This document shows positions 1-64,000 of a stretch of DNA of 64,000 bases, in pieces. Origin of the DNA: Mycobacteroides saopaulense. Its GTDB lineage: Bacteria; Actinomycetota; Actinomycetes; Mycobacteriales; Mycobacteriaceae. The stretch is from positions 4,340,001 to 4,404,000 of the forward strand of contig NZ_CP010271.1 of assembly GCF_001456355.1 (NCBI RefSeq), given 5' to 3'. The translations under genes were made by a program, and so were the position numbers. The first letter of the stretch is position 1, and every line of letters starts with the position of its first letter. The notes beneath the pieces were generated by a model that saw only the letters and a list, made by a program, of their open reading frames with translations, made no database searches and had not been told where the DNA came from.

Positions 1-853
1 CCGCCTGCCACTGCGCCGGAACCAGGAAGATCCCGGTGACTCCCTCGGCCTCCAGCACATCCAGCAGAGCACCGGGATCGAAAGCCCCGAGCGGATGGAT
101 GACCGTAGGCAGTCCCAGCAGCAACCCCGTGATCATGTTGCCCACACCCGCGATGTGGAACATGGGCACACCGATGAATCCCACATCCGTATTCAGGTCG
201 ACGGTGGTGCTCAGCAGATAGGTCATCGCCTGGCCCGAAAGGTTGAGGTGGGTCAGCACCGCGCCTTTGGGTCGGCCGGTCGTTCCGGAGGTGTACATGA
301 TGAGCGCCGGGGTATCGCCGGGTAGATCCACCTCGGGGTGTGCTTCGCCTTCCTCGGCGACGACCTCCTCGTATCCGAGCGCACCGTCCTCCGACTCCGA
401 ACCGGCGACGATGACCGTCTCCAAGGCCGCCACCTGCTGACGCACCGCGGCGGCCACCGGCGCCAGCACCGTCTCCGTGATCGCCACCTTGGCCCCGCTG
501 TCCTGGACCAGGAACGCGATCTCGGGCGGGGTCATGCGGAAGTTCACCGGGATCGCGATGGCACCGAGTTCGTTGATGGCAAGCCATGATTCGACATACT
601 CCGGGCGGTTGAGCATGAGAATCAGTACGCGGTCCCCGGATCCGACGCCGCGCCGGGCGAGCGCGTCGGCCAGGGATTGCACACGCTGACTCAGTTCACC
701 CCAGGAGATGCTGCGGCCCAGATAGCGGATGGCGGTGGCATTGGGTTGCATGAGTGCGTGCCGCGCCAGCTGGTTACACCAGTTCTGCCGCCGCGCGCGG
801 TACGGCTGGTCGAGTCCGGCGGACTGGGTGATTGCGTCGATCATGTCGGTCAC
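1..853 (-). CDS. fadD5: Acyl-CoA synthetase FadD5 (N-terminal part, runs off the left edge)
   Basis: This is an ATP-dependent fatty acid:CoA ligase that activates fatty acids through an acyl-adenylate. The visible 284 residues carry the AMP-binding P-loop MYTSGTTGRPKGA and the downstream GVPMFHIAG segment. The N-terminus (QPYRARRQNWCNQLARHA) resembles M. tuberculosis FadD5 closely. The GTG start at 853 has a TAGGAGAG ribosome site just upstream and lies 11 bp after the crotonase stop, so the two are co-transcribed. In M. tuberculosis fadD5 directly precedes the mce1 operon, so an mce1-type operon probably lies to the left of this window. The C-terminal domain is outside the window. Confidence 0.9.
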   Translation of the reverse strand, partial: MTDMIDAITQSAGLDQPYRARRQNWCNQLARHALMQPNATAIRYLGRSISWGELSQRVQSLADALARRGVGSGDRVLILMLNRPEYVESWLAINELGAIAIPVNFRMTPPEIAFLVQDSGAKVAITETVLAPVAAAVRQQVAALETVIVAGSESEDGALGYEEVVAEEGEAHPEVDLPGDTPALIMYTSGTTGRPKGAVLTHLNLSGQAMTYLLSTTVDLNTDVGFIGVPMFHIAGVGNMITGLLLGLPTVIHPLGAFDPGALLDVLEAEGVTGIFLVPAQWQA

Positions 854-864
854 AAGCTCTCCTA

Positions 865-1671
865 CTAACTGAAGTTGGGGCGTCGGCCCTCAAGGAACGC
901 GGCGAAGCCTTCCTGGGCATCGGGCGAGGTCAACAGCTCGATTTGCCCCTCCCGCTCACGGGCGATGGCCTCGTCGAACAGCTTGAGCGACACCGAGTTC
1001 ATGGCTTGCTTGGTCAGCTGCATTGCACGCCTCGAGCCGCGAGCCAGCCTGCGCGCCGACTTATCGACGCGCCCGCGTAACTGGTCTCCGGGCAACACCT
1101 CGTTGATCAGCCCGGCCGCGAAAGCGTCTGCGGCGTTGAGAGGTTGGGCCAACAGCGCCATGGCGTTGGCCTTCACGCGGCCGATCGAGGCCGATACCAG
1201 CGCACTCGATCCGCCATCGGGCATCAGCCCGATGTTCGCGAAGGCCAGCAGGAAGAAGGCCTTGTCCGCCGCGTAGATCAGGTCGCACGCCAACCCCACC
1301 GAGGCGCCGATGCCGGCGGCCGCGCCTGTGACCTCCGCGATGGTGGGTACCGGGCAATTCAGCACCGCGCGCACCAGGCGCTCGGCGTTATCCATCGTCA
1401 GTTCGGCCGCCTGCTGCGGGGTCAGCTCGCCGGAGCCCGCCGCCAGCTCGGCCACATCGGCACCCGCTGTGAAGGCATTGCCCGCCGCGCCACCGCTGAT
1501 GACGACGACACGCACTTCCTCACGCCCGGCGACAGACTCCAGCGCTTCGATCAGGCCCGCCGTGGCCGGCCCGTTGAGCGCATTCATCCGATCGGGCCTG
1601 GTGAACGTGATTCGCATGATGCCGTCGTCGACGGATACATCGGGTGCGCCGACAGGTTCATCGGAACTCAA
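865..1671 (-). CDS. Enoyl-CoA hydratase/isomerase (crotonase family)
   Basis: A crotonase-fold protein of about 268 residues, expected to hydrate or isomerise enoyl-CoA. The oxyanion segments are AFTAGADVAELA and AAGIGASVGLACD. The position equivalent to the second catalytic Glu sits in LMPDGGSSALV as Asp, so the reaction may be isomerase-like. I place the start at the TTG at 1671 because a perfect AGGAGG lies seven bases upstream; the reading frame is also open to a GTG at 1710. It is the first gene of an operon with fadD5 and is divergent from the GntR regulator, an arrangement that points to control by that regulator. Confidence 0.8.
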   Translation of the reverse strand: MSSDEPVGAPDVSVDDGIMRITFTRPDRMNALNGPATAGLIEALESVAGREEVRVVVISGGAAGNAFTAGADVAELAAGSGELTPQQAAELTMDNAERLVRAVLNCPVPTIAEVTGAAAGIGASVGLACDLIYAADKAFFLLAFANIGLMPDGGSSALVSASIGRVKANAMALLAQPLNAADAFAAGLINEVLPGDQLRGRVDKSARRLARGSRRAMQLTKQAMNSVSLKLFDEAIAREREGQIELLTSPDAQEGFAAFLEGRRPNFS

Positions 1672-1709
1672 ATCACTGCCTCCTGGATTGTCGCTTCGTC
1701 GCGTCCGCA

Positions 1710-1721
1710 CAAATATATTTG
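1710..1721. promoter_or_regulatory. AT-rich 12-bp perfect palindrome in the GntR/crotonase divergent promoter
   Basis: CAAATATATTTG is a perfect palindrome lying 54 bp upstream of the GntR start and just upstream of the preferred crotonase start, in otherwise GC-rich DNA. It is a candidate operator for the adjacent Mce1R-like regulator, or an AT-rich promoter element. The role is inferred from position. Confidence 0.4.
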
Positions 1722-1775
1722 ATATGACTTTAGATGCAAGGGCGTCACCACAAATGGAAATGGCAGGCAGATCGG

Positions 1776-2453
1776 ATGAAATCTCCCCGGGTGCAGACCC
1801 GCGAAATCCGTAGGCCGCAGCTGTCCGAGGAAGTTGCCGGCCGGCTCCGGGCCGCGATCATGACCGGTGAGCTGCGCCCCGGCGAATACATCCGGATGGA
1901 TGAGACGGCCGCCCAGCTGGGTGTGAGTGTCACCCCCGTCCGGGAGGCACTGCTGACGCTGCGCGGAGAAGGCCTGGTTGAGGCCGTCCCTCACCGCGGA
2001 TACATGGCCGCCGCGTTGAGCCGGGCCGATATCGAAGACATCTTCGCGCTGCAGGCTCACCTCGCCGTGGAGCTGGCCAAGTCCGCGGCCCGACGCATAA
2101 CCCCGGAACAGATCGATACCCTGGCAGATCTCAACGACACCCTGCGCAATGCCGGTTCACCCGAATTGATCTCGGTCGCGGAGTTCGAGTTCCACCGATT
2201 TCTCAATCATGTGGCCGATCGCCCCAAGCTGGCCTGGTTCTTGCTGCAGGCCACCCGGTACACACCACACATGATGTTCGCCTCGGCCGACGCGTGGGCG
2301 CGGCACGCGGTGGACGCGCACGACAAGCTCATCGCAGCACTGCGCGCGGGCGACCTGGCCGAGGTAGTTGCCCAAACCGAGGTTCAGTTCGTCGACGGCG
2401 CACGCCGCCTGATCGAATACCTAGACGGCGCCGGGATGTGGTCCGGGGGGTAA
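1776..2453 (+). CDS. mce1R: GntR (FadR-type) regulator, Mce1R-like
   Basis: A 225-residue regulator with an N-terminal winged helix (about residues 20-85; QLSEEVAGRLRAAIMTGELR and VSVTPVREALLTLRGEGLVE) and a C-terminal all-helical FCD effector domain. It resembles M. tuberculosis Rv0165c (Mce1R), which represses the mce1 operon. The ATG at 1776 fits the family N-terminus; an upstream in-frame ATG at 1734 would add 14 unlikely residues. It diverges from the crotonase-fadD5 pair as mce1R diverges from fadD5. Its 3' end overlaps the convergent SRPBCC gene by 33 bp. Confidence 0.85.
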   Translation: MKSPRVQTREIRRPQLSEEVAGRLRAAIMTGELRPGEYIRMDETAAQLGVSVTPVREALLTLRGEGLVEAVPHRGYMAAALSRADIEDIFALQAHLAVELAKSAARRITPEQIDTLADLNDTLRNAGSPELISVAEFEFHRFLNHVADRPKLAWFLLQATRYTPHMMFASADAWARHAVDAHDKLIAALRAGDLAEVVAQTEVQFVDGARRLIEYLDGAGMWSGG

Positions 2454-2924
2454 CACCGGCTCGACCGGCGCGGACGGCTGCAGCTGACCGGAGGCGATGG
2501 CTTCGGCACGACCCTTCAGACCCTCGGCCAAATGTTCGAGGACCTGATTGGCGAGCTTCTTGACCATCGGCTTCGGGATCGGCAGCTTGGTCTCGACATC
2601 CATATCAACAGTGAGCAGGCATGTCGGCCCCATCGGGACGATCGAAAACGTCTGTTCCTGCTTCTCGAAGATGTCACTCTCCAGCAGGCGCGTCGCCACC
2701 TGGGCGGCGTTGAGATACGCGATCTCGGCGACGTTGGTCGTCGACATGCCCGTCATCTCCACCTTCAGCCGCACGATGTGGGGGCGTCCATCCGGAAGAC
2801 GGTTCAGGATCTCGACGCTGGTGATCTCCTTGTTCCACTCGGGGTAGGCCTCGTAGTTGGTAACGATGGAGACGATCACCTGCGGCGGCGCGGCCACCTC
2901 GACGGTCTGACTGACGACTGGCAT
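2421..2924 (-). CDS. SRPBCC (START-like) family protein, Rv0164-type
   Basis: A 167-residue helix-grip (Bet v1/START-like) protein predicted to bind a hydrophobic ligand. The start VSQTVEVAAPPQVIVSIVTN followed by YPEWNKEI, and the end MVKKLANQVLEHLAEGLK, match the M. tuberculosis Rv0164 (TB18.5) pattern. A Pro-rich tail ends the protein. It begins four bases after the alpha/beta hydrolase stop, as the last gene of the TetR-hydrolase-SRPBCC operon. The biochemical role of the family is not established. Confidence 0.8.
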   Translation of the reverse strand: MPVVSQTVEVAAPPQVIVSIVTNYEAYPEWNKEITSVEILNRLPDGRPHIVRLKVEMTGMSTTNVAEIAYLNAAQVATRLLESDIFEKQEQTFSIVPMGPTCLLTVDMDVETKLPIPKPMVKKLANQVLEHLAEGLKGRAEAIASGQLQPSAPVEPVLPPGPHPGAV

Positions 2925-2928
2925 TGCC

Positions 2929-3846
2929 TCACTCTACCTTTGCAGTTGGCGAACCCAGGAACTCACGCACGAGTTCGTACACCACATCCGGGCACTCCAG
3001 GTGCACGAAATGTCCACCGCCATCGATGATTTCAACGCTGCGGTCGGGTAAATCGGGGCGCGCAGACTGTACCAACCGCTGGGTCATGCACCCATCGTCG
3101 CGGCCATGCAGATAGAGCAGTGGGGTGCGTGCTCCGTCCAGCAGGGATCGCTGGGTCTTCCAGTACTTGCGTGACGGGAACAGAGCTCGCCGAATGTTTG
3201 CGCGGTAGTAGCCGATCACCGCCCGACGGTTCCCCTTCTGGAGCATCGCCTCACTGGTGTACAGCACGTCCGCGTGCGCCTCGTATCCCGGCGACCATCT
3301 CCGCCAGTACAGACGCAATAGCCAGGGCAGCAGCAATTCGGGCAGCACCGGAACCTGGTGGAACAACGTGTACCAACTCATCAGCAGCTGCCGTCCGGCC
3401 ACACCGGGCCATCCGGCCGGCCCGATCGACGAGAGGTTCGAGCCGAGGACTTCGAACGGCGGGACGGCCATCGTGACCATCCGGGCGAACGGCGACCGGC
3501 TGCTGCGAGCGAGAGCGTTACCCACCAGCGCGCCCCAGTCATGGCCGATGTAGATCGCCCGTTCGTCGCCACCCAGCACCGCATGGATGTCCAGGATGTC
3601 CTGCATCAGGGCGCCCAGGCCGTATTCGGCGTCGGCGGGTATTTCACTGGGTGCGTAGCCGCGGGTGAACGGCGCCACCACACGCCATCCGTCTGCGGCC
3701 AACCTCGGCCCCAGCAGACGCCAGGTGTGGGCGGAATCAGGGAAGCCGTGCCCGCAGATCACCAGCGGTCCGTCCGGCGGGCCCCAGGACAACGCCTGCA
3801 ATCTGACGTTGGGCAGATCCAAGGTCAGGAGGGAGTCAGCGGCCAC
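2929..3846 (-). CDS. Alpha/beta hydrolase (epoxide-hydrolase-like)
   Basis: An alpha/beta hydrolase fold protein of about 305 residues. The oxyanion motif HGFPDSAHTW and the nucleophile elbow IGHDWGALVG (Asp nucleophile, as in epoxide hydrolases and dehalogenases) are clear, and the catalytic His is probably in GGGHFVHLE. I chose GTG at 3846, which has a GGCGG seven bases upstream; a TTG at 3876 in the same frame would overlap the TetR stop. It lies between the TetR gene and the SRPBCC gene in one operon. The substrate is unknown; lipid epoxides are a guess. Confidence 0.78.
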   Translation of the reverse strand: MAADSLLTLDLPNVRLQALSWGPPDGPLVICGHGFPDSAHTWRLLGPRLAADGWRVVAPFTRGYAPSEIPADAEYGLGALMQDILDIHAVLGGDERAIYIGHDWGALVGNALARSSRSPFARMVTMAVPPFEVLGSNLSSIGPAGWPGVAGRQLLMSWYTLFHQVPVLPELLLPWLLRLYWRRWSPGYEAHADVLYTSEAMLQKGNRRAVIGYYRANIRRALFPSRKYWKTQRSLLDGARTPLLYLHGRDDGCMTQRLVQSARPDLPDRSVEIIDGGGHFVHLECPDVVYELVREFLGSPTAKVE

Positions 3847-3859
3847 TACCGGTCCGCCG

Positions 3860-4546
3860 CTACGGGGTGCCGTCAACGGACGCCGCCGATGCGACGCCCA
3901 ACGGATCGTTTATTCGCGTGGCTTCGTCCCGGATCAGCCCGCGCAGCAGCGTGGTACTGAACTCCACGGCGATCTCCTGCGCGCTGCGACGCCCACTCGG
4001 GTTGAGCCAACGATAGGAGCCCAGCACCATTCCGATGTAGCCGAGCGCCATCACGTGCGAGTCGCATTCGACGAACTCTGAGCTGGCGATGCCGCGCTCG
4101 ATGATGTTCTGAACCCGCTCCTGCACCATGTCTTCGCGCTTGCGGATCTCGGCGACCTGCTCAGGTGAGAGCCATTCCGAGAGGAACGGATTCTCCTGGA
4201 AGTACACCGCTCCCTGCTCGCGGTTCGAGAAGATAAGCGCGAGCATGCGGCTCGTGCATTGATACAGCGACTCACGCGCGGACCATCGTGGATCGTCCTG
4301 CAGACAGGCCAGGGTCTCCTCGGCCGCCTTGAAGTAGATCTCGTACAGGATCAGCGCCTTGGACGCGAAGTAGTGATAGACCGTCGCCTTGTTCAAGCCG
4401 GCGACATCGGCGATATCGTCCATTCGGGTGCCGTGGTAGCCCCGAGCGGCGAACAACTTGGACGCCACGGCCACCAGTTCATCGCGGCGGCCCGCACGGC
4501 GCTGCGATGAGCTGCCTGCCTTTGAGGCGTCGGGGACCGGTTGCAT
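3860..4546 (-). CDS. TetR-family regulator, Rv0158-type
   Basis: A 228-residue repressor with an N-terminal helix-turn-helix (about residues 20-66; ARGYHGTRMDDIADVAGLNK then ATVYHYFASK) and a C-terminal ligand domain with DSHVMALGYIGMVLGSYRWL, nearly as in M. tuberculosis Rv0158. ATG at 4546 has GTGAGG upstream. It leads an operon with the hydrolase and SRPBCC genes and diverges from the LtrA gene. A CCAACCAGTTG element lies about 50 bp upstream and may be its own operator. The ligand is unknown. Confidence 0.85.
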   Translation of the reverse strand: MQPVPDASKAGSSSQRRAGRRDELVAVASKLFAARGYHGTRMDDIADVAGLNKATVYHYFASKALILYEIYFKAAEETLACLQDDPRWSARESLYQCTSRMLALIFSNREQGAVYFQENPFLSEWLSPEQVAEIRKREDMVQERVQNIIERGIASSEFVECDSHVMALGYIGMVLGSYRWLNPSGRRSAQEIAVEFSTTLLRGLIRDEATRINDPLGVASAASVDGTP

Positions 4547-4593
4547 GGTGCCTCACTATATGCGCAGGGTTTCCACGCGCGGACGAAATCCCG

Positions 4594-4608
4594 ATCAACT
4601 GGTTGGAT
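4594..4608. promoter_or_regulatory. CCAACCAGTTG pseudo-palindrome, candidate TetR operator
   Basis: On the plus strand ATCAACTGGTTGGAT; the complement contains CCAACCAGTTG, with arms CCAAC and GTTG(A). The same 11-mer core occurs at 35487-35497, upstream of the aldehyde dehydrogenase. It lies in the divergent TetR/LtrA promoter region. The operator role is inferred. Confidence 0.35.
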
Positions 4609-4697
4609 TAGTACGCCCACATGTTCGCCGGCTCTGGCGCCCTCGGCACGTTAAGCTGCCCACGTCCGCCGCCCTTTCGACACCGGTAGGTAACCAC

Positions 4698-5864
4698 ATG
4701 ATCAGTGGCCTGCGTGCCATGGTGGCCCGCGATCCCGCGCAACCGCACCGCGCGGCCACCCCGCTCGAACTCCTCTTCGACCTAGTCTTCGTGGTCGCCG
4801 TCTCTCGCGCGTCCGGCGCTTTGCATCACTTCTGGGCCGAGGGACATTTCGTCGAGGGACTCACCGGATACGCGATGGGTTTCTTCGCGATCTGGTGGGC
4901 CTGGATGAACTTCACCTGGTTCGCGAGCGCCTTCGACACCGACGACTGGCTGTACCGGTTGATGACCTTCGTGCAGATGGCCGGCGCGCTCACCATCGCC
5001 GCAGGCGTCGAGCGCGCGATGACTGGGGCCGACTTCGGCGTCGTCATCGCCGGATACGTGTTGATGCGCCTCGCGGCGGGCAGCCAATGGCTGCGCGCGG
5101 CGATCAGCGATCCCACCATGCGCGCCACCTGTCTGCGCTACGTCGCGGGCATCGCCATAGTCCAGTCGGCCTGGGTGTGGTGGGGACTCTTCGCACCCGA
5201 GCATCTACGTTTCGGGCTTTTCATCGCGATCGCGCTGGCCGACGTGTCCGTCCCGCTGTTCGCCGAGCGCACCGCACCGACGACATGGCATCCCGTACAC
5301 ATCGCGGAGCGCTATGGCCTGTTCACACTGATCGTGCTGGGCGAGTCCATCCTGGCCTCGGCGAATTCGATCATCGGTGGCGCCGAGGAGGCAGACCACG
5401 CCGGCACCATGATCAGCATCGCGGTATCCGCCCTCGTCATCGTCGCCGCGGTGTGGTGGATCTACTTCGACGAAGAGCAGGAGTGCAAGGACTCCTCGCT
5501 ACGCGCGAGCGTGCTGTGGGGCTACAGCCATTACTTCATCTTCGCCTCTGTCGCCGCGATCTCGGCCGGGTTCGAGGTAGCGGTCGATGAGGGGCTCGGC
5601 AAGAGCCATCTGAGCCCCACCACCGCGGCGCTCACCATCACCGTCCCGTTCGCCATCTATGTCGTGCTGGCGTGGCTGGTGCTGCTGCTGCAGCGCCGCG
5701 ACACCATACTGAACGTCGGGCTACCGACGATTGCCGTTGCCTCCGTGGCGATCTCATCGCTACCACATGCGCTCTACTGGCTCGCCGGGTTGGCGGCATT
5801 GGCGGCAGCGCTGGTGACCTGGCGACGCGTCGAGGACACCGAGCATGCACCCGCCGCCCCTTAA
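4698..5864 (+). CDS. Low-temperature-requirement A (LtrA) family membrane protein
   Basis: A 388-residue integral membrane protein with about ten hydrophobic segments. The family hallmark near the N-terminus, TPLELLFDLVFVVAVSRA, is present, followed by FFAIWWAWMNFTWFASAFD and the HIAERYGLFTLIVLGESIL motif. The start is ATG 4698 with GGTAGG upstream; an ORF reaching back to 4458 would cover the divergent promoter and lacks family sequence. Family function is poorly defined; the name comes from Listeria cold-growth mutants. The stop codon TAA overlaps the stop of the convergent secreted protein within TTAA. Confidence 0.85.
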   Translation: MISGLRAMVARDPAQPHRAATPLELLFDLVFVVAVSRASGALHHFWAEGHFVEGLTGYAMGFFAIWWAWMNFTWFASAFDTDDWLYRLMTFVQMAGALTIAAGVERAMTGADFGVVIAGYVLMRLAAGSQWLRAAISDPTMRATCLRYVAGIAIVQSAWVWWGLFAPEHLRFGLFIAIALADVSVPLFAERTAPTTWHPVHIAERYGLFTLIVLGESILASANSIIGGAEEADHAGTMISIAVSALVIVAAVWWIYFDEEQECKDSSLRASVLWGYSHYFIFASVAAISAGFEVAVDEGLGKSHLSPTTAALTITVPFAIYVVLAWLVLLLQRRDTILNVGLPTIAVASVAISSLPHALYWLAGLAALAAALVTWRRVEDTEHAPAAP

Positions 5865-6244
5865 CGGACAGGGCACACCCGATCCAGGGCCGCCATGGTG
5901 TTGACCGCGGCGGCCACGTCTTCACCAGGCGGCGCCAACACCCCGTCCACCGAGGTCTGAGCGGCCATCGCGTCCGCGTAGTGCTCCGCGGCCCCCGCGG
6001 CCTCCAGTGCGCGGTCTCGCACCGTCAGGTCTGAGGTCTCCCCCGCCGCCGTCCGAAGCAAGACGGCTATCGCCCGGTTCCGTGCGACAGCGGTCTGGCG
6101 AACCGCCACCCCGTTCTCGTGCGAGAGCTGCCGAATCTGCGTCCGCGCGCGATCGACAGAGGCGCAGTCGTGAGAGTCCGCCGCGGCCGGCGCCGGGCTC
6201 AGCAGGACGCACAGCCCGGCCAGTACGGTCAGTGGCCCACGCAT
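5861..6244 (-). CDS. Small secreted protein with signal peptide, function unknown
   Basis: A 127-residue protein starting MRGPLTVLAGLCVLLSPAPAAADSHDC, with a typical Sec signal peptide cleaved after AAA. The mature part is helical and Ala-rich and has two Cys, near the mature N-terminus (SHDCAS) and near the C-terminus (DRVCPVR), which could form a disulfide. I chose ATG 6244 because the signal peptide begins there; the upstream 22 residues of the open frame (to 6310) are not signal-like. Small mycobacterial exported proteins of this kind are common. I do not recognise a named family. Confidence 0.65.
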   Translation of the reverse strand: MRGPLTVLAGLCVLLSPAPAAADSHDCASVDRARTQIRQLSHENGVAVRQTAVARNRAIAVLLRTAAGETSDLTVRDRALEAAGAAEHYADAMAAQTSVDGVLAPPGEDVAAAVNTMAALDRVCPVR

Positions 6245-6330
6245 AACCCCTTCATACGCCGAGTGGGAACCTAACGAGGATTTCCGGCCGGATTCCACGC
6301 GAGGTCCCACTCGGTCGCACAGAGTTTGCG

Positions 6331-7776
6331 CTACAGCGCCTTCAGCTCTTCGATGACCGCGGACACCGACTTCTTGGCATCCCCGAACAGCATCGAGGTC
6401 TGCGGTTGGAAGAACAGCGGGTTCTCGATGCCGGCGTAGCCCGAGCTCATCGAACGCTTGAGCACGATGACCGAGCGCGACTCATCGACATTCAGGATCG
6501 GCATGCCGTGAATCGGGCTGGACGGGTCGTTGCGTGCCGCCGGGTTGGTGACGTCGTTGGCGCCGATCACGATGGTGACATCGGTCCGGTTGAACTCGCC
6601 GTTGATGTCGTCCATTTCCTTCATGGCGTCGTACTCGACATCGGCCTCGGCCAGCAGGACGTTCATGTGGCCGGGCATCCGACCCGCAACCGGGTGAATG
6701 GCGTACTTGACCTCGACACCCTTGCTCTCCAACAGATCCGCCATCTCCTTGACGGTGTGCTGAGCCTGCGCGACGGCCAGACCGTAGCCGGGCACCACGA
6801 TCACTTGGTTGGCGTAGGCCATCTGGATCGCGGCGTCGGAAGCCGACGTGGCCTTGACCGTGCCCTGCTCGGCCGAACCGCCCGCGGCGGCGGTGTCACC
6901 GCCACCGAACGAACCGAACACGATGGCCGGGATCGACCGGTTCATCGCGACGGCCATCAGATTGGTCAGGATCGAACCGGAGGCGCCGACGATCATGCCG
7001 GCGACAATCATGGCGGTGTTGTTCAACGCCAGACCAGCTGCGGCAGCGGACAAACCGGTCATCGCGTTGAGTAGTGAGATGACCACCGGCATGTCGGCGC
7101 CGCCGATCGGGAAGACCACGAACAGACCCATCACACCGGCGAACACCAGCACCGCGACGATCCACCACTCCGGCAGGCCGGGGTGCAGCCCGATGTAGAC
7201 GGCGGTACCGACGGCGGCCAGCAGCAGCAGGATGTTGGAGGCCTGGAAGAGCTTGGCGGAGGCCACCAGCCGCTTCTCGACGTTCTTCGGGATGGACTCC
7301 TGCAGTTTGGCGAAGGCCACCAGCGAGCCCCAGAACGACACCGAACCGATGATCGCGGCGAACAGCGATCCCACCACCAGAGCGACGGTCGGCGACTGGT
7401 CCGGCTTGAACTCCGAGAAACCCTTGGTCTCAATGAATTCCGACCAAGCGATAAGCGCGACGGTGCCACCACCGACACCGTTGAACAACGCTACCAGCTG
7501 CGGCATGGCGGTCATCTTGGTCTTCAGCGCGGGCGGGATGCCCAGCACGACACCAATTCCCAGACCGGCACCGATCAGGATCCAGTCCAGCGTGGTGGCG
7601 GTCTCGCTGACTTTGATCAAGGTGGCGAGGACGGCGATACCCATACCGACGGCGGCAATCCAGTTGCCGCGCACCGCGGTCTTGGGTCCGGTCAGCCCGG
7701 ACAGGCCGTAGATGAAGAGGGCGAACGCGGCGATGTAGAGAACATCGACGACGTAGTTGAGGCTTTCGCTGCTCAC
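6331..7776 (-). CDS. pntB: NAD(P) transhydrogenase subunit beta
   Basis: The beta subunit of the proton-translocating transhydrogenase (NADH + NADP+ to NAD+ + NADPH, driven by the proton gradient). Of 481 residues, the first ~290 form eight to nine transmembrane helices (domain II) and the last ~180 the NADP-binding domain III, with VPGYGLAVAQAQH, HPVAGRMPGHMNVLLAEA and VIGANDVTNPAA. It overlaps pntAB by four bases (ATGA), so the subunits are translated together. A split alpha subunit with three genes is usual in mycobacteria (Rv0155-Rv0157). Confidence 0.96.
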   Translation of the reverse strand: MSSESLNYVVDVLYIAAFALFIYGLSGLTGPKTAVRGNWIAAVGMGIAVLATLIKVSETATTLDWILIGAGLGIGVVLGIPPALKTKMTAMPQLVALFNGVGGGTVALIAWSEFIETKGFSEFKPDQSPTVALVVGSLFAAIIGSVSFWGSLVAFAKLQESIPKNVEKRLVASAKLFQASNILLLLAAVGTAVYIGLHPGLPEWWIVAVLVFAGVMGLFVVFPIGGADMPVVISLLNAMTGLSAAAAGLALNNTAMIVAGMIVGASGSILTNLMAVAMNRSIPAIVFGSFGGGDTAAAGGSAEQGTVKATSASDAAIQMAYANQVIVVPGYGLAVAQAQHTVKEMADLLESKGVEVKYAIHPVAGRMPGHMNVLLAEADVEYDAMKEMDDINGEFNRTDVTIVIGANDVTNPAARNDPSSPIHGMPILNVDESRSVIVLKRSMSSGYAGIENPLFFQPQTSMLFGDAKKSVSAVIEELKAL

Positions 7777-8090
7777 TTGGCCGCCTCCTTCTGCTCAGGC
7801 TTCTTCGACTTGAACATGCCCAGCATGCGATCGGTGACCAAGAAGCCACCGATCACGTTCAGGGTTCCGAAGATCAGCGCGACGAACGCGATGATCCGTG
7901 TGCCCCAGCTGGCGTCGGCGGGCAGGTTGCCCAGCACGATCAGTGCACCCAGCACCACGATGCCGTGAATGGCGTTGGTGCCAGACATCAGTGGCGTGTG
8001 CAAGGTGTTGGGCACCTTGGAGATGACGGCGAATCCGACGAACCCGGCAAGCACCAGGATCGCGATGTTGGCCAGTAGCTGTCCGTACAT
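7773..8090 (-). CDS. pntAB: NAD(P) transhydrogenase subunit alpha, part 2 (membrane domain)
   Basis: A 105-residue membrane protein holding the transmembrane segment of the alpha subunit: three to four helices (LANIAILVLAGFVGFAVI; GIVVLGALIVLG; IIAFVALIFGTLNVIGGFLV). It contributes to the proton channel with PntB. It starts two bases after the pntAA stop and ends in a four-base overlap with pntB. The charged C-terminal tail (FKSKKPEQKEAAK) is cytoplasmic. Confidence 0.95.
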   Translation of the reverse strand: MYGQLLANIAILVLAGFVGFAVISKVPNTLHTPLMSGTNAIHGIVVLGALIVLGNLPADASWGTRIIAFVALIFGTLNVIGGFLVTDRMLGMFKSKKPEQKEAAK

Positions 8091-8092
8091 GT

Positions 8093-9190
8093 CTAGGAGA
8101 CCTCCCGGGTGACGCAGGAGCCCGCGACGATTTCGTCATCGAAGTCCGGCGCCAGGGCACCGTCCTTGATGAGGAGCTCGAGAACGGACGTGATGTTCTT
8201 GGCGTACAGCTCGCTGGCGTGCTCCGGCATGGTGGCCGGCAGGTTGAGAGGCGAGGCGATGGTGACACCGTGCTTGACGACGGTCTGGCCGGGCTCGGTC
8301 AGCTCGCAGTTGCCACCGGTCTCGCCCGCGAGGTCGACGACCACGGAGCCGGGCTTCATGCCCTCCACCGCCGCGGCGGTCACCAGGCGCGGCGCCGGGC
8401 GTCCGGGAACGAGCGCCGTGGTGATGACGACATCGAATCCCTTGATGGCCTCTTCGAGCGCCTGCTGCTGCTTCTGGCGCTCCTCGTCGGTGAGCTCGCG
8501 GGCGTACCCTCCGCCGCCTGCGGCGGTGACGGTACTGCTGCCCAGATCGAGCCACTGGGCACCCACCGAGCGGACCTGATCGGCCACCTCGGGGCGCACG
8601 TCGTAGCCGGTGGTGCGCGCGCCGAGGCGCTTGGCGGTGGCTAGGGCCTGTAGGCCGGCCACGCCGACGCCGAGGACCAGCACCAGCGCGGGCTTGACGG
8701 TCCCGGCGGCTGTGGTGAGCATCGGGAAGAAGCGGGTCGATTCGGACGCCGCTACGAGCACGGACTTGTACCCGGCGACGTTGGCCTGAGACGACAGCGC
8801 ATCCATGACCTGTGCGCGGGATATACGCGGAATGGCTTCCACTGCAAAGGCTTGCACACCGGCGCTCTTCAGTGCGCCGATGCTGTTGTCGGCATTGCGT
8901 GGCGCCAGGAAGCCGATGAGGGTCTGCCCCGAGCGCAGGCGGGCGACCTCAGCATCCGAGGGCGGCGCCACCTTCACCACGATGTCGGCGGACCATGCGT
9001 CGCCCACGGTGGCACCGGCTTCGGTGTACAGCGCGTCAGGCAGCAGAGCACGCTCTCCGGCGCCGCTTTCTATGACGACGTTCACACCCTTGCCAATCAG
9101 GCCGGCGATCGCCTTCGGTACCAGCGCGACGCGGCGCTCGTCCTCACCCGACTCTCGGACAACTCCGATAGTGACTGGTTGATCGGTCAT
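8093..9190 (-). CDS. pntAA: NAD(P) transhydrogenase subunit alpha, part 1 (NAD-binding)
   Basis: A soluble 365-residue domain I protein that binds NAD(H). RRVALVPKAIAGLIGKG at the N-terminus and the Rossmann motif LVLGVGVAGLQALATAKRLG, followed by TGYDVRPEVADQVRS, are diagnostic of the PntA/alanine dehydrogenase family. ATG 9190 is preceded by a short spacer. It is the first gene of the pnt operon, supplying NADPH for lipid biosynthesis. A perfect 12-bp palindrome at 9247 lies in its promoter region. Confidence 0.96.
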   Translation of the reverse strand: MTDQPVTIGVVRESGEDERRVALVPKAIAGLIGKGVNVVIESGAGERALLPDALYTEAGATVGDAWSADIVVKVAPPSDAEVARLRSGQTLIGFLAPRNADNSIGALKSAGVQAFAVEAIPRISRAQVMDALSSQANVAGYKSVLVAASESTRFFPMLTTAAGTVKPALVLVLGVGVAGLQALATAKRLGARTTGYDVRPEVADQVRSVGAQWLDLGSSTVTAAGGGGYARELTDEERQKQQQALEEAIKGFDVVITTALVPGRPAPRLVTAAAVEGMKPGSVVVDLAGETGGNCELTEPGQTVVKHGVTIASPLNLPATMPEHASELYAKNITSVLELLIKDGALAPDFDDEIVAGSCVTREVS

Positions 9191-9246
9191 CTACTCGCCC
9201 TTCACCCTGTGGTGCAGCATGCCGACGGATACTAAGGAAAGGCATG

Positions 9247-9258
9247 CTTGTTAACAAG
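9247..9258. promoter_or_regulatory. CTTGTTAACAAG perfect palindrome upstream of pntAA
   Basis: A 12-bp perfect palindrome 57 bp upstream of the pntAA start, in a short AT-rich intergenic stretch after the preceding minus-strand gene. Position fits an operator or promoter-proximal activator site. The regulator is not identifiable from sequence. Confidence 0.4.
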
Positions 9259-9289
9259 TCTTCCGTTTTTGTAAATACTGCAAAGGTCG

Positions 9290-10315
9290 TTAACCAGGGC
9301 AATGACCCTGATCTGGCACGCGTTCCGACTCTCTTGGCGGACCCGGCGGCGTGCCCTCACCGAACGGATTCCCGCCCAATTGCTCGCGGCCGTGCGGGGT
9401 GCGCCAGCCACTCAGATCCGGCCCCTTCGGAACCACCCTTGTGGGGTTGATATCAGTGTGCACCACGTAGTAGTGCTCCTTGATCTGTCCGAAATCGACG
9501 GTGTCGCCGAAGCCCGGCGTCTGGAACAGATCGCGCGCATACGCCCACAGCACCGGCATCTCGGTCAGCTTCTGGCGATTGCATTTGAAGTGACCGTGGT
9601 ACACCGGATCGAACCGGACCAGTGTGGTGAACAACCGCACATCAGCCTCGGTGATCGTGTCGCCTACCAGATAACGTTGCCCGGCAAGCCTTTCCGACAG
9701 CCAATCCAATGCGGTGAACAGCCGGTCGTAGGCGGCGTCGTACGCGTCCTGTCCACCGGCGAATCCGCAGCGATACACGCCGTTGTTCACCTCGGTGTAG
9801 ACGCGACGGCTCACCTCGTCGATTTCCGGGCGCAGCTCCACGGGATACAGCTGGGGCGCACCGGGCCGGTGGTATTCGACCCATTCCGTGGAGAAGTCCA
9901 GGGTCATCTGCGCATAGTCATTGGTGACGACCTCACCGGTGGACTCCTCCACCACCGCCGGCACGGTGATGCCGCGCGGGTAGTCCGGGTATCGCTTGAG
10001 GTAGGCATCGCGGAGGAAGTGGATGCCCAGGACGGGGTCCAGGCCACCCGGGTCCAGATCGAAGGTCCAGCTGCGCTTGTCATGCGTGGGGCCGCAAAGC
10101 CCCAGGGATAAAACGTCTTCCAGTCCGAGGAGGCGCCGGACGATGAGCGTCCGGTTCGCCCACGGACAGGCACGCGCCGCGACCAGACGGTACCTGCCGG
10201 GTTCCACCGGGTAACCGTCACGACCGTCCGCGGTGATCCGGGTGTCGATGTAATTGGTGTCCCGCTTGAACTCACCGGGCTCGACGTACTTGGTGTTCTC
10301 CGGGTTCTGGCTCAC
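9290..10315 (-). CDS. Glutathionyl-hydroquinone reductase-like (Xi/omega GST fold) protein
   Basis: A 341-residue protein with the YqjG/ECM4 architecture: an N-terminal thioredoxin-like domain with the catalytic Cys motif ACPWANRT (Cys50) and a C-terminal helical domain containing YLVGDTITEADVRLFTTLVRFDPVYHGHFKCN. In glutathione-using organisms this family removes glutathione from glutathionyl-hydroquinones. Mycobacteria make mycothiol rather than glutathione, so a mycothiol adduct is the probable substrate (inference). The C-terminal ~25 residues are Gly/Pro/Arg-rich and may be disordered. It stands 100 bp upstream of pntAA on the same strand. Confidence 0.88.
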   Translation of the reverse strand: MSQNPENTKYVEPGEFKRDTNYIDTRITADGRDGYPVEPGRYRLVAARACPWANRTLIVRRLLGLEDVLSLGLCGPTHDKRSWTFDLDPGGLDPVLGIHFLRDAYLKRYPDYPRGITVPAVVEESTGEVVTNDYAQMTLDFSTEWVEYHRPGAPQLYPVELRPEIDEVSRRVYTEVNNGVYRCGFAGGQDAYDAAYDRLFTALDWLSERLAGQRYLVGDTITEADVRLFTTLVRFDPVYHGHFKCNRQKLTEMPVLWAYARDLFQTPGFGDTVDFGQIKEHYYVVHTDINPTRVVPKGPDLSGWRTPHGREQLGGNPFGEGTPPGPPRESERVPDQGHCPG

Positions 10316-10356
10316 ACACTCCAGTCTGGCACCGCCTGCGATTGAGGCAACGGCCT

Positions 10357-11043
10357 TCAGCGGGCCGATCCGTCAGGTTCACCCTTCTCATTCAGCGGCT
10401 GGCTACGAGACAGGCCCTCAACCACCCCGTTGGGGAACCCCGGAACATTCTTCTGACCAGAGGCTCCTGCCTGCCGATCCGTCAGGCAGGAGCTCTCCAG
10501 GGGCACGCTGGGCAAATCTGGCCAGCCCCTATCCGAGTGATAGGCAGGATAGGCACTGATCCGGGTAAGCAGCTTGAGCGGTCCGCCGTCGTCCTGCGAG
10601 TCGGAGACGTATGCCACCAGTTTGGCGTAGGCAGCGTGGTCGAGGTCTTTCGGCGATTTTTCCAAGTTGGCCTCTGCCACAAGACTTTCGCTGTCACCGC
10701 TGGGGCTCCAGGTGAATGGCCCCGGCTTGGCAGGTCCACACCGCACATATGTGGGGGTCCATCCGTTCTGCGTGGCTTTCACTATCTCAGCGAGCACCGA
10801 CGCCTCCGGCGTACTACTGATAGCCTTGGCGCTCTCGCGCGTAATCTTTTCTCGTTCAACGATATTGGTCCCACGGAAACCGCCATGCTTGATTTCGGCA
10901 GGCGCCAGCCACGGATCAGCGGCAAGGCTTGCGGAACGCTCAGAGTCGACGCCATTGGCATCGAACTTGCCACGATCACTTGGGCACGAAGCAGCGGTGA
11001 CGAACACCAGCGCCATCAACGAAGCGGACTTCAGATACTTCAT
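10357..11043 (-). CDS. Putative lipoprotein, third gene of the EspC-like/peptidase cassette
   Basis: A 228-residue protein with a short positively charged start (MKYLKSAS), a hydrophobic stretch and a Cys at position 20 in VTAASC, a plausible though imperfect lipobox. The mature part is polar, has one further pair of Cys (YVRCGP and SSCLTD), and shows no catalytic motif I recognise. Its start overlaps the stop of the large upstream gene by four bases (ATGA), so it is translationally coupled to it. By position it could be an accessory, chaperone or immunity lipoprotein for the upstream product. No family assigned. Confidence 0.7.
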   Translation of the reverse strand: MKYLKSASLMALVFVTAASCPSDRGKFDANGVDSERSASLAADPWLAPAEIKHGGFRGTNIVEREKITRESAKAISSTPEASVLAEIVKATQNGWTPTYVRCGPAKPGPFTWSPSGDSESLVAEANLEKSPKDLDHAAYAKLVAYVSDSQDDGGPLKLLTRISAYPAYHSDRGWPDLPSVPLESSCLTDRQAGASGQKNVPGFPNGVVEGLSRSQPLNEKGEPDGSAR

Positions 11044-12614
11044 TTGGGAGTCACCGAACCCCAGACACTCCAGCCGGTCGAACCACCGAGGGAGAAGTTT
11101 CCGCTCTCGAACTGGGATCTCGGAATCGTCATCATCTGGCCCGAGCTCGGTTCATAGATTCGCATGTTCTCACCCTCCATACCGGTGACCAGGACGACAT
11201 GGCTCGGATAGGCACCAGTCCCGATGAACAAAGGCACCGATTGACCCGACTGGACTGCCGACGCAACGGATCCGTAGTCACTCGCCCCCGAGAAAGGCGG
11301 ATGCAGACTCCAGTCGTAGCTAGTCCCCGGCACTCCCGGGCCCCCTGGGGTCCCCATTTCCTCCGCAGCTCCCCACGGCGGAGTACCAAGCCATTCCGGC
11401 CAATTGGTCCCGATGCTGGGCCCGACCGCGTTGTTGGTCAGATCGTGCATCTCCTTGGCTGCGGAATGGAACCTCCCCTCGGGAGTCGGCCCTTCCGGCG
11501 AGACGACATACGCATCCGTGTGGGGGTTGTAGCCGGTGATGATCTGCATGGCGTACATCGGATCGTTGATCATCTTCGCTACTACCAGCGATGACGACCC
11601 ACAGGTCGTACCGTCCGGTTGAGCAAGGACACCCGGATTTTTTTGCACGAATACCGTCGGGTCCAGCTCGGCGAGGTCCCCATCACTCATCTGGTCGATC
11701 TTCGTCGCGAAACGCTGCAGTGACTCGACGTCGCCTCCCCGCGCCAGAGCCGAGATGATCCAGTTGCGCCGGGCGTCGTCCTTGGCGTTGTCGAGCATCG
11801 CCTGCGCCTTGGCACGATCCTCCGGACTCATCGCCGCCAGGTTTGCATCGGCACGTTCTTGTACACCCGGCCGCAAACCGGTCCCGTCCTTGTGACCGTC
11901 TGGATCGTTCTTGACGTCCGACCAATTGTTCACCGAGCCGATCGCGCCCGCGGCCACCGAGGTGTGGTCGGGCAACGTGATGCCCTCCACGGCCTTCCCA
12001 AGTTCACCCTTGGCGGTGTTCACCGCCTTGTCGGCATCTCCATACGCGCCCGCAAGTTCTTCCACGCCGTGTATGACGTCGCCCACCAGCTTGCGCACAT
12101 ACGGAATCGCATCAAGTGGGTTCTTCGGGATATTGCCCCAGTCGACGTCGTCCTTGAGTGCGGCAAACGCGTTGTGCCACCGATCCCGCGCCTTCTCCAT
12201 CGCTCCGCCGAAGGTGTCGAGTGAGCCCGCGACGCCCGTGGCGGCCGGACCGATCGTGGTGGACCGCGTCTTGAAATTCGCGATGCTGGTGCGCGCCTTG
12301 TCCCCGGTTGTCTCGCCGTACGGATCTCCCGGGGTCCGTCCCCACACGGTGTCCGGGATCGTGTTATGTGCTTGCTGAACGTCGTTGGCGTGCCATTCCC
12401 CCATCGCCGGCGCCATTTCCCGCCAACGCGCGGCCACCTCCCGCACGGTCGCGGGGTCCGGCGGAGGGGGCTCGGTGGCCACGGCGATCACTTTCCGGAC
12501 CGCCCCAACGACCTTCCTGGCGATCGGCCACACCGTGCTTATGCTGATTTCACCGACCTGGCGCAGGTCGGCAATCACCTGCTCAAGCTGTTTTTGTGTG
12601 TCGCCCAGGGTCAT
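11040..12614 (-). CDS. Large helical protein with C-terminal papain/C39-like cysteine peptidase fold, candidate type VII substrate
   Basis: A 524-residue protein with no signal peptide. Residues 1-210 are predicted helical (Trp/Ala-rich, ending in YGDAD at 191-195, which fits the YxxxD/E export signal of ESX substrates). Residues 220-320 form a linker. The C-terminal domain has Cys338 in DGTTCGSSS, His472 in YPSHVVLVTG and an acidic residue in RIYEPSSG (Glu488), the order of a papain/peptidase-C39-like catalytic triad. It starts 11 bp after the EspC-like gene and overlaps the lipoprotein gene. Candidates are a secreted protease, amidase or antibacterial toxin; the fold is inferred from motif order only. 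Confidence 0.7.
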   Translation of the reverse strand: MTLGDTQKQLEQVIADLRQVGEISISTVWPIARKVVGAVRKVIAVATEPPPPDPATVREVAARWREMAPAMGEWHANDVQQAHNTIPDTVWGRTPGDPYGETTGDKARTSIANFKTRSTTIGPAATGVAGSLDTFGGAMEKARDRWHNAFAALKDDVDWGNIPKNPLDAIPYVRKLVGDVIHGVEELAGAYGDADKAVNTAKGELGKAVEGITLPDHTSVAAGAIGSVNNWSDVKNDPDGHKDGTGLRPGVQERADANLAAMSPEDRAKAQAMLDNAKDDARRNWIISALARGGDVESLQRFATKIDQMSDGDLAELDPTVFVQKNPGVLAQPDGTTCGSSSLVVAKMINDPMYAMQIITGYNPHTDAYVVSPEGPTPEGRFHSAAKEMHDLTNNAVGPSIGTNWPEWLGTPPWGAAEEMGTPGGPGVPGTSYDWSLHPPFSGASDYGSVASAVQSGQSVPLFIGTGAYPSHVVLVTGMEGENMRIYEPSSGQMMTIPRSQFESGNFSLGGSTGWSVWGSVTPK

Positions 12615-12625
12615 CGCGCACCGGC

Positions 12626-12922
12626 CTAGTTGAGCACCGGGAACTTGATTCCGGCGTCACTTAGGTTGCCTGCGTTGCGTTGATCCATCTCGACCAGTGC
12701 CTTGGTGCACGTGCGGATGTTCTGCGAGATCTGCTTCTGCACAGCCTCAACCGTGCCCAGCGCACCCGATACCCGGTTGCGTGCAGCGTTCATCGCATCG
12801 GTCAAGTCACCGAGGTCCTTGCCTTCGGTGGCGCGCAGCTTACCCTTGGCGAACTCGACGTGTGTATTGGTCGCATCCAGCTGCGACGCGCATTTTTCTG
12901 TCGCTACCGGATCGATCCTCAT
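12626..12922 (-). CDS. EspC/WXG100-like small helical protein (putative type VII secretion partner)
   Basis: A 98-residue helical protein, MRIDPVATEKCASQLDATN then a second long helix (AVQKQISQNIRTCTKALVEMDQ). Size, two-helix layout and position directly before a large ORF resemble the EspC/DUF2580-type proteins that accompany ESX substrates in mycobacteria. No WxG turn is visible, so it belongs nearer to the EspC type than to classical WXG100. ATG 12922 has AGGGGG upstream. It probably pairs with the N-terminal helical domain of the next gene. Confidence 0.65.
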   Translation of the reverse strand: MRIDPVATEKCASQLDATNTHVEFAKGKLRATEGKDLGDLTDAMNAARNRVSGALGTVEAVQKQISQNIRTCTKALVEMDQRNAGNLSDAGIKFPVLN

Positions 12923-13000
12923 GCGTTCCCCCTCTGAACATGCCCCTTGCGCATGTTAGCCCGGAACGCAGGACCCAGCCAGCCCCTGGGGATAAGCGGA

Positions 13001-13927
13001 CTAGCTGGGTAAAACGGCGGTGAGGTAGTTCCCCTGCTTCACCAGTTCGACGACTTCGTCCGGCAGCTCCGGGATCTGCACCCCGTAGGCCGCGGCCAGT
13101 TCCAGAGCATGCGCGCCCCGGACGGTCCACCCACGCGCGGCAAACCAGTCCTGCACGTCGGCTCGGTCTTCGTCGTAGAACAGCGAGCTGATGTCCACCT
13201 TCGACATGGGATGGCTGTCGTCGGCGTACTTCTTTTGGACCTCACCCCATTTGGAGATGTCCGGCCGACCGCGAGTCGCCTCGACGGCGATCTGGCTGCC
13301 CGATGCCGACAAGGCGACAACCCTCTCGAACAACAGATCTTGAGCGGCGGACGGCAAGTAGACGATCAGCCCCTCCGCCGACCACGCCGTCGGAGCCTCC
13401 GGGTCGAAGCCGGCCGCAAGCAATGCGGCCGGCCAATCGTCACGAAGATCCACGGCGACCTCACGGCGGTCACTGGTGGGTGTGGCGCGTTGTTCCTCAA
13501 GCACGCGATCCTTGAATTCCAAGACTTTCGGTTGATCCAGCTCGAAGACCTTGGTGCCCTCCGGCCACGGCAGTCGATGCGCACGAACGTCCAGCCCGGC
13601 CGCGAGGATCACCGCCTGCTTGCAGCCGGAATTCGTGGCACTCACGAAGAACTCGTCGAAGAATTTACTGCGCAAGCCGATCTGCCGAAATGCCGTCGTG
13701 GGGCTCAGGGCCGCCGTCTCAGGATTGTCCAGCAGTCCTATCAAATGCGGTTCGCCGGCGGCACGTACGAAATGTTCCGCGTAGCTGTCCCGCACCAGGG
13801 GATCGGTCTGCGCGTTCTCCACCGCGCGTGCCGCGGCCACTCCCAGCGCCGTGAATCCAACGCTCGACACGATGTCCCAGGAATCTCCCTCGCTGCGCGA
13901 CCAATCCTTGTCTGCGATGTCGGTCAT
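13001..13927 (-). CDS. Class I SAM-dependent methyltransferase, Rv0146-type (paralog 1 of 6)
   Basis: A 308-residue methyltransferase of the mycobacterial TIGR00027/leucine carboxyl methyltransferase-like family. The N-terminal signature GDSWDIVSSVGFTALGVAAARA is followed by the SAM-binding motif VILAAGLDVRAHRLPWP, ELDQPKVLEFK, VDLRDDWPAAL and PTAWSAEGLIVYLP. The substrate is unknown in the family; O-methylation of lipids or polyketides is suspected. It is the last of four tandem copies transcribed toward the left, 12 bp after its neighbour. Confidence 0.88.
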   Translation of the reverse strand: MTDIADKDWSRSEGDSWDIVSSVGFTALGVAAARAVENAQTDPLVRDSYAEHFVRAAGEPHLIGLLDNPETAALSPTTAFRQIGLRSKFFDEFFVSATNSGCKQAVILAAGLDVRAHRLPWPEGTKVFELDQPKVLEFKDRVLEEQRATPTSDRREVAVDLRDDWPAALLAAGFDPEAPTAWSAEGLIVYLPSAAQDLLFERVVALSASGSQIAVEATRGRPDISKWGEVQKKYADDSHPMSKVDISSLFYDEDRADVQDWFAARGWTVRGAHALELAAAYGVQIPELPDEVVELVKQGNYLTAVLPS

Positions 13928-13939
13928 TGATGTGTCCTT

Positions 13940-14866
13940 TCAGGCCGGCAGGGTGCAGGTCAGGTAGTGCATGGCGCCGGCCAGCTCTCTGATGTCATCG
14001 GGGACGTCCGGATATTGCACGCCGTACCGGTCGGCCAGCTCGAACATGTCCAGCCCCTGCGTGTTCCATCCGCGTGCGGAGAACCATTCCACCGGTGGCG
14101 TCTTGTCCTCGTCGTAGAACAGTTCGGTGATGTCGATCTTGCCAAAGGTGTCCTTCTCGGACCGATACTTCTGTTCCACCTTGGCGAATTGACTCATGCC
14201 CAGCGTGCCTGTCGGCCCTTCGATGGCCGCCCGGCTGCCGGGAGCCGATAGTTCGACGACGCGCTCGAACAGCAAATCTTGTGCCGCGGCAGGAAGATAC
14301 GGCAGTAATCCTTCCGCCGACCATGCGGTGGGCTGGCTCGGATCGAAACCGGCAGCCGTGAGCACAGCCGGCCAATCATCGCGTAGATCGACCGCCACGG
14401 CCCGACGATCACTGGTCGGCTCGGCTCCCTGCTCCGCGTACACACGGTCCTTGAAGGCCAGCACCTCCGGCTGATCCAGCTCATAGACCGTGACACCCGC
14501 CGGCCACGGGAGCCGGTGTGCCCGCGCGTCCAGTCCCGCTGCCAGGATCACCACCTGCCGAATACCAGAAGCGGCGGCATCCTTGAAGAACTCGTCGAAG
14601 AACCTGCTACGCATACCCATGCCGCGCAGGTATTCGAATGGAGATGCCTGCGGGGCATCGCGTTTGGTGATCGTCTCGATCAAATGTGGCTCGCCCGCCG
14701 CAAGGACGAAGTGCTTGGCGTACGGATCCGCGATCAACGCGTCGGGGCGCTCGCTTTCCACGGCCCGCTGTGCGCTGACACCCAATGCCGTGTACCCCAC
14801 ACTGGACACGATGTCCCAGGAGTCACCGTCGCTACGGGTCCATTTTCCTTCGTCGGTACTCGTCAT
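13940..14866 (-). CDS. Class I SAM-dependent methyltransferase, Rv0146-type (paralog 2 of 6)
   Basis: Also 308 residues, with the same order of motifs as the next copy: GDSWDIVSSVGYTALGVSAQRAVE, VILAAGLDARAHRLPWP, YELDQPEVLAFK, VDLRDDWPAVL and PTAWSAEGLLPYLP. Differences cluster in the C-terminal third (EWFSARGWNTQGLDMFELAD), the likely substrate-specificity region. It follows the third copy after nine bases, so all copies are probably one transcript. Paralogous with but clearly diverged from its neighbours, so the duplication is not recent. Confidence 0.88.
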   Translation of the reverse strand: MTSTDEGKWTRSDGDSWDIVSSVGYTALGVSAQRAVESERPDALIADPYAKHFVLAAGEPHLIETITKRDAPQASPFEYLRGMGMRSRFFDEFFKDAAASGIRQVVILAAGLDARAHRLPWPAGVTVYELDQPEVLAFKDRVYAEQGAEPTSDRRAVAVDLRDDWPAVLTAAGFDPSQPTAWSAEGLLPYLPAAAQDLLFERVVELSAPGSRAAIEGPTGTLGMSQFAKVEQKYRSEKDTFGKIDITELFYDEDKTPPVEWFSARGWNTQGLDMFELADRYGVQYPDVPDDIRELAGAMHYLTCTLPA

Positions 14867-14875
14867 CTCGGCCTC

Positions 14876-15775
14876 TCAGCGGTCTCGAACTGCGGTGAAA
14901 AACTTCTCGCCCATGAGCTTTTCGAATGCCTGGGGTAAATCGTGGAACGGGCGCCCGTAGGACACCGCGGCATCCATCAGGTTGACCTGTGTAACCGTCC
15001 AGCCGCGCTCCCCCAGCCAGCTCTTGGTGTCCACCCTAGGGTCGTCGAACCACAGATCGCGCAGATTCGGTTGTGCCTCACCGTCACTGGTGCGCTCCAT
15101 AACAGTCTTCATGGAGGCCGCAAAGCCGTCCAGCTCGCCAGGTTCGGGGCCCAGCTCGGCGGCCACCCAGCTTCCGGGGGCCGACAACTCGTTCAGCCTT
15201 TCAAAGAGCGCATCCTGCGCCCCGCCCGGCAGATAGGGCAGCAGCCCCTCGAGAATCCATCCCGTCGGCGCGTTGGCGTCAAAACCCGCCGCACGCAGGG
15301 CACTCGGCCAGTCATCACGTAGGTCGATGGCGACCGTCACGCGCTGGGCGCTGGGCTGCGCTCCAGACCTTCGTAAAACCTCGTCCTTGAACTGCAGGAC
15401 CTTTGGTTGATCCAGCTCGAAGACGGACGTCACGGCGGGCCACGGCAATCGGTATGCGCGCGAATCCAATCCCGCGGCCAGAATCACCTGCTGCCGCACT
15501 CCGGCACCCGCCGCGTCGGCGAAGAAGTTGTCGAAGAAGCGCGTCCGGACACCGACCCACTGCGCATTGAATGCCACGGAGCTCGTCATGTCTCCTGTGG
15601 CCACCGCAGCGGCCAGCTTCGGAGACCCTGCGGCGGCAACGAACGCGGCCGCGTGATCGTCATGCGCCAGTGGCGGATCCAACTTCGCGTCGAGCGCACG
15701 CGCGGCGGCGACCCCGAGCGCCGTGTAGCCGACGCTGGTGACGATGTCCCAGGTATCTCCGTCGGTGCGCACCAC
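14876..15775 (-). CDS. Class I SAM-dependent methyltransferase, Rv0146-type (paralog 3 of 6)
   Basis: The shortest copy, 299 residues, starting with GTG at 15775, two bases after the stop of the preceding gene. Motifs are GDTWDIVTSVGYTALGVAAAR, VILAAGLDSRAYRLPWP, FELDQPKVLQFK and PTGWILEGLLPYLPGGAQD. The family Ala-Glu-Gly motif reads ILEGLLPYLP here, a small departure near the active site. The C-terminus ends FEKLMGEKFFTAVRDR, matching the family ending (Y-L/F-T-A-V-L). Confidence 0.87.
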   Translation of the reverse strand: MVRTDGDTWDIVTSVGYTALGVAAARALDAKLDPPLAHDDHAAAFVAAAGSPKLAAAVATGDMTSSVAFNAQWVGVRTRFFDNFFADAAGAGVRQQVILAAGLDSRAYRLPWPAVTSVFELDQPKVLQFKDEVLRRSGAQPSAQRVTVAIDLRDDWPSALRAAGFDANAPTGWILEGLLPYLPGGAQDALFERLNELSAPGSWVAAELGPEPGELDGFAASMKTVMERTSDGEAQPNLRDLWFDDPRVDTKSWLGERGWTVTQVNLMDAAVSYGRPFHDLPQAFEKLMGEKFFTAVRDR

Positions 15776-15777
15776 GT

Positions 15778-16710
15778 CTACGCGCCCAACACCGCAGTGA
15801 AGTACCTGCTCTGCCCGATCGCATCGGTCAATTCATGCTGGCCGGCCAGCGGCGCCCGGTCGTAGCGCTCCAACAGTTCGCCGGCGGTGCTCACATCGAC
15901 GGTCCATCCATGACCGGTCAGCCATTTCGCCGGGTCCTCACGCTCGTCACCGAACCACAGGCTCGACGGCGGCGCGTCCTCCTCCACGATGCTCTTGAAG
16001 ATGCGCCGCAACACACCCTCCTCGTTCTCCATCGCACTCGACATCCGATCCGCCTGATTCCCAGGAGAGCCGAAATCCTCTACGGCAACTCGGCTTCCGG
16101 GCACGGATAGAGCGGCGATGCGCTGGAACAACAGGTCCTGGGCGGCACCGGGCAAGAAGGGAAGCAGCCCCTCGGCCAGCCACGCCGTCGGCTGTGCGGG
16201 ATCGAATCCCGCGGCCTTGAGCGCTACCGGCCAATCGTCGCGAAGATCTACGTGCAGATCATGAACGGTGGCCGTGGCCTGCACGCTGTGCTTGTCGAGC
16301 ACCTGCTTCTTGAACTCAAGCACCTTCGGTAGGTCCAGCTCGTACACCGTGGTGCCCGCCGCCCACGACAGTCGGTACCCGCGCACATCCAGGCCGGAAG
16401 CCAGGATCACCGCCTGCCGGATCCCGGCGTTCCCGGCCGCCAGGAAGAACTCGTCGAAATACTTCGTCCTCGCACCGAGATAGCTCGAGAACAGCTGCAC
16501 ATCGGGCTCCGCCGCGACGGTCGGATCGTCCAGCAGCTCGGAGAAGATCGGTGCCTCGACTGCCGTCGCCGCGACGAAATGCTGTGCGTAGTCGTCCCGC
16601 GCGAGCGGATCGGGCTTGCGCGCCTCTACGGCACGCATCGCGGACACAATGAGCGCGGTGGCACCCACGCTCGTGACGATGTCCCAGGTGTCACCTTCGG
16701 TTCTGGCCAC
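15778..16710 (-). CDS. Class I SAM-dependent methyltransferase, Rv0146-type (paralog 4 of 6)
   Basis: The promoter-proximal copy of the array, 310 residues, with a GTG start at 16710 preceded by GGGAG. Motifs are GDTWDIVTSVGATALIVSAMRA, VILASGLDVRGYRLSWA, YELDLPKVLEFK and PTAWLAEGLLPFLPGAAQD. It is the most divergent of the four in the SAM motif (GYRLSWA instead of A(H/Y)RLPWP). An AT-rich stretch upstream (16711-16800) probably holds the promoter of the array. Confidence 0.87.
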   Translation of the reverse strand: MARTEGDTWDIVTSVGATALIVSAMRAVEARKPDPLARDDYAQHFVAATAVEAPIFSELLDDPTVAAEPDVQLFSSYLGARTKYFDEFFLAAGNAGIRQAVILASGLDVRGYRLSWAAGTTVYELDLPKVLEFKKQVLDKHSVQATATVHDLHVDLRDDWPVALKAAGFDPAQPTAWLAEGLLPFLPGAAQDLLFQRIAALSVPGSRVAVEDFGSPGNQADRMSSAMENEEGVLRRIFKSIVEEDAPPSSLWFGDEREDPAKWLTGHGWTVDVSTAGELLERYDRAPLAGQHELTDAIGQSRYFTAVLGA

Positions 16711-16857
16711 AGAGGTCTCCCATCAAACGCGCATGTCAGGCGTGCGTACATATAAATATGCAGGTCAGAGGGTTTTACCAATGACAAGTTTGCACAACTA
16801 ACTACAGTACGCCGATTGGCTGAGAGCGCCACCGGTCCTTTTTCGGGACTCCCGCAG

Positions 16858-17616
16858 CTACTTGCCCTTCCATACAGGGGCACGCTTCTCGGCGAATGCC
16901 TTCGCGCCCTCCTTGGCGTCCTCGGACACGAAGATCGGCATCAGGATCTCGCCCTGCTTGGCAAATGCCTCCTCGGGTGCCCAGCTCGCCGACTCGATGA
17001 TGATGCGCTTGGTGGCCGCGACAGCCAGCGGACCGTTCGCGGTGATCTTGGTGGCCAGCTCCAGCGCGGTGTCCAGGGCCTGCCCGTCGTCGACGAGCCG
17101 GTTGATGAACCCGTACTTGGCGGCGTCCTCGGCGGTGAAGGAGTCGCCGGTGAGCGCAAGCTCCATGGCGACCTGATAGGGGATGCGATTCGGCAGACGC
17201 AGCAGGCCACCGGCCCCGGCCACCAGGCCGCGCTTGACCTCGGGGATACCGAACTTGGCGCTGCGGCCGGCCACCACCAGGTCGCAGGACAGCACCAGCT
17301 CGGTGCCACCGGCCAGGGCGAAGCCCTCCACTGCCGCGATGATCGGCTTGCGTGGCGGTACGTTGGTGAAGCCGAGACCGCGCTCGGACAGTACCGCCTC
17401 GCCACTCACGAAGGCCTTGAGATCCATTCCGGCGCAGAAGTTCCCACCCGCACCGGTGATGATGGCGACGGACAGGTCATCGGAGCTGTCCAGCTGATCC
17501 GCGGCCGCGGCAAGCCCCTGGCTGACGGCCCTGTTGACCGCGTTACGCGCGTCCGGTCGGTTGATGGTGATCAGTAGGACACGGTCACGCTGTTCGATCA
17601 GGACTTCGTCGGCCAT
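16858..17616 (-). CDS. echA1: Enoyl-CoA hydratase EchA1-type
   Basis: A 252-residue crotonase, ALLITINRPDARNAVNRAVS-type N-terminus with GGNFCAGMDLKAFVSGE (first oxyanion loop) and EGFALAGGTELVLSCDLVVA (second). Glu in FGIPEVKRGLVAGAGGLLRLP fits a catalytic acid. The sequence follows M. tuberculosis EchA1 (Rv0222) closely over its length. Expected to hydrate trans-2-enoyl-CoA in beta-oxidation. It lies 45 bp downstream of the APH-type kinase gene on the same strand and may share its transcript. Confidence 0.87.
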   Translation of the reverse strand: MADEVLIEQRDRVLLITINRPDARNAVNRAVSQGLAAAADQLDSSDDLSVAIITGAGGNFCAGMDLKAFVSGEAVLSERGLGFTNVPPRKPIIAAVEGFALAGGTELVLSCDLVVAGRSAKFGIPEVKRGLVAGAGGLLRLPNRIPYQVAMELALTGDSFTAEDAAKYGFINRLVDDGQALDTALELATKITANGPLAVAATKRIIIESASWAPEEAFAKQGEILMPIFVSEDAKEGAKAFAEKRAPVWKGK

Positions 17617-17661
17617 GGCATTCCTCCGGTAGTGAGCGAGTCGGTGAATTTGTACTTGATG

Positions 17662-18753
17662 CTAACCAGCAGTCGGAATCAGGCTGCGAGCCACCGAAAG
17701 CAGCCTGGGCACTCCCTCTTCCAGCTCAGCGAAGAACGGGTCGTCGGTGGTTCCGGCCAGATGCCGTTGGTAGGACACCTCCAGCAGCGTGGCGAGCTTC
17801 CATCCACCCAGCACCTGATAGTAGATCAAATCCTCTGGTGTCCAATAGCTTTGGTCTCCAGTACGCGCTGCTCGGTAGGCCTCGGCGATCTCGGCGTGGG
17901 AGGGGCAGCCTTCCTGCGCCGTCACCGAACCCGTGAGCTCCGTCATGGCGATCGGGCCACCCGGCTCAGGGGTCATGTACAGCAGGTACCCCAGATCCGC
18001 CAGCGGGTCACCGACTGTCGCCATCTCCCAGTCCAGCACCGCGGTGATCCGCGCCGTCGCCGGATCGACGAGCACGTTGTCCAGCTTGTAGTCGCCGTGC
18101 ACCACAGCCGACGGCCGATCTCCCGGATAGTTCTCGGTGAGCCATGTGGTGATGGCTGTGTGGTCCTCCAGATCGCGGCCGGTAGGCAGCTCTTTGATCG
18201 ATTCCCATTGCCCACCCCATGTCTTCAATTGCCGTGCTAGGTAACCGGATTCACGGCCCAGTTTGGCCTCGACCAACCGCATGGAATCGGCGTTGTGGAT
18301 CTCCGCCAGCGCAACGGCCAGGTCGAGCACCAGCTCGTGGCGCGCCGGGCCGACGAACCATTCCGGCGAGACGTCCCTGATCACCTCGCCTTCCTGACGC
18401 TCCATCAGATAAAACGGAGCGCCGAAGATGTCGGCATCGGTGCTGGCCAGGGTCACACGCGGCACGCGTACCGGCGCCGCGCTGAGCGCATCGAGCACTC
18501 GGTACTCGCGCATCACATCGTGGGCCCCGGCCTGTAGCCGCCCGAACGGCGGGCGTCGCATGATCCACTGCGTACCAGAGCTTCCCGTGACCACATAGGT
18601 CAGATTCGAATGCCCGGCCGAGAGCCTACGGATGCTGACCTCCTCCCCCAGCTCGCGGTTGAGGTACTCCAAAAGGCTCGCGGGAATGGCATCGGCATCC
18701 AGCGATTCCTCGCCGGCGGGACCATCAGAGTCAGCGGACACATCTTTGTGCAT
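17662..18753 (-). CDS. APH-family phosphotransferase (FadE36-like)
   Basis: A 363-residue aminoglycoside-phosphotransferase-fold kinase. The Brenner motif VVHGDYKLDNVLVD (catalytic Asp, Mg-binding Asn) and the metal-binding AVLDWEMATVGDP are intact. In mycobacteria and eukaryotes this subgroup is linked to acyl-CoA dehydrogenases (ACAD10/11-like), where it phosphorylates 4-hydroxyacyl-CoA; that role is likely here given the adjacent echA1 (inference). The N-terminal ~20 residues are acidic and probably disordered. ATG 18753 diverges from the NupG-like gene. Confidence 0.82.
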   Translation of the reverse strand: MHKDVSADSDGPAGEESLDADAIPASLLEYLNRELGEEVSIRRLSAGHSNLTYVVTGSSGTQWIMRRPPFGRLQAGAHDVMREYRVLDALSAAPVRVPRVTLASTDADIFGAPFYLMERQEGEVIRDVSPEWFVGPARHELVLDLAVALAEIHNADSMRLVEAKLGRESGYLARQLKTWGGQWESIKELPTGRDLEDHTAITTWLTENYPGDRPSAVVHGDYKLDNVLVDPATARITAVLDWEMATVGDPLADLGYLLYMTPEPGGPIAMTELTGSVTAQEGCPSHAEIAEAYRAARTGDQSYWTPEDLIYYQVLGGWKLATLLEVSYQRHLAGTTDDPFFAELEEGVPRLLSVARSLIPTAG

Positions 18754-18856
18754 GGGTCATGTTTACCTGACTCACCAAAGCCCGAGACAGCCACTATCGC
18801 GTTCCTTAACCGTTCGCGCTGCCAACTGGGCCGATGTCCCCCAGTATGAGAACCCA

Positions 18857-20137
18857 ATGAACCTCTCTGCCCGCCTCGTCGTCATGAACTTCCTGCAGTT
18901 TTTCGTGTGGGGAGCATGGCTGCTGACGCTCGGTGCCTACTGGTTCAACAACAAGCACTGGTCAGGGGCACACTTCGGCGCCACCTTCTCCACGATGGGT
19001 ATCGCCGCGATCCTCACGCCTCCGATCATGGGCGTGATCGCCGACAAATGGATCAACGCCGAAAAGCTCTACGGCATCGTGCATCTAGGCGGGGCAGCCG
19101 CACTTTTCAGCCTTCCCCTGGTGACCAGCCCCACCGTGTTCTTCTGGGTTCTGCTCCTGAACATGCTGTGTTACATGCCGTCGCTGTCGCTGGCCATCAC
19201 GGTCGCCTTCAACGCCCTCAAAAGCGCCGGCAAGGACACCGTCACCAGCTTCCCTCCCATCCGGGTGTGGGGCACCGTGGGATTCATCGCCGCACTACAT
19301 ACGGTGAGCCTGCTGGGGCTGGAAACCTCGACGGGCCAGTTCTACGTCGCCGGGACGGCGGCGCTGCTCCTCGGCCTCTACGCCTTCACCCTGCCGCCCT
19401 GCCGTCCAAAATTGGGCTCGCCGACGCTGGATCGCGCACACACCGCGGTCGCCGACAGATTCGGCCTCACCGCCTTCACGCTCTTTCGTGAGCGCAAGAT
19501 GGCGGTCTTCTTCATCTTCGCCATGCTGCTTGGCGGAGCCCTTCAACTCACCAACGCCTACGGCGACACGTTCCTGCATGATTTCGCCAACGTCGAGGAG
19601 TACAAGAACCTCTTCGCCGTCGAGCATCCGGCCATCATCATGTCCATCTCGCAAATCTCCGAGACTTTGTTCATCCTGGCCATCCCATTCTTCTTGCTCC
19701 GCTTCGGAATCAAGACGGTCATGCTCATGAGCATGGTGGCGTGGACCTTGCGTTTCGGACTGTTCGCCTACGGCAATCCCGGGGACGGGCTCTGGATGAT
19801 CGTACTGTCCTGCATCGTCTACGGCATGGCCTTCGATTTCTTCAACGTCTCAGGCCAGCTGTTCGTCGAGGACCAATGCGACCCCGCGATCCGGGCGAGT
19901 GCGCAGGGCCTGTTCATGCTCATGACCAACGGCGTAGGTGCCATGTTGGGCAGCCTCGTCAGCGGGGCTGTCATCGAGTACTTCTTCACCTACCCCGATG
20001 GCAGCAAGGATTGGCACGGCATCTGGCTCAGCTTCGCAGGGTACGCATTCGCCGTCACCGTCGCGTTCTTCGTGCTGTTTCGCCACAAACCGGGCGAAGG
20101 CGCCGACGAAAAGTCGACCGCTACCGTGGGGGTGTGA
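18857..20137 (+). CDS. Nucleoside:H+ symporter-like MFS permease (NupG family)
   Basis: A 426-residue, twelve-helix MFS protein. The N-terminus RLVVMNFLQFFVWGAWLLTLG and the WGTVGFIAA, GVGAMLGSLVSG segments match the NupG/XapB nucleoside symporter group. The ATG at 18857 places the first helix correctly; the open frame extends 75 codons upstream across the divergent promoter without family sequence. Its last codon and stop overlap the GTG start of ptpB (GTGTGA), so the two are translationally coupled. Substrates are probably nucleosides, by family only. Confidence 0.8.
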   Translation: MNLSARLVVMNFLQFFVWGAWLLTLGAYWFNNKHWSGAHFGATFSTMGIAAILTPPIMGVIADKWINAEKLYGIVHLGGAAALFSLPLVTSPTVFFWVLLLNMLCYMPSLSLAITVAFNALKSAGKDTVTSFPPIRVWGTVGFIAALHTVSLLGLETSTGQFYVAGTAALLLGLYAFTLPPCRPKLGSPTLDRAHTAVADRFGLTAFTLFRERKMAVFFIFAMLLGGALQLTNAYGDTFLHDFANVEEYKNLFAVEHPAIIMSISQISETLFILAIPFFLLRFGIKTVMLMSMVAWTLRFGLFAYGNPGDGLWMIVLSCIVYGMAFDFFNVSGQLFVEDQCDPAIRASAQGLFMLMTNGVGAMLGSLVSGAVIEYFFTYPDGSKDWHGIWLSFAGYAFAVTVAFFVLFRHKPGEGADEKSTATVGV

Positions 20138-20973
20138 CGATCTCCAGCGCCGCGACGACGGCGTCCTCCGAAAACAACCCAGACAACCCCGTAGAGGGCA
20201 TCTGGAACTTCCGGGACGTGGGCGGCGCGGATTCCCCCGTCACCATCCGGCCCGGAGTGCTGTTCCGATCCTCCGAGCTCAGCGGCCTGACCCCGGCAGG
20301 CGCCCAGACGCTACGAGCCTTCGGCGTCACCGACCTGTACGACTTGCGCAGCCCCACCGAGATCGCACGCACCGGATCGGACAGGGTGGACAGCGGAATC
20401 CGGGTACACGAAGTCCCGTTCGCCACCCCCGCGGCCGGCGAGGAGCGCGCCCCCCACGAGATCGCCTACCGGCAGATGATGATCGAAAGCATGACCGCGG
20501 GCCGCAGCCCGGACCCGGCGTCGCAGGTGAACTTCATGCTGGCCGAGTATCGCCGGTTCGTCGAACTCCCCGGCACACTGGTCGCCCTCAAGGCGGTAGC
20601 CAGTCAACTCGCCAGCGGTGCAACGGCTTTGGTTCACTGTGCGGCGGGCAAAGACCGAACCGGGCTCCTCGTCGGGTTAGTGCTGCACGCGGTGGGCGTC
20701 GACTACACCGACATCGCCGCCGACTACCTGCGCAGCAACGCGGCGATCGGTGCCATGCGGGCGCACATCTCGGCGCAGATGGAAGCCGCCGAACCCGAGC
20801 TGGCGCAGACCATGGCGGCCATGCTCTCCGATGAGGTGCTCGGTGTCCGCGAGGAATACCTCGATACCGGATTCAGCCAAGTCGCAAGTGTTTTCGGCAC
20901 ACCGGAGGCGATGCTGGTCGCGGCCGGGGTCGACGCGACAGGCCTCACGACGCTACGCGCCGCGCTTACCTAA
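20134..20973 (+). CDS. ptpB: Tyrosine/lipid phosphatase PtpB
   Basis: A 279-residue phosphatase with the P-loop VHCAAGKDRTG (catalytic Cys169, Arg175), the signature of M. tuberculosis PtpB (Rv0153c), a secreted phosphatase with activity on phosphotyrosine and phosphoinositides. The N-terminal WNFRDVGG and the helical lid region around residues 100-145 (APHEIAYRQMMIE) match. The start is the GTG at 20134, overlapping the permease stop; the longer open frame begins inside the permease gene. No signal peptide is seen, as in Rv0153c. It ends 15 bp from the convergent DUF456 gene. Confidence 0.9.
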   Translation: MTISSAATTASSENNPDNPVEGIWNFRDVGGADSPVTIRPGVLFRSSELSGLTPAGAQTLRAFGVTDLYDLRSPTEIARTGSDRVDSGIRVHEVPFATPAAGEERAPHEIAYRQMMIESMTAGRSPDPASQVNFMLAEYRRFVELPGTLVALKAVASQLASGATALVHCAAGKDRTGLLVGLVLHAVGVDYTDIAADYLRSNAAIGAMRAHISAQMEAAEPELAQTMAAMLSDEVLGVREEYLDTGFSQVASVFGTPEAMLVAAGVDATGLTTLRAALT

Positions 20974-20988
20974 ACTCTCGCCGCCTGC

Positions 20989-21468
20989 TCAGACCAGCAC
21001 AGCGCCGAGCCAGATTCCCGCCGAGACCATCGCACCCACCATCTCGATGCCGATCGACGTGGCCACCGCCTTCACCGCGGTGACGGTCGCTCCCCATGCC
21101 TGTTTCTGGCTGCTGCGACGAATGAACTCGGCGAGGTAGATACCGAGCACAAAGCCGATCACCAAGCCCACCACCGGAATTACGAAAAAGCCGACAATCG
21201 CCGCGATCCCGCCCACCACCAGACTGAGCGTGGGCACCCCGGCCTCGCGCATGCGCTGCGCGGGCCACACGTACTTGACCACCGTGGTCGCGGCGGCCAG
21301 CGCGACCACAATGCCGAGGACCACCCAACCCTTCGTGGTGGATTCGACAAGCGCCCAGACGCCGATGGACAGTACGACCAGTCCCGTGCCGGGAACCATC
21401 GGCACCACGATGCCGACCATTCCGATGGCGATTCCCAGGCCGACGAGCAGCAGCCCACCGATAGTCAT
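20989..21468 (-). CDS. DUF456 family membrane protein
   Basis: A 159-residue protein with about four transmembrane helices, MTIGGLLLVGLGIAIGMVGIVVPMVPGT as the family start and GFFVIPVVGLVIGFVLGIYLAE as the conserved Gly-rich segment. Function of DUF456 is unknown. It begins 11 bp after the stop of the mam gene and so extends the mce operon. A Gly-rich C-terminus (GAMVSAGIWLGAVLV) suggests oligomeric packing. Confidence 0.82.
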   Translation of the reverse strand: MTIGGLLLVGLGIAIGMVGIVVPMVPGTGLVVLSIGVWALVESTTKGWVVLGIVVALAAATTVVKYVWPAQRMREAGVPTLSLVVGGIAAIVGFFVIPVVGLVIGFVLGIYLAEFIRRSSQKQAWGATVTAVKAVATSIGIEMVGAMVSAGIWLGAVLV

Positions 21469-21479
21469 CGGATGAGGTT

Positions 21480-22205
21480 CTAGGTCAGCTCGACATCACT
21501 GGCAAGCCAGCGGCCATCGACCTTCTCCATCGTTATCTGAACGCGGCTGCGATCCATGCGCGCATCCGGAATCGCCACATTGGAGACCGCCTGATCGATG
21601 AACAGCAGCACCTCGACCTTGTCGGCGGTCGCCGACTTCACCGCGGAATCCACCACGACGCCGGTGGCCTTGGCCTTGTTCTCGATCATGACCTGGCGCA
21701 GCGTGGTGCTGGACTCGGAGTACTTCTTCTTGAAGTCACCGGTCGACCTGTCCAAGGTATTGCTGGAGCTCTCGTCAAGCTTGGTGCTGTCCACGTTGAT
21801 CATGACGTTGGCGAATTCCTGTGCCGCGGCCAGTGCCTCACGCGAGGACCGCTCCTCCGTACGCTGCTCTTCGTAGAGCCGACCGATGACGGCCGTTCCG
21901 GCGGCGATCGCGATCACCACCACCGCAGCAGCGGTCAAAGCCCAATGGCGCCCCTGCATGCGCTTCGGGCTCTTCTCCTCTTCATCGGGCTCGAGGCTGA
22001 TGTCTTCGTCGGCATCAGCAGAATCCTCCGGCTCCGCAGACTCCGCGGACTCCTTGGCAGCCGACTCCGCATCGACATCGGTGACTTCTTCGGCGGCGGC
22101 CGCTTCGGTTGGCGCGTCGGCCGTCGATTCGGCCTTCTCCGCGTCCGAAGTCACCGCGGACTCATCCGCCTTCTCGGCGTCCTTGCCGGCAGCGTCATCT
22201 GCCAT
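21480..22205 (-). CDS. Mce-associated membrane protein (Mam)
   Basis: A 241-residue protein with a very acidic, low-complexity N-terminal tail of about 80 residues (Glu/Ala/Asp-rich), one transmembrane helix (ALTAAAVVVIAIAAGTAVIG) and a C-terminal SnoaL/NTF2-like domain (EFANVMINVDSTKLDESSSN to MEKVDGRWLASDVELT). Mam proteins stabilise Mce transporters. It lies 45 bp downstream of mceF. The acidic tail is unusually long compared with the rest of the protein. Confidence 0.85.
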   Translation of the reverse strand: MADDAAGKDAEKADESAVTSDAEKAESTADAPTEAAAAEEVTDVDAESAAKESAESAEPEDSADADEDISLEPDEEEKSPKRMQGRHWALTAAAVVVIAIAAGTAVIGRLYEEQRTEERSSREALAAAQEFANVMINVDSTKLDESSSNTLDRSTGDFKKKYSESSTTLRQVMIENKAKATGVVVDSAVKSATADKVEVLLFIDQAVSNVAIPDARMDRSRVQITMEKVDGRWLASDVELT

Positions 22206-22250
22206 GGTTGTTGCTCCTTGCGCGTCTTGCTGATGCCTATCCGAACGCGC

Positions 22251-23609
22251 CTAGCGTCCGGTAGGTGGAGTATTGCCGAAACCGGGCGGCGGTGCAGGCG
22301 CCTCGGGAGGCAAGGGTGCGTCGCCTGGAATCGGGAGAGGCCACTGCGGTCCACCATACGGCGTGGGAACGCTCCACTTGCCGCGCGGCGTCGGATCGGA
22401 CACCTTGGCCAGGTCCGCGTTGGGCGGCGGGCCCGCGGTGTCGTCGTCGGCGGGACGCGGCGCGTTGCGCGCACCACGAACCAGCATCGCCGGATCGGGG
22501 TTGGCGCAGTAGGTGGAGTACAACGCCGGTTCGTAGAAGCTGGCGTCCGAGACCGGCTTGCGGGGCGTGGCGTAATCGCACGTGGGTCGCGGATACAGCA
22601 GGTCGGCAAGTGCCCAGACGGCGCCGTCGTGGAAGATCGACGCCGCGCTTTCCAGCATCGACCCACGCACCTCAGGCCCGGGGAACAACGCGTTGAGGGC
22701 CGGGACACGCACGTAGTTCAGCTGCGCGACCGTCGCGAGATTGCCCAGCAGTTGCACCATGGTGTCGGAGTTGTCGGTGAAAAGGTTGTCCACACCGTGA
22801 AGGGTCTGTGGAGCCCGCTCCAGCAGAGTCCGGAAACCGCCGTCCATCTTCTTCAGACCGGCGAAGGTGCTGCCCAATTGCTGACCGGTGGCGTCCAGAC
22901 CCGAGTTGAGGTCCACCAACGTGGAGAACGTCACCTTGCTGGACTTGAGCAGCGTCACCGTTTCCGGCAGTACGCCATCCAGGGTGGTGATCAGGAAGGT
23001 GCCGCCGTCGAAGATGTCGGCGAGCTTCTCCGGCCCCTGCGCACTGACCCCCAACTCCTTGCGCAGAGTGCTCAGCTTCTCGGTATCCAGCTGCGCCAGT
23101 AGACCATCGGAATCCGCCAGCACCTGCGCGAGCGTTATCGGGGTGGTCGCCTTGCCCAGCGCGACGATGCTGTTGTTCCCCAGAAAGGGGCCGTTGTTCG
23201 TCGTCGGCCGGAAATCGAGATACTGCTCGCCGGCCGGTGACAGGCCGGAAACCCTGACCTCGCTGTCGACCGGAAGCTTCACCGAACCCTCGATGGCCGC
23301 GGTCGCGACGACGCCGCCCTTCTCCAGTTTGACCGATTGCACCCGGCCGATCGGCACCCCGCGCAGGGTGACTTCCTGGTTCGGCAGCAACCCACCGGAT
23401 TCGTGCAGCTGCACCTTCACCTGGTAATCGGACTCGATCGGGTTCACCTTCAATGTCCCGAACATCACGTAGCCGACGCAGACGACGAGGATCGCCACCA
23501 AGCCGACAACCGACAGCCATTTCCAGCTGCGCTTGAACACGTCACCTATCGACAGCAGACCGCGCGATATCGATTCCAGCACGCCACCGGACTGCACGGG
23601 GGCGGTCAT
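22251..23609 (-). CDS. mceF: Mce family protein MceF
   Basis: A 452-residue exported protein, the sixth subunit of the Mce lipid importer. Helix SVVGLVAILVVCVGYVMFG anchors it, then an MlaD/Mce beta-barrel domain (about residues 60-135; LKVNPIESDYQVKVQLHES, GGLLPNQEVTLRGVPIGRV) and a long helical stretch. The C-terminus is Pro-rich (PPPNADLAKVSDPTPRGK to PPGFGNTPPTGR). ATG 23609 overlaps the mceE stop by four bases. Confidence 0.92.
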   Translation of the reverse strand: MTAPVQSGGVLESISRGLLSIGDVFKRSWKWLSVVGLVAILVVCVGYVMFGTLKVNPIESDYQVKVQLHESGGLLPNQEVTLRGVPIGRVQSVKLEKGGVVATAAIEGSVKLPVDSEVRVSGLSPAGEQYLDFRPTTNNGPFLGNNSIVALGKATTPITLAQVLADSDGLLAQLDTEKLSTLRKELGVSAQGPEKLADIFDGGTFLITTLDGVLPETVTLLKSSKVTFSTLVDLNSGLDATGQQLGSTFAGLKKMDGGFRTLLERAPQTLHGVDNLFTDNSDTMVQLLGNLATVAQLNYVRVPALNALFPGPEVRGSMLESAASIFHDGAVWALADLLYPRPTCDYATPRKPVSDASFYEPALYSTYCANPDPAMLVRGARNAPRPADDDTAGPPPNADLAKVSDPTPRGKWSVPTPYGGPQWPLPIPGDAPLPPEAPAPPPGFGNTPPTGR

Positions 23610-24793
23610 CGGCCGGGTCCTGGCTCAGGGGCGGGAGCAGGCGCGGGTTGTGGTTCCGGCTGCGGTGCCGGGGCGGGCGGATTCGGTCCCTGACCCACAA
23701 CGCGCTCCTGCAACCGGTACAGCGAGTATTTGAAGCTACCGACGAGATAACCCCAGTCAGCCTGCTTGGGACCGTGGAAAGTCGGGTCGCCCTTGTACCC
23801 GGCATCGGGCCAGTTACCGAGCGCCAGCTTGGCCATGTTGACGTCGACAGCCAGTGCACTGCCGGCATTGGCCTTGATCAATATCGGAAGCAGACGGTTC
23901 AGCGCGACCAGGCTCGTGTCCGGGCTCACCGTGACGTCGTTGAATCCCTTGGCGACCGTGTTGAAGTCGGCGATCATGCTGCGGGTGTCGGTGCCCTGAA
24001 TCGACGGGAACTTCGCCAGCTGATCCGAGATATGTCCGGCCGTGTTCGCGAGGTCGGTGACCTGATGCGGATCGATCGCCTTCAACGCGGGTGCACCGGA
24101 CTCCAGCAGATCGTTGATCGTCTTCTCCCGTGCCGAGAGCGTGGAGGCCAACTGCGAGGTCTTGTCCAGCGAGTTTTGGATCTGCGCGGACCGGCCGTTG
24201 AGCGTACCCATCAACTGGTCAGACTGCTTGACGATGTCACCGAACACGATGCCGTTACTGCCGTTACCGCCGGAGGACTTTCCTAGCCCGTTCACCACAT
24301 GTGTCAGGTTCCGGATCACCCCACCGTTGACGAGCACGGCCGCGGAAGCGAGCACTCCCTCGACCGTCGCGGCCGACGAGGTGTTGTCCAGGTCCAGCGT
24401 GCCGCCGTCTTTGAGCAGCTGACCGCTCGGCGTGGCCGGCGGGGTGACCGCCACGAAGACATCGCCCAGCGGAGTCGCCGTGCGCAATTGTGCAGTGGTC
24501 CCGACAGGCAATCGCACACCCTCGCGGATGCGCAGCTGGACCACCGCCACATAGTCGACGGCATCCATCGACTCGACCTCGCCGACGTCGGCGCCACCGA
24601 GGCGCACCTTCGCCTTGGCGGGCAGATTGAGCGCGTTGGCGAATCGCGCGGTCAATTTGTAGGACTGCGAGCCCATGTTAGGAGCCGGCAGCGGCAAACT
24701 GTCGAGTCCTGGTGGCGTGCAAGCAGATACGGCCAGTGCGCCGACTGTGGCCAGCGCGGCCAACCTGAGCTTGGAAATCTTCACCTCGCGCAT
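23606..24793 (-). CDS. mceE: Mce family lipoprotein MceE (LprK-like)
   Basis: A 395-residue Mce subunit with a lipoprotein signal ending LAVSAC, typical of the fifth gene of mce operons (LprK and relatives). The MlaD domain follows (SYKLTARFANALNLPAKAKV, RLGGADVGEVESMD). The C-terminus is a Pro/Glu/Ala repeat tail (PQPEPQPAPAPAPEPGPGR). I chose ATG 24793, giving a TGATG junction with the mceD stop; the frame is open to 24877 but those residues lack family sequence. Confidence 0.92.
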   Translation of the reverse strand: MREVKISKLRLAALATVGALAVSACTPPGLDSLPLPAPNMGSQSYKLTARFANALNLPAKAKVRLGGADVGEVESMDAVDYVAVVQLRIREGVRLPVGTTAQLRTATPLGDVFVAVTPPATPSGQLLKDGGTLDLDNTSSAATVEGVLASAAVLVNGGVIRNLTHVVNGLGKSSGGNGSNGIVFGDIVKQSDQLMGTLNGRSAQIQNSLDKTSQLASTLSAREKTINDLLESGAPALKAIDPHQVTDLANTAGHISDQLAKFPSIQGTDTRSMIADFNTVAKGFNDVTVSPDTSLVALNRLLPILIKANAGSALAVDVNMAKLALGNWPDAGYKGDPTFHGPKQADWGYLVGSFKYSLYRLQERVVGQGPNPPAPAPQPEPQPAPAPAPEPGPGR

Positions 24794-25932
24794 CACTGCC
24801 CCATCCTGGCCATGCCGTCGAGCATGTAGGTCAGCCCGAAGTCGGGACCATAATCGGCCATCGTCCCGGTGCTGCATCCGAGCTGCCGCAGACCCATCAT
24901 GTTGCAGATTTCCTTGGTGAACTGGCTCTCGAAGAGCAGCTTGTCCAACATCGGATGCAAGCGCAGCGACCCGTTGACCGGATCGATCGATCGATCGACG
25001 TTGTCCAGTAGTAGCGGCAGCAGATCCAGAGTCTCCTTGAGCTCACGCTGGTTATCGCTCAACGACTGCAGGGTGACATTGCTGTTCCCCAGGAGACCCT
25101 TGATGACATCGCGGTTTTTCTCGATGAGCTCCGCGGTGCTCTTCAAGACCTCGTTGGCCTTGCGACCCGTGTTCCCTGTGCCGAACCGTTCGGCGGCCAA
25201 CACGTCGGCAGTGCCGTGTACAGCCGAGCCGAACTGCCGAATTGCCTTGTCATTCTCATTCATTGCGTTCACCAAGGAGCTCACGCTCTTGATGATCGTG
25301 GTCAACTGATCCTTGGTCTCGGCGCCATCGGTGGTCATCTTCAACGCCTTGGACAGTTCGTCCAGCGCCGTCTTGACCTGCTCACCGTTACCGGCTGCTG
25401 CCTGAGCCCCGATATTGACCAGATCGGCGGCCGGACCGCCGCCCTTCCCGTCGCCCTTCATCGCTGAGGCGAGCTTGTCGACGGTGGCCAGCACGCGGTC
25501 GAATCCGACCGGGGTGCGGGTGCGATCCAGCGGAATAAGGTCGCCGTCCTTGAGCACCGGACCCTCGGTGTACGGCGGGCTCAGTGCGACGTGCCGGTCG
25601 GTGAGTACCGAGCTGGTGAAGGCCGCGGCGATGACGTTCGCCGGTACCTTCACGTCCTTGTCGACGTTGAACTTGACCTCGACATAGGTGCCCTTGGCCT
25701 CGACCGATTCGATCGCTCCCACCGGCAGCCCGAGCACCTCGACCACGTTGCCGACGAAAAGGCCCGAACCCTCATCGAATTGGGCGGTGACGGTGATCTT
25801 GTCGTCAACCACGCCGGCCTTGCGCAGACCCAGATAGCCACCGACAAGCGCCAGCACGACGAGCACCGACACCGCGCCGATCATGAACACCCGGCGGGCC
25901 GTGGACCCCTGCTGTGTCACGTTGATGCTCAT
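24793..25932 (-). CDS. mceD: Mce family protein MceD
   Basis: A 379-residue Mce protein, one transmembrane helix (FMIGAVSVLVVLALVGGYLGL), an MlaD domain (FDEGSGLFVGNVVEVLGLPV and VEAKGTYVEVKFNVDKDVKV) and a long helical region with coiled-coil character. It is the fourth ring subunit of the importer. Its ATG at 25932 overlaps the mceC stop in ATGA; an upstream ATG at 25965 is not supported by the family alignment. Confidence 0.92.
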   Translation of the reverse strand: MSINVTQQGSTARRVFMIGAVSVLVVLALVGGYLGLRKAGVVDDKITVTAQFDEGSGLFVGNVVEVLGLPVGAIESVEAKGTYVEVKFNVDKDVKVPANVIAAAFTSSVLTDRHVALSPPYTEGPVLKDGDLIPLDRTRTPVGFDRVLATVDKLASAMKGDGKGGGPAADLVNIGAQAAAGNGEQVKTALDELSKALKMTTDGAETKDQLTTIIKSVSSLVNAMNENDKAIRQFGSAVHGTADVLAAERFGTGNTGRKANEVLKSTAELIEKNRDVIKGLLGNSNVTLQSLSDNQRELKETLDLLPLLLDNVDRSIDPVNGSLRLHPMLDKLLFESQFTKEICNMMGLRQLGCSTGTMADYGPDFGLTYMLDGMARMGQ

Positions 25933-26954
25933 GCGCAGTCCTTGAAGTACTCGAGCAGGCCCCACTGCTGCGCGCGGCTACTGATGGCGCACATCCAGTT
26001 GTCCACGATCAGACCGTTGGTCAAGTTGATGCCCATGGAGTACCCCGAGCCGGTCGCGTTCGTAAAGTTACGCAGCGGAACGGGCAGGATCTGCAACAGA
26101 TTTCGCATGTAGTCGTCGTGATCGCTGGCCATTGCCGTGACGTCCCGCAGCTGCTGCAACAGCTTCTCGAAGGCCGGCCGGTCCTTGACGACAACCTTGC
26201 TCAGCAGGTCGACGACCTTGGTGATCGATGCCATCAAACGCTGGAATGACGCCTTGCGGGACACGAACTCTCCCAACAGATCGCGCCCCTGAAAGACCAG
26301 GTGTCCCAGGTTCGCCTGCTGGCGGTGCAGCGTCGCGGTGACGGTGGACGCGCTCTTGAGCAGCTCACCGATCTGAGTCCGCCGGGTGGAGACAATCCCC
26401 GACAAGTCCTTCAGATTGCGCATCGCCTCGGGCAGCGCCTCGGGCAACCCGTCGAGTTGCTTGGCCAGGATGTCGATCGACTGGGCCAGCTTCGTCGCGT
26501 CGACCTGCTCGTAGGTGGCTGCGGTGTCGGCAAGCAGAGCCTGCAGGTCGTAGGGCACCTCGGTGTGCGACAAAGCGATTCGCTTGTTAGGAATGGCGCC
26601 GGCACCGCGTGGCCGCAGCTCGACGTAACGCGAACCGAGCAGTGTGGTGGTCTTGATCGCCGCCTGCGTCTCGGCACCCAGCTTCACTTCGTCACGCACC
26701 CGCATATCGACCAGCACCTTGGTGCCGTCGAGGACCACACTTTTCACCTCGCCGACGTCGACGCCCGCGACGCTGACGTAGTCGCCCTTCTTGAGCTGGG
26801 CGGCCTGTGCGAATTCGGCCTGATAGCGGGTGTATCCGAAACCGATCTGGCGGTACAGCAGCATCGATGCGATGATCGCGGCGACGACGCCCACGGCGAT
26901 CATGCCGATCCAGAACTTGCTGCGGTCTTCTAGCTTACGTTCACGGGGGCTCAT
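25929..26954 (-). CDS. mceC: Mce family protein MceC
   Basis: A 341-residue Mce protein. A charged start (MSPRERKLEDRSKFW), one helix (IGMIAVGVVAAIIASMLLY) and the MlaD domain (YQAEFAQAAQLKKGDYVSVAG, VDVGEVKSVVLD) are clear. The helical C-terminal part ends CAISSRAQQWGLLEYFKDCA. Four-base overlaps with mceB and mceD set the start at 26954 rather than 26969. It is short for a mce family C protein, which often has a long tail. Confidence 0.92.
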   Translation of the reverse strand: MSPRERKLEDRSKFWIGMIAVGVVAAIIASMLLYRQIGFGYTRYQAEFAQAAQLKKGDYVSVAGVDVGEVKSVVLDGTKVLVDMRVRDEVKLGAETQAAIKTTTLLGSRYVELRPRGAGAIPNKRIALSHTEVPYDLQALLADTAATYEQVDATKLAQSIDILAKQLDGLPEALPEAMRNLKDLSGIVSTRRTQIGELLKSASTVTATLHRQQANLGHLVFQGRDLLGEFVSRKASFQRLMASITKVVDLLSKVVVKDRPAFEKLLQQLRDVTAMASDHDDYMRNLLQILPVPLRNFTNATGSGYSMGINLTNGLIVDNWMCAISSRAQQWGLLEYFKDCA

Positions 26955-28003
26955 TCGATCCCTCGGCATTTCGGTGTGTACTTCGCGACACCACCGTGCG
27001 TGGCGTGCCGGACAATGGCGGGGACCAGGTCATTGAGACCCGGGAAGAACCCGTTGATGTTCAGCTGGCAGGCGTACGAGTTGCCATACGCGCCATCCTG
27101 AGTCGTGCGAGCAAGGCCCTTGAGCAGCAACGGCAGGTTGGAGCCCAGGAAGGCGAACTGATCCTTGTTGGCCAGGATGTGCGCGGCAGTGCCGGGCTCG
27201 CGGTAGACGAGCTCCTGCATCTGCGGATAGACGTTGTCGCCGATGGTCTGGATCCGGCTGACCACATGCGTCGCGGAACCGATCGACGAGACCAGGTTCT
27301 GACGCCGGTTGTCCAGTTCACCGACGACGTTCTGGCCCTGGATGACCAACTGGTCGAGGTTGTCGTTCTGCTTGGCGACGTTGTCCAGGACGGTGTTGAG
27401 GTTGTCGATCAGGCCACCCAGCGATTGATCGCGCCCGGCAAAGGACTTCGTGATCTCGGTGGTCTGCGCCACGACGTGGGCCAGCGCGCCCTTGTCACCG
27501 GCGAATGCGTCGATGAGCCCGTTGGACAGGTTGTCGACCTGCTTGGGGTCCAGGAGGGTGAACAGCGGCTCGAATCCATTGAGCAGCGCACCGACGTCGA
27601 AGGAGGGTTCGGTCCGCTCCACCGGAATGACACTGCCTTCGGGTAGCCGCTCCGGGCTGCCATCGATACCGCGGGACAGCGAGATGTAGCGCTGACCGAT
27701 GATGTTCTGGTAAGTCACCGCGACAATCGTGTTGCCGTACAGGTTCTGGTTGCTCTTGACGCGGAACTTGAGCTTGGCGAGTGAACCGTCCAGCTCGATG
27801 GAGTCGACGCGTCCCACCCGCACACCTGCGATGCGCACATCGTCACCCACCCGCACGCCGGTGACATCGGTGAAAATCGCGGTGTAGTTCTTGGTCGACC
27901 CGGTGGTGTCGCGGCGCAGGGTCCCGTACACCAGCGTTGTCACGCCGATCGCGAACACGACGAACAGCGACAGCCCGATCGCCGCGGCCCGGAAGTTCTT
28001 CAT
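26951..28003 (-). CDS. mceB: Mce family protein MceB
   Basis: A 350-residue Mce protein: helix AAIGLSLFVVFAIGVTTLVYG, MlaD domain (NYTAIFTDVTGVRVGDDVRI, VGRVDSIELDG), then a long helical tail with a repeat of Asn/Gln-rich heptads (NLNTVLDNVAKQNDNLDQLV). The C-terminus contains two Cys (YACQLNINGF and PKCRGIE). It begins in an ATGA overlap with mceA and belongs to the lipid import operon. Confidence 0.92.
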   Translation of the reverse strand: MKNFRAAAIGLSLFVVFAIGVTTLVYGTLRRDTTGSTKNYTAIFTDVTGVRVGDDVRIAGVRVGRVDSIELDGSLAKLKFRVKSNQNLYGNTIVAVTYQNIIGQRYISLSRGIDGSPERLPEGSVIPVERTEPSFDVGALLNGFEPLFTLLDPKQVDNLSNGLIDAFAGDKGALAHVVAQTTEITKSFAGRDQSLGGLIDNLNTVLDNVAKQNDNLDQLVIQGQNVVGELDNRRQNLVSSIGSATHVVSRIQTIGDNVYPQMQELVYREPGTAAHILANKDQFAFLGSNLPLLLKGLARTTQDGAYGNSYACQLNINGFFPGLNDLVPAIVRHATHGGVAKYTPKCRGIE

Positions 28004-29523
28004 CGTCCGCCTCCCTGGGCCGAGTTGGGCTGTGCCGAATCGGGTTGGCCGGCCTCGGCATCCGAGGTGTCGCGGCTCACCGAGATCGTCGTTCCACGCG
28101 CCACCGGCCCGAGGAGTAGCTGCTGGGAAGTGCTCGCGCCTCCGCCCAGCGCCTTGCCGAGCTGCTCACGCTCGACCGCGCTGCCCACCGGTCCGACATT
28201 TCCACCGAACGAGGCAGGCGCCACCCCGGCGGGTGCCGGGTTGGGCGGCGGACCGAACGGCGGCAGCACCGGGTTCGCCGCTCTGTCGACTTCCTGCGGG
28301 TTGGGCCCCGTGCCGTGCAGCATGATGTCGGCCGCGGTCGGCGGGAAGATGGTTCCCGGTGGCGGCGCGATATCTGGCGGCGGCTTGTAACTGCCGGGCT
28401 GCAGCACCTCGGGGATGTCGATCCACTGGCGCGTCTCCGGCGCCGTGGTGCAACTCGGTCCGGCCAGCTCGCCATATCGCGGGCAGTCGTCGCGGACGTA
28501 GGTCCAGGCCGGGCTGAACGACAGGATGAGGTTCAGGCCGATGACCTGTCGCCCCGGGTCCCAGCCGTTGGCGAACGCGGCGTCCGACAGCGCCCGCACA
28601 CGCGTTGCGATCGGTACGAACTTGTCCGCGTTCTGCGCGAGGACACCCACGACCGGAGTCAGGTGGGTGCCGATGCCAATCATCTGGTCGATGTGATTGT
28701 CGATGGCCGTCGCGGTGGTCCCGGTGGTGTGCAGGCCGGCGGAAAGCAGCCCCCGCACATCATTTTGTTTCTGGGCTACGGTGCGCAGCGGCACCAGGGC
28801 GTTCTCCAGGTTGTCCAGCAGTCGAGGGGAGGTGGTGCTCAGTGCGTCTGACACCTTCTCCAGCGCCGCGATCGTCGAGGGATCGTTCGGGCTGGCTGTG
28901 ACCATGGCGTTGAACTCGGTGAGGATCGCCTGCAACCGAGCACCGGAGGTCAGCAGCTTGTTACCGCGGCCCTGGGTGGCCTCGCCGAACACACCGATCA
29001 GACCGATCGGCGGGTCGCCCCGTTGCCGTTCGGTAGCGGCAAGCACCTGGCGCAGCTTGTTGGTGGTCGTCTGGAACAGCACCGTCGGCAGCTTGGTGTC
29101 CTCGGTGATCACCGCGCCGTTACGGATTCCGGCCCCGTCCCCGTTGTCGACCAGCTGCACCGACGACACCGCGAACACGTTGCTCGGCACCACGCGCGCG
29201 GTGACGGTGCTCGGAATGCCGCCGGCGTGCTCGGACTTCAGGTCGATGTGCACAATGTTCGGCTTGCCGTCCTCGGCAGGTGTCACCGACGTGACGGCCC
29301 CGACCAGCATGCCGCGGAACTTCACGTCGGCACGTTCGGGCAATCCGTCGCCGACGTTCATGAGCTGAGCGTCGACCTTGACGGTGTCCTCCAAGTAGCC
29401 CTTGGACTTGGCGAGCAACAGCCCGGTCACCAAGCCCAGGATCGCCAGCACCGCGATGCCGGCGACCAGCAGGGCACGGTCGGACCAACCGCGACCGCTC
29501 GCTGAGAATGATCCACCGCTCAT
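28000..29523 (-). CDS. mceA: Mce family protein MceA
   Basis: A 507-residue Mce protein, the first substrate-binding subunit. Helix ALLVAGIAVLAILGLVTGLLL, MlaD domain (VDAQLMNVGDGLPERADVKF, GMLVGAVTSVTP) and a helical tail, then a Pro/Gly-rich C-terminus (PPPDIAPPPGTIFPP, VLPPFGPPPNPAPAG) typical of surface-exposed MceA proteins. I chose ATG 29523, one base past the yrbEB stop; the open frame allows 29550. Confidence 0.9.
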   Translation of the reverse strand: MSGGSFSASGRGWSDRALLVAGIAVLAILGLVTGLLLAKSKGYLEDTVKVDAQLMNVGDGLPERADVKFRGMLVGAVTSVTPAEDGKPNIVHIDLKSEHAGGIPSTVTARVVPSNVFAVSSVQLVDNGDGAGIRNGAVITEDTKLPTVLFQTTTNKLRQVLAATERQRGDPPIGLIGVFGEATQGRGNKLLTSGARLQAILTEFNAMVTASPNDPSTIAALEKVSDALSTTSPRLLDNLENALVPLRTVAQKQNDVRGLLSAGLHTTGTTATAIDNHIDQMIGIGTHLTPVVGVLAQNADKFVPIATRVRALSDAAFANGWDPGRQVIGLNLILSFSPAWTYVRDDCPRYGELAGPSCTTAPETRQWIDIPEVLQPGSYKPPPDIAPPPGTIFPPTAADIMLHGTGPNPQEVDRAANPVLPPFGPPPNPAPAGVAPASFGGNVGPVGSAVEREQLGKALGGGASTSQQLLLGPVARGTTISVSRDTSDAEAGQPDSAQPNSAQGGGR

Positions 29524-29524
29524 G

Positions 29525-30385
29525 TCAACCACCGAACCTTGCGCCGGCATCGACTCCCCACAACGCCATGGTGAGAAGCATGTTCACGATGATCACCACG
29601 GTGATGGCCGCACGCATCGCGTGACCGGCGGCCACACCTACACCCTCGGGTCCACCCGAGGCGTTGAAACCGAAATAGCACTGGATGGTCGACGCGATCC
29701 ACACGAAGACGACGGCCTTGATCACCGAATAGACGACGTCGGTGCCACTCAACATCATCGTGAAGTAGTGGTTGTAGGCACCGCCAATCGAACCGCCGCT
29801 GGAAATCCCGACCAGCAGTCGGCACGTGATGTAGCTGATGACCAGGCACAGCAGGTACAGCGGAACCACGGCGACGGTCGAGGCCAGCAAGCGGGTGGTG
29901 ACCAGGTACGGGATGGGCCGGATCGCCAACGCGTCCAGGGCGTCGATTTCCTCGTTGATGCGCTGCGCGCCCAGTTGCGCGGTGAAGCGGCAGCCTGCCT
30001 GCATCGCGAACGCGAGGGCGGCCATCACCGGCGCCAGCTCGCGGGTGGAAACCAGGGAGGAAATGAATCCGGTGGCCGGGCCCAGGCCGATGATGTTCAG
30101 CAGGTTGTAGGCCTCGATACCGATCAGGGCACCGATAGTGGCACCCAGCACCGCGGCCACACCAACGGTCCCACCGCCGGTGACCAACGAGCCGTTACCC
30201 CAGGTGACGTCGGCCAGTAGCCGGAAGAACTCCTTGGAGTAGTAGCGCAGAGCGTTCGGGATGGACGCGATGGCCTCCACGAAGAACGCCAGCATGTGGC
30301 CGAGCCGCCGAATCGACTGGGCGATCCGGTGCCCGGCGTCGATGATCGGCTGAACGCCCTTGGGGCGGTATGTAGAGATGGTCAT
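29525..30385 (-). CDS. yrbEB: YrbE-type MlaE family permease, second subunit
   Basis: A 286-residue membrane protein of the MlaE family, with five to six helices and the conserved FRLLADVTWGNGSLVTGGGT and ELAPVMAALAFAMQAGCRFTAQLGAQR segments (the EQ-loop region). The QRINEEIDALDALAIRPIPYLV stretch is the motif that docks the ATPase MceG/Mkl. It is one half of the heterodimeric inner-membrane channel. ATG 30385 is used; the ORF runs on to 30427 without family support. Confidence 0.93.
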   Translation of the reverse strand: MTISTYRPKGVQPIIDAGHRIAQSIRRLGHMLAFFVEAIASIPNALRYYSKEFFRLLADVTWGNGSLVTGGGTVGVAAVLGATIGALIGIEAYNLLNIIGLGPATGFISSLVSTRELAPVMAALAFAMQAGCRFTAQLGAQRINEEIDALDALAIRPIPYLVTTRLLASTVAVVPLYLLCLVISYITCRLLVGISSGGSIGGAYNHYFTMMLSGTDVVYSVIKAVVFVWIASTIQCYFGFNASGGPEGVGVAAGHAMRAAITVVIIVNMLLTMALWGVDAGARFGG

Positions 30386-30395
30386 GCCGGGGCCC

Positions 30396-31262
30396 CTATA
30401 TCCCGTGCCTGGGGAAGACCATGACATACACCTGGCTGACCAGCACGTTGATCAGCATGAGCACCAAGATGGACTCGACGACCGCGGCGTTCACCGAGTT
30501 GGCGACACCGGCCGGGCCACCCTTGGTGGTCAGTCCCTTGTCACACGCGACGATCGCGACGATGAGGCCGTACAGGATCGCCTTGAGCAGCGCCAGGATC
30601 AGATCGTCGACACGGGTGAACGAGGCGAAGGTCGCGACGAAGCTTCCCGGCGCCCCGTGCTGGAAGTAGACGTTGAACAGGTAGCTCGCCAAGAATCCGA
30701 CGAAACACGTGGTACCGGTGAGGCCGACACCGACCAGGACGGCCGCGGCGACGCGCGGGACGACGAGCCGTCGAATCACCGACACACCCATCACCTCCAT
30801 GGCGTCGATCTCTTCGCGCATGGTTCGAGAGCCCAGGTCCGCGGTGATGGCCGAGCCCACTGCGGATGCCATCAGCACGGCCGCGACCAGGGAGGCGCCC
30901 TGGCGCACGATCGCGACACCGCTGGCGGCGCCCGCCAGGGAGGACGCGCCGACCTGGCCCGCCAATAGAGCGAACTGGATGGACAGGGTGACACCGATGG
31001 GGATGGCCACCAGCAGCGTCGGCACCACGGCGCTGCCGGCCATGAATGCGCCCTGGTGGATGAATTCCTTCCACGGGAACGCGCGATGAATCAGATCCGA
31101 GAACATGTACTGCATCGCCCGTACGCCCAGAACGATCTGGCTGCCTGCGGTTTCCACCGCCTGCACTGGATGCTTGCGCACGTACTCTTTGAGGGCGCCC
31201 GAGACCGCGTCGCGGGAGGGTGTGGCAGGCCGAGCCGGACTCGCCCCTTCGAATGTGGTCAT
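30396..31262 (-). CDS. yrbEA: YrbE-type MlaE family permease, first subunit
   Basis: A 288-residue MlaE-family permease that opens the mce operon. The ATPase-docking motif appears as SRTMREEIDAMEVMGVSVIRRLVVPRV. ATG 31262 has GTGAGGGCACG upstream; the open frame to 31364 is unsupported and Arg/Cys-rich. The ATPase (MceG) gene is normally elsewhere and is not in this window. A 9-bp inverted repeat lies about 160 bp upstream. Confidence 0.93.
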   Translation of the reverse strand: MTTFEGASPARPATPSRDAVSGALKEYVRKHPVQAVETAGSQIVLGVRAMQYMFSDLIHRAFPWKEFIHQGAFMAGSAVVPTLLVAIPIGVTLSIQFALLAGQVGASSLAGAASGVAIVRQGASLVAAVLMASAVGSAITADLGSRTMREEIDAMEVMGVSVIRRLVVPRVAAAVLVGVGLTGTTCFVGFLASYLFNVYFQHGAPGSFVATFASFTRVDDLILALLKAILYGLIVAIVACDKGLTTKGGPAGVANSVNAAVVESILVLMLINVLVSQVYVMVFPRHGI

Positions 31263-31625
31263 CGTGCCCTCACGTTCGAACGCACCGAATACCCAGGGGC
31301 AACACGTCCGCGTGCTGGCTGACCCACGTGATGCCCTCTCGTCCAAACCTCTCGGGCACATCATCTTCGCTGGTCACAGAGAAAGCGGGGCCCGAACTGA
31401 GCAGTAACATAACACCTGACTGACGTGATCTACACATCGTCGTAGATCACGGTGAGATTTACGCCACCCTGCAATATGTGGTGTCCAATTGGTTGACAAA
31501 TCGCTGGTCACGATTCCATTGGGCGAGAATGGGTATCAGGGCCCCAAGCCTGTCGCCGGTCACCCTTGTCACGTCGGGGCCGAAATACCCTGTGCCATCG
31601 TTCCCTGACACGGCACCACAAATCA
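31263..31625 (-). other. Non-coding promoter region of the mce operon
   Basis: About 360 bp between MaoC and yrbEA with no credible gene in either strand. It is more AT-rich than the flanks and contains the perfect 9-bp inverted repeat at 31425-31450 and a CCAATTGG palindrome at 31485-31492. Its length and content suggest that the mce operon has its own promoter rather than reading through from the MaoC operon. Confidence 0.55.
31425..31450. promoter_or_regulatory. 9-bp perfect inverted repeat upstream of yrbEA, candidate operator
   Basis: GTGATCTAC, an eight-base spacer, then GTAGATCAC. Its centre is about 175 bp upstream of the yrbEA start in an intergenic region. The size fits a GntR/TetR-type dimer site. 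Which protein binds is unknown. Confidence 0.45.
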
Positions 31626-32075
31626 TTACGCGATGTAGCGCGAAATCGACTCCGCCACACAGGCTGGCTTGTCGGCACCTTCGATCTCGACGGTAGTCAC
31701 GATGGTCACATCCACGGCGCCGGGCTTCTGCTCGACATTGGTCACCTCGGCCCGCGCCCGCAGCCTTGAGCCCACCCGAACCGGATTGATGAAGCGAACC
31801 TTGTTGTAGCCGTAATTGATTCCCATCGCGATGTTGTCGACGCGAACCAGCTCGAACTGAAAGTGCGGCAGCAAGGACAGGGTGAGCAGCCCGTGCGCGA
31901 TGGTGCCCCCGAACGGGCCATCGGCGGCGCGCTCGGGGTCGACGTGAATCCACTGGTGATCACCGGTGGCATCGGCGAACGTGTTGACGCGCTCCTGATC
32001 GATCAGGAGCCAATCGGTGGTGCCCAGATCACCGGTGGTGACCTCGTCAATTCCGTTGAACACCTTGCCCGTCAC
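31626..32075 (-). CDS. MaoC-like (R)-specific enoyl-CoA hydratase, Rv0130 (HtdZ)-type
   Basis: A 149-residue hot-dog-fold hydratase. Hydratase-2 motif FADATGDHQWIHVDPERA carries the catalytic Asp39 and His44, and the second motif GTIAHGLLTLSLLP is intact. It closely follows M. tuberculosis Rv0130. It should hydrate trans-2-enoyl-CoA to (R)-3-hydroxyacyl-CoA. The start is GTG at 32075 in a GTGA overlap with the quinone reductase stop, so it is translated with the upstream dehydrogenases. Confidence 0.9.
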   Translation of the reverse strand: MTGKVFNGIDEVTTGDLGTTDWLLIDQERVNTFADATGDHQWIHVDPERAADGPFGGTIAHGLLTLSLLPHFQFELVRVDNIAMGINYGYNKVRFINPVRVGSRLRARAEVTNVEQKPGAVDVTIVTTVEIEGADKPACVAESISRYIA

Positions 32076-33034
32076 GGAACCAACACCATCTTTCCGTAGA
32101 CCTTTCCGTCGGCGAAGTCCTGCAGTGCCTGACGGCCTTCGGACAGCGGTATACGTGCGCTCACCGGTGGGCGCATCCCCTCGGCCACCAGCTTTTCCAG
32201 ACCCGCCTGCGTCTCGTACAGGTAGTCCGGATGGGTCCGCAGGAATTCACCCCAGGCCACGCCGACCAGCGAGGCGTTGCGCAGAAGCAGGCGATTGACC
32301 TTGATCGTCGGTATCCCTCCGGCCGCGAATCCGACGACCAATAGCCGCCCTTCGGAAGCAAGCGTGCGCACCGCATCGTCGAATGCCGGGCCGCCGATCG
32401 GGTCGACCACCATGTCGACACCGTGGCCGCCGGTCGCATCGCGCACCTGTTTGGCCCAGCCCTCTTCCAGCGGCAGGACGACATCGGCACCGACACTCTT
32501 GACGAATTCCGTTGCCGCAGTTCGGTTGACCACCGCAATCACCTTGGCACCCATGCCCTTGGCAATCTGGATTGCTGCGGTGCCGATACCGCCCGCAGCA
32601 CCAAGCACCAGCACCGTCTCCCCCGCACGCAACTGCCCTCGGCGGGCATAGGCGAAGTACATGGTGTGGTAGTTCGCGATGAGCGCGACGGCCTCGGCAT
32701 CGTCGAGTTGGGGTGGCGTCGGCAAGATGTTGGACGGCGCCACCGCCACACGTTCGGCGTATCCGCCAATGAAATTGAAGGCCATCACCCGATCACCGGG
32801 GTTGATTCCGGATCCCTGCGGAGCCGAACGCACCACCCCGGCGGTCTCGATTCCCGGGACGAAGGGCGGCTCCATTTTCAGCTGGTATTCACCCTTGGTC
32901 ATCAGATAGTCAGGAAAACAGACTCCCGCGGCCTTGACGTCGACGACCACGACATTGTCACCGCGCGGCTCCTCGACATCGGTGTAGACCAGCCCTTCCG
33001 GTCCCGAAAGTGACTGTGCCTGTATCGCTTTCAT
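32072..33034 (-). CDS. NADPH:quinone oxidoreductase-like (MDR superfamily), Rv0149-type
   Basis: A 320-residue zinc-free MDR protein. VLVLGAAGGIGTAAIQIAKGMGAKVIAVVNR is the NADPH-binding motif (in two parts: VLGAAGGIGTA and AKVIAVVNR). The N-terminus MKAIQAQSLSGPEGLVY and the DMVVDPIGGPAFDDA segment match Rv0149. The ATG at 33034 overlaps the SDR stop (ATGA). Likely reduces quinones or enones made in lipid metabolism; substrate unknown. Confidence 0.88.
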   Translation of the reverse strand: MKAIQAQSLSGPEGLVYTDVEEPRGDNVVVVDVKAAGVCFPDYLMTKGEYQLKMEPPFVPGIETAGVVRSAPQGSGINPGDRVMAFNFIGGYAERVAVAPSNILPTPPQLDDAEAVALIANYHTMYFAYARRGQLRAGETVLVLGAAGGIGTAAIQIAKGMGAKVIAVVNRTAATEFVKSVGADVVLPLEEGWAKQVRDATGGHGVDMVVDPIGGPAFDDAVRTLASEGRLLVVGFAAGGIPTIKVNRLLLRNASLVGVAWGEFLRTHPDYLYETQAGLEKLVAEGMRPPVSARIPLSEGRQALQDFADGKVYGKMVLVP

Positions 33035-33897
33035 GCGAGTGAGGGCGGGCCGGCCTTGACGGCGTTCGACAGATCGGCGATCTGCGACCACTTCTCGGCA
33101 ACCTCTTCCACGGTGGGAGGCGCGTCAAAGTCCGCGCCTGCGTTCTCGAACAGCGCGACACGTTGCACCTTGCCGCCGCCGACGACGAAAACCGAACCGT
33201 TGTCGGTGCTTTCCTCCGTGCACAGATATCCGACGACGGGCGCGACGAAGGACGGCGGCAGCTTGTCCAACACCGCCTCGGGAGCGATGTCGGCGGTCAT
33301 CCGGGTGGCTGCAATCGGTGCGATCGCGTTGGAGTGGATGTTGTACTTGGCACCCTCCAACGCAAGGGTGTTGATGAGCCCGACGAGTCCGAGTTTGGCC
33401 GCGCTGTAATTGGCTTGCCCGAAGTTGCCGAACAGACCGCTGGTCGACGTGGCGACCACGATGCGGCCGTAGCCCTGTTCACGGAAATGCGGCCAAGCGG
33501 CGCGAGTGATGTTGTATCCGCCGTACAGGTGAACCTGTTGCACCGCATGCCAACTGTCGTAGGTCATCTTGTGGAATGTGCCGTCGCGCAGGATGCCTGC
33601 GTTACTCACCACGCCGTGAATCGCACCGAACTCGTCGAGGGCCGTCTTGACGATGTTGGCCGCGCCCTCTTCGGTTGCGACGCTGTCATAGTTGGCGACA
33701 GCCCGGCCACCGGCCGCCTTGATCTCGTCGACCACGCCATCGGCCATGGCCGACCCGGCGCCGGATCCGTCTCGGGCACCGCCCAAATCGTTGACGACGA
33801 CCGAGGCGCCCTCACTGGCGAGGGTGAGCGCGTACTCGCGGCCCAGTCCCCCACCTGCTCCGGTCACGACAATTACCCGGTCTTGCACTCCCGGCAT
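33031..33897 (-). CDS. Short-chain dehydrogenase (17-beta-HSD4/FOX2-like), Rv0148-type
   Basis: A 288-residue SDR: VTGAGGGLGREYALTLASEG (cofactor motif, NAD-type Asp follows in VVVNDLGGARD), SNAGIL, and catalytic NYSAAKLGL (Tyr, Lys). The DLGG and AMADGVVDEIKAAGG stretch marks the peroxisomal multifunctional-enzyme-2-like group, as in M. tuberculosis Rv0148, which oxidises 3-hydroxyacyl-CoA-like substrates. ATG 33897 has AGGAG upstream. It fits with the MaoC hydratase to give an (R)-specific beta-oxidation step. Confidence 0.9.
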   Translation of the reverse strand: MPGVQDRVIVVTGAGGGLGREYALTLASEGASVVVNDLGGARDGSGAGSAMADGVVDEIKAAGGRAVANYDSVATEEGAANIVKTALDEFGAIHGVVSNAGILRDGTFHKMTYDSWHAVQQVHLYGGYNITRAAWPHFREQGYGRIVVATSTSGLFGNFGQANYSAAKLGLVGLINTLALEGAKYNIHSNAIAPIAATRMTADIAPEAVLDKLPPSFVAPVVGYLCTEESTDNGSVFVVGGGKVQRVALFENAGADFDAPPTVEEVAEKWSQIADLSNAVKAGPPSLA

Positions 33898-33960
33898 GCA
33901 GAACTCCTATTCACTTGACACTTCATTGGGTTGGGTGAAGCAGAAGGACGAAACCTTAAG

Positions 33961-35379
33961 TTACATAAGCTTTTTCATCAGCTTCAGATTCTTCTCCAGG
34001 TACGGCGGATACGGCAGCTTGAGGTCCATCTTGGTGCTCTTGTACAGCGTCGACTTGAGGTGGCTGAACTCATCGAAGCCGGCCTTGCCGTGGTAGGCAC
34101 CCATGCCGCTGGCACCGACCCCGCCGAAGGGCAGATTGGGGATCACCGCGTGGTACAGCAGGTGGTTGATGACGGTGCCGCCCGCCGGTACCTCGTCGAT
34201 GAAACGATTACCGATCCGCTTGGACTCGGTGAATGCGTAGGCCGCCAACGGCTTGGGACGCGAGTTGATGAAGCCGATGGCGTCATCGAGAGAATCTGCG
34301 GTCAGCACCGGCAGGATCGGACCGAAGATCTCGTTCTGCATGAGCGGCTCGTCTGCGCTCGGATCAACCACGATCGTCGGCTCGATGGTGAGCGCTGACG
34401 CGTCGGAGCCGCCGCCGGTGGCCACCTCGCCCTCGGTAGCGGCCAGGTAACCCACCAACCGATCGAACTGGCGTTGGTTGACCACCCGCAGTCCCTTGGA
34501 TTCCTTGTCGGCCTGGAACTCTGCCCACGCGGCCGTGATCTTCTCGACCAGCTCATCGCGCACTGCCGAGTCGACAAGAACGTAGTCGGGGGCCAGACAC
34601 ACCTGGCCCGAGTTCAGGCCCTTCATGTATCCGATACGGCGAGCAGCCACTTCGATGTTGGCGTCGGCGGCCACATAGACCGGCGACTTGCCACCCAGCT
34701 CCAGCGCGACCGGTGTCAGATGCGGCGCAGCTCCTTCCAGGATGCGCTTGCCGATCTCGGTGCCGCCCGTGAACAGTGCCTTGTCGAAACCTTGGGCCAG
34801 CAGTTCCTGCGTGACCGAGCCGTCGCCTTCGACGACGGCCACCGCATGCGGATCGAGGTATTGAGGAATGAGCTTGGCCATCAGGGCCGACGAAGCCGGC
34901 GCGATCTCCGAGGGTTTGATGGCGACCGTGTTGCCGGCCGCCAGGGCGCCGACCACAGGGCCCAGCGTGAGGTACAGCGGGAAGTTCCACGCCCCGATGA
35001 CCAACACCGTGCCGTACGGCTCGGCCACCGACCATGCCTTGGCGGGTTGCTGGGCCAGCGGCAGGCCACGCACCCGCTTGCGTCGCATCCACCGGCGAAG
35101 GTTCTTGCGGGCATAAACGACCTCGACGACCGAACCGACCACATCGGCGATCCAGGCCTCAGCCGAGGACCGCCCCAAGTCCTCGTGCAACGCGGTGGCG
35201 ATTGCGGCCTCGTTCTCGGAGAAGAGCCGCTCCAGGCCGACAAGCTGTGCCTTACGCCAGTGGTACTCGCGAGTGCGGCCCGTCGCGAATGTCTCTCGCA
35301 GACCCCGGACGATGTCCGGGATGCGTGAGGGCTCGGACGCAGCGTGCTGGTCGGCGGGCGTAGAGATCTCGGTGGTCAT
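33961..35379 (-). CDS. Aldehyde dehydrogenase, Rv0147-type
   Basis: A 472-residue class 3-like aldehyde dehydrogenase. The catalytic Glu is in ALELGGKSPVYV and the Cys in NSGQVCLAPDYV. The C-terminal helix ends PYPPYLEKNLKLMKKLM, a hydrophobic tail as in fatty aldehyde dehydrogenases, which may associate with membrane. Starts at ATG 35379 with GAGAGGAAC upstream. It sits between the two methyltransferase paralogs and the SDR, the same order as Rv0145-Rv0149 in M. tuberculosis. Confidence 0.92.
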   Translation of the reverse strand: MTTEISTPADQHAASEPSRIPDIVRGLRETFATGRTREYHWRKAQLVGLERLFSENEAAIATALHEDLGRSSAEAWIADVVGSVVEVVYARKNLRRWMRRKRVRGLPLAQQPAKAWSVAEPYGTVLVIGAWNFPLYLTLGPVVGALAAGNTVAIKPSEIAPASSALMAKLIPQYLDPHAVAVVEGDGSVTQELLAQGFDKALFTGGTEIGKRILEGAAPHLTPVALELGGKSPVYVAADANIEVAARRIGYMKGLNSGQVCLAPDYVLVDSAVRDELVEKITAAWAEFQADKESKGLRVVNQRQFDRLVGYLAATEGEVATGGGSDASALTIEPTIVVDPSADEPLMQNEIFGPILPVLTADSLDDAIGFINSRPKPLAAYAFTESKRIGNRFIDEVPAGGTVINHLLYHAVIPNLPFGGVGASGMGAYHGKAGFDEFSHLKSTLYKSTKMDLKLPYPPYLEKNLKLMKKLM

Positions 35380-35486
35380 ATCCGTTCCTCTCGATGGCAG
35401 GCTCATCAATGAGCGCATCTCCGCAGTTCACACACGTACACACGGACTCGCGATGGCAGCTAAGTGAGCTGTATCACCGATGGTAA

Positions 35487-35498
35487 CCAACCAGTTGG
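35487..35498. promoter_or_regulatory. CCAACCAGTTGG pseudo-palindrome upstream of the aldehyde dehydrogenase
   Basis: Arms CCAAC and GTTGG around a CA centre, 108 bp upstream of the aldehyde dehydrogenase start. The same 11-base core appears in the TetR/LtrA divergent region near 4600. Candidate operator for the TetR encoded at 3860 or for a related repressor (inference). Confidence 0.35.
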
Positions 35499-35535
35499 GA
35501 CCTGAGAACCCCGCACCCCTGAGGGTTACGTTCCG

Positions 35536-36486
35536 TCAACCCTTGAGCTCGGCCTCGATCAGGGTGTTCCCTCGCACGTCCTGCTCCATGTAGGCCGGTC
35601 GACCCGCCCCTGCCATCTCCACCTCGGCGGGTATCGCCCGCACCGTCCATCCACGACCGGCGAGCCATTGAGGGACATCGGTGCGGTCCTCGTCGTGATA
35701 CATCAGCGATCCGACATCGAGGGACTCGCCGTCCAACCCGGCCAGCTTGCGGGCTCGGTCGAAGTGTTGACGCATCTTGCCTCGGAACTCTTGCCGCTTG
35801 TCGTTGTCCGGTCCCACAGCCTCGACGGCGATCCTGCTGCCCGGCGCGCTCTGGTCCACGATCAGCTCGAAGAGCCGGTCCTGCGCCTCGGTCGGCAGAT
35901 ACATGAGCAGGCCTTCTGCCAGCCACGCCGTGGGCGATGCCACGTCGAATCCCTCGTCCTGCAGGGCTCTGGGCCAGTCCTGTCGCAAGTCGACGGGCAC
36001 TTCACGCCGAAGGCACGCGGAACGCACCTCATGCTCGTCCAGTGTCTGGCGCTTGTACTGCAGCACCAGCGGCTGATCTATCTCGTACACGGTGGTGCCG
36101 ACCGGCCAGTCCAGGCGATAGGCGCGAGAATCCAGGCCCGCGGCCAGGATCACCACCTGGGTGATGCCCGCACGCGAGGCCCGCTCGAAGAACGCGTCGA
36201 AGAACCGGGTGCGGACCGCCTGGTAATCCACCGCGTACTGCATGATGCGGTCGGCCTCGGGATCGAGTTCGGCGAGCTGCTGGCGCAATCCGTCGCTCGC
36301 GATCACCGACCAGGCGCCTGATCCCGCCCGCTCGACGAGAAGCTGCGCGAAAGGGTCATTGATCAGCGGTGTCCGGCTGCGGGTTTCGGCCGCCCGGGCG
36401 GCGGCCACCATCACCGCGGTGGCACCCACGCTGTTGGCGATGTCCCAGCTGTCGTCATCGGACCGTGTCGTCGTCGTGCCGGTCAC
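35536..36486 (-). CDS. Class I SAM-dependent methyltransferase, Rv0146-type (paralog 5 of 6)
   Basis: A 316-residue member of the same family as the array at 13-16.7 kb: SDDDSWDIANSVGATAVMVAAAR, VILAAGLDSRAYRLDWP, YEIDQPLVLQYK, VDLRQDWPRAL and PTAWLAEGLLMYLP. The start is GTG 36486, overlapping the stop of paralog 6 by four bases (GTGA); the longer frame to 36600 lies inside that gene. It sits at the position of Rv0145/Rv0146 beside the aldehyde dehydrogenase. Substrate unknown. Confidence 0.88.
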   Translation of the reverse strand: MTGTTTTRSDDDSWDIANSVGATAVMVAAARAAETRSRTPLINDPFAQLLVERAGSGAWSVIASDGLRQQLAELDPEADRIMQYAVDYQAVRTRFFDAFFERASRAGITQVVILAAGLDSRAYRLDWPVGTTVYEIDQPLVLQYKRQTLDEHEVRSACLRREVPVDLRQDWPRALQDEGFDVASPTAWLAEGLLMYLPTEAQDRLFELIVDQSAPGSRIAVEAVGPDNDKRQEFRGKMRQHFDRARKLAGLDGESLDVGSLMYHDEDRTDVPQWLAGRGWTVRAIPAEVEMAGAGRPAYMEQDVRGNTLIEAELKG

Positions 36487-37400
36487 CGAAGCTCCCCCTG
36501 GATCAACTGGCCGCGGAACGTGCCCTGCTGGACGTCCTCGGCAACCGGCCTGCCCAACCGCGCCATCTCGTCGTGCGCATCGGTCTTGGTCACCGACCAT
36601 CCGTGCGCTTCAAGCCATTCCGCAGGATCGGCCCGGTCCTCGTCCTCGTAGATGAGGTTCTCGATCGTGACCTCGATATCGACGGCAGTCTTGAAGGCCG
36701 CGCGCACCTGTTCCCGGCGAGCCGTTTCTTCCTCGCTCTCGTCCAGGACCAACTTCCCGTCGTATCCCTCCACGGCGATGCGACTGCCCGGCGCACTCAA
36801 TGCACCGACGTTCAGGAAGAGGCTGTCCTGGGCGTCGGCGGGCAGGTAGGGCAGCAGGCCCTCGGCAAGCCATGCGGTGGGTTGGGCGGAATCGAACCCA
36901 GCCGCACGCAGCGCAGCAGGCCAGTCCTCGCGCAGGTCGATGGCCACGCCGCGTCGCTGTGCCGTCGATTGATGCGCCGCGAGAGCGGAGGCTTTGAACT
37001 CCAGCACCTGGGGCTGGTCGATCTCGTACACGGTGGTGCCGACCGGCCATTCGAGCCGATACGCGCGGGAGTCCAGGCCGGAGGCCAGAATGACGATCTG
37101 CCGAATTCCCGCCGTGGCCGCGGACAGGAAGTAGGCGTCGAAGAAGTGCGTGCGGGTGGCCTGGTAGTCGACCATCCGGCCGTAGATCCGGCCCGCCTCC
37201 GGGTCCGGCCAGTCGACGTCGCCGGAGGCCAGCCGCTCCCAGCCGGTCGATTTTCCGGTCGCGTCGACGAGTATCTGCGCGAATGGATCACGGATGAGCG
37301 CGTCGGCACGCAGCGTCTCGGTGGCGCGTGCGGCTGCTACGCCGAGCGCAGTGGCCCCCACGCTGGAGGTGATGTCCCAGGTGTCCCCGTCGACGCGCAT
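36483..37400 (-). CDS. Class I SAM-dependent methyltransferase, Rv0146-type (paralog 6 of 6)
   Basis: A 305-residue member with GDTWDITSSVGATALGVAAARA, VILASGLDSRAYRLEWP, YEIDQPQVLEFK and IDLREDWPAALRAAGFD. The ATG at 37400 has GAGAGGAAG upstream; a GTG 15 bases further is less likely. TVYEIDQP and RAYRL-WP are shared with paralog 5 but not with the other four, so these two form a separate pair. It is the first gene of a long minus-strand run that leads into the mce operon. Confidence 0.88.
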   Translation of the reverse strand: MRVDGDTWDITSSVGATALGVAAARATETLRADALIRDPFAQILVDATGKSTGWERLASGDVDWPDPEAGRIYGRMVDYQATRTHFFDAYFLSAATAGIRQIVILASGLDSRAYRLEWPVGTTVYEIDQPQVLEFKASALAAHQSTAQRRGVAIDLREDWPAALRAAGFDSAQPTAWLAEGLLPYLPADAQDSLFLNVGALSAPGSRIAVEGYDGKLVLDESEEETARREQVRAAFKTAVDIEVTIENLIYEDEDRADPAEWLEAHGWSVTKTDAHDEMARLGRPVAEDVQQGTFRGQLIQGELR

Positions 37401-37762
37401 CCGGCTTCCTCTCACGGCAAACTAGACCCAATAGTGAGCAATGCTACAGATCTTCGGCCGTGGCGGGCATTGTGCAACAGGTCACATTCGCCCTGGTGAA
37501 GCCCCGGTAACTGCACCCTTCATTCATTTGCCCGTCATCTTTGTTACCCACCACACACGGGCATCGACGATCAGGACACACTTAGTCGATTTGTGCAGTT
37601 CCTCCACAAATTTCGCATAAGGTTCATGGACGAATCCGCCCGGCTACCTACCCTGACGGAGTTCGCTAGCAGACAACTCACTAAAATTCGGGCTAGCAGA
37701 TAGCTCAGAGAAGAGTTCGAAAGGGGATAGAACGTGCTTGCCACGTACATGTCCATGGGGGG
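37401..37762. other. Divergent promoter region of the methyltransferase operon and the solitary ketosynthase
   Basis: A 362-bp stretch with no credible gene, AT-richer than its surroundings. It includes a direct repeat of GCTAGCAGA at 37665-37673 and 37692-37700 close to the ketosynthase start, and a GGGATAG ribosome-site-like stretch. Both flanking genes start outward from it. Confidence 0.55.
37665..37700. repeat. Direct repeat of GCTAGCAGA upstream of the ketosynthase
   Basis: Two copies of GCTAGCAGA with 27-bp spacing (37665 and 37692), each preceded by TTCG and followed by a CTCA-containing sequence (ACAACTCA, then TAGCTCA). Spacing near 2.5 helical turns suggests a regulator that binds tandem sites. 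The role is inferred. Confidence 0.45.
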
Positions 37763-39031
37763 ATGTCGACAGTGACCAAACCATCTACCGCAAATGGCGG
37801 CTTTCCGAACATCGTCGTGACCGGCATGGCCATGACGACGTCGATCGCGCCCGACGTCGAGGGCACCTGGAAAGGGCTCCTCAACGGTGAGAGCGGCATT
37901 CGTGTACTCGACGACGATTTCGTCGCCCAGTACGACCTACCGGTGAAGATCGGCGGACACCTCAAGGTCCGCGACTTCGACAAGGACATGACGAAGATCG
38001 AGCTTCGTCGCCTGTCCTACGTTCAGCGCCTGGCCGCGATCCTGGGCCGTCAGGTCTGGGAGGACGCAGGTGCTCCCGAAGACATCGATCTGGAGCGGCT
38101 GACGGTTTCGGTCGGCACCGGCTTGGGCGGCGGCGAGAAGTTGGTCGAGGCCTACGACGAGATGCGCGCCCGGGGCACAAAAGCCGTTTCTCCCCTTACT
38201 GTTCAGATGTTCATGCCCAACGGTCCTGCCGCCGTCATCGGCCTGGAGCGCAAGGCACGTGGTGGTGTCATCACCCCGGTTTCGGCGTGTGCCTCCGGTA
38301 ATGAGGGCATAGCGCATGCCTGGCGTCAGATCGCTTATGGCGATGCCGATATCGCCATCTGCGGTGGTATCGAGGCTGCCATCGAGGCCGCGCCAATCGC
38401 CGCGTTCGCCAACATGCGCATCGTGATGTCCACCGACAACGACAACCCCGCAGGGGCGTCGCGGCCGTTCGACAAGAACCGCACCGGCTTCGTGTTCGGC
38501 GAGGGCGGCGCACTCATGGTCATCGAGACCGAGGAGCACGCCAAGGCGCGCGGCGCGCGGATCTACGCCCGGCTTCTCGGCGCGGGCATCACCTCGGACG
38601 GCTTCCACGTGGTGGCACCGCATCCCGACGGCATCGGCGCGGCCAAGGCCATGAACCGGGCTCTGGAGACCGCCGGGCTCGATGCCAAGGACATCGACCA
38701 CGTCAACGCGCACGCCACCGCCACCAGCGTCGGTGACGTCGCGGAGGGCAGGGCCATTCACAAGTCCGGTCTGCAGCACGCCGCGGTCTACGCCCCCAAG
38801 GGCGCCCTCGGCCACTCCGTGGGCGCGGTCGGTGCCGTCGAGGCCATCATCACGGTGAAGTCGTTGCAGGAGGGCATCATTCCGCCCACCCTCAACTACG
38901 AGACACCCGATCCAGAGATCGATCTCGACATCGTCAGCAAGGAACCCCGCAAGGGCGACTACAAGTATGCGATCAACAACTCGTTCGGTTTCGGCGGCCA
39001 CAACGTGGCCATCGCTCTCGGCAAGTACTGA
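37763..39031 (+). CDS. Beta-ketoacyl-ACP synthase, KasA/KasB paralog
   Basis: A 422-residue condensing enzyme. Catalytic Cys176 in PVSACASG, His317 in NAHATAT and Lys346/His351 in [10 protein letters not shown] complete the triad. N-terminus [19 protein letters not shown] and C-terminus [18 protein letters not shown] follow KasA/KasB, the FAS-II mycolic acid synthases. Canonical motifs are altered: NAHGTAT reads NAHATAT and PKSALGH reads PKGALGH. It stands alone, not in a FAS-II operon, so a different acyl chain or condition may apply. ATG 37763 follows a GGGGGG. Confidence 0.9.
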
Positions 39032-39045
39032 TCCACTGCCCTGTC

Positions 39046-39106
39046 CCGACACGCCGTCTGGCGGCGGATTCGTATCGCACGATTCCGCCGCTAGGCGGCG
39101 TGTCGG
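39046..39106. terminator. Long hairpin, bidirectional terminator between kas and fadE
   Basis: Arms of about 24 bases starting CCGACACGCCG and ending CGGCGTGTCGG, with two mismatches, around a short loop. It lies between two convergent genes and could end both transcripts. No T-run is seen, as often in mycobacteria. Confidence 0.65.
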
Positions 39107-39122
39107 CATTCGGCCCTGCTGA

Positions 39123-40304
39123 TTACCGGAACGCCGCGATCCCCGTGAGTGCCTGACCGATCACCAACGTGTGCATCTCGCTGGTGCCTTCGTAGGTCAA
39201 CACCGATTCCAGGTTGTTGGCATGCCGCATCACCGGGTACTCACCTGAAATACCGTTGGCGCCAAGGATTGTCCTGGCGGTTCTCGCGATCTCGATCGCC
39301 TCGCGCACGTTGTTGAGCTTGCCCAGGCTGACCTGAGGCGTGGCGAGCGCGTCCGCGTCCTTACGGCGTCCGAGATGCAATGCCAGCAGCACGCCCTTGC
39401 CGTACTCCAGCGCCATGTTGGCCAGTTTCTCCTGGGTCAGCTGGAAGCCTGCGATCGGCCGATCGAACTGTTCACGGGTCTGGGCGTAATCGAGTGCGGT
39501 ACGCAGACATTCACGCGCGGCACCCATCGAACCGAAGATGATGCCGAAGCGCGCCTCGTTCAAGCACGACAGCGGGGCCTTGAGCCCGATCGCCAACGGC
39601 AACCGGTTCTTCTCCGGCACTCGCACATCACTGAGGTTGAGTTCCGCGGTCACGGACGCACGCAGGGACATCTTGGAGCGGATGGTCTGGGCGTTGAATC
39701 CCGCCGAATCCGTCGACACCAGGAAGCCACGAACACCGTCATCGGTCTGCGCCCAGATCACCGCGACATCGGCGATCGACCCGTTGGTGATCCACATCTT
39801 GGTGCCGTTGATGATCCAGTCGTTGCCATCGCGTCGGGCATGGGTGCGCATGCCACCGGGGTTGGATCCGAAATCGGGTTCGGTCAGGCCGAAACACCCC
39901 AGCTCCTCCCCGGTCGCCATCCGCGGTAGCCACTTCTGCTTCTGCGCGTCACTGCCGTACGCGTAGATGGCGTACATCGCCAGCGAGCCCTGCACGCTGA
40001 CCAGCGAGCGGATTCCCGAGTCGCCCGCCTCCAGCTCCATACATGCCAGTCCGTATGCGAGAGAGGATGTTCCGGAGCAGCCATAACCCTGCAGGTGCAT
40101 GCCGAGTACACCTACCTTGCCCAGCTCCAGCGCGAGCTTGCGCACCGGCAGGTCACCGTGCTCGTACCACCGTTGAACATTCGGCACCACACGCGCCTGA
40201 ACCAGCGCACGCACGCTGTTACGGATCGCGCGCTCCTCATCACTGAGCAGTGCGTCGATACCGAACAGTTCGTCGGGGTCGGTTCGGTGAGCGTCGGCAG
40301 CCAT
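39123..40304 (-). CDS. Acyl-CoA dehydrogenase, glutaryl-CoA dehydrogenase-like (FadE)
   Basis: A 393-residue flavin dehydrogenase. FGLTEPDFGSNPGGMRT (substrate/FAD), KMWITNGSIADVAVIWA, and the C-terminal TYEGTSEMHTLVIGQALTG with the catalytic Glu are all present. The end of the sequence is glutaryl-CoA-dehydrogenase-like (YEGT...H.L..G.A.TG), so it may oxidise and decarboxylate glutaryl-CoA. ATG 40304 is used. It lies convergent to the ketosynthase and divergent from the DUF427 gene. Confidence 0.87.
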   Translation of the reverse strand: MAADAHRTDPDELFGIDALLSDEERAIRNSVRALVQARVVPNVQRWYEHGDLPVRKLALELGKVGVLGMHLQGYGCSGTSSLAYGLACMELEAGDSGIRSLVSVQGSLAMYAIYAYGSDAQKQKWLPRMATGEELGCFGLTEPDFGSNPGGMRTHARRDGNDWIINGTKMWITNGSIADVAVIWAQTDDGVRGFLVSTDSAGFNAQTIRSKMSLRASVTAELNLSDVRVPEKNRLPLAIGLKAPLSCLNEARFGIIFGSMGAARECLRTALDYAQTREQFDRPIAGFQLTQEKLANMALEYGKGVLLALHLGRRKDADALATPQVSLGKLNNVREAIEIARTARTILGANGISGEYPVMRHANNLESVLTYEGTSEMHTLVIGQALTGIAAFR

Positions 40305-40440
40305 GTGGCCGACCCTAGCGCCCCTGAGCCGTGTGTCGGCTAGGAACTGAAGCGGTACAGCCGCTCAAGGCCACGGAGACAGGAAAGCCTAGCCATAGTC
40401 CCCTCGGTGGCGGATACACAAAAGGCCTACCCTCGGAATC

Positions 40441-40818
40441 ATGTCCACCCCCGACAGGCCGCACCTGGTTCCCGGCCCGGACCATCCGATCGACATCGAA
40501 CCCGCCGACATCCACGTTGTGGTCACGTCCGGCGACATCACCATCGCCGACACCACCGACGCACTGCGATTGCAGGAGGCCAGCTACCCGCCCGTGTTCT
40601 ACGTGCCGCCTGCGGCGGTGAACTGGGAGGCACTGCATCGCAGCGATACCCGCACCTACTGTCCCTACAAGGGCGAGGCCTCGTACTACTCCGTGTGTAC
40701 ACCCGAAGGGACGGTCGAGGATGCCGTCTGGACATACGAAGATCCGTATCCCGCGGTCGCCCAAATCATCGGCCATCTGGCGTTCTACCCGGACCGGGTT
40801 CACGTGAGCGCACACTGA
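40441..40818 (+). CDS. DUF427 family protein
   Basis: A 125-residue DUF427 protein. Family elements are ALRLQEASYPPVFYVPP, the RSDTRTYCPYKGEASYYSV segment, and AVWTYEDPYPAVAQIIGHLAFYPDRV. Biochemical role unknown. It is monocistronic or paired with the next methyltransferase gene, which starts 47 bp downstream. Confidence 0.85.
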   Translation: MSTPDRPHLVPGPDHPIDIEPADIHVVVTSGDITIADTTDALRLQEASYPPVFYVPPAAVNWEALHRSDTRTYCPYKGEASYYSVCTPEGTVEDAVWTYEDPYPAVAQIIGHLAFYPDRVHVSAH

Positions 40819-40864
40819 CCCAGCCCGCATAGCGGGGCCGTGATTGCTCGCGTACGTTGTGGCC

Positions 40865-41509
40865 ATGACGACGGTTCAACGGCGAGCTTTCAACGACCAG
40901 GTGACGCGGTTCTGGGGCCGCGCCGCCAAGGCATACGACTGGGCACCACTACAACAGTGGGTGTATCGCCCCGCCCAGGACGAGATGATCGCCCAGCTGC
41001 GTCTACACGAGTCTCAGCGGGTCGTGGATATCGCCTGCGGCACAGGAATTCTGGCAACGCGCATACAACAGGAGCTCGAACCCGAGCAGGTGCACGGGGT
41101 CGACATGTCCCAGGGGATGCTCGCCCAGGCCAAGGCCCGCTCATCCCTCGTCGACTGGGAGTTCGCGCCGGCGGAGAAGCTGCCGTTCGCCGATGGCGCG
41201 CTGGATGCCGTGGTGTCGACCTCGGCGTTCCACTTCTTCGACCAGCCCGCAGCGCTCGCCGAGTTCCATCGTGTCCTGGCACCTGGAGGGTTCACCGCAA
41301 TCACGACGTTCACGCCGGACCGCGCCTCGGCCCCGATCCTGCGCCGGTTCTTCGGTGACCGGGTACCCGCGCACGCGCCGTCGAAGACCGAGATGCGGGA
41401 GATGTTCGAAGCCGCCGGCTTCGAGGTCGCCGTGCAACGCCCCGTCCGCCACCCCTTCACTCTCCCCTTCGTGGAGTTCGACCGTCTCACGGTGGGCATC
41501 AAACGATGA
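40865..41509 (+). CDS. Class I SAM-dependent methyltransferase (UbiE/BioC-like)
   Basis: A 214-residue methyltransferase, unrelated in detail to the TIGR00027 array. Motif I is VVDIACGTGILATRI, followed by VHGVDMSQGMLAQAKA and LAEFHRVLAPGGFTAITTF. The ATG at 40865 fits the family start; an in-frame TTG/ATG upstream adds seven residues. Its stop TGA lies within ATGAC at the presumed start of the hydrolase, so the pair is meant to be coupled. The BioC-BioH analogy is only suggestive. Confidence 0.82.
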   Translation: MTTVQRRAFNDQVTRFWGRAAKAYDWAPLQQWVYRPAQDEMIAQLRLHESQRVVDIACGTGILATRIQQELEPEQVHGVDMSQGMLAQAKARSSLVDWEFAPAEKLPFADGALDAVVSTSAFHFFDQPAALAEFHRVLAPGGFTAITTFTPDRASAPILRRFFGDRVPAHAPSKTEMREMFEAAGFEVAVQRPVRHPFTLPFVEFDRLTVGIKR

Positions 41510-42233
41510 CAAGTGGCTGCTACTGCGTGGCTTGAGCCGCGAGCAGCGCCACTGGGAAAAATTCCCGCAGACCTTCGCCGAATCTCTTGGTGTTCAAGTG
41601 GAATGCCTTGACGCCCCCGGATTCGGCACCGAATTCGAGCGCACCTCGCCGGCCTCCATCTCGGCGATCACGGACGACATACGGTCACGGCTCGACCGGC
41701 GTGACGAGAATTGGTCGCTGCTGTCCATATCTCTGGGTGGCATGATCGGACTCGATTGGTGCGCAAGATATCCGGACGATTTCGAGCGCGCCGTCATCAT
41801 CAATTCCAGCACCGCCTCCACTCCCGTGTGGCAACGGTTCCAGCCGTCGTCCGTTCCCAACCTGATCCTCGGACGGTTCCGAGCCGACGCACCCCGTGAG
41901 CGCGCGATCCTGGCGCAGACCGCCAACAACCCCGACCTCGATCTCGAAGCGCTCTCCCGGCGCTGGGCGGACTATCTGCAGACACAACGCCCCTCAAGCA
42001 CCAGCATCGTTCGGCAGATGGCCGCGGCCATCACGTTCAGAATGCCGCGACACATCGACACACCACTGCTGGTGCTCACCTCCAAGCACGATCGGCTCGT
42101 GAGTTCTTCGGCGTCCCGCGCGATCGCCGACAGGTTCGGAGTTCCCATCGCGGTGCATCCCACCGCCGGGCACGACCTTCCCCTGGACGACGGCGCATGG
42201 ATCGCCGAACAGGTAAAGCAGTGGATCGGCTAG
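41505..42233 (+). CDS. Alpha/beta hydrolase with unresolved start (possible frameshift)
   Basis: About 240 residues of alpha/beta hydrolase: WLLLRGLSREQRHWEKFPQ (oxyanion strand), SLLSISLGGMIGLDWCARYP (Ser nucleophile elbow, SISLGG) and TAGHDLPLDDGAWI (catalytic His). The frame is open upstream, but only out-of-family residues precede DDKWLLLRG and no ATG or GTG lies near it. The ATG at 41506 overlaps the methyltransferase stop in ATGAC and is in another frame; one extra base after it would read M-T-K-W-L-L-L. So the gene probably carries a one-base deletion, or an error, at 41509-41511. Confidence 0.65.
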   Translation, partial: DDKWLLLRGLSREQRHWEKFPQTFAESLGVQVECLDAPGFGTEFERTSPASISAITDDIRSRLDRRDENWSLLSISLGGMIGLDWCARYPDDFERAVIINSSTASTPVWQRFQPSSVPNLILGRFRADAPRERAILAQTANNPDLDLEALSRRWADYLQTQRPSSTSIVRQMAAAITFRMPRHIDTPLLVLTSKHDRLVSSSASRAIADRFGVPIAVHPTAGHDLPLDDGAWIAEQVKQWIG

Positions 42234-42244
42234 ATTCGTCTCCT

Positions 42245-43432
42245 GTGCCACAACGTCTTACGGCCTGGCGATTTGTCACGACCTTCGGCGTGATCAGCAT
42301 GCTCGCCGACATCGTCTACGAGGGTGCCCGCTCGATCACGGGGCCACTGCTGGCCTCGCTCGGCGCCACCGCCCTGGTCGTCGGGGTGGTCACCGGAATC
42401 GGCGAGGCCGCGGCCCTCGCGCTGCGTCTGGTATCGGGCCCCCTGACCGATCGAACCCGCACGTTCTGGGCATGGACCATCGCCGGCTACGCACTGACCG
42501 TGGTCACCGTTCCCTTTCTGGGGATGGCCAGCGTGCTGTGGGTGGCCGTCGCCCTGGTGATCACCGAACGCGTGGGTAAGGCGGTACGCAGTCCTGCCAA
42601 GGACACCCTGCTATCCCACGCCACGTCAGTCACCGGGCGCGGCAAGGGCTTCGCCGTGCATAAGGCCATGGATCAGCTCGGTGCCATCACCGGCCCGTTG
42701 GTGGTTGCCGGGATGCTCGCGTTCACCCATGGGAACTACCGACCTACGTTCGCCGTACTGGCAGTCCCCAGTGCTGCCACGCTTGTCCTGCTGTTCTGGC
42801 TACGTCGACGAGTGCCGCATCCCGAGCGGTACGAGGTCACGGAAGAAGCCACCGATATGCCAACGACACGCCAGAAACTCGAACTACCGGTGAAGTTTTG
42901 GCTCTACGCGGGATTCTCCGGGCTCACCGTGTCGGGGTTCGCCACCTTCGGCGTGCTGTCATTCCACATGGTCAACCGGGGCGTGCTCGCCCCGGCCGCG
43001 GTGCCGTTGGTGTACGCCGTAGCGATGGCCGCCGCTGCCGTGTCAGCTCTTCTCTCGGGTTGGGCATATGACCGGATAGGCCCGAAAACCCTTGCCGTTC
43101 TGCCCATTGTCGGGGCGGTGGTACCGATGCTGGCATTCACGGACTCGCTCACCGGTGTCGTGCTCGGAGCGCTGTTGTGGGGCACCGCGGTGGGCATTCA
43201 GGATTCCACCCTGCGTGCGGTGGTCGCAGACCTCGTGCCGTCGGGGCGCCGCGCCACCGCTTACGGGGCGTACGCGGCGGTACTGGGCACGGCCACCGCG
43301 ATAGGTGGCGCGCTGACCGGGTACCTGTATGGCGTGTCGATTCCCATGCTGGTCGCGGTGGTCGGTGTGATCCAGTTGGTCGCGTTGATCGCCGCCGCGC
43401 CGACGGTGCTGCGGTACACCGATCAGGTGTAG
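42245..43432 (+). CDS. MFS transporter
   Basis: A 395-residue, twelve-helix MFS protein. The cytoplasmic loop between helices 2 and 3 carries RLVSGPLTDRTRTFWAW, a variant of motif A, and GVVTGIGEAAALAL precedes it. GTG 42245 (VPQRLTAWRF) is likely; an in-frame ATG at 42197 would overlap the hydrolase. The 12 helices are split by a polar central loop (PHPERYEVTEEATDMPTTRQ). Substrate unknown. Its 3' end overlaps prpR by ten bases. Confidence 0.7.
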   Translation: MPQRLTAWRFVTTFGVISMLADIVYEGARSITGPLLASLGATALVVGVVTGIGEAAALALRLVSGPLTDRTRTFWAWTIAGYALTVVTVPFLGMASVLWVAVALVITERVGKAVRSPAKDTLLSHATSVTGRGKGFAVHKAMDQLGAITGPLVVAGMLAFTHGNYRPTFAVLAVPSAATLVLLFWLRRRVPHPERYEVTEEATDMPTTRQKLELPVKFWLYAGFSGLTVSGFATFGVLSFHMVNRGVLAPAAVPLVYAVAMAAAAVSALLSGWAYDRIGPKTLAVLPIVGAVVPMLAFTDSLTGVVLGALLWGTAVGIQDSTLRAVVADLVPSGRRATAYGAYAAVLGTATAIGGALTGYLYGVSIPMLVAVVGVIQLVALIAAAPTVLRYTDQV

Positions 43433-44844
43433 GGCAGCCGGCTGCTGGCATCCTCATCGACGTGAACGCTGCGCCCGATATAGGGAAATGCACGCTGGGC
43501 ACATGATTCGCGCACGCACACCTTGCAGCCGGGGCCGATAGGCACCGCGGTCGACGGATCGTCGATCGCGATTCCCGTCGAATACACCAACCGATGGGCG
43601 TGGGCGATGTCGCATCCCAAGCCGATCGCGAACGACTTCGGTGTGCTGAGAAACCCGCCGGTCGCGGTCGACGTCGTCCTGGCGATCCAGAAGTACAGGC
43701 GACCATCCGGCATTTCGGCGACCTGCGTCACGAATTGACCGGGTTGCGAGAAGGCGTTGTGAATCACCCACAGCGGGCAGTTTCCACCCACCCGCGAGAA
43801 GTGAAATGCCGTGGCCGACTGCCTCTTCGAGATGTTTCCGGCTCGATCCGTGCGGACGAGGATGAACGGCACACCTCGGCTCGACGGTCGTTGCAACGTC
43901 GACAAGCGATGACATACCGTCTCGAACCCCACCTCGTAACGACGGGCCAGAATGTCCATGTCGTAGCGCACCGCCTCGGCATCGCGGTGGAACTGTTGAT
44001 ACGGCAACAGAAACGCGCCCGCAAAGTAGTTGGCCAACCCGATACGCGCGACGCCGACAGCTTCCGGGCTGAGTTGCTCGGCACCGGAAAGGATCGCCGC
44101 CATGGTCTCCGTCTGCGTCAACAGCGCCAGTTGGGTGGCCATCTGGAAGGCACGCTGTCCGGGCGTGAGCCAATGCGCGATGCGCAATACCCCGGTCTCG
44201 TGATCGAAGCGACGCTTCGACGAATCCGACAGTGCCCCAACCTTGTCCACAGTAACCGTGATGCCGTGGTCCTGTTTCAACACGGCGGCCAACTGGACGT
44301 CGAGCCCACCGATGTGCAGTCCATAGCGCTCGAAGAGATCCTCGGCCGCGGTGTCGAGCTCACCCAGGTAATTCTTGTGATCGTAGAAGAAGTCTCGAAC
44401 CTCTTCGAATGGCATGGGGCGCAGCGGTTCTCGTATCGATTCGCCGATAGTCGCCGCATTCTCGGTGGCGCGATAGCTCTCCAACTCCGCAGTGGTGTCC
44501 CGGAGTCTGCGATGCATACCGACCAGCGTCTGCCCGACCGACGGCATCCGGGCGACCAGCTCCTCGAGCTGCAGATCGCTGATCTCCCCCACCGCCGCCT
44601 CGGTGAAGATCTCGCCGAGGTCCGCCACCAGCCGGGCGTCGGAGTCCGGCGAGAAGTAATGCGGTGAGAGATCGAACCGTTCGGTGAGCCGCAGCAGGAC
44701 CGCAACCGTCACCGGCCGCGCGTCGTTCTCCAGCTGGTTCACGTAACTGGTCGACAGGTCCAGAACACGTGCGAGCGCCGCTTGCGTCAGGCCGCGCTCC
44801 TCGCGCAACCTCCGCAACCGCGCACCGGCGAACGGTCTGGACAT
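43423..44844 (-). CDS. prpR: Methylcitrate cycle regulator PrpR
   Basis: A 473-residue XRE-type activator with an N-terminal helix-turn-helix (about residues 8-60; LRRLREERGLTQAALARVL, LSTSYVNQLENDAR) and a C-terminal domain with a Cys-rich motif (GPGCKVCVRESCAQRAFPY) that binds a 4Fe-4S cluster in the M. tuberculosis homolog Rv1129c. PrpR senses short-chain acyl-CoA and controls prpDC, icl1 and itself. ATG 44844 is chosen; the frame runs to 44916. Divergent from prpD, with candidate boxes between them. Confidence 0.93.
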   Translation of the reverse strand: MSRPFAGARLRRLREERGLTQAALARVLDLSTSYVNQLENDARPVTVAVLLRLTERFDLSPHYFSPDSDARLVADLGEIFTEAAVGEISDLQLEELVARMPSVGQTLVGMHRRLRDTTAELESYRATENAATIGESIREPLRPMPFEEVRDFFYDHKNYLGELDTAAEDLFERYGLHIGGLDVQLAAVLKQDHGITVTVDKVGALSDSSKRRFDHETGVLRIAHWLTPGQRAFQMATQLALLTQTETMAAILSGAEQLSPEAVGVARIGLANYFAGAFLLPYQQFHRDAEAVRYDMDILARRYEVGFETVCHRLSTLQRPSSRGVPFILVRTDRAGNISKRQSATAFHFSRVGGNCPLWVIHNAFSQPGQFVTQVAEMPDGRLYFWIARTTSTATGGFLSTPKSFAIGLGCDIAHAHRLVYSTGIAIDDPSTAVPIGPGCKVCVRESCAQRAFPYIGRSVHVDEDASSRLPYT

Positions 44845-44867
44845 GACGTGAGGATAACCCCCACAGT

Positions 44868-44894
44868 GTTCGCAATGTTTGCAAGATGTGCGAA
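44868..44894. promoter_or_regulatory. PrpR/RamB-type TTTGCAA box cluster
   Basis: In the prpR-prpD divergent region: TTCGCAA at 44869-44875, TTTGCAA at 44878-44884 and TGCGAA at 44889-44894. The known PrpR (and corynebacterial RamB) site is a TTTGCAAA-type palindrome. The cluster lies about 70 bp from the prpD start. It fits a self-regulating and prpD-activating operator (inference). Confidence 0.65.
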
Positions 44895-44962
44895 GTAAGG
44901 ATACAGAAATACACATTTACATGGTCTTTTGATCTATCGAGCACGTGCGTAATGTGCGGATC

Positions 44963-46489
44963 ATGCACGTTCACTCCGTACGCACCCGCCGTAGCGCCGA
45001 CGAGTTCCCCCGCGATCAACACCTCGCCTGGAAGATCGCCGAGGTTGCTGCCGACCCCGTCACCGTTCCTGCCGACACCGCGGCGATGGTCATCAACCGG
45101 ATCATCGACAACGCCGCCGTCAGCGCCGCCTCGGTCATCCGGCGTCCCGTCACCGTCGCACGCCGTCAGGCGCAGGCGCACGCGGCATCCTCCGGCGGGC
45201 TTACCGGTGGGCCGGGCGCCAACGTCTTCGGTGTCAGCGGCGGTTACTCAGCCGAGTGGGCCGCCTGGGCCAACGGCGTCGCGGTACGCGAGCTGGACTT
45301 CCACGACACGTTCCTGGCCGCCGACTACTCGCACCCCGGCGACAACATCCCGCCGCTGGTCGCGGTGGCCCAACAGCTCGGCATCGGCGGCAACGACCTG
45401 ATCCGCGGCCTGGCCACCGCCTACGAAACCCAGATCAACCTCACCCGTGGAATCTGCCTGCACGAGCACAAGATTGACCACGTTGCTCACCTCGGCCCCT
45501 CGGTGGCCGCCGGTCTGGGCACCATGCTGAAGCTGGACACCGAAACCATCTACCAGGCCATCGGCCAGGCGCTGCACCTCACGACGGCGACCCGCCAGTC
45601 CCGCAAGGGGCTGATCTCCAGCTGGAAGGCCTATGCGCCCGCGTGGGCCGGCAAGGTCGCCATCGAGGCAGTCGACCGTGCGATGCGGGGCGAGGGTGCG
45701 CCGTCGCCGATCTGGGAGGGCGAAGACGGCGTGATCGCCTGGCTGCTCGGCGGACCCGAGAAGCTCTACGAAGTGCCGCTGCCCGGCCCCGGCGAGGAAA
45801 AGCGCGCCATCCTGGACAGCTACACCAAGGAACACTCTGCCGAATACCAGAGCCAGGCGCCCATTGACCTGGCCCGCAGGATGCGCGAGCGCATCGGCGA
45901 TCTCGACCAGATCGCCACCATCGTTCTGCACACCAGCCACCACACGCACGTGGTCATCGGTACCGGCTCGAACGATCCGCAAAAGTTCGATCCGGATGCC
46001 TCACGCGAAACGCTGGATCACTCGGTGATGTACATCTTCGCCGTCGCACTGGAGGACGGCATCTGGCATCACGAGCGGTCCTACGCACCCGAGCGCGCGC
46101 ACCGCTCCGAGACCATCGAGCTCTGGAACAAGATCAGCACCGTCGAGGATCCGGAGTGGACCCGGCGTTATCACTCGACGAAGCCCGAGGAAAAGGCCTT
46201 CGGCTGTAAGGCGGTGGTGACCCTCAAGAACGGCGAGGTGATCACCGACGAACTCGCGATCGCCGACGCACACCCGCTCGGGGCACGGCCGTTCGCGCGC
46301 GAGAACTACATCGACAAGTTCACAGTGCTCTCCGACGGCGTCATCGACCAGCGTGAGCAGGATCGATTCCTCTCCGTGGCACAGGGACTGGCCGACCTGA
46401 AGGCCGGATCGCTCGGTGCGCTCAACCCGCTCGTGGATGCCGTTGTCCTGGACAAGGCGCCGACGACCCCGGAGGGGATCTTCAAATGA
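44963..46489 (+). CDS. prpD: 2-methylcitrate dehydratase
   Basis: A 508-residue MmgE/PrpD enzyme that dehydrates 2-methylcitrate. It resembles M. tuberculosis PrpD (Rv1130) closely, with [33 protein letters not shown] and [21 protein letters not shown]. The ATG 44963 ([16 protein letters not shown]) matches the Rv1130 start; two GTG codons upstream are possible. It opens the prpDBC operon, overlapping prpB by four bases. Confidence 0.95.
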
Positions 46490-47403
46490 GTTCACTTCTT
46501 GCCTCTGCCACCGACGCGGCCACAAAACGCGCCGCGTTCCGTCAGGGCTTGTCGTCCGGTGAGCTGTTGCGCCTCCCCGGCGCCTTCTCGCCTTTGGTGG
46601 CCAAGCTGATTCAAGAAATCGGCTTCGAGGGTGTCTACGTATCCGGTGCGGTGCTGTCCGCGGATCTGGCGCTGCCCGATATCGGGCTGACCACCCTCAC
46701 CGAGGTATCCGCCCGGGGCCGGCAGATCGCGTCGGTCACCGACCTACCCACCCTGATCGACGCCGACACCGGCTTTGGCGAGCCGATGAGTGCCGCCCGC
46801 ACGGTAACCGTTCTCGAAGATGCCGGCCTGTCCGGATGCCACTTCGAGGATCAGGTCAATCCGAAGCGATGCGGGCATCTCGACGGTAAGGCCGTCGTGG
46901 AGCCCGCCGAGATGGTCCGACGGTTGCGCGCGGCGGTTTCGGCTCGGCGCGACCCCGATTTCGTGATCTGCGCCCGCACCGATGCGGCGGGCATCGAGGG
47001 GTTGCCCGCGGCCATAGACCGCGCCAAGGCCTATGCCGACGCGGGCGCAGATCTGATTTTCACCGAGGCACTCAGCAATATCGGCGAGTTCGAGAAGTTC
47101 CGTGCCGCAGTGGATGTCCCGCTACTCGCCAATATGACGGAGTTCGGCAAGTCGGACCTGGTGACTGCCGAACAACTGCGCGAGGTCGGGTACAACGTGG
47201 TCATCTATCCCGTGACCACCCTGCGGCTGGCGATGTTCGCCGTCGAGCAGGGCCTGCGTGAAATCGATTCGGCCGGAACACAGTCTGGTCTGCTGAATCA
47301 GATGCAGCACCGCAGCCGCCTCTACGAGCTGCTGCGCTACTCCGAATACAACCAGTTCGACACCGAGATCTTCAACTTCAGTCTCACCGGAGGTCCCCAA
47401 TGA
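46486..47403 (+). CDS. prpB: Methylisocitrate lyase
   Basis: A 305-residue isocitrate lyase superfamily enzyme that cleaves 2-methylisocitrate to pyruvate and succinate. The signature KRCGH appears in [11 protein letters not shown] and the Mg-binding DADTGFGEP is intact. M. tuberculosis has no dedicated prpB and uses Icl1/2 instead, so this species keeps the classical enzyme. ATGA overlaps join it to prpD and prpC. Confidence 0.95.
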
Positions 47404-48527
47404 GCGCAGCGACTATTCCTCAAGCAATCCACAAAGGACTTGCCGGCGTCGTGGTGGACACCACCGCTATTTCGAAGGTCGTGCCGGAAACGAATTCGCT
47501 GACCTACCGTGGATATCCGGTCCAGGATCTGGCCGCCCGCTGCAGCTTTGAGCAGGTCGCCTATCTGCTGTGGCACGGCGAGTTGCCCAACGACGGCGAG
47601 CTGGCGCTGTTCTCGCAGCGGGAACGGGCCCAGCGTCGCTTGGACCGCTCGCTGATGTCCCTACTGGCCAAGTTGCCCGAAACCTGCCATCCCATGGACG
47701 TGGTGCGCACCGCCATCAGCTACCTGGGTGCCGAGGATCCGTCCGAGGACGACAGCACACCAGATGCCAACTACGCCAAGTCACTCCGCATGTTCGCGGT
47801 GCTGCCGACCATCGTCGCTGCCGACATGCGCCGTCGTCGTGGGCTGGACCCGATTCAGCCGCACAGCCACCTGGGCTACTCGGCGAACTTCCTGCGGATG
47901 TGCTTCGGCGAAGTGCCGGATCCCGTCATCGTGAAGGCATTCGAGCAGTCCATGATCCTCTACGCCGAGCACAGCTTCAACGCCTCCACCTTCGCCGCCC
48001 GCGTGGTGACCTCGACCCAGTCCGACATCTACAGCGCGGTTACCGCGGCGATCGGTGCACTCAAGGGCTCCCTGCACGGCGGTGCCAACGAAGCCGTCAT
48101 GCACGACATGATCGAGATCGGCGATGCCGCCAAGGCAGCGGAATGGCTGCAGGGCAAGCGGTCCCGTAAAGAGAAGGTCATGGGATTCGGCCACCGCGTG
48201 TACAAGAACGGCGACTCCCGAGTGCCTACCATGCGTGCCGCCCTTGAGGAAGTCGCGCAGGCTCGCGATGGCAGCCAGTGGCTGGAGATTTACAAGGTTC
48301 TCGAATCCGAGATGAACGCGGCAACAGGCATCAAGCCCAACCTGGACTTCCCCACCGGACCGGCCTACTACCTCATGGGATTCGATATCCCGTGCTTCAC
48401 ACCGATTTTCGTGATGAGCCGGATCACCGGCTGGACCGCACACATCATGGAGCAGGCGGCCGCGAACGCACTGATCCGGCCGCTGAGTGAATACTCCGGG
48501 AAGCCCCAGCGGACGCTGGCATCCTAG
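47400..48527 (+). CDS. prpC: 2-methylcitrate synthase
   Basis: A 375-residue citrate-synthase-fold enzyme condensing propionyl-CoA with oxaloacetate. Catalytic residues are seen in LHGGANEAV (His), MGFGHRVYKNGD (His) and GIKPNLDFPTGP (Asp). Its N-terminal KGLAGVVVDTTAISKV is typical of PrpC rather than of GltA2. It ends the operon; a perfect 20-bp hairpin begins 12 bp later. Confidence 0.95.
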   Translation: MSAATIPQAIHKGLAGVVVDTTAISKVVPETNSLTYRGYPVQDLAARCSFEQVAYLLWHGELPNDGELALFSQRERAQRRLDRSLMSLLAKLPETCHPMDVVRTAISYLGAEDPSEDDSTPDANYAKSLRMFAVLPTIVAADMRRRRGLDPIQPHSHLGYSANFLRMCFGEVPDPVIVKAFEQSMILYAEHSFNASTFAARVVTSTQSDIYSAVTAAIGALKGSLHGGANEAVMHDMIEIGDAAKAAEWLQGKRSRKEKVMGFGHRVYKNGDSRVPTMRAALEEVAQARDGSQWLEIYKVLESEMNAATGIKPNLDFPTGPAYYLMGFDIPCFTPIFVMSRITGWTAHIMEQAAANALIRPLSEYSGKPQRTLAS

Positions 48528-48538
48528 CCCGGACCCGC

Positions 48539-48592
48539 GAGTGTGCGGTTTGTGTCGATAGATCAGCAGTTTTCGACACAAACCGCACACTC
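48539..48592. terminator. Perfect 20-bp hairpin, bidirectional terminator prpC/GNAT
   Basis: Arm 48539-48558 (GAGTGTGCGGTTTGTGTCGA) and its exact complement at 48573-48592, with a 14-base loop. It lies between convergent prpC and an acetyltransferase, starting 12 bp after the prpC stop and ending one base before the GNAT stop. A strong terminator for both. Confidence 0.8.
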
Positions 48593-48593
48593 A

Positions 48594-49124
48594 TCACTCG
48601 GGACGTGAAAGTAGCCCGCCCACCCACCAGTCCCTGGGCTCGCCCGCCTGGTAGGCCCGTCGTCGAAGCAGCCCCTCCAGCTCGAACCCGACGGCCTCGG
48701 CCACGGCGCGCGAGCCGTCGTTGCCGACGACGGCCCACCATTCGATCCGGTGGATGTCTAGCTCGTCAAATCCCCACTGGCACAAGCGGCGAGCAGCCTC
48801 GACCGTGAGGCCCTTACGGCGATGTGCCGGGGCAGCCCAGTAACCGAGATCCACCACACCGCGCTCCATGCGCTTGAGTACACAGGTCCCGGCGAGTTCA
48901 CCCGATGTGGCCAGGTAGAAGCCCAGTCCGTACTGCACGTCCTGTGCCCATCCATCCGCCGACGCCGTGACAAACCGTCGAGCGTCCTCGGCCGTGTACG
49001 GCGAAGGCAACGGAACGAATTGCGCGATCAACGGGTCGTTGCACGCCTCGGCCAGAGCTCCTTCATCGGCCGCTGTCACGCACCGCAACACCAGCCGCTC
49101 CGTCTGCAACTCAACGGGTTCCAT
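48594..49124 (-). CDS. GNAT N-acetyltransferase (RimJ/RimL-type)
   Basis: A 176-residue GNAT protein with the start MEPVELQTERLVLRCVTAAD. The acetyl-CoA-binding R/Q-x-x-G-x-G/A region reads HRRKGLTVEAARRL, and the end is typical of RimJ/RimL (VGFELEGLLRRRAYQAGEPR). The ATG 49124 was chosen because an open frame further upstream covers the preceding gene and shows no family sequence. Substrate (ribosomal protein or small molecule) unknown. Confidence 0.82.
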   Translation of the reverse strand: MEPVELQTERLVLRCVTAADEGALAEACNDPLIAQFVPLPSPYTAEDARRFVTASADGWAQDVQYGLGFYLATSGELAGTCVLKRMERGVVDLGYWAAPAHRRKGLTVEAARRLCQWGFDELDIHRIEWWAVVGNDGSRAVAEAVGFELEGLLRRRAYQAGEPRDWWVGGLLSRPE

Positions 49125-49186
49125 GCGACGAGTCTTAAGCGACACTGTCGCACAGTCAACGGAAATTCCCGGCGACCGCGCCGTTC

Positions 49187-50086
49187 TCAGGAAGTCCGGC
49201 GTGGTGGCGACCAGTACGCGAGCATCTCCGCGAAGGTCTCGAAGGCGGGCCGCGCCAAACCGTACGGCGCCTCGAAATGAATGCTCAACGCGAAGCCCAG
49301 GTCCGCGACCCCGTCGATGACGCGTTTGTAGAGGTCGACGAGCTGTGGCCGCCGCGCATCGGGTTCGCAGGCAGACAGCGACTTGACGAAGGCCTGTTCG
49401 CGCGCAACGGCCTCGTTTCCGGGGTCCTGGATCAACCAATCGATCAGTCCGACCTTCGACTCCAACTTGGGCACGAAACCGAACGAAAGCAGCACCTCGG
49501 GCCGGTAATCGCTGGTGTACGCGAAGTCCCGCAGGAAACCCACCACAGCATCGGAGTACAGCAGCTGGGTCATGGCGAAGGTGGCGCCCTTGTCGCACTT
49601 GAACGAAAAGCGGCCCTGCTCCCCGCCGCGAGTGGGAATCAGGATCACACCCCGGTTCTCGACGATGTCATCGAACTTCGACAACGCGTCGGTCGGCGGG
49701 ATACCGGCGCCGTCACCGTCACTCATGGTGCGCGGCACACCCACGAAAATCACGCCGTCCATTCCGGCACCGGTGAGATCGGTCAGCCGGCCCCGCAGCG
49801 ATGTCTCATCCGAGAACGAGGTGACCTGCGTGCACAGTCCCCGCATCGTGGGCAGCTCCGATCGGATGATCGACCAATAGTCGACGACATCCAGCTTGGG
49901 CTTCATCTCCAGCGGCCGGTCGCCGTCCTCGGCGATCATCGAGGGGATCATGACGTGCTCGATACGGCCCTCGATCCCGAACTCGGCCGAGAACCGCAAC
50001 AGCTTTTGCAGCTCTTCCGATGCTCGCTCGTGGCCGCCATCGACGTTGGGAGGCACCAACTCCAACGCAACGGTATTCATCGACAC
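49187..50086 (-). CDS. Mycobacterial-type methylenetetrahydrofolate reductase, Rv2172c-like
   Basis: A 299-residue protein of the short, monomeric mycobacterial MTHFR type, described as lacking bound flavin. It aligns with Rv2172c: NTVALELVPPNVDGG, RIEHVMIPSMIAED, GVPRTMSDGDGAG and RPEVLLSFGFVPKLESKVGLIDWL. It should provide 5-methyl-THF for metE/metH. GTG 50086 has GGAGG six bases upstream and is preferred over the ATG six bases further. It follows metE on the same strand but a hairpin separates them. Confidence 0.85.
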   Translation of the reverse strand: MSMNTVALELVPPNVDGGHERASEELQKLLRFSAEFGIEGRIEHVMIPSMIAEDGDRPLEMKPKLDVVDYWSIIRSELPTMRGLCTQVTSFSDETSLRGRLTDLTGAGMDGVIFVGVPRTMSDGDGAGIPPTDALSKFDDIVENRGVILIPTRGGEQGRFSFKCDKGATFAMTQLLYSDAVVGFLRDFAYTSDYRPEVLLSFGFVPKLESKVGLIDWLIQDPGNEAVAREQAFVKSLSACEPDARRPQLVDLYKRVIDGVADLGFALSIHFEAPYGLARPAFETFAEMLAYWSPPRRTS

Positions 50087-50146
50087 CAGGTACCTCCGAT
50101 TTGGCAAAGAACTGGATAGCTAATGGTTTATACACCAATCAATTTC

Positions 50147-50187
50147 GTTGACGGGCAGTCCCCCACATACTGAGACTGCCCGTCAAC
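50147..50187 (-). terminator. 14-bp hairpin terminator downstream of metE
   Basis: GTTGACGGGCAGTC (50147-50160) pairs with GACTGCCCGTCAAC (50174-50187), loop 13 bases, just after the metE stop. No U-tract is visible. It should isolate metE from the MTHFR gene, which has its own AT-rich upstream stretch. Confidence 0.7.
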
Positions 50188-50196
50188 AATCCTGAC

Positions 50197-52467
50197 CTAT
50201 GCGCCCGCACGAACTTCGGTCGCGGCGGCAACCAGGTTGGCCAGCGAGGCGGTCACCTCGTCAACCTTCCGGGTCTTCAGGCCGCAGTCGGGGTTCACCC
50301 AGAGACGCTGCGCCGGAACCGCCTGCAGTGCCTCCCGCAGCGAGCTTGCCATCTCCGCTGCCGACGGCACCCGTGGCGAGTGGATGTCGTACACCCCCGG
50401 ACCGACGCTGTTGGAGAAGCCGATCGCGTTGAGGTCATCGAGCACCTCCATATGCGAGCGGGCCGCCTCGATGGACGTGACATCGGCATCCAGATCGGCA
50501 ATCGCACCGATCACTTCGCCGAACTCCGAATAGCACAGGTGTGTGTGGATCTGCGTCGCATCGGACACCCCCGACGTGGAGAGCCGGAACGCACCGACCG
50601 CCCAGTCCAAGTACGCAGGCTTGTCGACCGAACGCAGTGGCAGCAGCTCGCGCAGCGCGGGCTCGTCCACCTGGATGATCGCGATGCCGGCGTTCTGCAG
50701 ATCCACCGTCTCGTCCCGGATCGCCAGCGCGATCTGGTTGGCGGTGTCTGCCAATGGTTGATCGTCACGCACGAATGACCACGCCAGAATGGTCACCGGG
50801 CCGGTCAGCATGCCCTTGACGTACTTGGGGGTCAGCGACTGCGCATAGGTGGCCCACTCGACGGTCATCGAGTTCTGCCGTGCCACATCGCCGTACAGGA
50901 TCGGCGGACGCACGCACCGGCTGCCGTAGGACTGCACCCAACCGTTCTGGGTAGCGAAGAATCCGTCGAGTTGTTCGGCGAAGTACTGCACCATGTCATT
51001 GCGCTCGGGCTCACCGTGCACCAGCACGTCCAATCCCAACTTCTCCTGCAGCGCAATGACATCGGCCACCTCGGCACGCATCCGGCGCACGTATTCGGCA
51101 TCGTCGATCTCACCCTTGGTCAGCGCCTGACGAGCCTTACGGATCTCGACGGTCTGCGGGAACGACCCGATGGTCGTGGTCGGCAATTTCGGCAGCTTCA
51201 GCCGCTCATCCTGGCTACGCCGGCGATCGGCGGCATCACCGCGTGAAACACCAGAGGCCAGAATGGAATCCAATCGGGCCCGAATCTGGCCGTTGTTCAG
51301 ACGTGGGTCGGTCTTACGAGATTCGACGGCGGCGTTCGACGCCGCGAACTCGGCTGCGACGGCGTCACGGCCCTCACTCAGCGCCCGTGCCAGCACCACG
51401 ACTTCCTTGACCTTTTCGTCGGCAAAGGCCAGCCAGCTGCGCAGCTGATCGTCGAGTTCGGTCTCCGGTTCCAGCGAGTAGGGCACATGCAGCGTCGAGC
51501 AGGAGGTGGACACTGCCACCGAACCCGCACTACCCAGCAGGGTCCCGAGGGTGCCCAGTGCCGACTCGAGGTTGGTACGCCAGATGTTTCGCCCATCCAC
51601 AACACCTGCCACCACGGTCTTTCCGGACAGCTCAGGCACCGAGGCCACGTTCGAGGCAGACCCGTAGACCAGGTCCACCGCGATCGCCTCGATCGGAGTG
51701 CGCGCCAGCGCGGGCAGGGCCGCACCCAGATCACCGAAATAGGTAGCCACCAAGATCTGGGGACGATCGGCAACCGTGCCCAAACGGCCGTACACGCGCT
51801 CGGCCAGCTCCGGGCCATTCGGCAGGATGTCGGTGACCAGCACGGGCTCGTCGATCTGAACCCATCCGACGCCTGCCTCCGCCAGCTGCACCAGCAGCTG
51901 CTCGTATAGTGATACCACTTCGTCGAGTCGCTCGACGGGTGCGCCGGCACCATCCACCGACTTGCTCAACGCAAGAAAGGTGATAGGTCCGACGACCACC
52001 GGTCGTGCCGGAACATCTAGTGCCTGAGCCTCTTTCAGCTCACCGAACAGCTTCGCCGGGTTGAGCGTGAACTGTGTGTCCGGCCCGATCTCCGGCACCA
52101 GATAGTGGTAGTTGGTGTCGAACCATTTGGTCATTTCCAGCGGTGTGGCGTCGTCATTGCCGCGCGCGGCAGCAAAGTAGCGATCGAGGTCATCTGCAAT
52201 GCCCGCGACGCGGGGCGGCAACGCCCCCAAAAGCACCGCGGTGTCCAACACCTGGTCGTAGTAGGAAAACGTGTTCACGGGAACGGAATCCAGCCCAGCT
52301 GCGGCCAACGCGGTCCAGTTGTCGCGCCGAAGCCCGGCGGCGACCTTCTCCAGTTCCTCACGGCTGGTGCGCCCGGCCCAGTAGCTTTCGGTAGCCCGTT
52401 TGAGCTCACGACGCGGGCCGATGCGCGCCGAACCGAGCGTGGTTGCCTTCAATGGTTGAGTGGTCAT
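50197..52467 (-). CDS. metE: Cobalamin-independent methionine synthase
   Basis: A 756-residue MetE that transfers the methyl of 5-methyl-THF (polyglutamate) to homocysteine. Both barrel halves are present; zinc ligands lie in THLCYSEF (His, Cys) and [10 protein letters not shown] (Cys), with a central linker ([20 protein letters not shown]). ATG 52467 has AGAGGAC upstream. It is preceded by a cobalamin riboswitch, so it should be off when B12 is plentiful and MetH can work. Confidence 0.96.
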
Positions 52468-52524
52468 GCTGTCCTCTGTCTACGGCGTGGTGGCCACCGC
52501 CCAGGACAAGCAAGCCGAGCCCGA

Positions 52525-52551
52525 ATAGCCAGCACACGCTGTGCTGGCTAT
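52525..52551 (-). terminator. 12-bp stem hairpin, likely expression platform of the cobalamin riboswitch
   Basis: ATAGCCAGCACA (52525-52536), loop CGC, then TGTGCTGGCTAT (52540-52551), a perfect stem between the aptamer and metE. It would form a strong hairpin in the metE leader. Likely acts as a terminator or as a switch element when B12 binds; no U-tract follows (inference). Confidence 0.6.
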
Positions 52552-52604
52552 AACCGATTCGGCCATACGCCCATTCCGCGAGGCGATGATCCGCCGGATG
52601 CGGC

Positions 52605-52850
52605 GCATCCGACACAACTGGCAGGTCTTCGGACTTGCAGGCATTACCCGGGCTCAGGTTTTCCTACGGGCCGTCGCTTCCCAGGCTTCCTCGGCGATTG
52701 ACCGAGTGCATACCCCAGTGCATAAGACGGCGATCGTTCCTGCATACCGCTGCGGGACAGTCCCGGATTCTCACCGGGTTCCCTCTCGCGACGATCCCCG
52801 TAGGGTCCGCCACTCGATGCTGGTAACGGCCTCGGACGAACCTGGGTCAC
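52605..52850 (-). promoter_or_regulatory. Cobalamin (B12) riboswitch aptamer upstream of metE
   Basis: Read on the minus strand it has the standard cobalamin aptamer parts: GGTGAGAATCCGGGAC, GTCCCGCAGCGGT and the B12 box at 52618-52632 (CCGAAGACCTGCCAG). It lies in the metE 5' leader. Binding adenosyl-, methyl- or hydroxocobalamin should repress metE. Boundaries are approximate. Confidence 0.92.
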
Positions 52851-52925
52851 CACCAGCAGACCAGCTGCGCCTTACATCATATGCACGCTCGCCCATCCAG
52901 TTATTAGCGACTATTCTCTAATAAT

Positions 52926-53345
52926 ATGATCACCCTTGAACAGGCACAACAGGTTCTCGATGCGCAACCATTCAGCCGCCTGCTGGGAGCGTCGATCACG
53001 CGGGTCGACCCGTCCGGAATCCAGATCGCCCTCGACATCCGCGACGAACTCCGTCAGCAGAGCGGACTCGTCCACGGCGGGGTTCTGAGCTATCTCGCCG
53101 ACAACGCCATCACCTACGCCTGCGGCCTGGGGTTGGGCGCGGACATCGTGACGAGCGGATACACCATCGAGTACGTGGCTCCGGCCCGCGACGGCTCCCG
53201 GCTGCTCGCCGACGCCTGCCTGGTCAGTGCCGGGCGCACCAAGGCCCTCGGACGCTGCGAGATCTCCATCGAGGATCACGGCGGAAACACCAAGCTGGTC
53301 GCGGTCGCGCAGGGCACGAGCATGGTGCGGCGCCATGGGGCGTAA
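52926..53345 (+). CDS. PaaI-type hot-dog thioesterase
   Basis: A 139-residue hot-dog protein. The PaaI motif is GLVHGGVLSYLADNA, with a catalytic Asp/Asn expected nearby, and the C-terminal strand ALGRCEISIEDHGG. It probably hydrolyses aryl- or acyl-CoA thioesters. Start ATG 52926; the last 11 bases overlap the TetR gene, so the two are co-transcribed. Confidence 0.83.
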   Translation: MITLEQAQQVLDAQPFSRLLGASITRVDPSGIQIALDIRDELRQQSGLVHGGVLSYLADNAITYACGLGLGADIVTSGYTIEYVAPARDGSRLLADACLVSAGRTKALGRCEISIEDHGGNTKLVAVAQGTSMVRRHGA

Positions 53346-53925
53346 ACCGCAGTACAGCCCCGACGACATCCTGGACGCGGCGCTGAGCCTGGTGGCCTTG
53401 CGCGGACCTTCGGCCGCCACCGCCACCGCGATCGGGCGAGCCCTCGGCGCCCCCTCGGGCTCGATCTATCACCGATTCGCGAGCCGCGACGAGCTGATGG
53501 CCCGGCTTTGGCTGCGTTCCATCGCGCGCTATCAGGACGGCATACTCGCGGCACTGGCTCTGCCCGATTCCGACGACGCCCTCGCCGCGGCGATCGACCA
53601 TGCCTTTGATTGGACAGCAACGAACCGCAACGAAGCGTTGCTGCTACTGCAGTACGAGAAAGCCGATTTGGTCGCACACTGGCCCGACACCCTTGCCACT
53701 GAGCTCACCTCACTGAATTCGCGGGTGCGAAAGGCGCTGCGCGAGTTCGCGAAAAGACGGTACGGAACGACGGCACCCGAATCCCTCGACAAGGTCATGT
53801 TCGCGTTGATCGACATGCCCTACGCAGCCGTGCGCCGCCATCTGCCCGACAAGGGCGAGCCCGCGCCGTGGCTGCGTCGGTTCATCCACACCAGCGCCCG
53901 CGGCCTGCTGGCGGCAAAGGGCTAG
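53335..53925 (+). CDS. TetR-family regulator
   Basis: A 196-residue TetR. The DNA-binding domain (GRKPQYSPDDILDAALSLVA, GAPSGSIYHRFASRDELMAR) occupies the first 55 residues; the remainder is a helical ligand domain (EALLLLQYEKADLVAHWPDT). Start ATG 53335 overlaps the thioesterase end; the frame to 53227 is inside that gene. Its stop overlaps the stop of the convergent fadD in CTAG. It may regulate the thioesterase or the fadD. Confidence 0.82.
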   Translation: MGRKPQYSPDDILDAALSLVALRGPSAATATAIGRALGAPSGSIYHRFASRDELMARLWLRSIARYQDGILAALALPDSDDALAAAIDHAFDWTATNRNEALLLLQYEKADLVAHWPDTLATELTSLNSRVRKALREFAKRRYGTTAPESLDKVMFALIDMPYAAVRRHLPDKGEPAPWLRRFIHTSARGLLAAKG

Positions 53926-55511
53926 ACCGTGGCGTACTTCTGCCGCAGGGCCTTTTTGTCCGGCTTGCCCAGTGCGGTCAACGGCAGTGACTCGGCGATG
54001 ATCACGTGCTTGGGTGACTGCACCGAGCCCTTGCGCTCCTTCACCGCGGCCTGGATCTCAGAGGTCATCAACGACACGGCGGCCTCATCGGATGCCGCCT
54101 CGGCACGCAGCACCACGATCGCCGTCACCGCCTCGCCCCATTTCTCGTCCGGCACGCCGATGACTCCGACCTGGGCCACCGAAGGATGCTCGGCGACAAC
54201 ATCTTCCACCTCACGCGGGAACACGTTGAAACCACCGGTGACGATCATGTCCTTGGTGCGATCCACGATGAACCAAAAACCGTCTTCATCCTCGCGGGCA
54301 ATATCGCCTGTGCGCAGCCAGCCGTTCTTGAACGTATCGGCGGTCTGCTCAGGCAGTTCCCAATAGCCGCCCGCCACCAGCGGCCCCGCCACGCAGATCT
54401 CGCCGGGCTCGCCCTGCTTCACCGGCTGGTCGTTTTCGTCGAGCAGCGCAGTGCGCAGGAACGCTGAGGGCCGACCGCAGCTGGAGAGCCGCTTCGCGTC
54501 GTGATCGCCCTTGGCCAGGTAGCTGATCACCATGGGCGCCTCGGACTGGCCGAAGTACTGCGCGAAGATCGGCCCGAAACGCTCGATGGCCTCCGCCAAA
54601 CGCACCGGGTTGATGGCCGAGGCGCCGTAGTAGACGGTCTGCAGCGAGGATAGGTCGCGAGTGTGCGAATCCGGATGGTCCATCAACGCATAGATCATCG
54701 AGGGCACCAGCATGGTCGCGGTGATCTTGTGCTCCTCGATCGCGGCCAGCACCGCGCCCGCGTCGAACTTGGGCAGTACCACCATCGACCCGCCCTTCAT
54801 CAGGGTCGGCATGAAAAACGCGGCACCGGCATGCGAAAGCGGGGTACACATCAGGAATTTGGGGCGCTCCGGCCACTCCCACTCGGCCAGCTGAATCTGC
54901 GTCATGGTGAGAATGGACTGCGACGTTCCGATGACGCCCTTGGGTTTACCCGTCGTCCCACCCGTGTAGGTCAAACCGTTGATGTGGTCCGGCGACAGGT
55001 TGATCGGCACCAGCGGCCGGGCATCGAAGCGTGCGGCCGCGGCGACGAGGTCGTGGCCCACCTTTGCCAACTCCGTCGGCACCGGGCCGAGCGTCAGTAC
55101 GCGAGTCAACGTCGGCACCTTCTCCACCAAGGCCGCGGCGCGCTCCACGAATTGCGGGGTGGGGTCGATGACGAGCGTGGTGATCTTGGCATCGGCCAGT
55201 ACGTACGCATGGTCGTCCAGTGAACCGAGCGGGTGCAGCGCGGTACGTCGGGTCCCCAGCAGCTGACCGGCGCCGATCACCAGCAGCACCTCCGGGCGGT
55301 TGAGTGCCAGCATCCCCTGCCCATCGGTGGGGTCGGGCACCAGCGCGGTGAAGGCCTGGATGTACTTGCTGATCTCATCGGCCATTTGCGCGCCGGTCAA
55401 GGTCACGTCGCCGAGCACCAACGCGGGGGCACTCGCGTTCCGCTTGAGGGCGGAAACCAGCAGGTGCCCGGAGTTGATGGACCCGTGCAACGGGTCAAAT
55501 GGATCAGGCAT
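53922..55511 (-). CDS. Acyl-CoA synthetase (FadD), KstR-type promoter
   Basis: A 529-residue AMP-forming ligase with TYTGGTTGKPKGVIG (P-loop), the YGASAINP and RTGDIAREDEDG motifs and GGFNVFPREVE (C-terminal hinge). It probably activates a fatty acid or a steroid side-chain acid. A perfect TAGAACATGTTCTA palindrome lies 48 bp upstream of the ATG, matching the KstR operator of cholesterol genes. It is similar in length to FadD8-like enzymes; I do not assign a number. Confidence 0.9.
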   Translation of the reverse strand: MPDPFDPLHGSINSGHLLVSALKRNASAPALVLGDVTLTGAQMADEISKYIQAFTALVPDPTDGQGMLALNRPEVLLVIGAGQLLGTRRTALHPLGSLDDHAYVLADAKITTLVIDPTPQFVERAAALVEKVPTLTRVLTLGPVPTELAKVGHDLVAAAARFDARPLVPINLSPDHINGLTYTGGTTGKPKGVIGTSQSILTMTQIQLAEWEWPERPKFLMCTPLSHAGAAFFMPTLMKGGSMVVLPKFDAGAVLAAIEEHKITATMLVPSMIYALMDHPDSHTRDLSSLQTVYYGASAINPVRLAEAIERFGPIFAQYFGQSEAPMVISYLAKGDHDAKRLSSCGRPSAFLRTALLDENDQPVKQGEPGEICVAGPLVAGGYWELPEQTADTFKNGWLRTGDIAREDEDGFWFIVDRTKDMIVTGGFNVFPREVEDVVAEHPSVAQVGVIGVPDEKWGEAVTAIVVLRAEAASDEAAVSLMTSEIQAAVKERKGSVQSPKHVIIAESLPLTALGKPDKKALRQKYATV

Positions 55512-55558
55512 CGCGCTCCTTGGGTGAATAGTCGCCGATCAGGCACTTCGCTCGACGT

Positions 55559-55572
55559 TAGAACATGTTCTA
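55559..55572. promoter_or_regulatory. KstR-type operator palindrome TAGAACATGTTCTA
   Basis: A perfect 14-bp palindrome with the KstR core TnnAACnnGTTnnA. It is 48 bp upstream of the fadD start (minus strand) and 91 bp upstream of the secreted repeat protein. KstR is the TetR-type repressor of the mycobacterial cholesterol catabolic regulon. Confidence 0.8.
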
Positions 55573-55662
55573 GTTTTGGGCAAGGAGGGGCGGCCCGGCC
55601 GCCGTCCAGCGGCCTCAACCGATCTCATGAGAAACACAAAACAGGCTTGCTAGCCTCGGTAC

Positions 55663-55995
55663 ATGCTCAAGTCAACGGCTACCAGCGCACTGTGCACCGC
55701 GTTGATGATGTTTGCCACCGCTTTCGCGAGTGCCGACCCGGCAGACCCCGACCCCTTCAACCCCGCTGATTGCATCGGCAATGCCAACGCCGTCTGCAAT
55801 GTCGGCCCCTATGGCCCGAACAGCATGTCGAATCCGGCCAACCCCGCCAGCCCGATGAACCCGAACAACCCGGCCAACCCGGCCAGCCCCATGAACCCGA
55901 ACAACCCCGCGAACCCGGCCAGCCCCATGAACCCGAACAACCCCGCGAACCCGGCCAGCCCCATGAACCCGATGAATCAACCGGGCCACATCTAG
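55663..55995 (+). CDS. Secreted Asn-Pro-Ala-Ser repeat protein
   Basis: A 110-residue protein with a Sec signal peptide (MLKSTATSALCTALMMFATA, cleavage after ASA) and a mature part with a Cys pair (Cys37, Cys45) and a repeat tail. The tail has four tandem copies of the 12-residue unit NPANPASPMNPN (residues 57-104). No known domain. Low complexity suggests an extended, extracellular chain. It shares a CTAG stop overlap with the convergent LLM gene. Confidence 0.65.
   Translation: MLKSTATSALCTALMMFATAFASADPADPDPFNPADCIGNANAVCNVGPYGPNSMSNPANPASPMNPNNPANPASPMNPNNPANPASPMNPNNPANPASPMNPMNQPGHI
55831..55974 (+). repeat. Four tandem 36-bp coding repeats
   Basis: Four in-frame 36-bp units encode NPANPASPMNPN (the fourth ends NPM). 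Units 2-4 are nearly identical at the nucleotide level, differing in a few third positions (CCGGCC/CCCGCC, GCCAAC/GCGAAC). The repeats probably vary in number between strains by slippage. Confidence 0.85.
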
Positions 55996-57119
55996 ACAGG
56001 TTGTTTCTCCGCCGTGGCCCCTCCGGGCGCGGTGAATCCCTTGGCCCGCTGCGTATCCTGCGGACCCCACAGGGTGGACTTGACCTCCGCCCGCACCAGC
56101 GGAACAACCTCTTCGGCGAAACGTCGCAGGGTGTCTTGCTGCTCCGCGAAATCGGCCTCGGGGCTCAACGAGATCGATTGAAAGTCATGCCCGAACGCGT
56201 CATGCCACTCGATGATCTTTTCCGCCACACGTTCGGGCGAACCGGCAAGCACCGGCCCGCGATCTGCCGCGTCCTCAATGGACTCGAACGACGGAAACTT
56301 GCCGACGGCCTTCGGATGGTCCTTGAGCTTGGCCATCTGCGCCAGACGGGCCTCGTAGATGGGGCGGTACTGCGCGATCGCCTGTTCGGTCGTGTCCGCC
56401 AGGTACAGCCCACCCGAGCCGGCCCCCACATAAAGCCGTGCCGGGTCGTGTCCGTTCTGTGCGTACAGCTCGCGATACCGGTCGATGAGGACCTGGTAAT
56501 TCTCCTTCGGCTGCAACGCATTTGCGGTAACGATCGGGTCACCCCACTTGGCTGCGAGTTCGACCGCGAAGGTCGAGGTCGCCGACCCGTGCCAGATCCG
56601 GAACGGGCCGTCGAAGGGACGGGGCAGCGTGGTCGCATCGGTAAGCGGATGCCGGTGCCTACCGGTCCACTCGACGTGCTCCTCGCGCAACAGTCGGCGT
56701 AGCAGCTCGTAGTTCTCCTGCAGGTATTCGTACTGCTTGGCGATGTCGAGTCCCATCAGCGGGTACTGACGATCCTCATTGCCCTTCCCGATGACGATCT
56801 CAAGCCGGCCCCTGCTCAGCTGGTCGATGGTGGCGAAATCCTCCGCCGCACGCACCGGGTCCAGCAGGGACAACACCGTCACACCGGTGGACAGCAGGAT
56901 GCGATCGGTCGCCGCGGCCACCGCCCCCAAGAGCACCGTCGGCGCCGAGGACAGCACATCTCCCGCGTGCCGTTCCCCCACCGCGAAGGAGTCAAAACCC
57001 AGACTCTCCGCCAGCACCGCGGTCTCGACCACGCGGTTCAGCCGGTCCGCGGCCGGCGCCAGCGCCCCCGTTGCGGGGTTTGGCAGGTGGAAGACAATGT
57101 CGAGAAGCTGGAAACGCAT
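55992..57119 (-). CDS. LLM-class flavin-dependent oxidoreductase
   Basis: A 375-residue luciferase-like monooxygenase: LLDIVFHLPNPATGALAPAA then SLGFDSFAVGERH, TDRILLSTGVTVLSLLDPVRAAEDFATID (split across the central barrel) and GKGNEDRQYPLMGLD. The start ATG 57119 fits; the frame to 57386 is unsupported. It could use FMN or F420. Substrate unknown. It diverges from the VOC gene. Confidence 0.83.
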   Translation of the reverse strand: MRFQLLDIVFHLPNPATGALAPAADRLNRVVETAVLAESLGFDSFAVGERHAGDVLSSAPTVLLGAVAAATDRILLSTGVTVLSLLDPVRAAEDFATIDQLSRGRLEIVIGKGNEDRQYPLMGLDIAKQYEYLQENYELLRRLLREEHVEWTGRHRHPLTDATTLPRPFDGPFRIWHGSATSTFAVELAAKWGDPIVTANALQPKENYQVLIDRYRELYAQNGHDPARLYVGAGSGGLYLADTTEQAIAQYRPIYEARLAQMAKLKDHPKAVGKFPSFESIEDAADRGPVLAGSPERVAEKIIEWHDAFGHDFQSISLSPEADFAEQQDTLRRFAEEVVPLVRAEVKSTLWGPQDTQRAKGFTAPGGATAEKQPV

Positions 57120-57170
57120 ACCGCCAGTATGCCTAAACGGACCCCGGTCCGGCAGGGAGGAAATGCTCTG

Positions 57171-57836
57171 ATGATCACCGAACTGGACTCGGTGCTTCTG
57201 GACATCCCGAATCTCGCTGACGCAAAGGACGCCTACTCGCGACTGTTCGGGACGTCGACCCCACATCCACAGCTGCAGCTCGGGCTCCCCGAATGGGCCC
57301 CGTACCCCGGGATGCTCTTTCGTGTCGAAAACCAAGCGTCCGCGGCCAAGATCGTCGATCGCCGTGGTCTGACGCTTACAGCTCACGCAGACCTCGCGGC
57401 CGGACAGGCGGACGGCCTCACCCTGGGGCTGACCGAACGAACAGCGGCACCGAGTCAGTCAGGGGGCGACAGCGGTCACATCGATCATCTGGTGCTGTTC
57501 TCCCCCAATCGCGACAGGATCATCGCGACGTTGTGCGGACGGCTCGGCTTCGACCTGCGCTTGGACCGCGTGCAGTCCTGGGGCGTGCACCAATTGTTCT
57601 TCCGGTGCGCGGGCCTGGTGGTCGAGGTCGTGCTGCGCGACGAGGACCCCGCCGGTCCGGACTCGCTATGGGGAATCGCTTGGCGGACAGAGAACATCGA
57701 CGCCACTCACGCCCGCCTGCAGCAGGCTGGTGTCGCGCTCAGCGATATCCGCAATGGCCACAAACCGGGAACGAGGGTCGCGACCGTCAAAGATCCGGCG
57801 CTGGCAGTGCCCACAATCCTGATCGAACAACGCTAG
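57171..57836 (+). CDS. VOC (glyoxalase/bleomycin resistance) superfamily protein
   Basis: A 221-residue two-module VOC protein. The first betaalphabetabetabeta unit starts ITELDSVLLDIPNLADAKDAYSRLFG and the second at GHIDHLVLFSPNRDRIIATLC. The metal ligands expected (His in GHIDHLV, Glu in LVVEVVL) are partly visible. GGAGGAAA precedes ATG 57171. The gene is followed after nine bases by the AIM24-type gene. Function unknown. Confidence 0.78.
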   Translation: MITELDSVLLDIPNLADAKDAYSRLFGTSTPHPQLQLGLPEWAPYPGMLFRVENQASAAKIVDRRGLTLTAHADLAAGQADGLTLGLTERTAAPSQSGGDSGHIDHLVLFSPNRDRIIATLCGRLGFDLRLDRVQSWGVHQLFFRCAGLVVEVVLRDEDPAGPDSLWGIAWRTENIDATHARLQQAGVALSDIRNGHKPGTRVATVKDPALAVPTILIEQR

Positions 57837-57845
57837 CTTGGAGTC

Positions 57846-58730
57846 ATGACGACTCCGAATCCCGGCAGCTGGCAACCAGACCCCGACGGACGCTTCGAAT
57901 TCCGTTGGCACGACGGACACCGCTGGACGGACCAAGTCGCGCACCAGGGCACGGTCAGCACGGCCCCGCTGGGAGGTGCGGCGGCGGCCGAGCCGCAGCG
58001 CACGCCACAGGTCTCAGCGGCACAGCCGGCAGCGCAGGCTCAGCCCGTGGGCGACCAATTCTCCGGTATCAGTGGAGATTTGGTGGACGGTCGGTTCAGC
58101 GAGAATGAAGCCAAACCGATCTCCAACCAGAACGCGAAGCTGTTGCGCGTTCGCCTCGGGGAACCGTTCCTGGCACGCCAAGGATCGATGGTGGCGTACC
58201 AGGGCAACGTCGACTTCGCCTTCGAGGGCGGCGGGGCAGCCAAGTTCCTGAAGAAGGCGCTGACCGGTGAGGGCCTGCCGCTCATGCGCTGTTCGGGCCA
58301 GGGCGACGTTTTCCTGGCCGAGCGCGCCTTCGACGTGCACCTGCTGAATCTGAACAACGCGGGCCTGTCCATCAGTGGCAAGAATGTGCTGGCCTTTTCC
58401 TCGGGCCTGAACTGGAACATCGAGCGGGTCAAGGGCGCCAGCATGGTGACGGGCGGCCTGTTCAACACCACATTGCGCGGAACCGGTTGGGTGGCGCTGA
58501 CCACCGACGGACCTCCGGTGGTGCTCAATGCGGCCGAGGCGCCGACATTCGCCGATACCAACGCGGTGGTGGCCTGGTCGGCCAACCTTCAGACTCAGCT
58601 CAAGACGAGCTTCAAGGCCGGCGCCCTCATCGGCCGGGGTTCGGGCGAGGCCCTTCAGGTTTCGTTCCAGGGCCAGGGCTTCGTCATCGTGCAACCGTCC
58701 GAGGGCATCCCTGTCGTCACGGCCGGCTAG
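57846..58730 (+). CDS. DUF2510/AIM24 domain protein
   Basis: A 294-residue protein: an N-terminal DUF2510 motif (GSWQPDPDGRFEFRWHDGHRWTDQVA, split as GSWQPDPDGRFEFRW and HDGHRWTDQVA), an Ala/Gln-rich linker (residues 35-70) and a C-terminal AIM24-type beta-helix (residues 90-290, SKNAKLLRV-like start with FLARQGSMVAYQGNVDF). Homologs are common in actinobacteria and of unknown function. It follows the VOC gene by nine bases and is convergent with the IclR-like gene. Confidence 0.8.
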   Translation: MTTPNPGSWQPDPDGRFEFRWHDGHRWTDQVAHQGTVSTAPLGGAAAAEPQRTPQVSAAQPAAQAQPVGDQFSGISGDLVDGRFSENEAKPISNQNAKLLRVRLGEPFLARQGSMVAYQGNVDFAFEGGGAAKFLKKALTGEGLPLMRCSGQGDVFLAERAFDVHLLNLNNAGLSISGKNVLAFSSGLNWNIERVKGASMVTGGLFNTTLRGTGWVALTTDGPPVVLNAAEAPTFADTNAVVAWSANLQTQLKTSFKAGALIGRGSGEALQVSFQGQGFVIVQPSEGIPVVTAG

Positions 58731-58737
58731 CTCGCCG

Positions 58738-59595
58738 TCATTCCGTCAGCAGCCCGGAAAGCTCTCCAGCGCCCCGCGTGACCGTCGCGATCAGCGCTTC
58801 CCGCTCTGCACGGGTCGCTCGGGGCAGCAACGGGCCCAGCTGAAGTTCGTAGTTCGCGTCGGCACCCTCGAATATCGGTGCCGCCAGATAGCTGATGGGC
58901 AGCACGTCATCGGAAGTTAGTTCGTCACGCGAATAGGGACGTGAAGTCAGACGGGACAGCTGCCGCAGCAGCCGCTCGCGCAACGACGCCTCCATCACCT
59001 CCGAACCCACGGAACCGAGCAGGTCCGACAGCAGGTCGACCATTCCGGTGTCGTCGTGGTCTGGACGGTAGATCACGTATCCGCAGTCGAAAACCTGCTG
59101 CACGAGTCGTTGGCCCGAACGCGCGCTCAATCCTCGTGCGGTATCGAGCCACTGCGAGCGCTCCTCGTCCGGACGCCACGGCATGACTGCCGACCCCGCG
59201 GGAAACGCCAGCGGGATGGTCTGGCCTACTGCGAAGCCGGCAACGGCCCTGCGGCCGGCCTGCGCCTTGGCGACGATGGTCAACGTCTTCGGGCTGATAC
59301 GGCTGACCGTCGCTCCCGCTTGCGCCTCATCGGCGATTCGGGCCAGCGCCTCCTGAACTTCCCGGGGCATGGTGGCCTCGACCGCGCGGGGCAATGCCGA
59401 ACCGATCCGATACCGAAGCTCGTCGTCACGGGTCACCCAACCCGCGGTCTCCAGCTCGCTCACCACCGCGGTCGCCGTGGCGCGAGAAATGCCGGTGGTC
59501 GCGGCGATCTCACTGACGGATTTGGGTTGTGTTGTGGCAGCGAGCATTTCGACGATCTGCACGACACGAGCCGTCGGTGGTGAACTGGCCGGCAT
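58738..59595 (-). CDS. IclR-like transcriptional regulator
   Basis: A 285-residue regulator with an N-terminal winged helix (residues 8-60: [40 protein letters not shown]) and a longer C-terminal domain with [20 protein letters not shown], which resembles the IclR ligand domain. ATG 59595 has GAGGGG upstream; a GTG six bases earlier is less likely. It diverges from an SDR/dehydrogenase pair, and two inverted repeats lie between them. Confidence 0.75.
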
Positions 59596-59641
59596 GGGCA
59601 CTCCCCTCTTGCGTGATGCACAGCCCAGGTCTAGAGTGCAT

Positions 59642-59675
59642 CGACTATTCGCCCCAAGATAGTCGAATATTCGAC
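59642..59675. promoter_or_regulatory. Palindromes in the IclR-SDR divergent region
   Basis: GTCGAATATTCGAC at 59662-59675 is a perfect 14-bp palindrome, just upstream of the SDR ribosome site. It overlaps a GACTAT/ATAGTC inverted repeat (59643-59664). Both are likely operator sites for the adjacent IclR-like regulator (inference). Confidence 0.55.
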
Positions 59676-59687
59676 ACGGAGGAAGAC

Positions 59688-60479
59688 GTGATCCTGGACC
59701 GATTCAGACTCGACGGCAATGTCGCCGTCGTCACGGGCGCCGGCCGCGGACTTGGTGCGGCGATCGCGGAGGCCTTCGCCCAGGCGGGCGCCGACGTGTT
59801 GATCGCCTCGCGTACCGAGTCGCAACTGCAAGAAATCGCCGAGAAGGTGCAGGCCGTGGGACGCCAGGCCGAGATCGTCGTGGCCGACCTGTCCGACACG
59901 GAAGCATCGGCCTCCCTGGCGCAAAAGGCGGTTGACCGTTTCGGACGACTCGACATCGTCGTCAACAACGTGGGCGGCACGATGCCGAAGCCCTTCTTGG
60001 ACACCACCAACGAGGACCTGGCCGAGGCATTCTCCTTCAATGTCCTCAACGGGCACGCACTGCTGCGCACGGCCGTGCCACACCTACTCAAGTCCGACAA
60101 CGCGTCGGTCATCAACATCACCTCAACCATGGGACGGCTGCCGGGACGTGCCTTCCTGGGCTACTGCACCGCAAAGGGCGCGCTGGCCCACTACACACGC
60201 ACGGCCGCAATGGATCTGAGCCCACGTATCCGCGTCAACGGCATCGCGCCCGGCTCCATCCTCACCTCAGCACTCGAAGTGGTCGCGGGCAATGACGAGG
60301 TGCGCGGAACTCTGGAGAAGAACACGCCTCTGCACCGGCTGGGAGATCCGACAGATATCGCAGCGGCCGCCGTCTATCTGGCATCACCGGCAGGCAGCTT
60401 TCTGACCGGCAAGGTGCTCGAGGTCGACGGCGGACTCATCGCGCCCAATCTCGACATCCCGCTACCCGACCTCGCCTAG
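59688..60479 (+). CDS. Short-chain dehydrogenase/reductase
   Basis: A 263-residue [31 protein letters not shown], catalytic Ser in NITSTMG, and Tyr/Lys in YCTAKGA. It starts at GTG 59688, with GGAGGA five bases upstream; longer frames have no family sequence. First gene of a pair with the DAPDH-like dehydrogenase (12 bp apart), divergent from the IclR-like gene. Substrate unknown. Confidence 0.85.
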
Positions 60480-60491
60480 AAGGGACCTGAG

Positions 60492-61565
60492 TTGACAAAG
60501 ACACGTGTAGCCGTTTGGGGCACAGGCAATGTCGGGCAGCATGCGCTCGCCGGAGTGATCACCGATCCGAACATGGAGCTCGTCGGGACATGGGTCTCGG
60601 GAGCCGACAAACAAGGAAGAGACGCCGGAGAGCTGGCCGGGCTCGACGTCACCACCGGGGTCACCGCGACCACCGATGCCGCCGCGATCCTGGCGCTCAA
60701 GCCCGACTGCGTGGTGTACACGGCCATGACCGACAACCGGCTGATGGAGGCGATCGAGGACCTGCGCTCGATCCTGGCCGCCGGCATCAACGTCGCCGCC
60801 AGCGCACCGGTGTTCCTGCAGTACCCCTGGGGTGTGCTGCCAGAGAACATGCTGGAACCCATTGAAACGGCAGCGCAAGAGGGAAATTCATCGATATTTA
60901 TCGGCGGCATCGATCCCGGGTTCGCCAACGACCTGCTACCGCTGGCGCTCATGGGCACCTGCCAACGGATCGACCAGGTGCGCTGCATTGAAATCGTCGA
61001 CTACGCCACCTACGACAGCGCCACAGTCATGTTCGATGTCATGGGTTTCGGTAAGCCGATGGACGAAACACCCATCCTGCTGCAACCGGGAGTTCTCTCC
61101 CTGGCCTGGGGCTCGGTGGTACGCCAGCTTGCCGCGGGCCTCGGGGTCGAGTTGGACGAAGTCACCGAGACGTACGAAAAGCTCCCCGCGCCCGAGGACT
61201 TCGAGATCTCGTCGGGGCACATCCCTGCCGGGACCATGGCCGCGTTGCACTTCGAGGTGCGCGGCATCAAGGACGGCAAGGTGGTGACAGTCCTGGAACA
61301 CTTCACCCGCCTGCGCGAGGATCTGGCCCCGGACTGGCCGCAACCGGCACACGCGGACGGCACCTATCGAGTCGAAATCACCGGCGAGCCCAGCTACATC
61401 CTGGACCTCGGCTCATTCAGCGCGCGGGGCGATCACAACTACGCCAACCTGATCGCGACGGCAATGCGCGTGGTCAACGCGGTCCCGGCCGTCGTGGCGG
61501 CCGATTCCGGCATCCGCACCACCCTGGATCTACCGCTGATCACCGGCAAGGGTCGCGCGGGCTAG
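60492..61565 (+). CDS. Dihydrodipicolinate-reductase-like dehydrogenase
   Basis: A 357-residue NAD(P)-dependent protein of the DapB/amine-dehydrogenase-like group. Rossmann motif VAVWGTGNVGQHALAGV is at the start; GGIDPGFANDLLPLALMGTC is the typical catalytic-domain segment. Start TTG 60492 with AGGGA upstream. It follows the SDR by 12 bases, so the two are co-expressed. Similar mycobacterial proteins act in sterol or amine metabolism, but function here is not established. Confidence 0.8.
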   Translation: MTKTRVAVWGTGNVGQHALAGVITDPNMELVGTWVSGADKQGRDAGELAGLDVTTGVTATTDAAAILALKPDCVVYTAMTDNRLMEAIEDLRSILAAGINVAASAPVFLQYPWGVLPENMLEPIETAAQEGNSSIFIGGIDPGFANDLLPLALMGTCQRIDQVRCIEIVDYATYDSATVMFDVMGFGKPMDETPILLQPGVLSLAWGSVVRQLAAGLGVELDEVTETYEKLPAPEDFEISSGHIPAGTMAALHFEVRGIKDGKVVTVLEHFTRLREDLAPDWPQPAHADGTYRVEITGEPSYILDLGSFSARGDHNYANLIATAMRVVNAVPAVVAADSGIRTTLDLPLITGKGRAG

Positions 61566-61584
61566 AGCCATGGCTTAATCACCT

Positions 61585-61646
61585 CGCCGAGATGACATCG
61601 ACGCCGGGGAATTCCGCAATTCACCCGCATAGATGTCATTTCGGCG
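61585..61646. terminator. Inverted repeat between convergent dehydrogenase and TetR genes
   Basis: CGCCGAGATGACATC (61585-61599) and GATGTCATTTCGGCG (61632-61646) pair over 15 bases with one mismatch; the 32-base spacer itself has a GAATT/AATTC mini-stem. It sits 20 bp after one stop and ten bases before the other. Likely bidirectional terminator. Confidence 0.65.
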
Positions 61647-61656
61647 GGAGTGCGGG

Positions 61657-62238
61657 TCAGGCCTGCGGCGTGGTGCCCGCCGGAACGTACAGCCGAACGA
61701 GCTCCGCGAGCCGATGGCCGACATCGTCGAGGGTGTCGGTCGACTGGGCGGCGATCGACATGATGACGGCGCCCTCGATGGCGGCGATCATGGTCCTGGC
61801 CAGTGAGCGCGCGTTGTCGGCATCCACCCCGTAGCGCGCCAGCCGGTCGGTGAGAATCGCCTGCCAGCTCTGGAACGCGTCCGCGGCTACCGCGGCGGCC
61901 TCGGGCGCCTCGGTCCGGCCCAGCACCGCCGCCACGATGGGACATCCCGCTTCCATCTCTGTCTCGGCGAGTTGAGCCTTCCAGAGCTCGATGAACAGCT
62001 GGATGCCGCGAGCGGGATCGATGTCGTCACCGGCGGCCTTGATGATGGACGTGAGTTCGTTCCCCGCGAGCCGAGTTGCCTCGGCGACGAGTTCCTGCTT
62101 TCCGCCCGGGAAGTTCAGGTAGATGGTGCGACGTGAGACGCCGCTGTCTTCCAACAGTGCGTTGAGTCCGGTTCCGGCCACACCCCTGCGCCTCACCAGG
62201 CCCGTCACGCTGGCGATCAAGGTGTCCCGTGCCGACAT
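61657..62238 (-). CDS. TetR-family regulator (LmrA/YxaF-type)
   Basis: A 193-residue TetR. DNA-binding domain: VTGLVRRRGVAGTGLNALLE, DSGVSRRTIYLNFPGGKQEL. The C-terminal domain (GCPIVAAVLGRTEAPEAAA, AIEGAVIMSIAAQ) is LmrA/YxaF-like. It diverges from the Old Yellow Enzyme gene, the usual pairing for repressors that control flavin reductases. ATG 62238. Confidence 0.83.
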   Translation of the reverse strand: MSARDTLIASVTGLVRRRGVAGTGLNALLEDSGVSRRTIYLNFPGGKQELVAEATRLAGNELTSIIKAAGDDIDPARGIQLFIELWKAQLAETEMEAGCPIVAAVLGRTEAPEAAAVAADAFQSWQAILTDRLARYGVDADNARSLARTMIAAIEGAVIMSIAAQSTDTLDDVGHRLAELVRLYVPAGTTPQA

Positions 62239-62273
62239 TGCGTACTGCCCTCCAAAACGTGTCAGGTGTTAAC

Positions 62274-62291
62274 TATACCGCTCAGTCTACC
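62274..62291. promoter_or_regulatory. Imperfect palindrome, candidate operator of the divergent TetR
   Basis: CTATACCGCTCAGTCTAC in the TetR/OYE divergent region is partly self-complementary (TA-AC-G half-sites). Typical TetR operators have this size. A second ATACC/GGTGTACTACC pair lies near 62340. Low confidence. Confidence 0.25.
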
Positions 62292-62361
62292 TACACGTCC
62301 CCGACGTGGGGCGATAACTGGAACATTGCAGTACACCAATCGGTGTACTACCGTCGCTTGC

Positions 62362-63615
62362 GTGGCAGACCTACACGATCCCCTTCCCCTGGCCTCTGGC
62401 CAGGTTCTCCGCAATCGATTCATGAAGTCAGCCCTGAGCGAGGGTCTCGGGGATCTCTCCCAGGGCCCCGACCACCGGCTCGTGGAGTTATATCGCCGCT
62501 GGGGCACCGGCGGGTTCGGCCTCGTCGTGACCGGCAACGTGATGGTGGACCGCAGTCATCTGGGCGAACCGGGGAACGTCGTCATCGAGGACGACCGGCA
62601 TCTCGACGGCCTGTCCCGCTGGGCGAAGGCAACCAAGGACGGTGGCGGCCTGATCTGGATGCAGGTCAACCACCCGGGCAGACAAGCCAACCCGCTGGCC
62701 ACAGCATCCCAGCCGGTGGCACCGTCCGCGATCAAGATGAACGTCCCCGGGTGGCAGGCCCCGCGCGAACTCACCGATGACGAGATCGAGAACATCATCG
62801 ACCGGTACGCCACTACGGCCTCGGTCGCCGACGCCGCCGGATTCGACGGCGTACAAATCCACGGCGCGCACGGCTACCTGGTGGCGCAGTTCCTATCTCC
62901 GCGCACCAATCAACGCACCGATCGCTGGGGAGGTGACCCCGAACGCCGCATGCGCTTCGTGCTTGAAATCGTCCGCCGCACGCGCGCCGCGGTGAGCCCC
63001 GGGTTCTCGGTCGCCATCAAGCTCAACTCCGCGGACTTCCAGCGGGGCGGCTTCACCGAGGAAGAATCGCGGGCGGTCATCGCGGCGCTGGCTTCCGAAG
63101 AAGTGGACCTCATCGAAATCAGCGGTGGTACCTACGAATCTCCGGCGATGGAGGGCCGGCCGTTGGTGACGTCGGCATCCACCCAGGCCCGCGAGGCCTA
63201 TTTCCTGGAATACGCGCGCACCGCCCGCGAGGCGGCCGGTGATGTCCCCATCGCTGTCACGGGTGGATTCCGCACGGAAGCGGCGATGTCGGAGGCCATC
63301 CGGTCGGGTGATTGCGATGTCGTGGGCCTCGGCCGCCCGACCACCGTCAATCCGGAAGCCGCCGACAACCTGCTCACGGCGCGACAGGACACACTGACAG
63401 TCCCGGACGCCTCCTTGCCCATGCCCGGATGGCTCGCACGAACCGGCAGGGCGAAGTCGTTCCTCAGCGCGCTGGAACTGCAGTGGCACAACACCCAACT
63501 GCACCGCCTGGGCGCGGGCACCGAACCGGATCCCACCATCGGGCCGTGGATCACGGCGCTTCGTCTCCTCAAAAACAACGGTGTAGACGCATTTCGCAGA
63601 AGGAGAAGTTCATGA
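62362..63615 (+). CDS. NADH:flavin oxidoreductase (Old Yellow Enzyme family)
   Basis: A 417-residue OYE-like barrel: SQGPDHRLVELYRRWGTGGF, QVNHPGRQANP and VQIHGAHGYLVAQFLSPRTN (FMN and active-site His). The C-terminal part carries GDVPIAVTGGFRTEAAM (phosphate-binding). Start GTG 62362 (VADLHDPLPLASGQVLRNRF). It probably reduces activated alkenes or nitro compounds. It overlaps the F420-type gene by four bases (ATGA). Confidence 0.87.
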   Translation: MADLHDPLPLASGQVLRNRFMKSALSEGLGDLSQGPDHRLVELYRRWGTGGFGLVVTGNVMVDRSHLGEPGNVVIEDDRHLDGLSRWAKATKDGGGLIWMQVNHPGRQANPLATASQPVAPSAIKMNVPGWQAPRELTDDEIENIIDRYATTASVADAAGFDGVQIHGAHGYLVAQFLSPRTNQRTDRWGGDPERRMRFVLEIVRRTRAAVSPGFSVAIKLNSADFQRGGFTEEESRAVIAALASEEVDLIEISGGTYESPAMEGRPLVTSASTQAREAYFLEYARTAREAAGDVPIAVTGGFRTEAAMSEAIRSGDCDVVGLGRPTTVNPEAADNLLTARQDTLTVPDASLPMPGWLARTGRAKSFLSALELQWHNTQLHRLGAGTEPDPTIGPWITALRLLKNNGVDAFRRRRSS

Positions 63616-64000
63616 CAGACAAGACACTGCGCAAGTTCCGCAGGGAACGTGCCATGGGGCGCTATCTGCTCAATCCGGCGGTTGCGGCCTTGACGAAGCT
63701 GGGCGTGCGCACCGCCCTTGCCTCCGAGCTCGAGACCACCGGGCGCAAAACCGGACAGCTGCGAATCGTGCCGGTCTCGGCACAATTCGATTCGACCGGC
63801 GCCTGGGTGATCTGCCAGCACGGCACCCGCTCCGGCTGGGGCAGCAACATTGCCGCCAATCCCAATGTCCGCATACGGCAGGGAAATCGGTGGCGCGTGG
63901 GCACCGCAGAGTTCCGGCCCGATGACGATGTCGTCGCGCGGGGTCGCGGTTTCGGGGCAATCGGCGCCCGCGTCGTGAAGGCTCTGGAAACCACTCCCGT
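63612..64000 (+). CDS. F420-dependent (Ddn-type) nitroreductase family protein (cut by the right edge)
   Basis: The first 129 residues of a deazaflavin-dependent nitroreductase family protein. ELETTGRKTGQLRIVPVS is the family F420-binding segment and SGWGSNIAANPNVRI the second. The ATG at 63612 overlaps the OYE stop. The rest of the gene is outside the window. Members reduce nitroimidazoles or quinones with F420H2. Confidence 0.83.
   Translation, partial: MTDKTLRKFRRERAMGRYLLNPAVAALTKLGVRTALASELETTGRKTGQLRIVPVSAQFDSTGAWVICQHGTRSGWGSNIAANPNVRIRQGNRWRVGTAEFRPDDDVVARGRGFGAIGARVVKALETTP

Follow-up and report, generated by a model that had tools for sequence, protein, structure and literature searches.

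What is the role of three tandem genes on the minus strand of the Mycobacteroides saopaulense chromosome, of which the middle one encodes a protein with a peptidase-like end and the last one a predicted lipoprotein? The window, i.e. the whole stretch of 64,000 nucleotides that was analysed, comes from a genome of one contig (4.65 Mb). We think that the genes probably form a chromosomal polymorphic effector-immunity cassette of a type VII (ESX) secretion system, a function that is predicted. The ORF calls place the genes for the 98-aa, 524-aa and 228-aa proteins in this order, with a gap of 11 bp between the small gene and the effector gene (bases 12615-12625) and an ATGA at 11040-11043 common to the effector stop and the lipoprotein start; the sizes of the first two proteins, the gap and the overlap are as a preliminary description of this DNA had given them. 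The features are as follows.

12626..12922, minus strand: 98-aa EspC/WXG100-like escort protein (ORF; weak EspC match)
11040..12614, minus strand: 524-aa predicted ESX effector, WXG100/PPE-like N-terminus and papain/C39-like peptidase (ORF, alignments, model)
11925..12614, minus strand: effector residues 1-230, helical WXG100/PPE-like predicted export module (Trp91 invariant in alignment A5)
11040..11663, minus strand: effector residues 318-524, predicted papain/C39-like peptidase with Gln332, Cys338, His472 and Glu488 (alignment and model)
10390..11745, minus strand: putative exchangeable module, from about effector residue 291 to about the last dozen lipoprotein codons (identity profiles of L004/L006 and L003/L005, trees)
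10357..11043, minus strand: 228-aa predicted lipoprotein (Cys20), proposed immunity protein (alignment A6)

The cassette has four similar ORFs of 299-310 aa upstream and one of 341 aa downstream. The upstream ORFs stand in tandem on the minus strand at 13001-16710, and by eye they resemble SAM-dependent methyltransferases, presumably of one family. The same neighbours flank the cassette at the loci L003, L004, L006 and L007. The DNA upstream of L005 is 82-90% identical to that of these loci, and the neighbour ORF itself is absent there after ORF filtering.

A scan of named genome contigs gave 34 related loci, around which profiles of the small protein and the lipoprotein were run against six-frame translations. 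At all 17 loci with a full-length gene (L003-L017, L019, L020), that gene was preceded by the small gene and followed by the lipoprotein gene, and this recurrence argues that the arrangement is not due to chance. The profiles were built from alignments that already contained 10 of these 17 lipoproteins and 13 of these 17 small proteins, and L004 and L006 closely resemble members. Five lipoproteins clearly outside the alignment (L009, L010, L012, L016 and L017) were still matched at E 4.5e-32 or better, and two small proteins from outside (L009 and L013) were matched too. Neither neighbour was found by these profiles beside the other 17 of the 34 loci, which are 16 peptidase-only loci (L021-L036) and L018, with a different short N-terminus. 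Among the named sources are Mycobacteroides, Segniliparus, Nocardioides, Janibacter, Phycicoccus, Aeromicrobium and actinobacterial MAGs. When 396 genomes of the window's genus were searched, the full-length gene was present in 8, always with both neighbours, and 5 of these equal the window, L004, L005, L006 and L007. In searches of 61 genomes each, with few close relatives, the lipoprotein was seen in the window genome and G440, and the small protein in the window genome alone.

It was also possible to observe a stand-alone papain/C39-like family, seen as C-terminal-only matches in 133 more of the 396 genomes. Two of the stand-alone proteins, L057 and L066, have SCGP, GTTPxG and YEPSSG in common, and the profiles found neither the small gene nor the lipoprotein near any of the stand-alone loci L045-L066. 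The short L066 protein and L018 gave no Pfam match above cut-off. L018 (5635-6717, a Nocardioides) carries the same peptidase behind a helical-looking N-terminus, and its genome (G016) had no lipoprotein match anywhere.

The small protein had been described as EspC-like, and this stands as a weak family match together with the position of its gene, upstream at 17 of 17 loci. The window protein itself falls below the curated EspC (PF10824) cut-off (16.3 against 23.5 bits). EspC matches 7 of the 14 small proteins at E 0.1, and among the 11 scores shown, the window and ten others, only that of L011 (Segniliparus) passes, with 27.0 bits against 23.5. The protein matches no non-secretion family above a curated cut-off; Metal_resist, DUF3540 (17.8 against 27.9 bits) and other Pfam identities were rejected because all are under cut-off. 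An NCBIfam scan gave nothing for any of the three cassette proteins. An alignment of 14 small proteins (A7) has only A47, C72 and D80 as invariant positions, and four residues before D80 there is Y or F in all 10 non-Mycobacteroides rows and L in the 4 Mycobacteroides rows, which places a [Y/F/L]xxxD motif in the small partner. The YxxxD export motif had earlier been assigned to the large protein (YGDAD, residues 191-195). There Y191, D193 and A194 are invariant in A5, but D195 is found only in Mycobacteroides-type rows, and since it varies we rejected this motif. A YxxxD-type signal, if there is any, would belong to the small partner with its invariant D80.

The N-terminal half of the large protein appears to be WXG100-like. 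WXG100_2 matches 14 of 33 family members at E 0.1, the best at 3.3e-8, and L073 reaches 31.0 bits against a cut-off of 27, where the window protein scores 14.4. The A2 profile matched EsxA in PDB sequences at E 9e-5, and also EsxB and many helical and coiled-coil proteins; phmmer with the 524-aa protein against PDB sequences gave no match at E 1. At the level of the family, the WXG100-like N-terminal domain of T7SS polymorphic toxins is thus present, and Trp91 is invariant in A5. BAR-domain and designed-bundle structural matches of residues 1-230 were set aside as common helical arrangements.

Residues 318-524 have a papain/C39-like peptidase fold in the model, as the preliminary description had expected, and activity is predicted. 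An alignment of 32 rows, the window and 31 database proteins with the truncated P0004 left out, has Thr337-Cys338-Gly339 and His472 invariant and Gln332 conserved in at least 90%; position 488 is occupied by E, D or N, the last of these in streptomycete-like loci. Cys338, His472 and Glu488 are located where they had been placed before, and together with Gln332 they follow the papain-like order of catalytic residues. The roles assigned to these four residues, and the family spacing, are those of papain/C39 enzymes in general. PF13529 (C39-like) was absent among the Pfam matches of the window protein at E 5, and one of 33 family members matched it (E 0.0041). Behind this N-terminus, our non-exhaustive search found diverged alleles of one peptidase family only.

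The 228-aa protein is a predicted lipoprotein, with a basic start, a hydrophobic stretch and a lipobox Cys as judged by eye; Cys20 is invariant in 20 of 20 rows of A6. The lipobox of the window, AASC, is atypical, and relatives have LAGC (L008) or LTGC (L020). Cys102, His169, Trp174, Pro175 and Cys186 are also invariant in these rows. The lipoproteins of L013, L014, L015, L019 and L020 are 344-402 aa long and seem to contain a GWxxxxxxC-type unit twice, while L008 and L011 have shorter lipoproteins. At 10 of 10 loci of one streptomycete-like genus the third gene is instead a lipoprotein of the chagasin family (I42, PF09394), whereas the window lipoprotein had no Pfam match at E 5, hence none to I42. 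Its modelled fold also differs from I42 and is weakly similar to what we would call Mog1/PsbP-like.

Most of the 22 cassette-related genomes (20) have one lipoprotein; Segniliparus has three and G016, the genome of L018, none. The third copy of Segniliparus rugosus (G009:C2:632386-633102) has an EccB gene at a distance of about 18 kb. Among 196 Nocardioides genomes (genus g65), 13 have the lipoprotein, in 10 of them with the fused effector adjoining. The other three lack it alongside. In G602 the lipoprotein overlaps the stop codon of an upstream gene, and the genome gave no peptidase match at E 0.001. The sole peptidase match of G928 is C-terminal-only and on another contig, and in G872 the lipoprotein adjoins a peptidase-only match that is split in two.

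Segment-wise DNA identities of 14 Mycobacteroides sequences, which include 9 distinct ones, revealed that the peptidase end and the lipoprotein do not share the history of their flanks. L004 (M. franklinii) and L006 are 98% identical in the upstream gene and in the small gene, 97% in codons 1-210 and 97% downstream, but 60, 65 and 55% in the peptidase segments and 52% in the lipoprotein, with 81% in codons 211-317, which hold the breakpoint. The same was seen for L003 and L005, with 90% in the upstream gene, 93% in the small gene, 91 and 79% in codons 1-210 and 211-317, 65, 64 and 57% in the peptidase segments, 52% in the lipoprotein and 94% downstream. In both pairs identity drops at about residues 291-300 and recovers in about the last dozen lipoprotein codons, which would account for the conserved tail of the lipoprotein. 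Flank trees pair L004 with L006 and L003 with L005 (support 100/100), whereas the trees of peptidase tip and lipoprotein pair L003 with L004. AU tests, on pairs picked after the identities were seen, reject the alternatives for the flank (p 6.5e-38), the tip (1.5e-4, 3.6e-7) and the lipoprotein (7.8e-4, 4.8e-6). The types of tip and lipoprotein correspond in 9 of 9 distinct Mycobacteroides loci, with the window carrying a third type, so that the C-terminal domain and the downstream gene co-vary as in T7SS polymorphic toxins. The sequences indicate that sister Mycobacteroides exchanged the peptidase domain and the lipoprotein as one unit.

A joint swap of the enzyme end and its antidote is the pattern expected for a weapon and its cure, and it strengthens the reading as an ESX effector with an immunity lipoprotein. 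The predicted fold, the invariant Cys338/His472 and the lack of a non-secretion family match for the small protein are the three points on which the preliminary description could have failed, and none of them spoke against it. The same reading is favoured by the cysteine-peptidase inhibitor family I42 filling the lipoprotein slot in the streptomycete-like loci, and by the three Nocardioides lipoprotein genes that persist without an adjoining fused effector. Against it weigh the widespread stand-alone relatives without antidote, the lack of other warhead folds in the non-exhaustive search and the weak EspC match of the small protein. The enzyme could instead be a secreted cysteine protease for scavenging or envelope remodelling with a safety inhibitor, comparable to staphopain and staphostatin, where the lipoprotein guards only the producer's own surface. 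We find this unlikely, as diverged and sharply bounded alleles of domain and lipoprotein that are swapped together are hard to explain by it, and so is a lipoprotein retained where no peptidase was found (G602). Mycobacterial ESX substrates are frequently directed at hosts, and a WXG100-like N-terminus as in the 524-aa protein is also present in CpnT, which could speak for an exported effector against eukaryotic hosts or predators, with the lipoprotein as chaperone, anchor or safety factor. However, many Nocardioides carry the cassette, as do Janibacter, Phycicoccus and Aeromicrobium, largely environmental genera, and cognate swapping fits conflict among relatives, which makes this explanation quite improbable. 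That the lipoprotein is a substrate or activator of the peptidase, in a unit for envelope maturation or signalling, would agree with the tight linkage and co-diversification of the two and with the conserved Cys102/Cys186 and His169, but is very improbable given the peptidase-inhibitor family in the same slot elsewhere and the lipoprotein of G602, a genome that gave no peptidase match.

For the effector-immunity reading, we infer pairing, export, toxicity, target and inhibition as follows. The 98-aa protein would form a pair with the 524-aa protein through the WXG100/PPE-like N-terminus of the latter, and an ESX system, most likely an ESX-4-like one, would export the two together. The papain/C39-like cysteine peptidase would be the warhead, cleaving a target that lies in a neighbouring cell's envelope or outside it, while the lipoprotein on the outer face of the membrane would block the peptidase and in this way protect the producer and its kin. 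Peptidase and lipoprotein may diversify as a matched pair and be exchanged jointly by recombination in the flanking homology.

The genomes with the fused gene all have EccB (18 of 18), as do 13 of the 16 genomes whose loci lack this gene. Since most cassette genomes outside the mycobacteria have a single EccB, an ESX-4-like exporter appears the likeliest. Of 394 genomes sampled from the class, 147 have EccB and 28 gave a peptidase match at E 1e-25. Among these 28, all 12 with a WXG-type region at the N-terminus (ten genomes of genus g45, besides G578 and the window genome) have EccB, and so have 10 of the 16 with matches confined to profile positions 242-514; statistically the association is weak, because 10 of the 12 genomes are from one genus. 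The window genome has two EccB genes, and its best EspC-family gene (G000:C1:3506449-3506727) is separated from an EccB gene by about 15 kb.

Mycobacterial ESX systems have been studied mostly as tools against hosts. An enzyme tip and a lipoprotein that are exchanged jointly between sister species point to bacterial conflict, and the Mycobacteroides alleles offer ready matched and mismatched pairs of peptidase and lipoprotein for testing. Chagasin-family lipoproteins are also proposed here as immunity proteins. A further possibility, somewhat less likely than not, is that actinobacteria including mycobacteria use ESX-4-like systems with protease warheads for kin discrimination, that the module of warhead and anchored inhibitor circulates as old alleles, and that unrelated inhibitors took on the antidote role at least two times, in one case lipoproteins of the chagasin family.

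We know of no sequence relation between the cassette and TelC/TipC of Streptococcus intermedius, where TelC is presumably an LXG/T7SSb toxin. TelC is a T7SS toxin active in the wall zone, and a membrane-anchored, outward-facing immunity protein, TipC, neutralises it, as proposed here for the lipoprotein, but TelC is a lipid II phosphatase and not a papain/C39-like peptidase (PMC6193138). The Cpe1/Cpi1 pair of Gram-negative bacteria, which, judging from the title of that entry, is PDB 9l5u, shares the papain-like fold, near the ComA and LahT peptidases, the catalytic Cys and an adjoining immunity gene; Cpe1 is tied to T6SS and CDI proteins and cleaves GyrB/ParE, and the available part of that report does not mention a lipoprotein nature of Cpi1, whereas the window cassette has a WXG/ESX-type N-terminus and a lipoprotein (PMC12136450). 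Among other papain-like toxin domains, Tox-PL1 occurs on WxG T7SS proteins in actinobacteria and has the signature NC-H-DxQ, as compared to Q-x5-C, H, E/D/N here, and Imm35 was suggested as a protease inhibitor; Tox-PLC39 is, in the available part of the same survey, listed for T2SS, T6SS and PVC, with neither an immunity protein nor an occurrence in actinobacteria (Zhang et al. 2012, PMC3482391).

The cassette had been thought to be possibly new. Its general kind is already known from M. abscessus prophages, as far as the available part of the source describes them: a small WXG-100/ESAT-6-like protein, a toxin of about 50 kDa with an N-terminal WXG-100 domain, and a downstream immunity protein matched to the toxin C-terminal domain, several of these being predicted lipoproteins, which is the same layout as here (PMC8092301). 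What appears to be new is the chromosomal form at a syntenic Mycobacteroides locus, with a papain/C39-like warhead and a swappable antidote. Our literature search, mostly below full-text depth, met no such ESX-associated cassette and no paper on chagasin together with type VII secretion. Phage or plasmid carriage was rejected, as tblastn with the 524-aa protein gave one weak phage match (31% query coverage) and no plasmid match, in collections that may lack the prophages of PMC8092301. In two M. abscessus records, P0004 and P0046, the large and the small protein are present as truncated or altered copies, as if the locus had decayed in some strains of this species.
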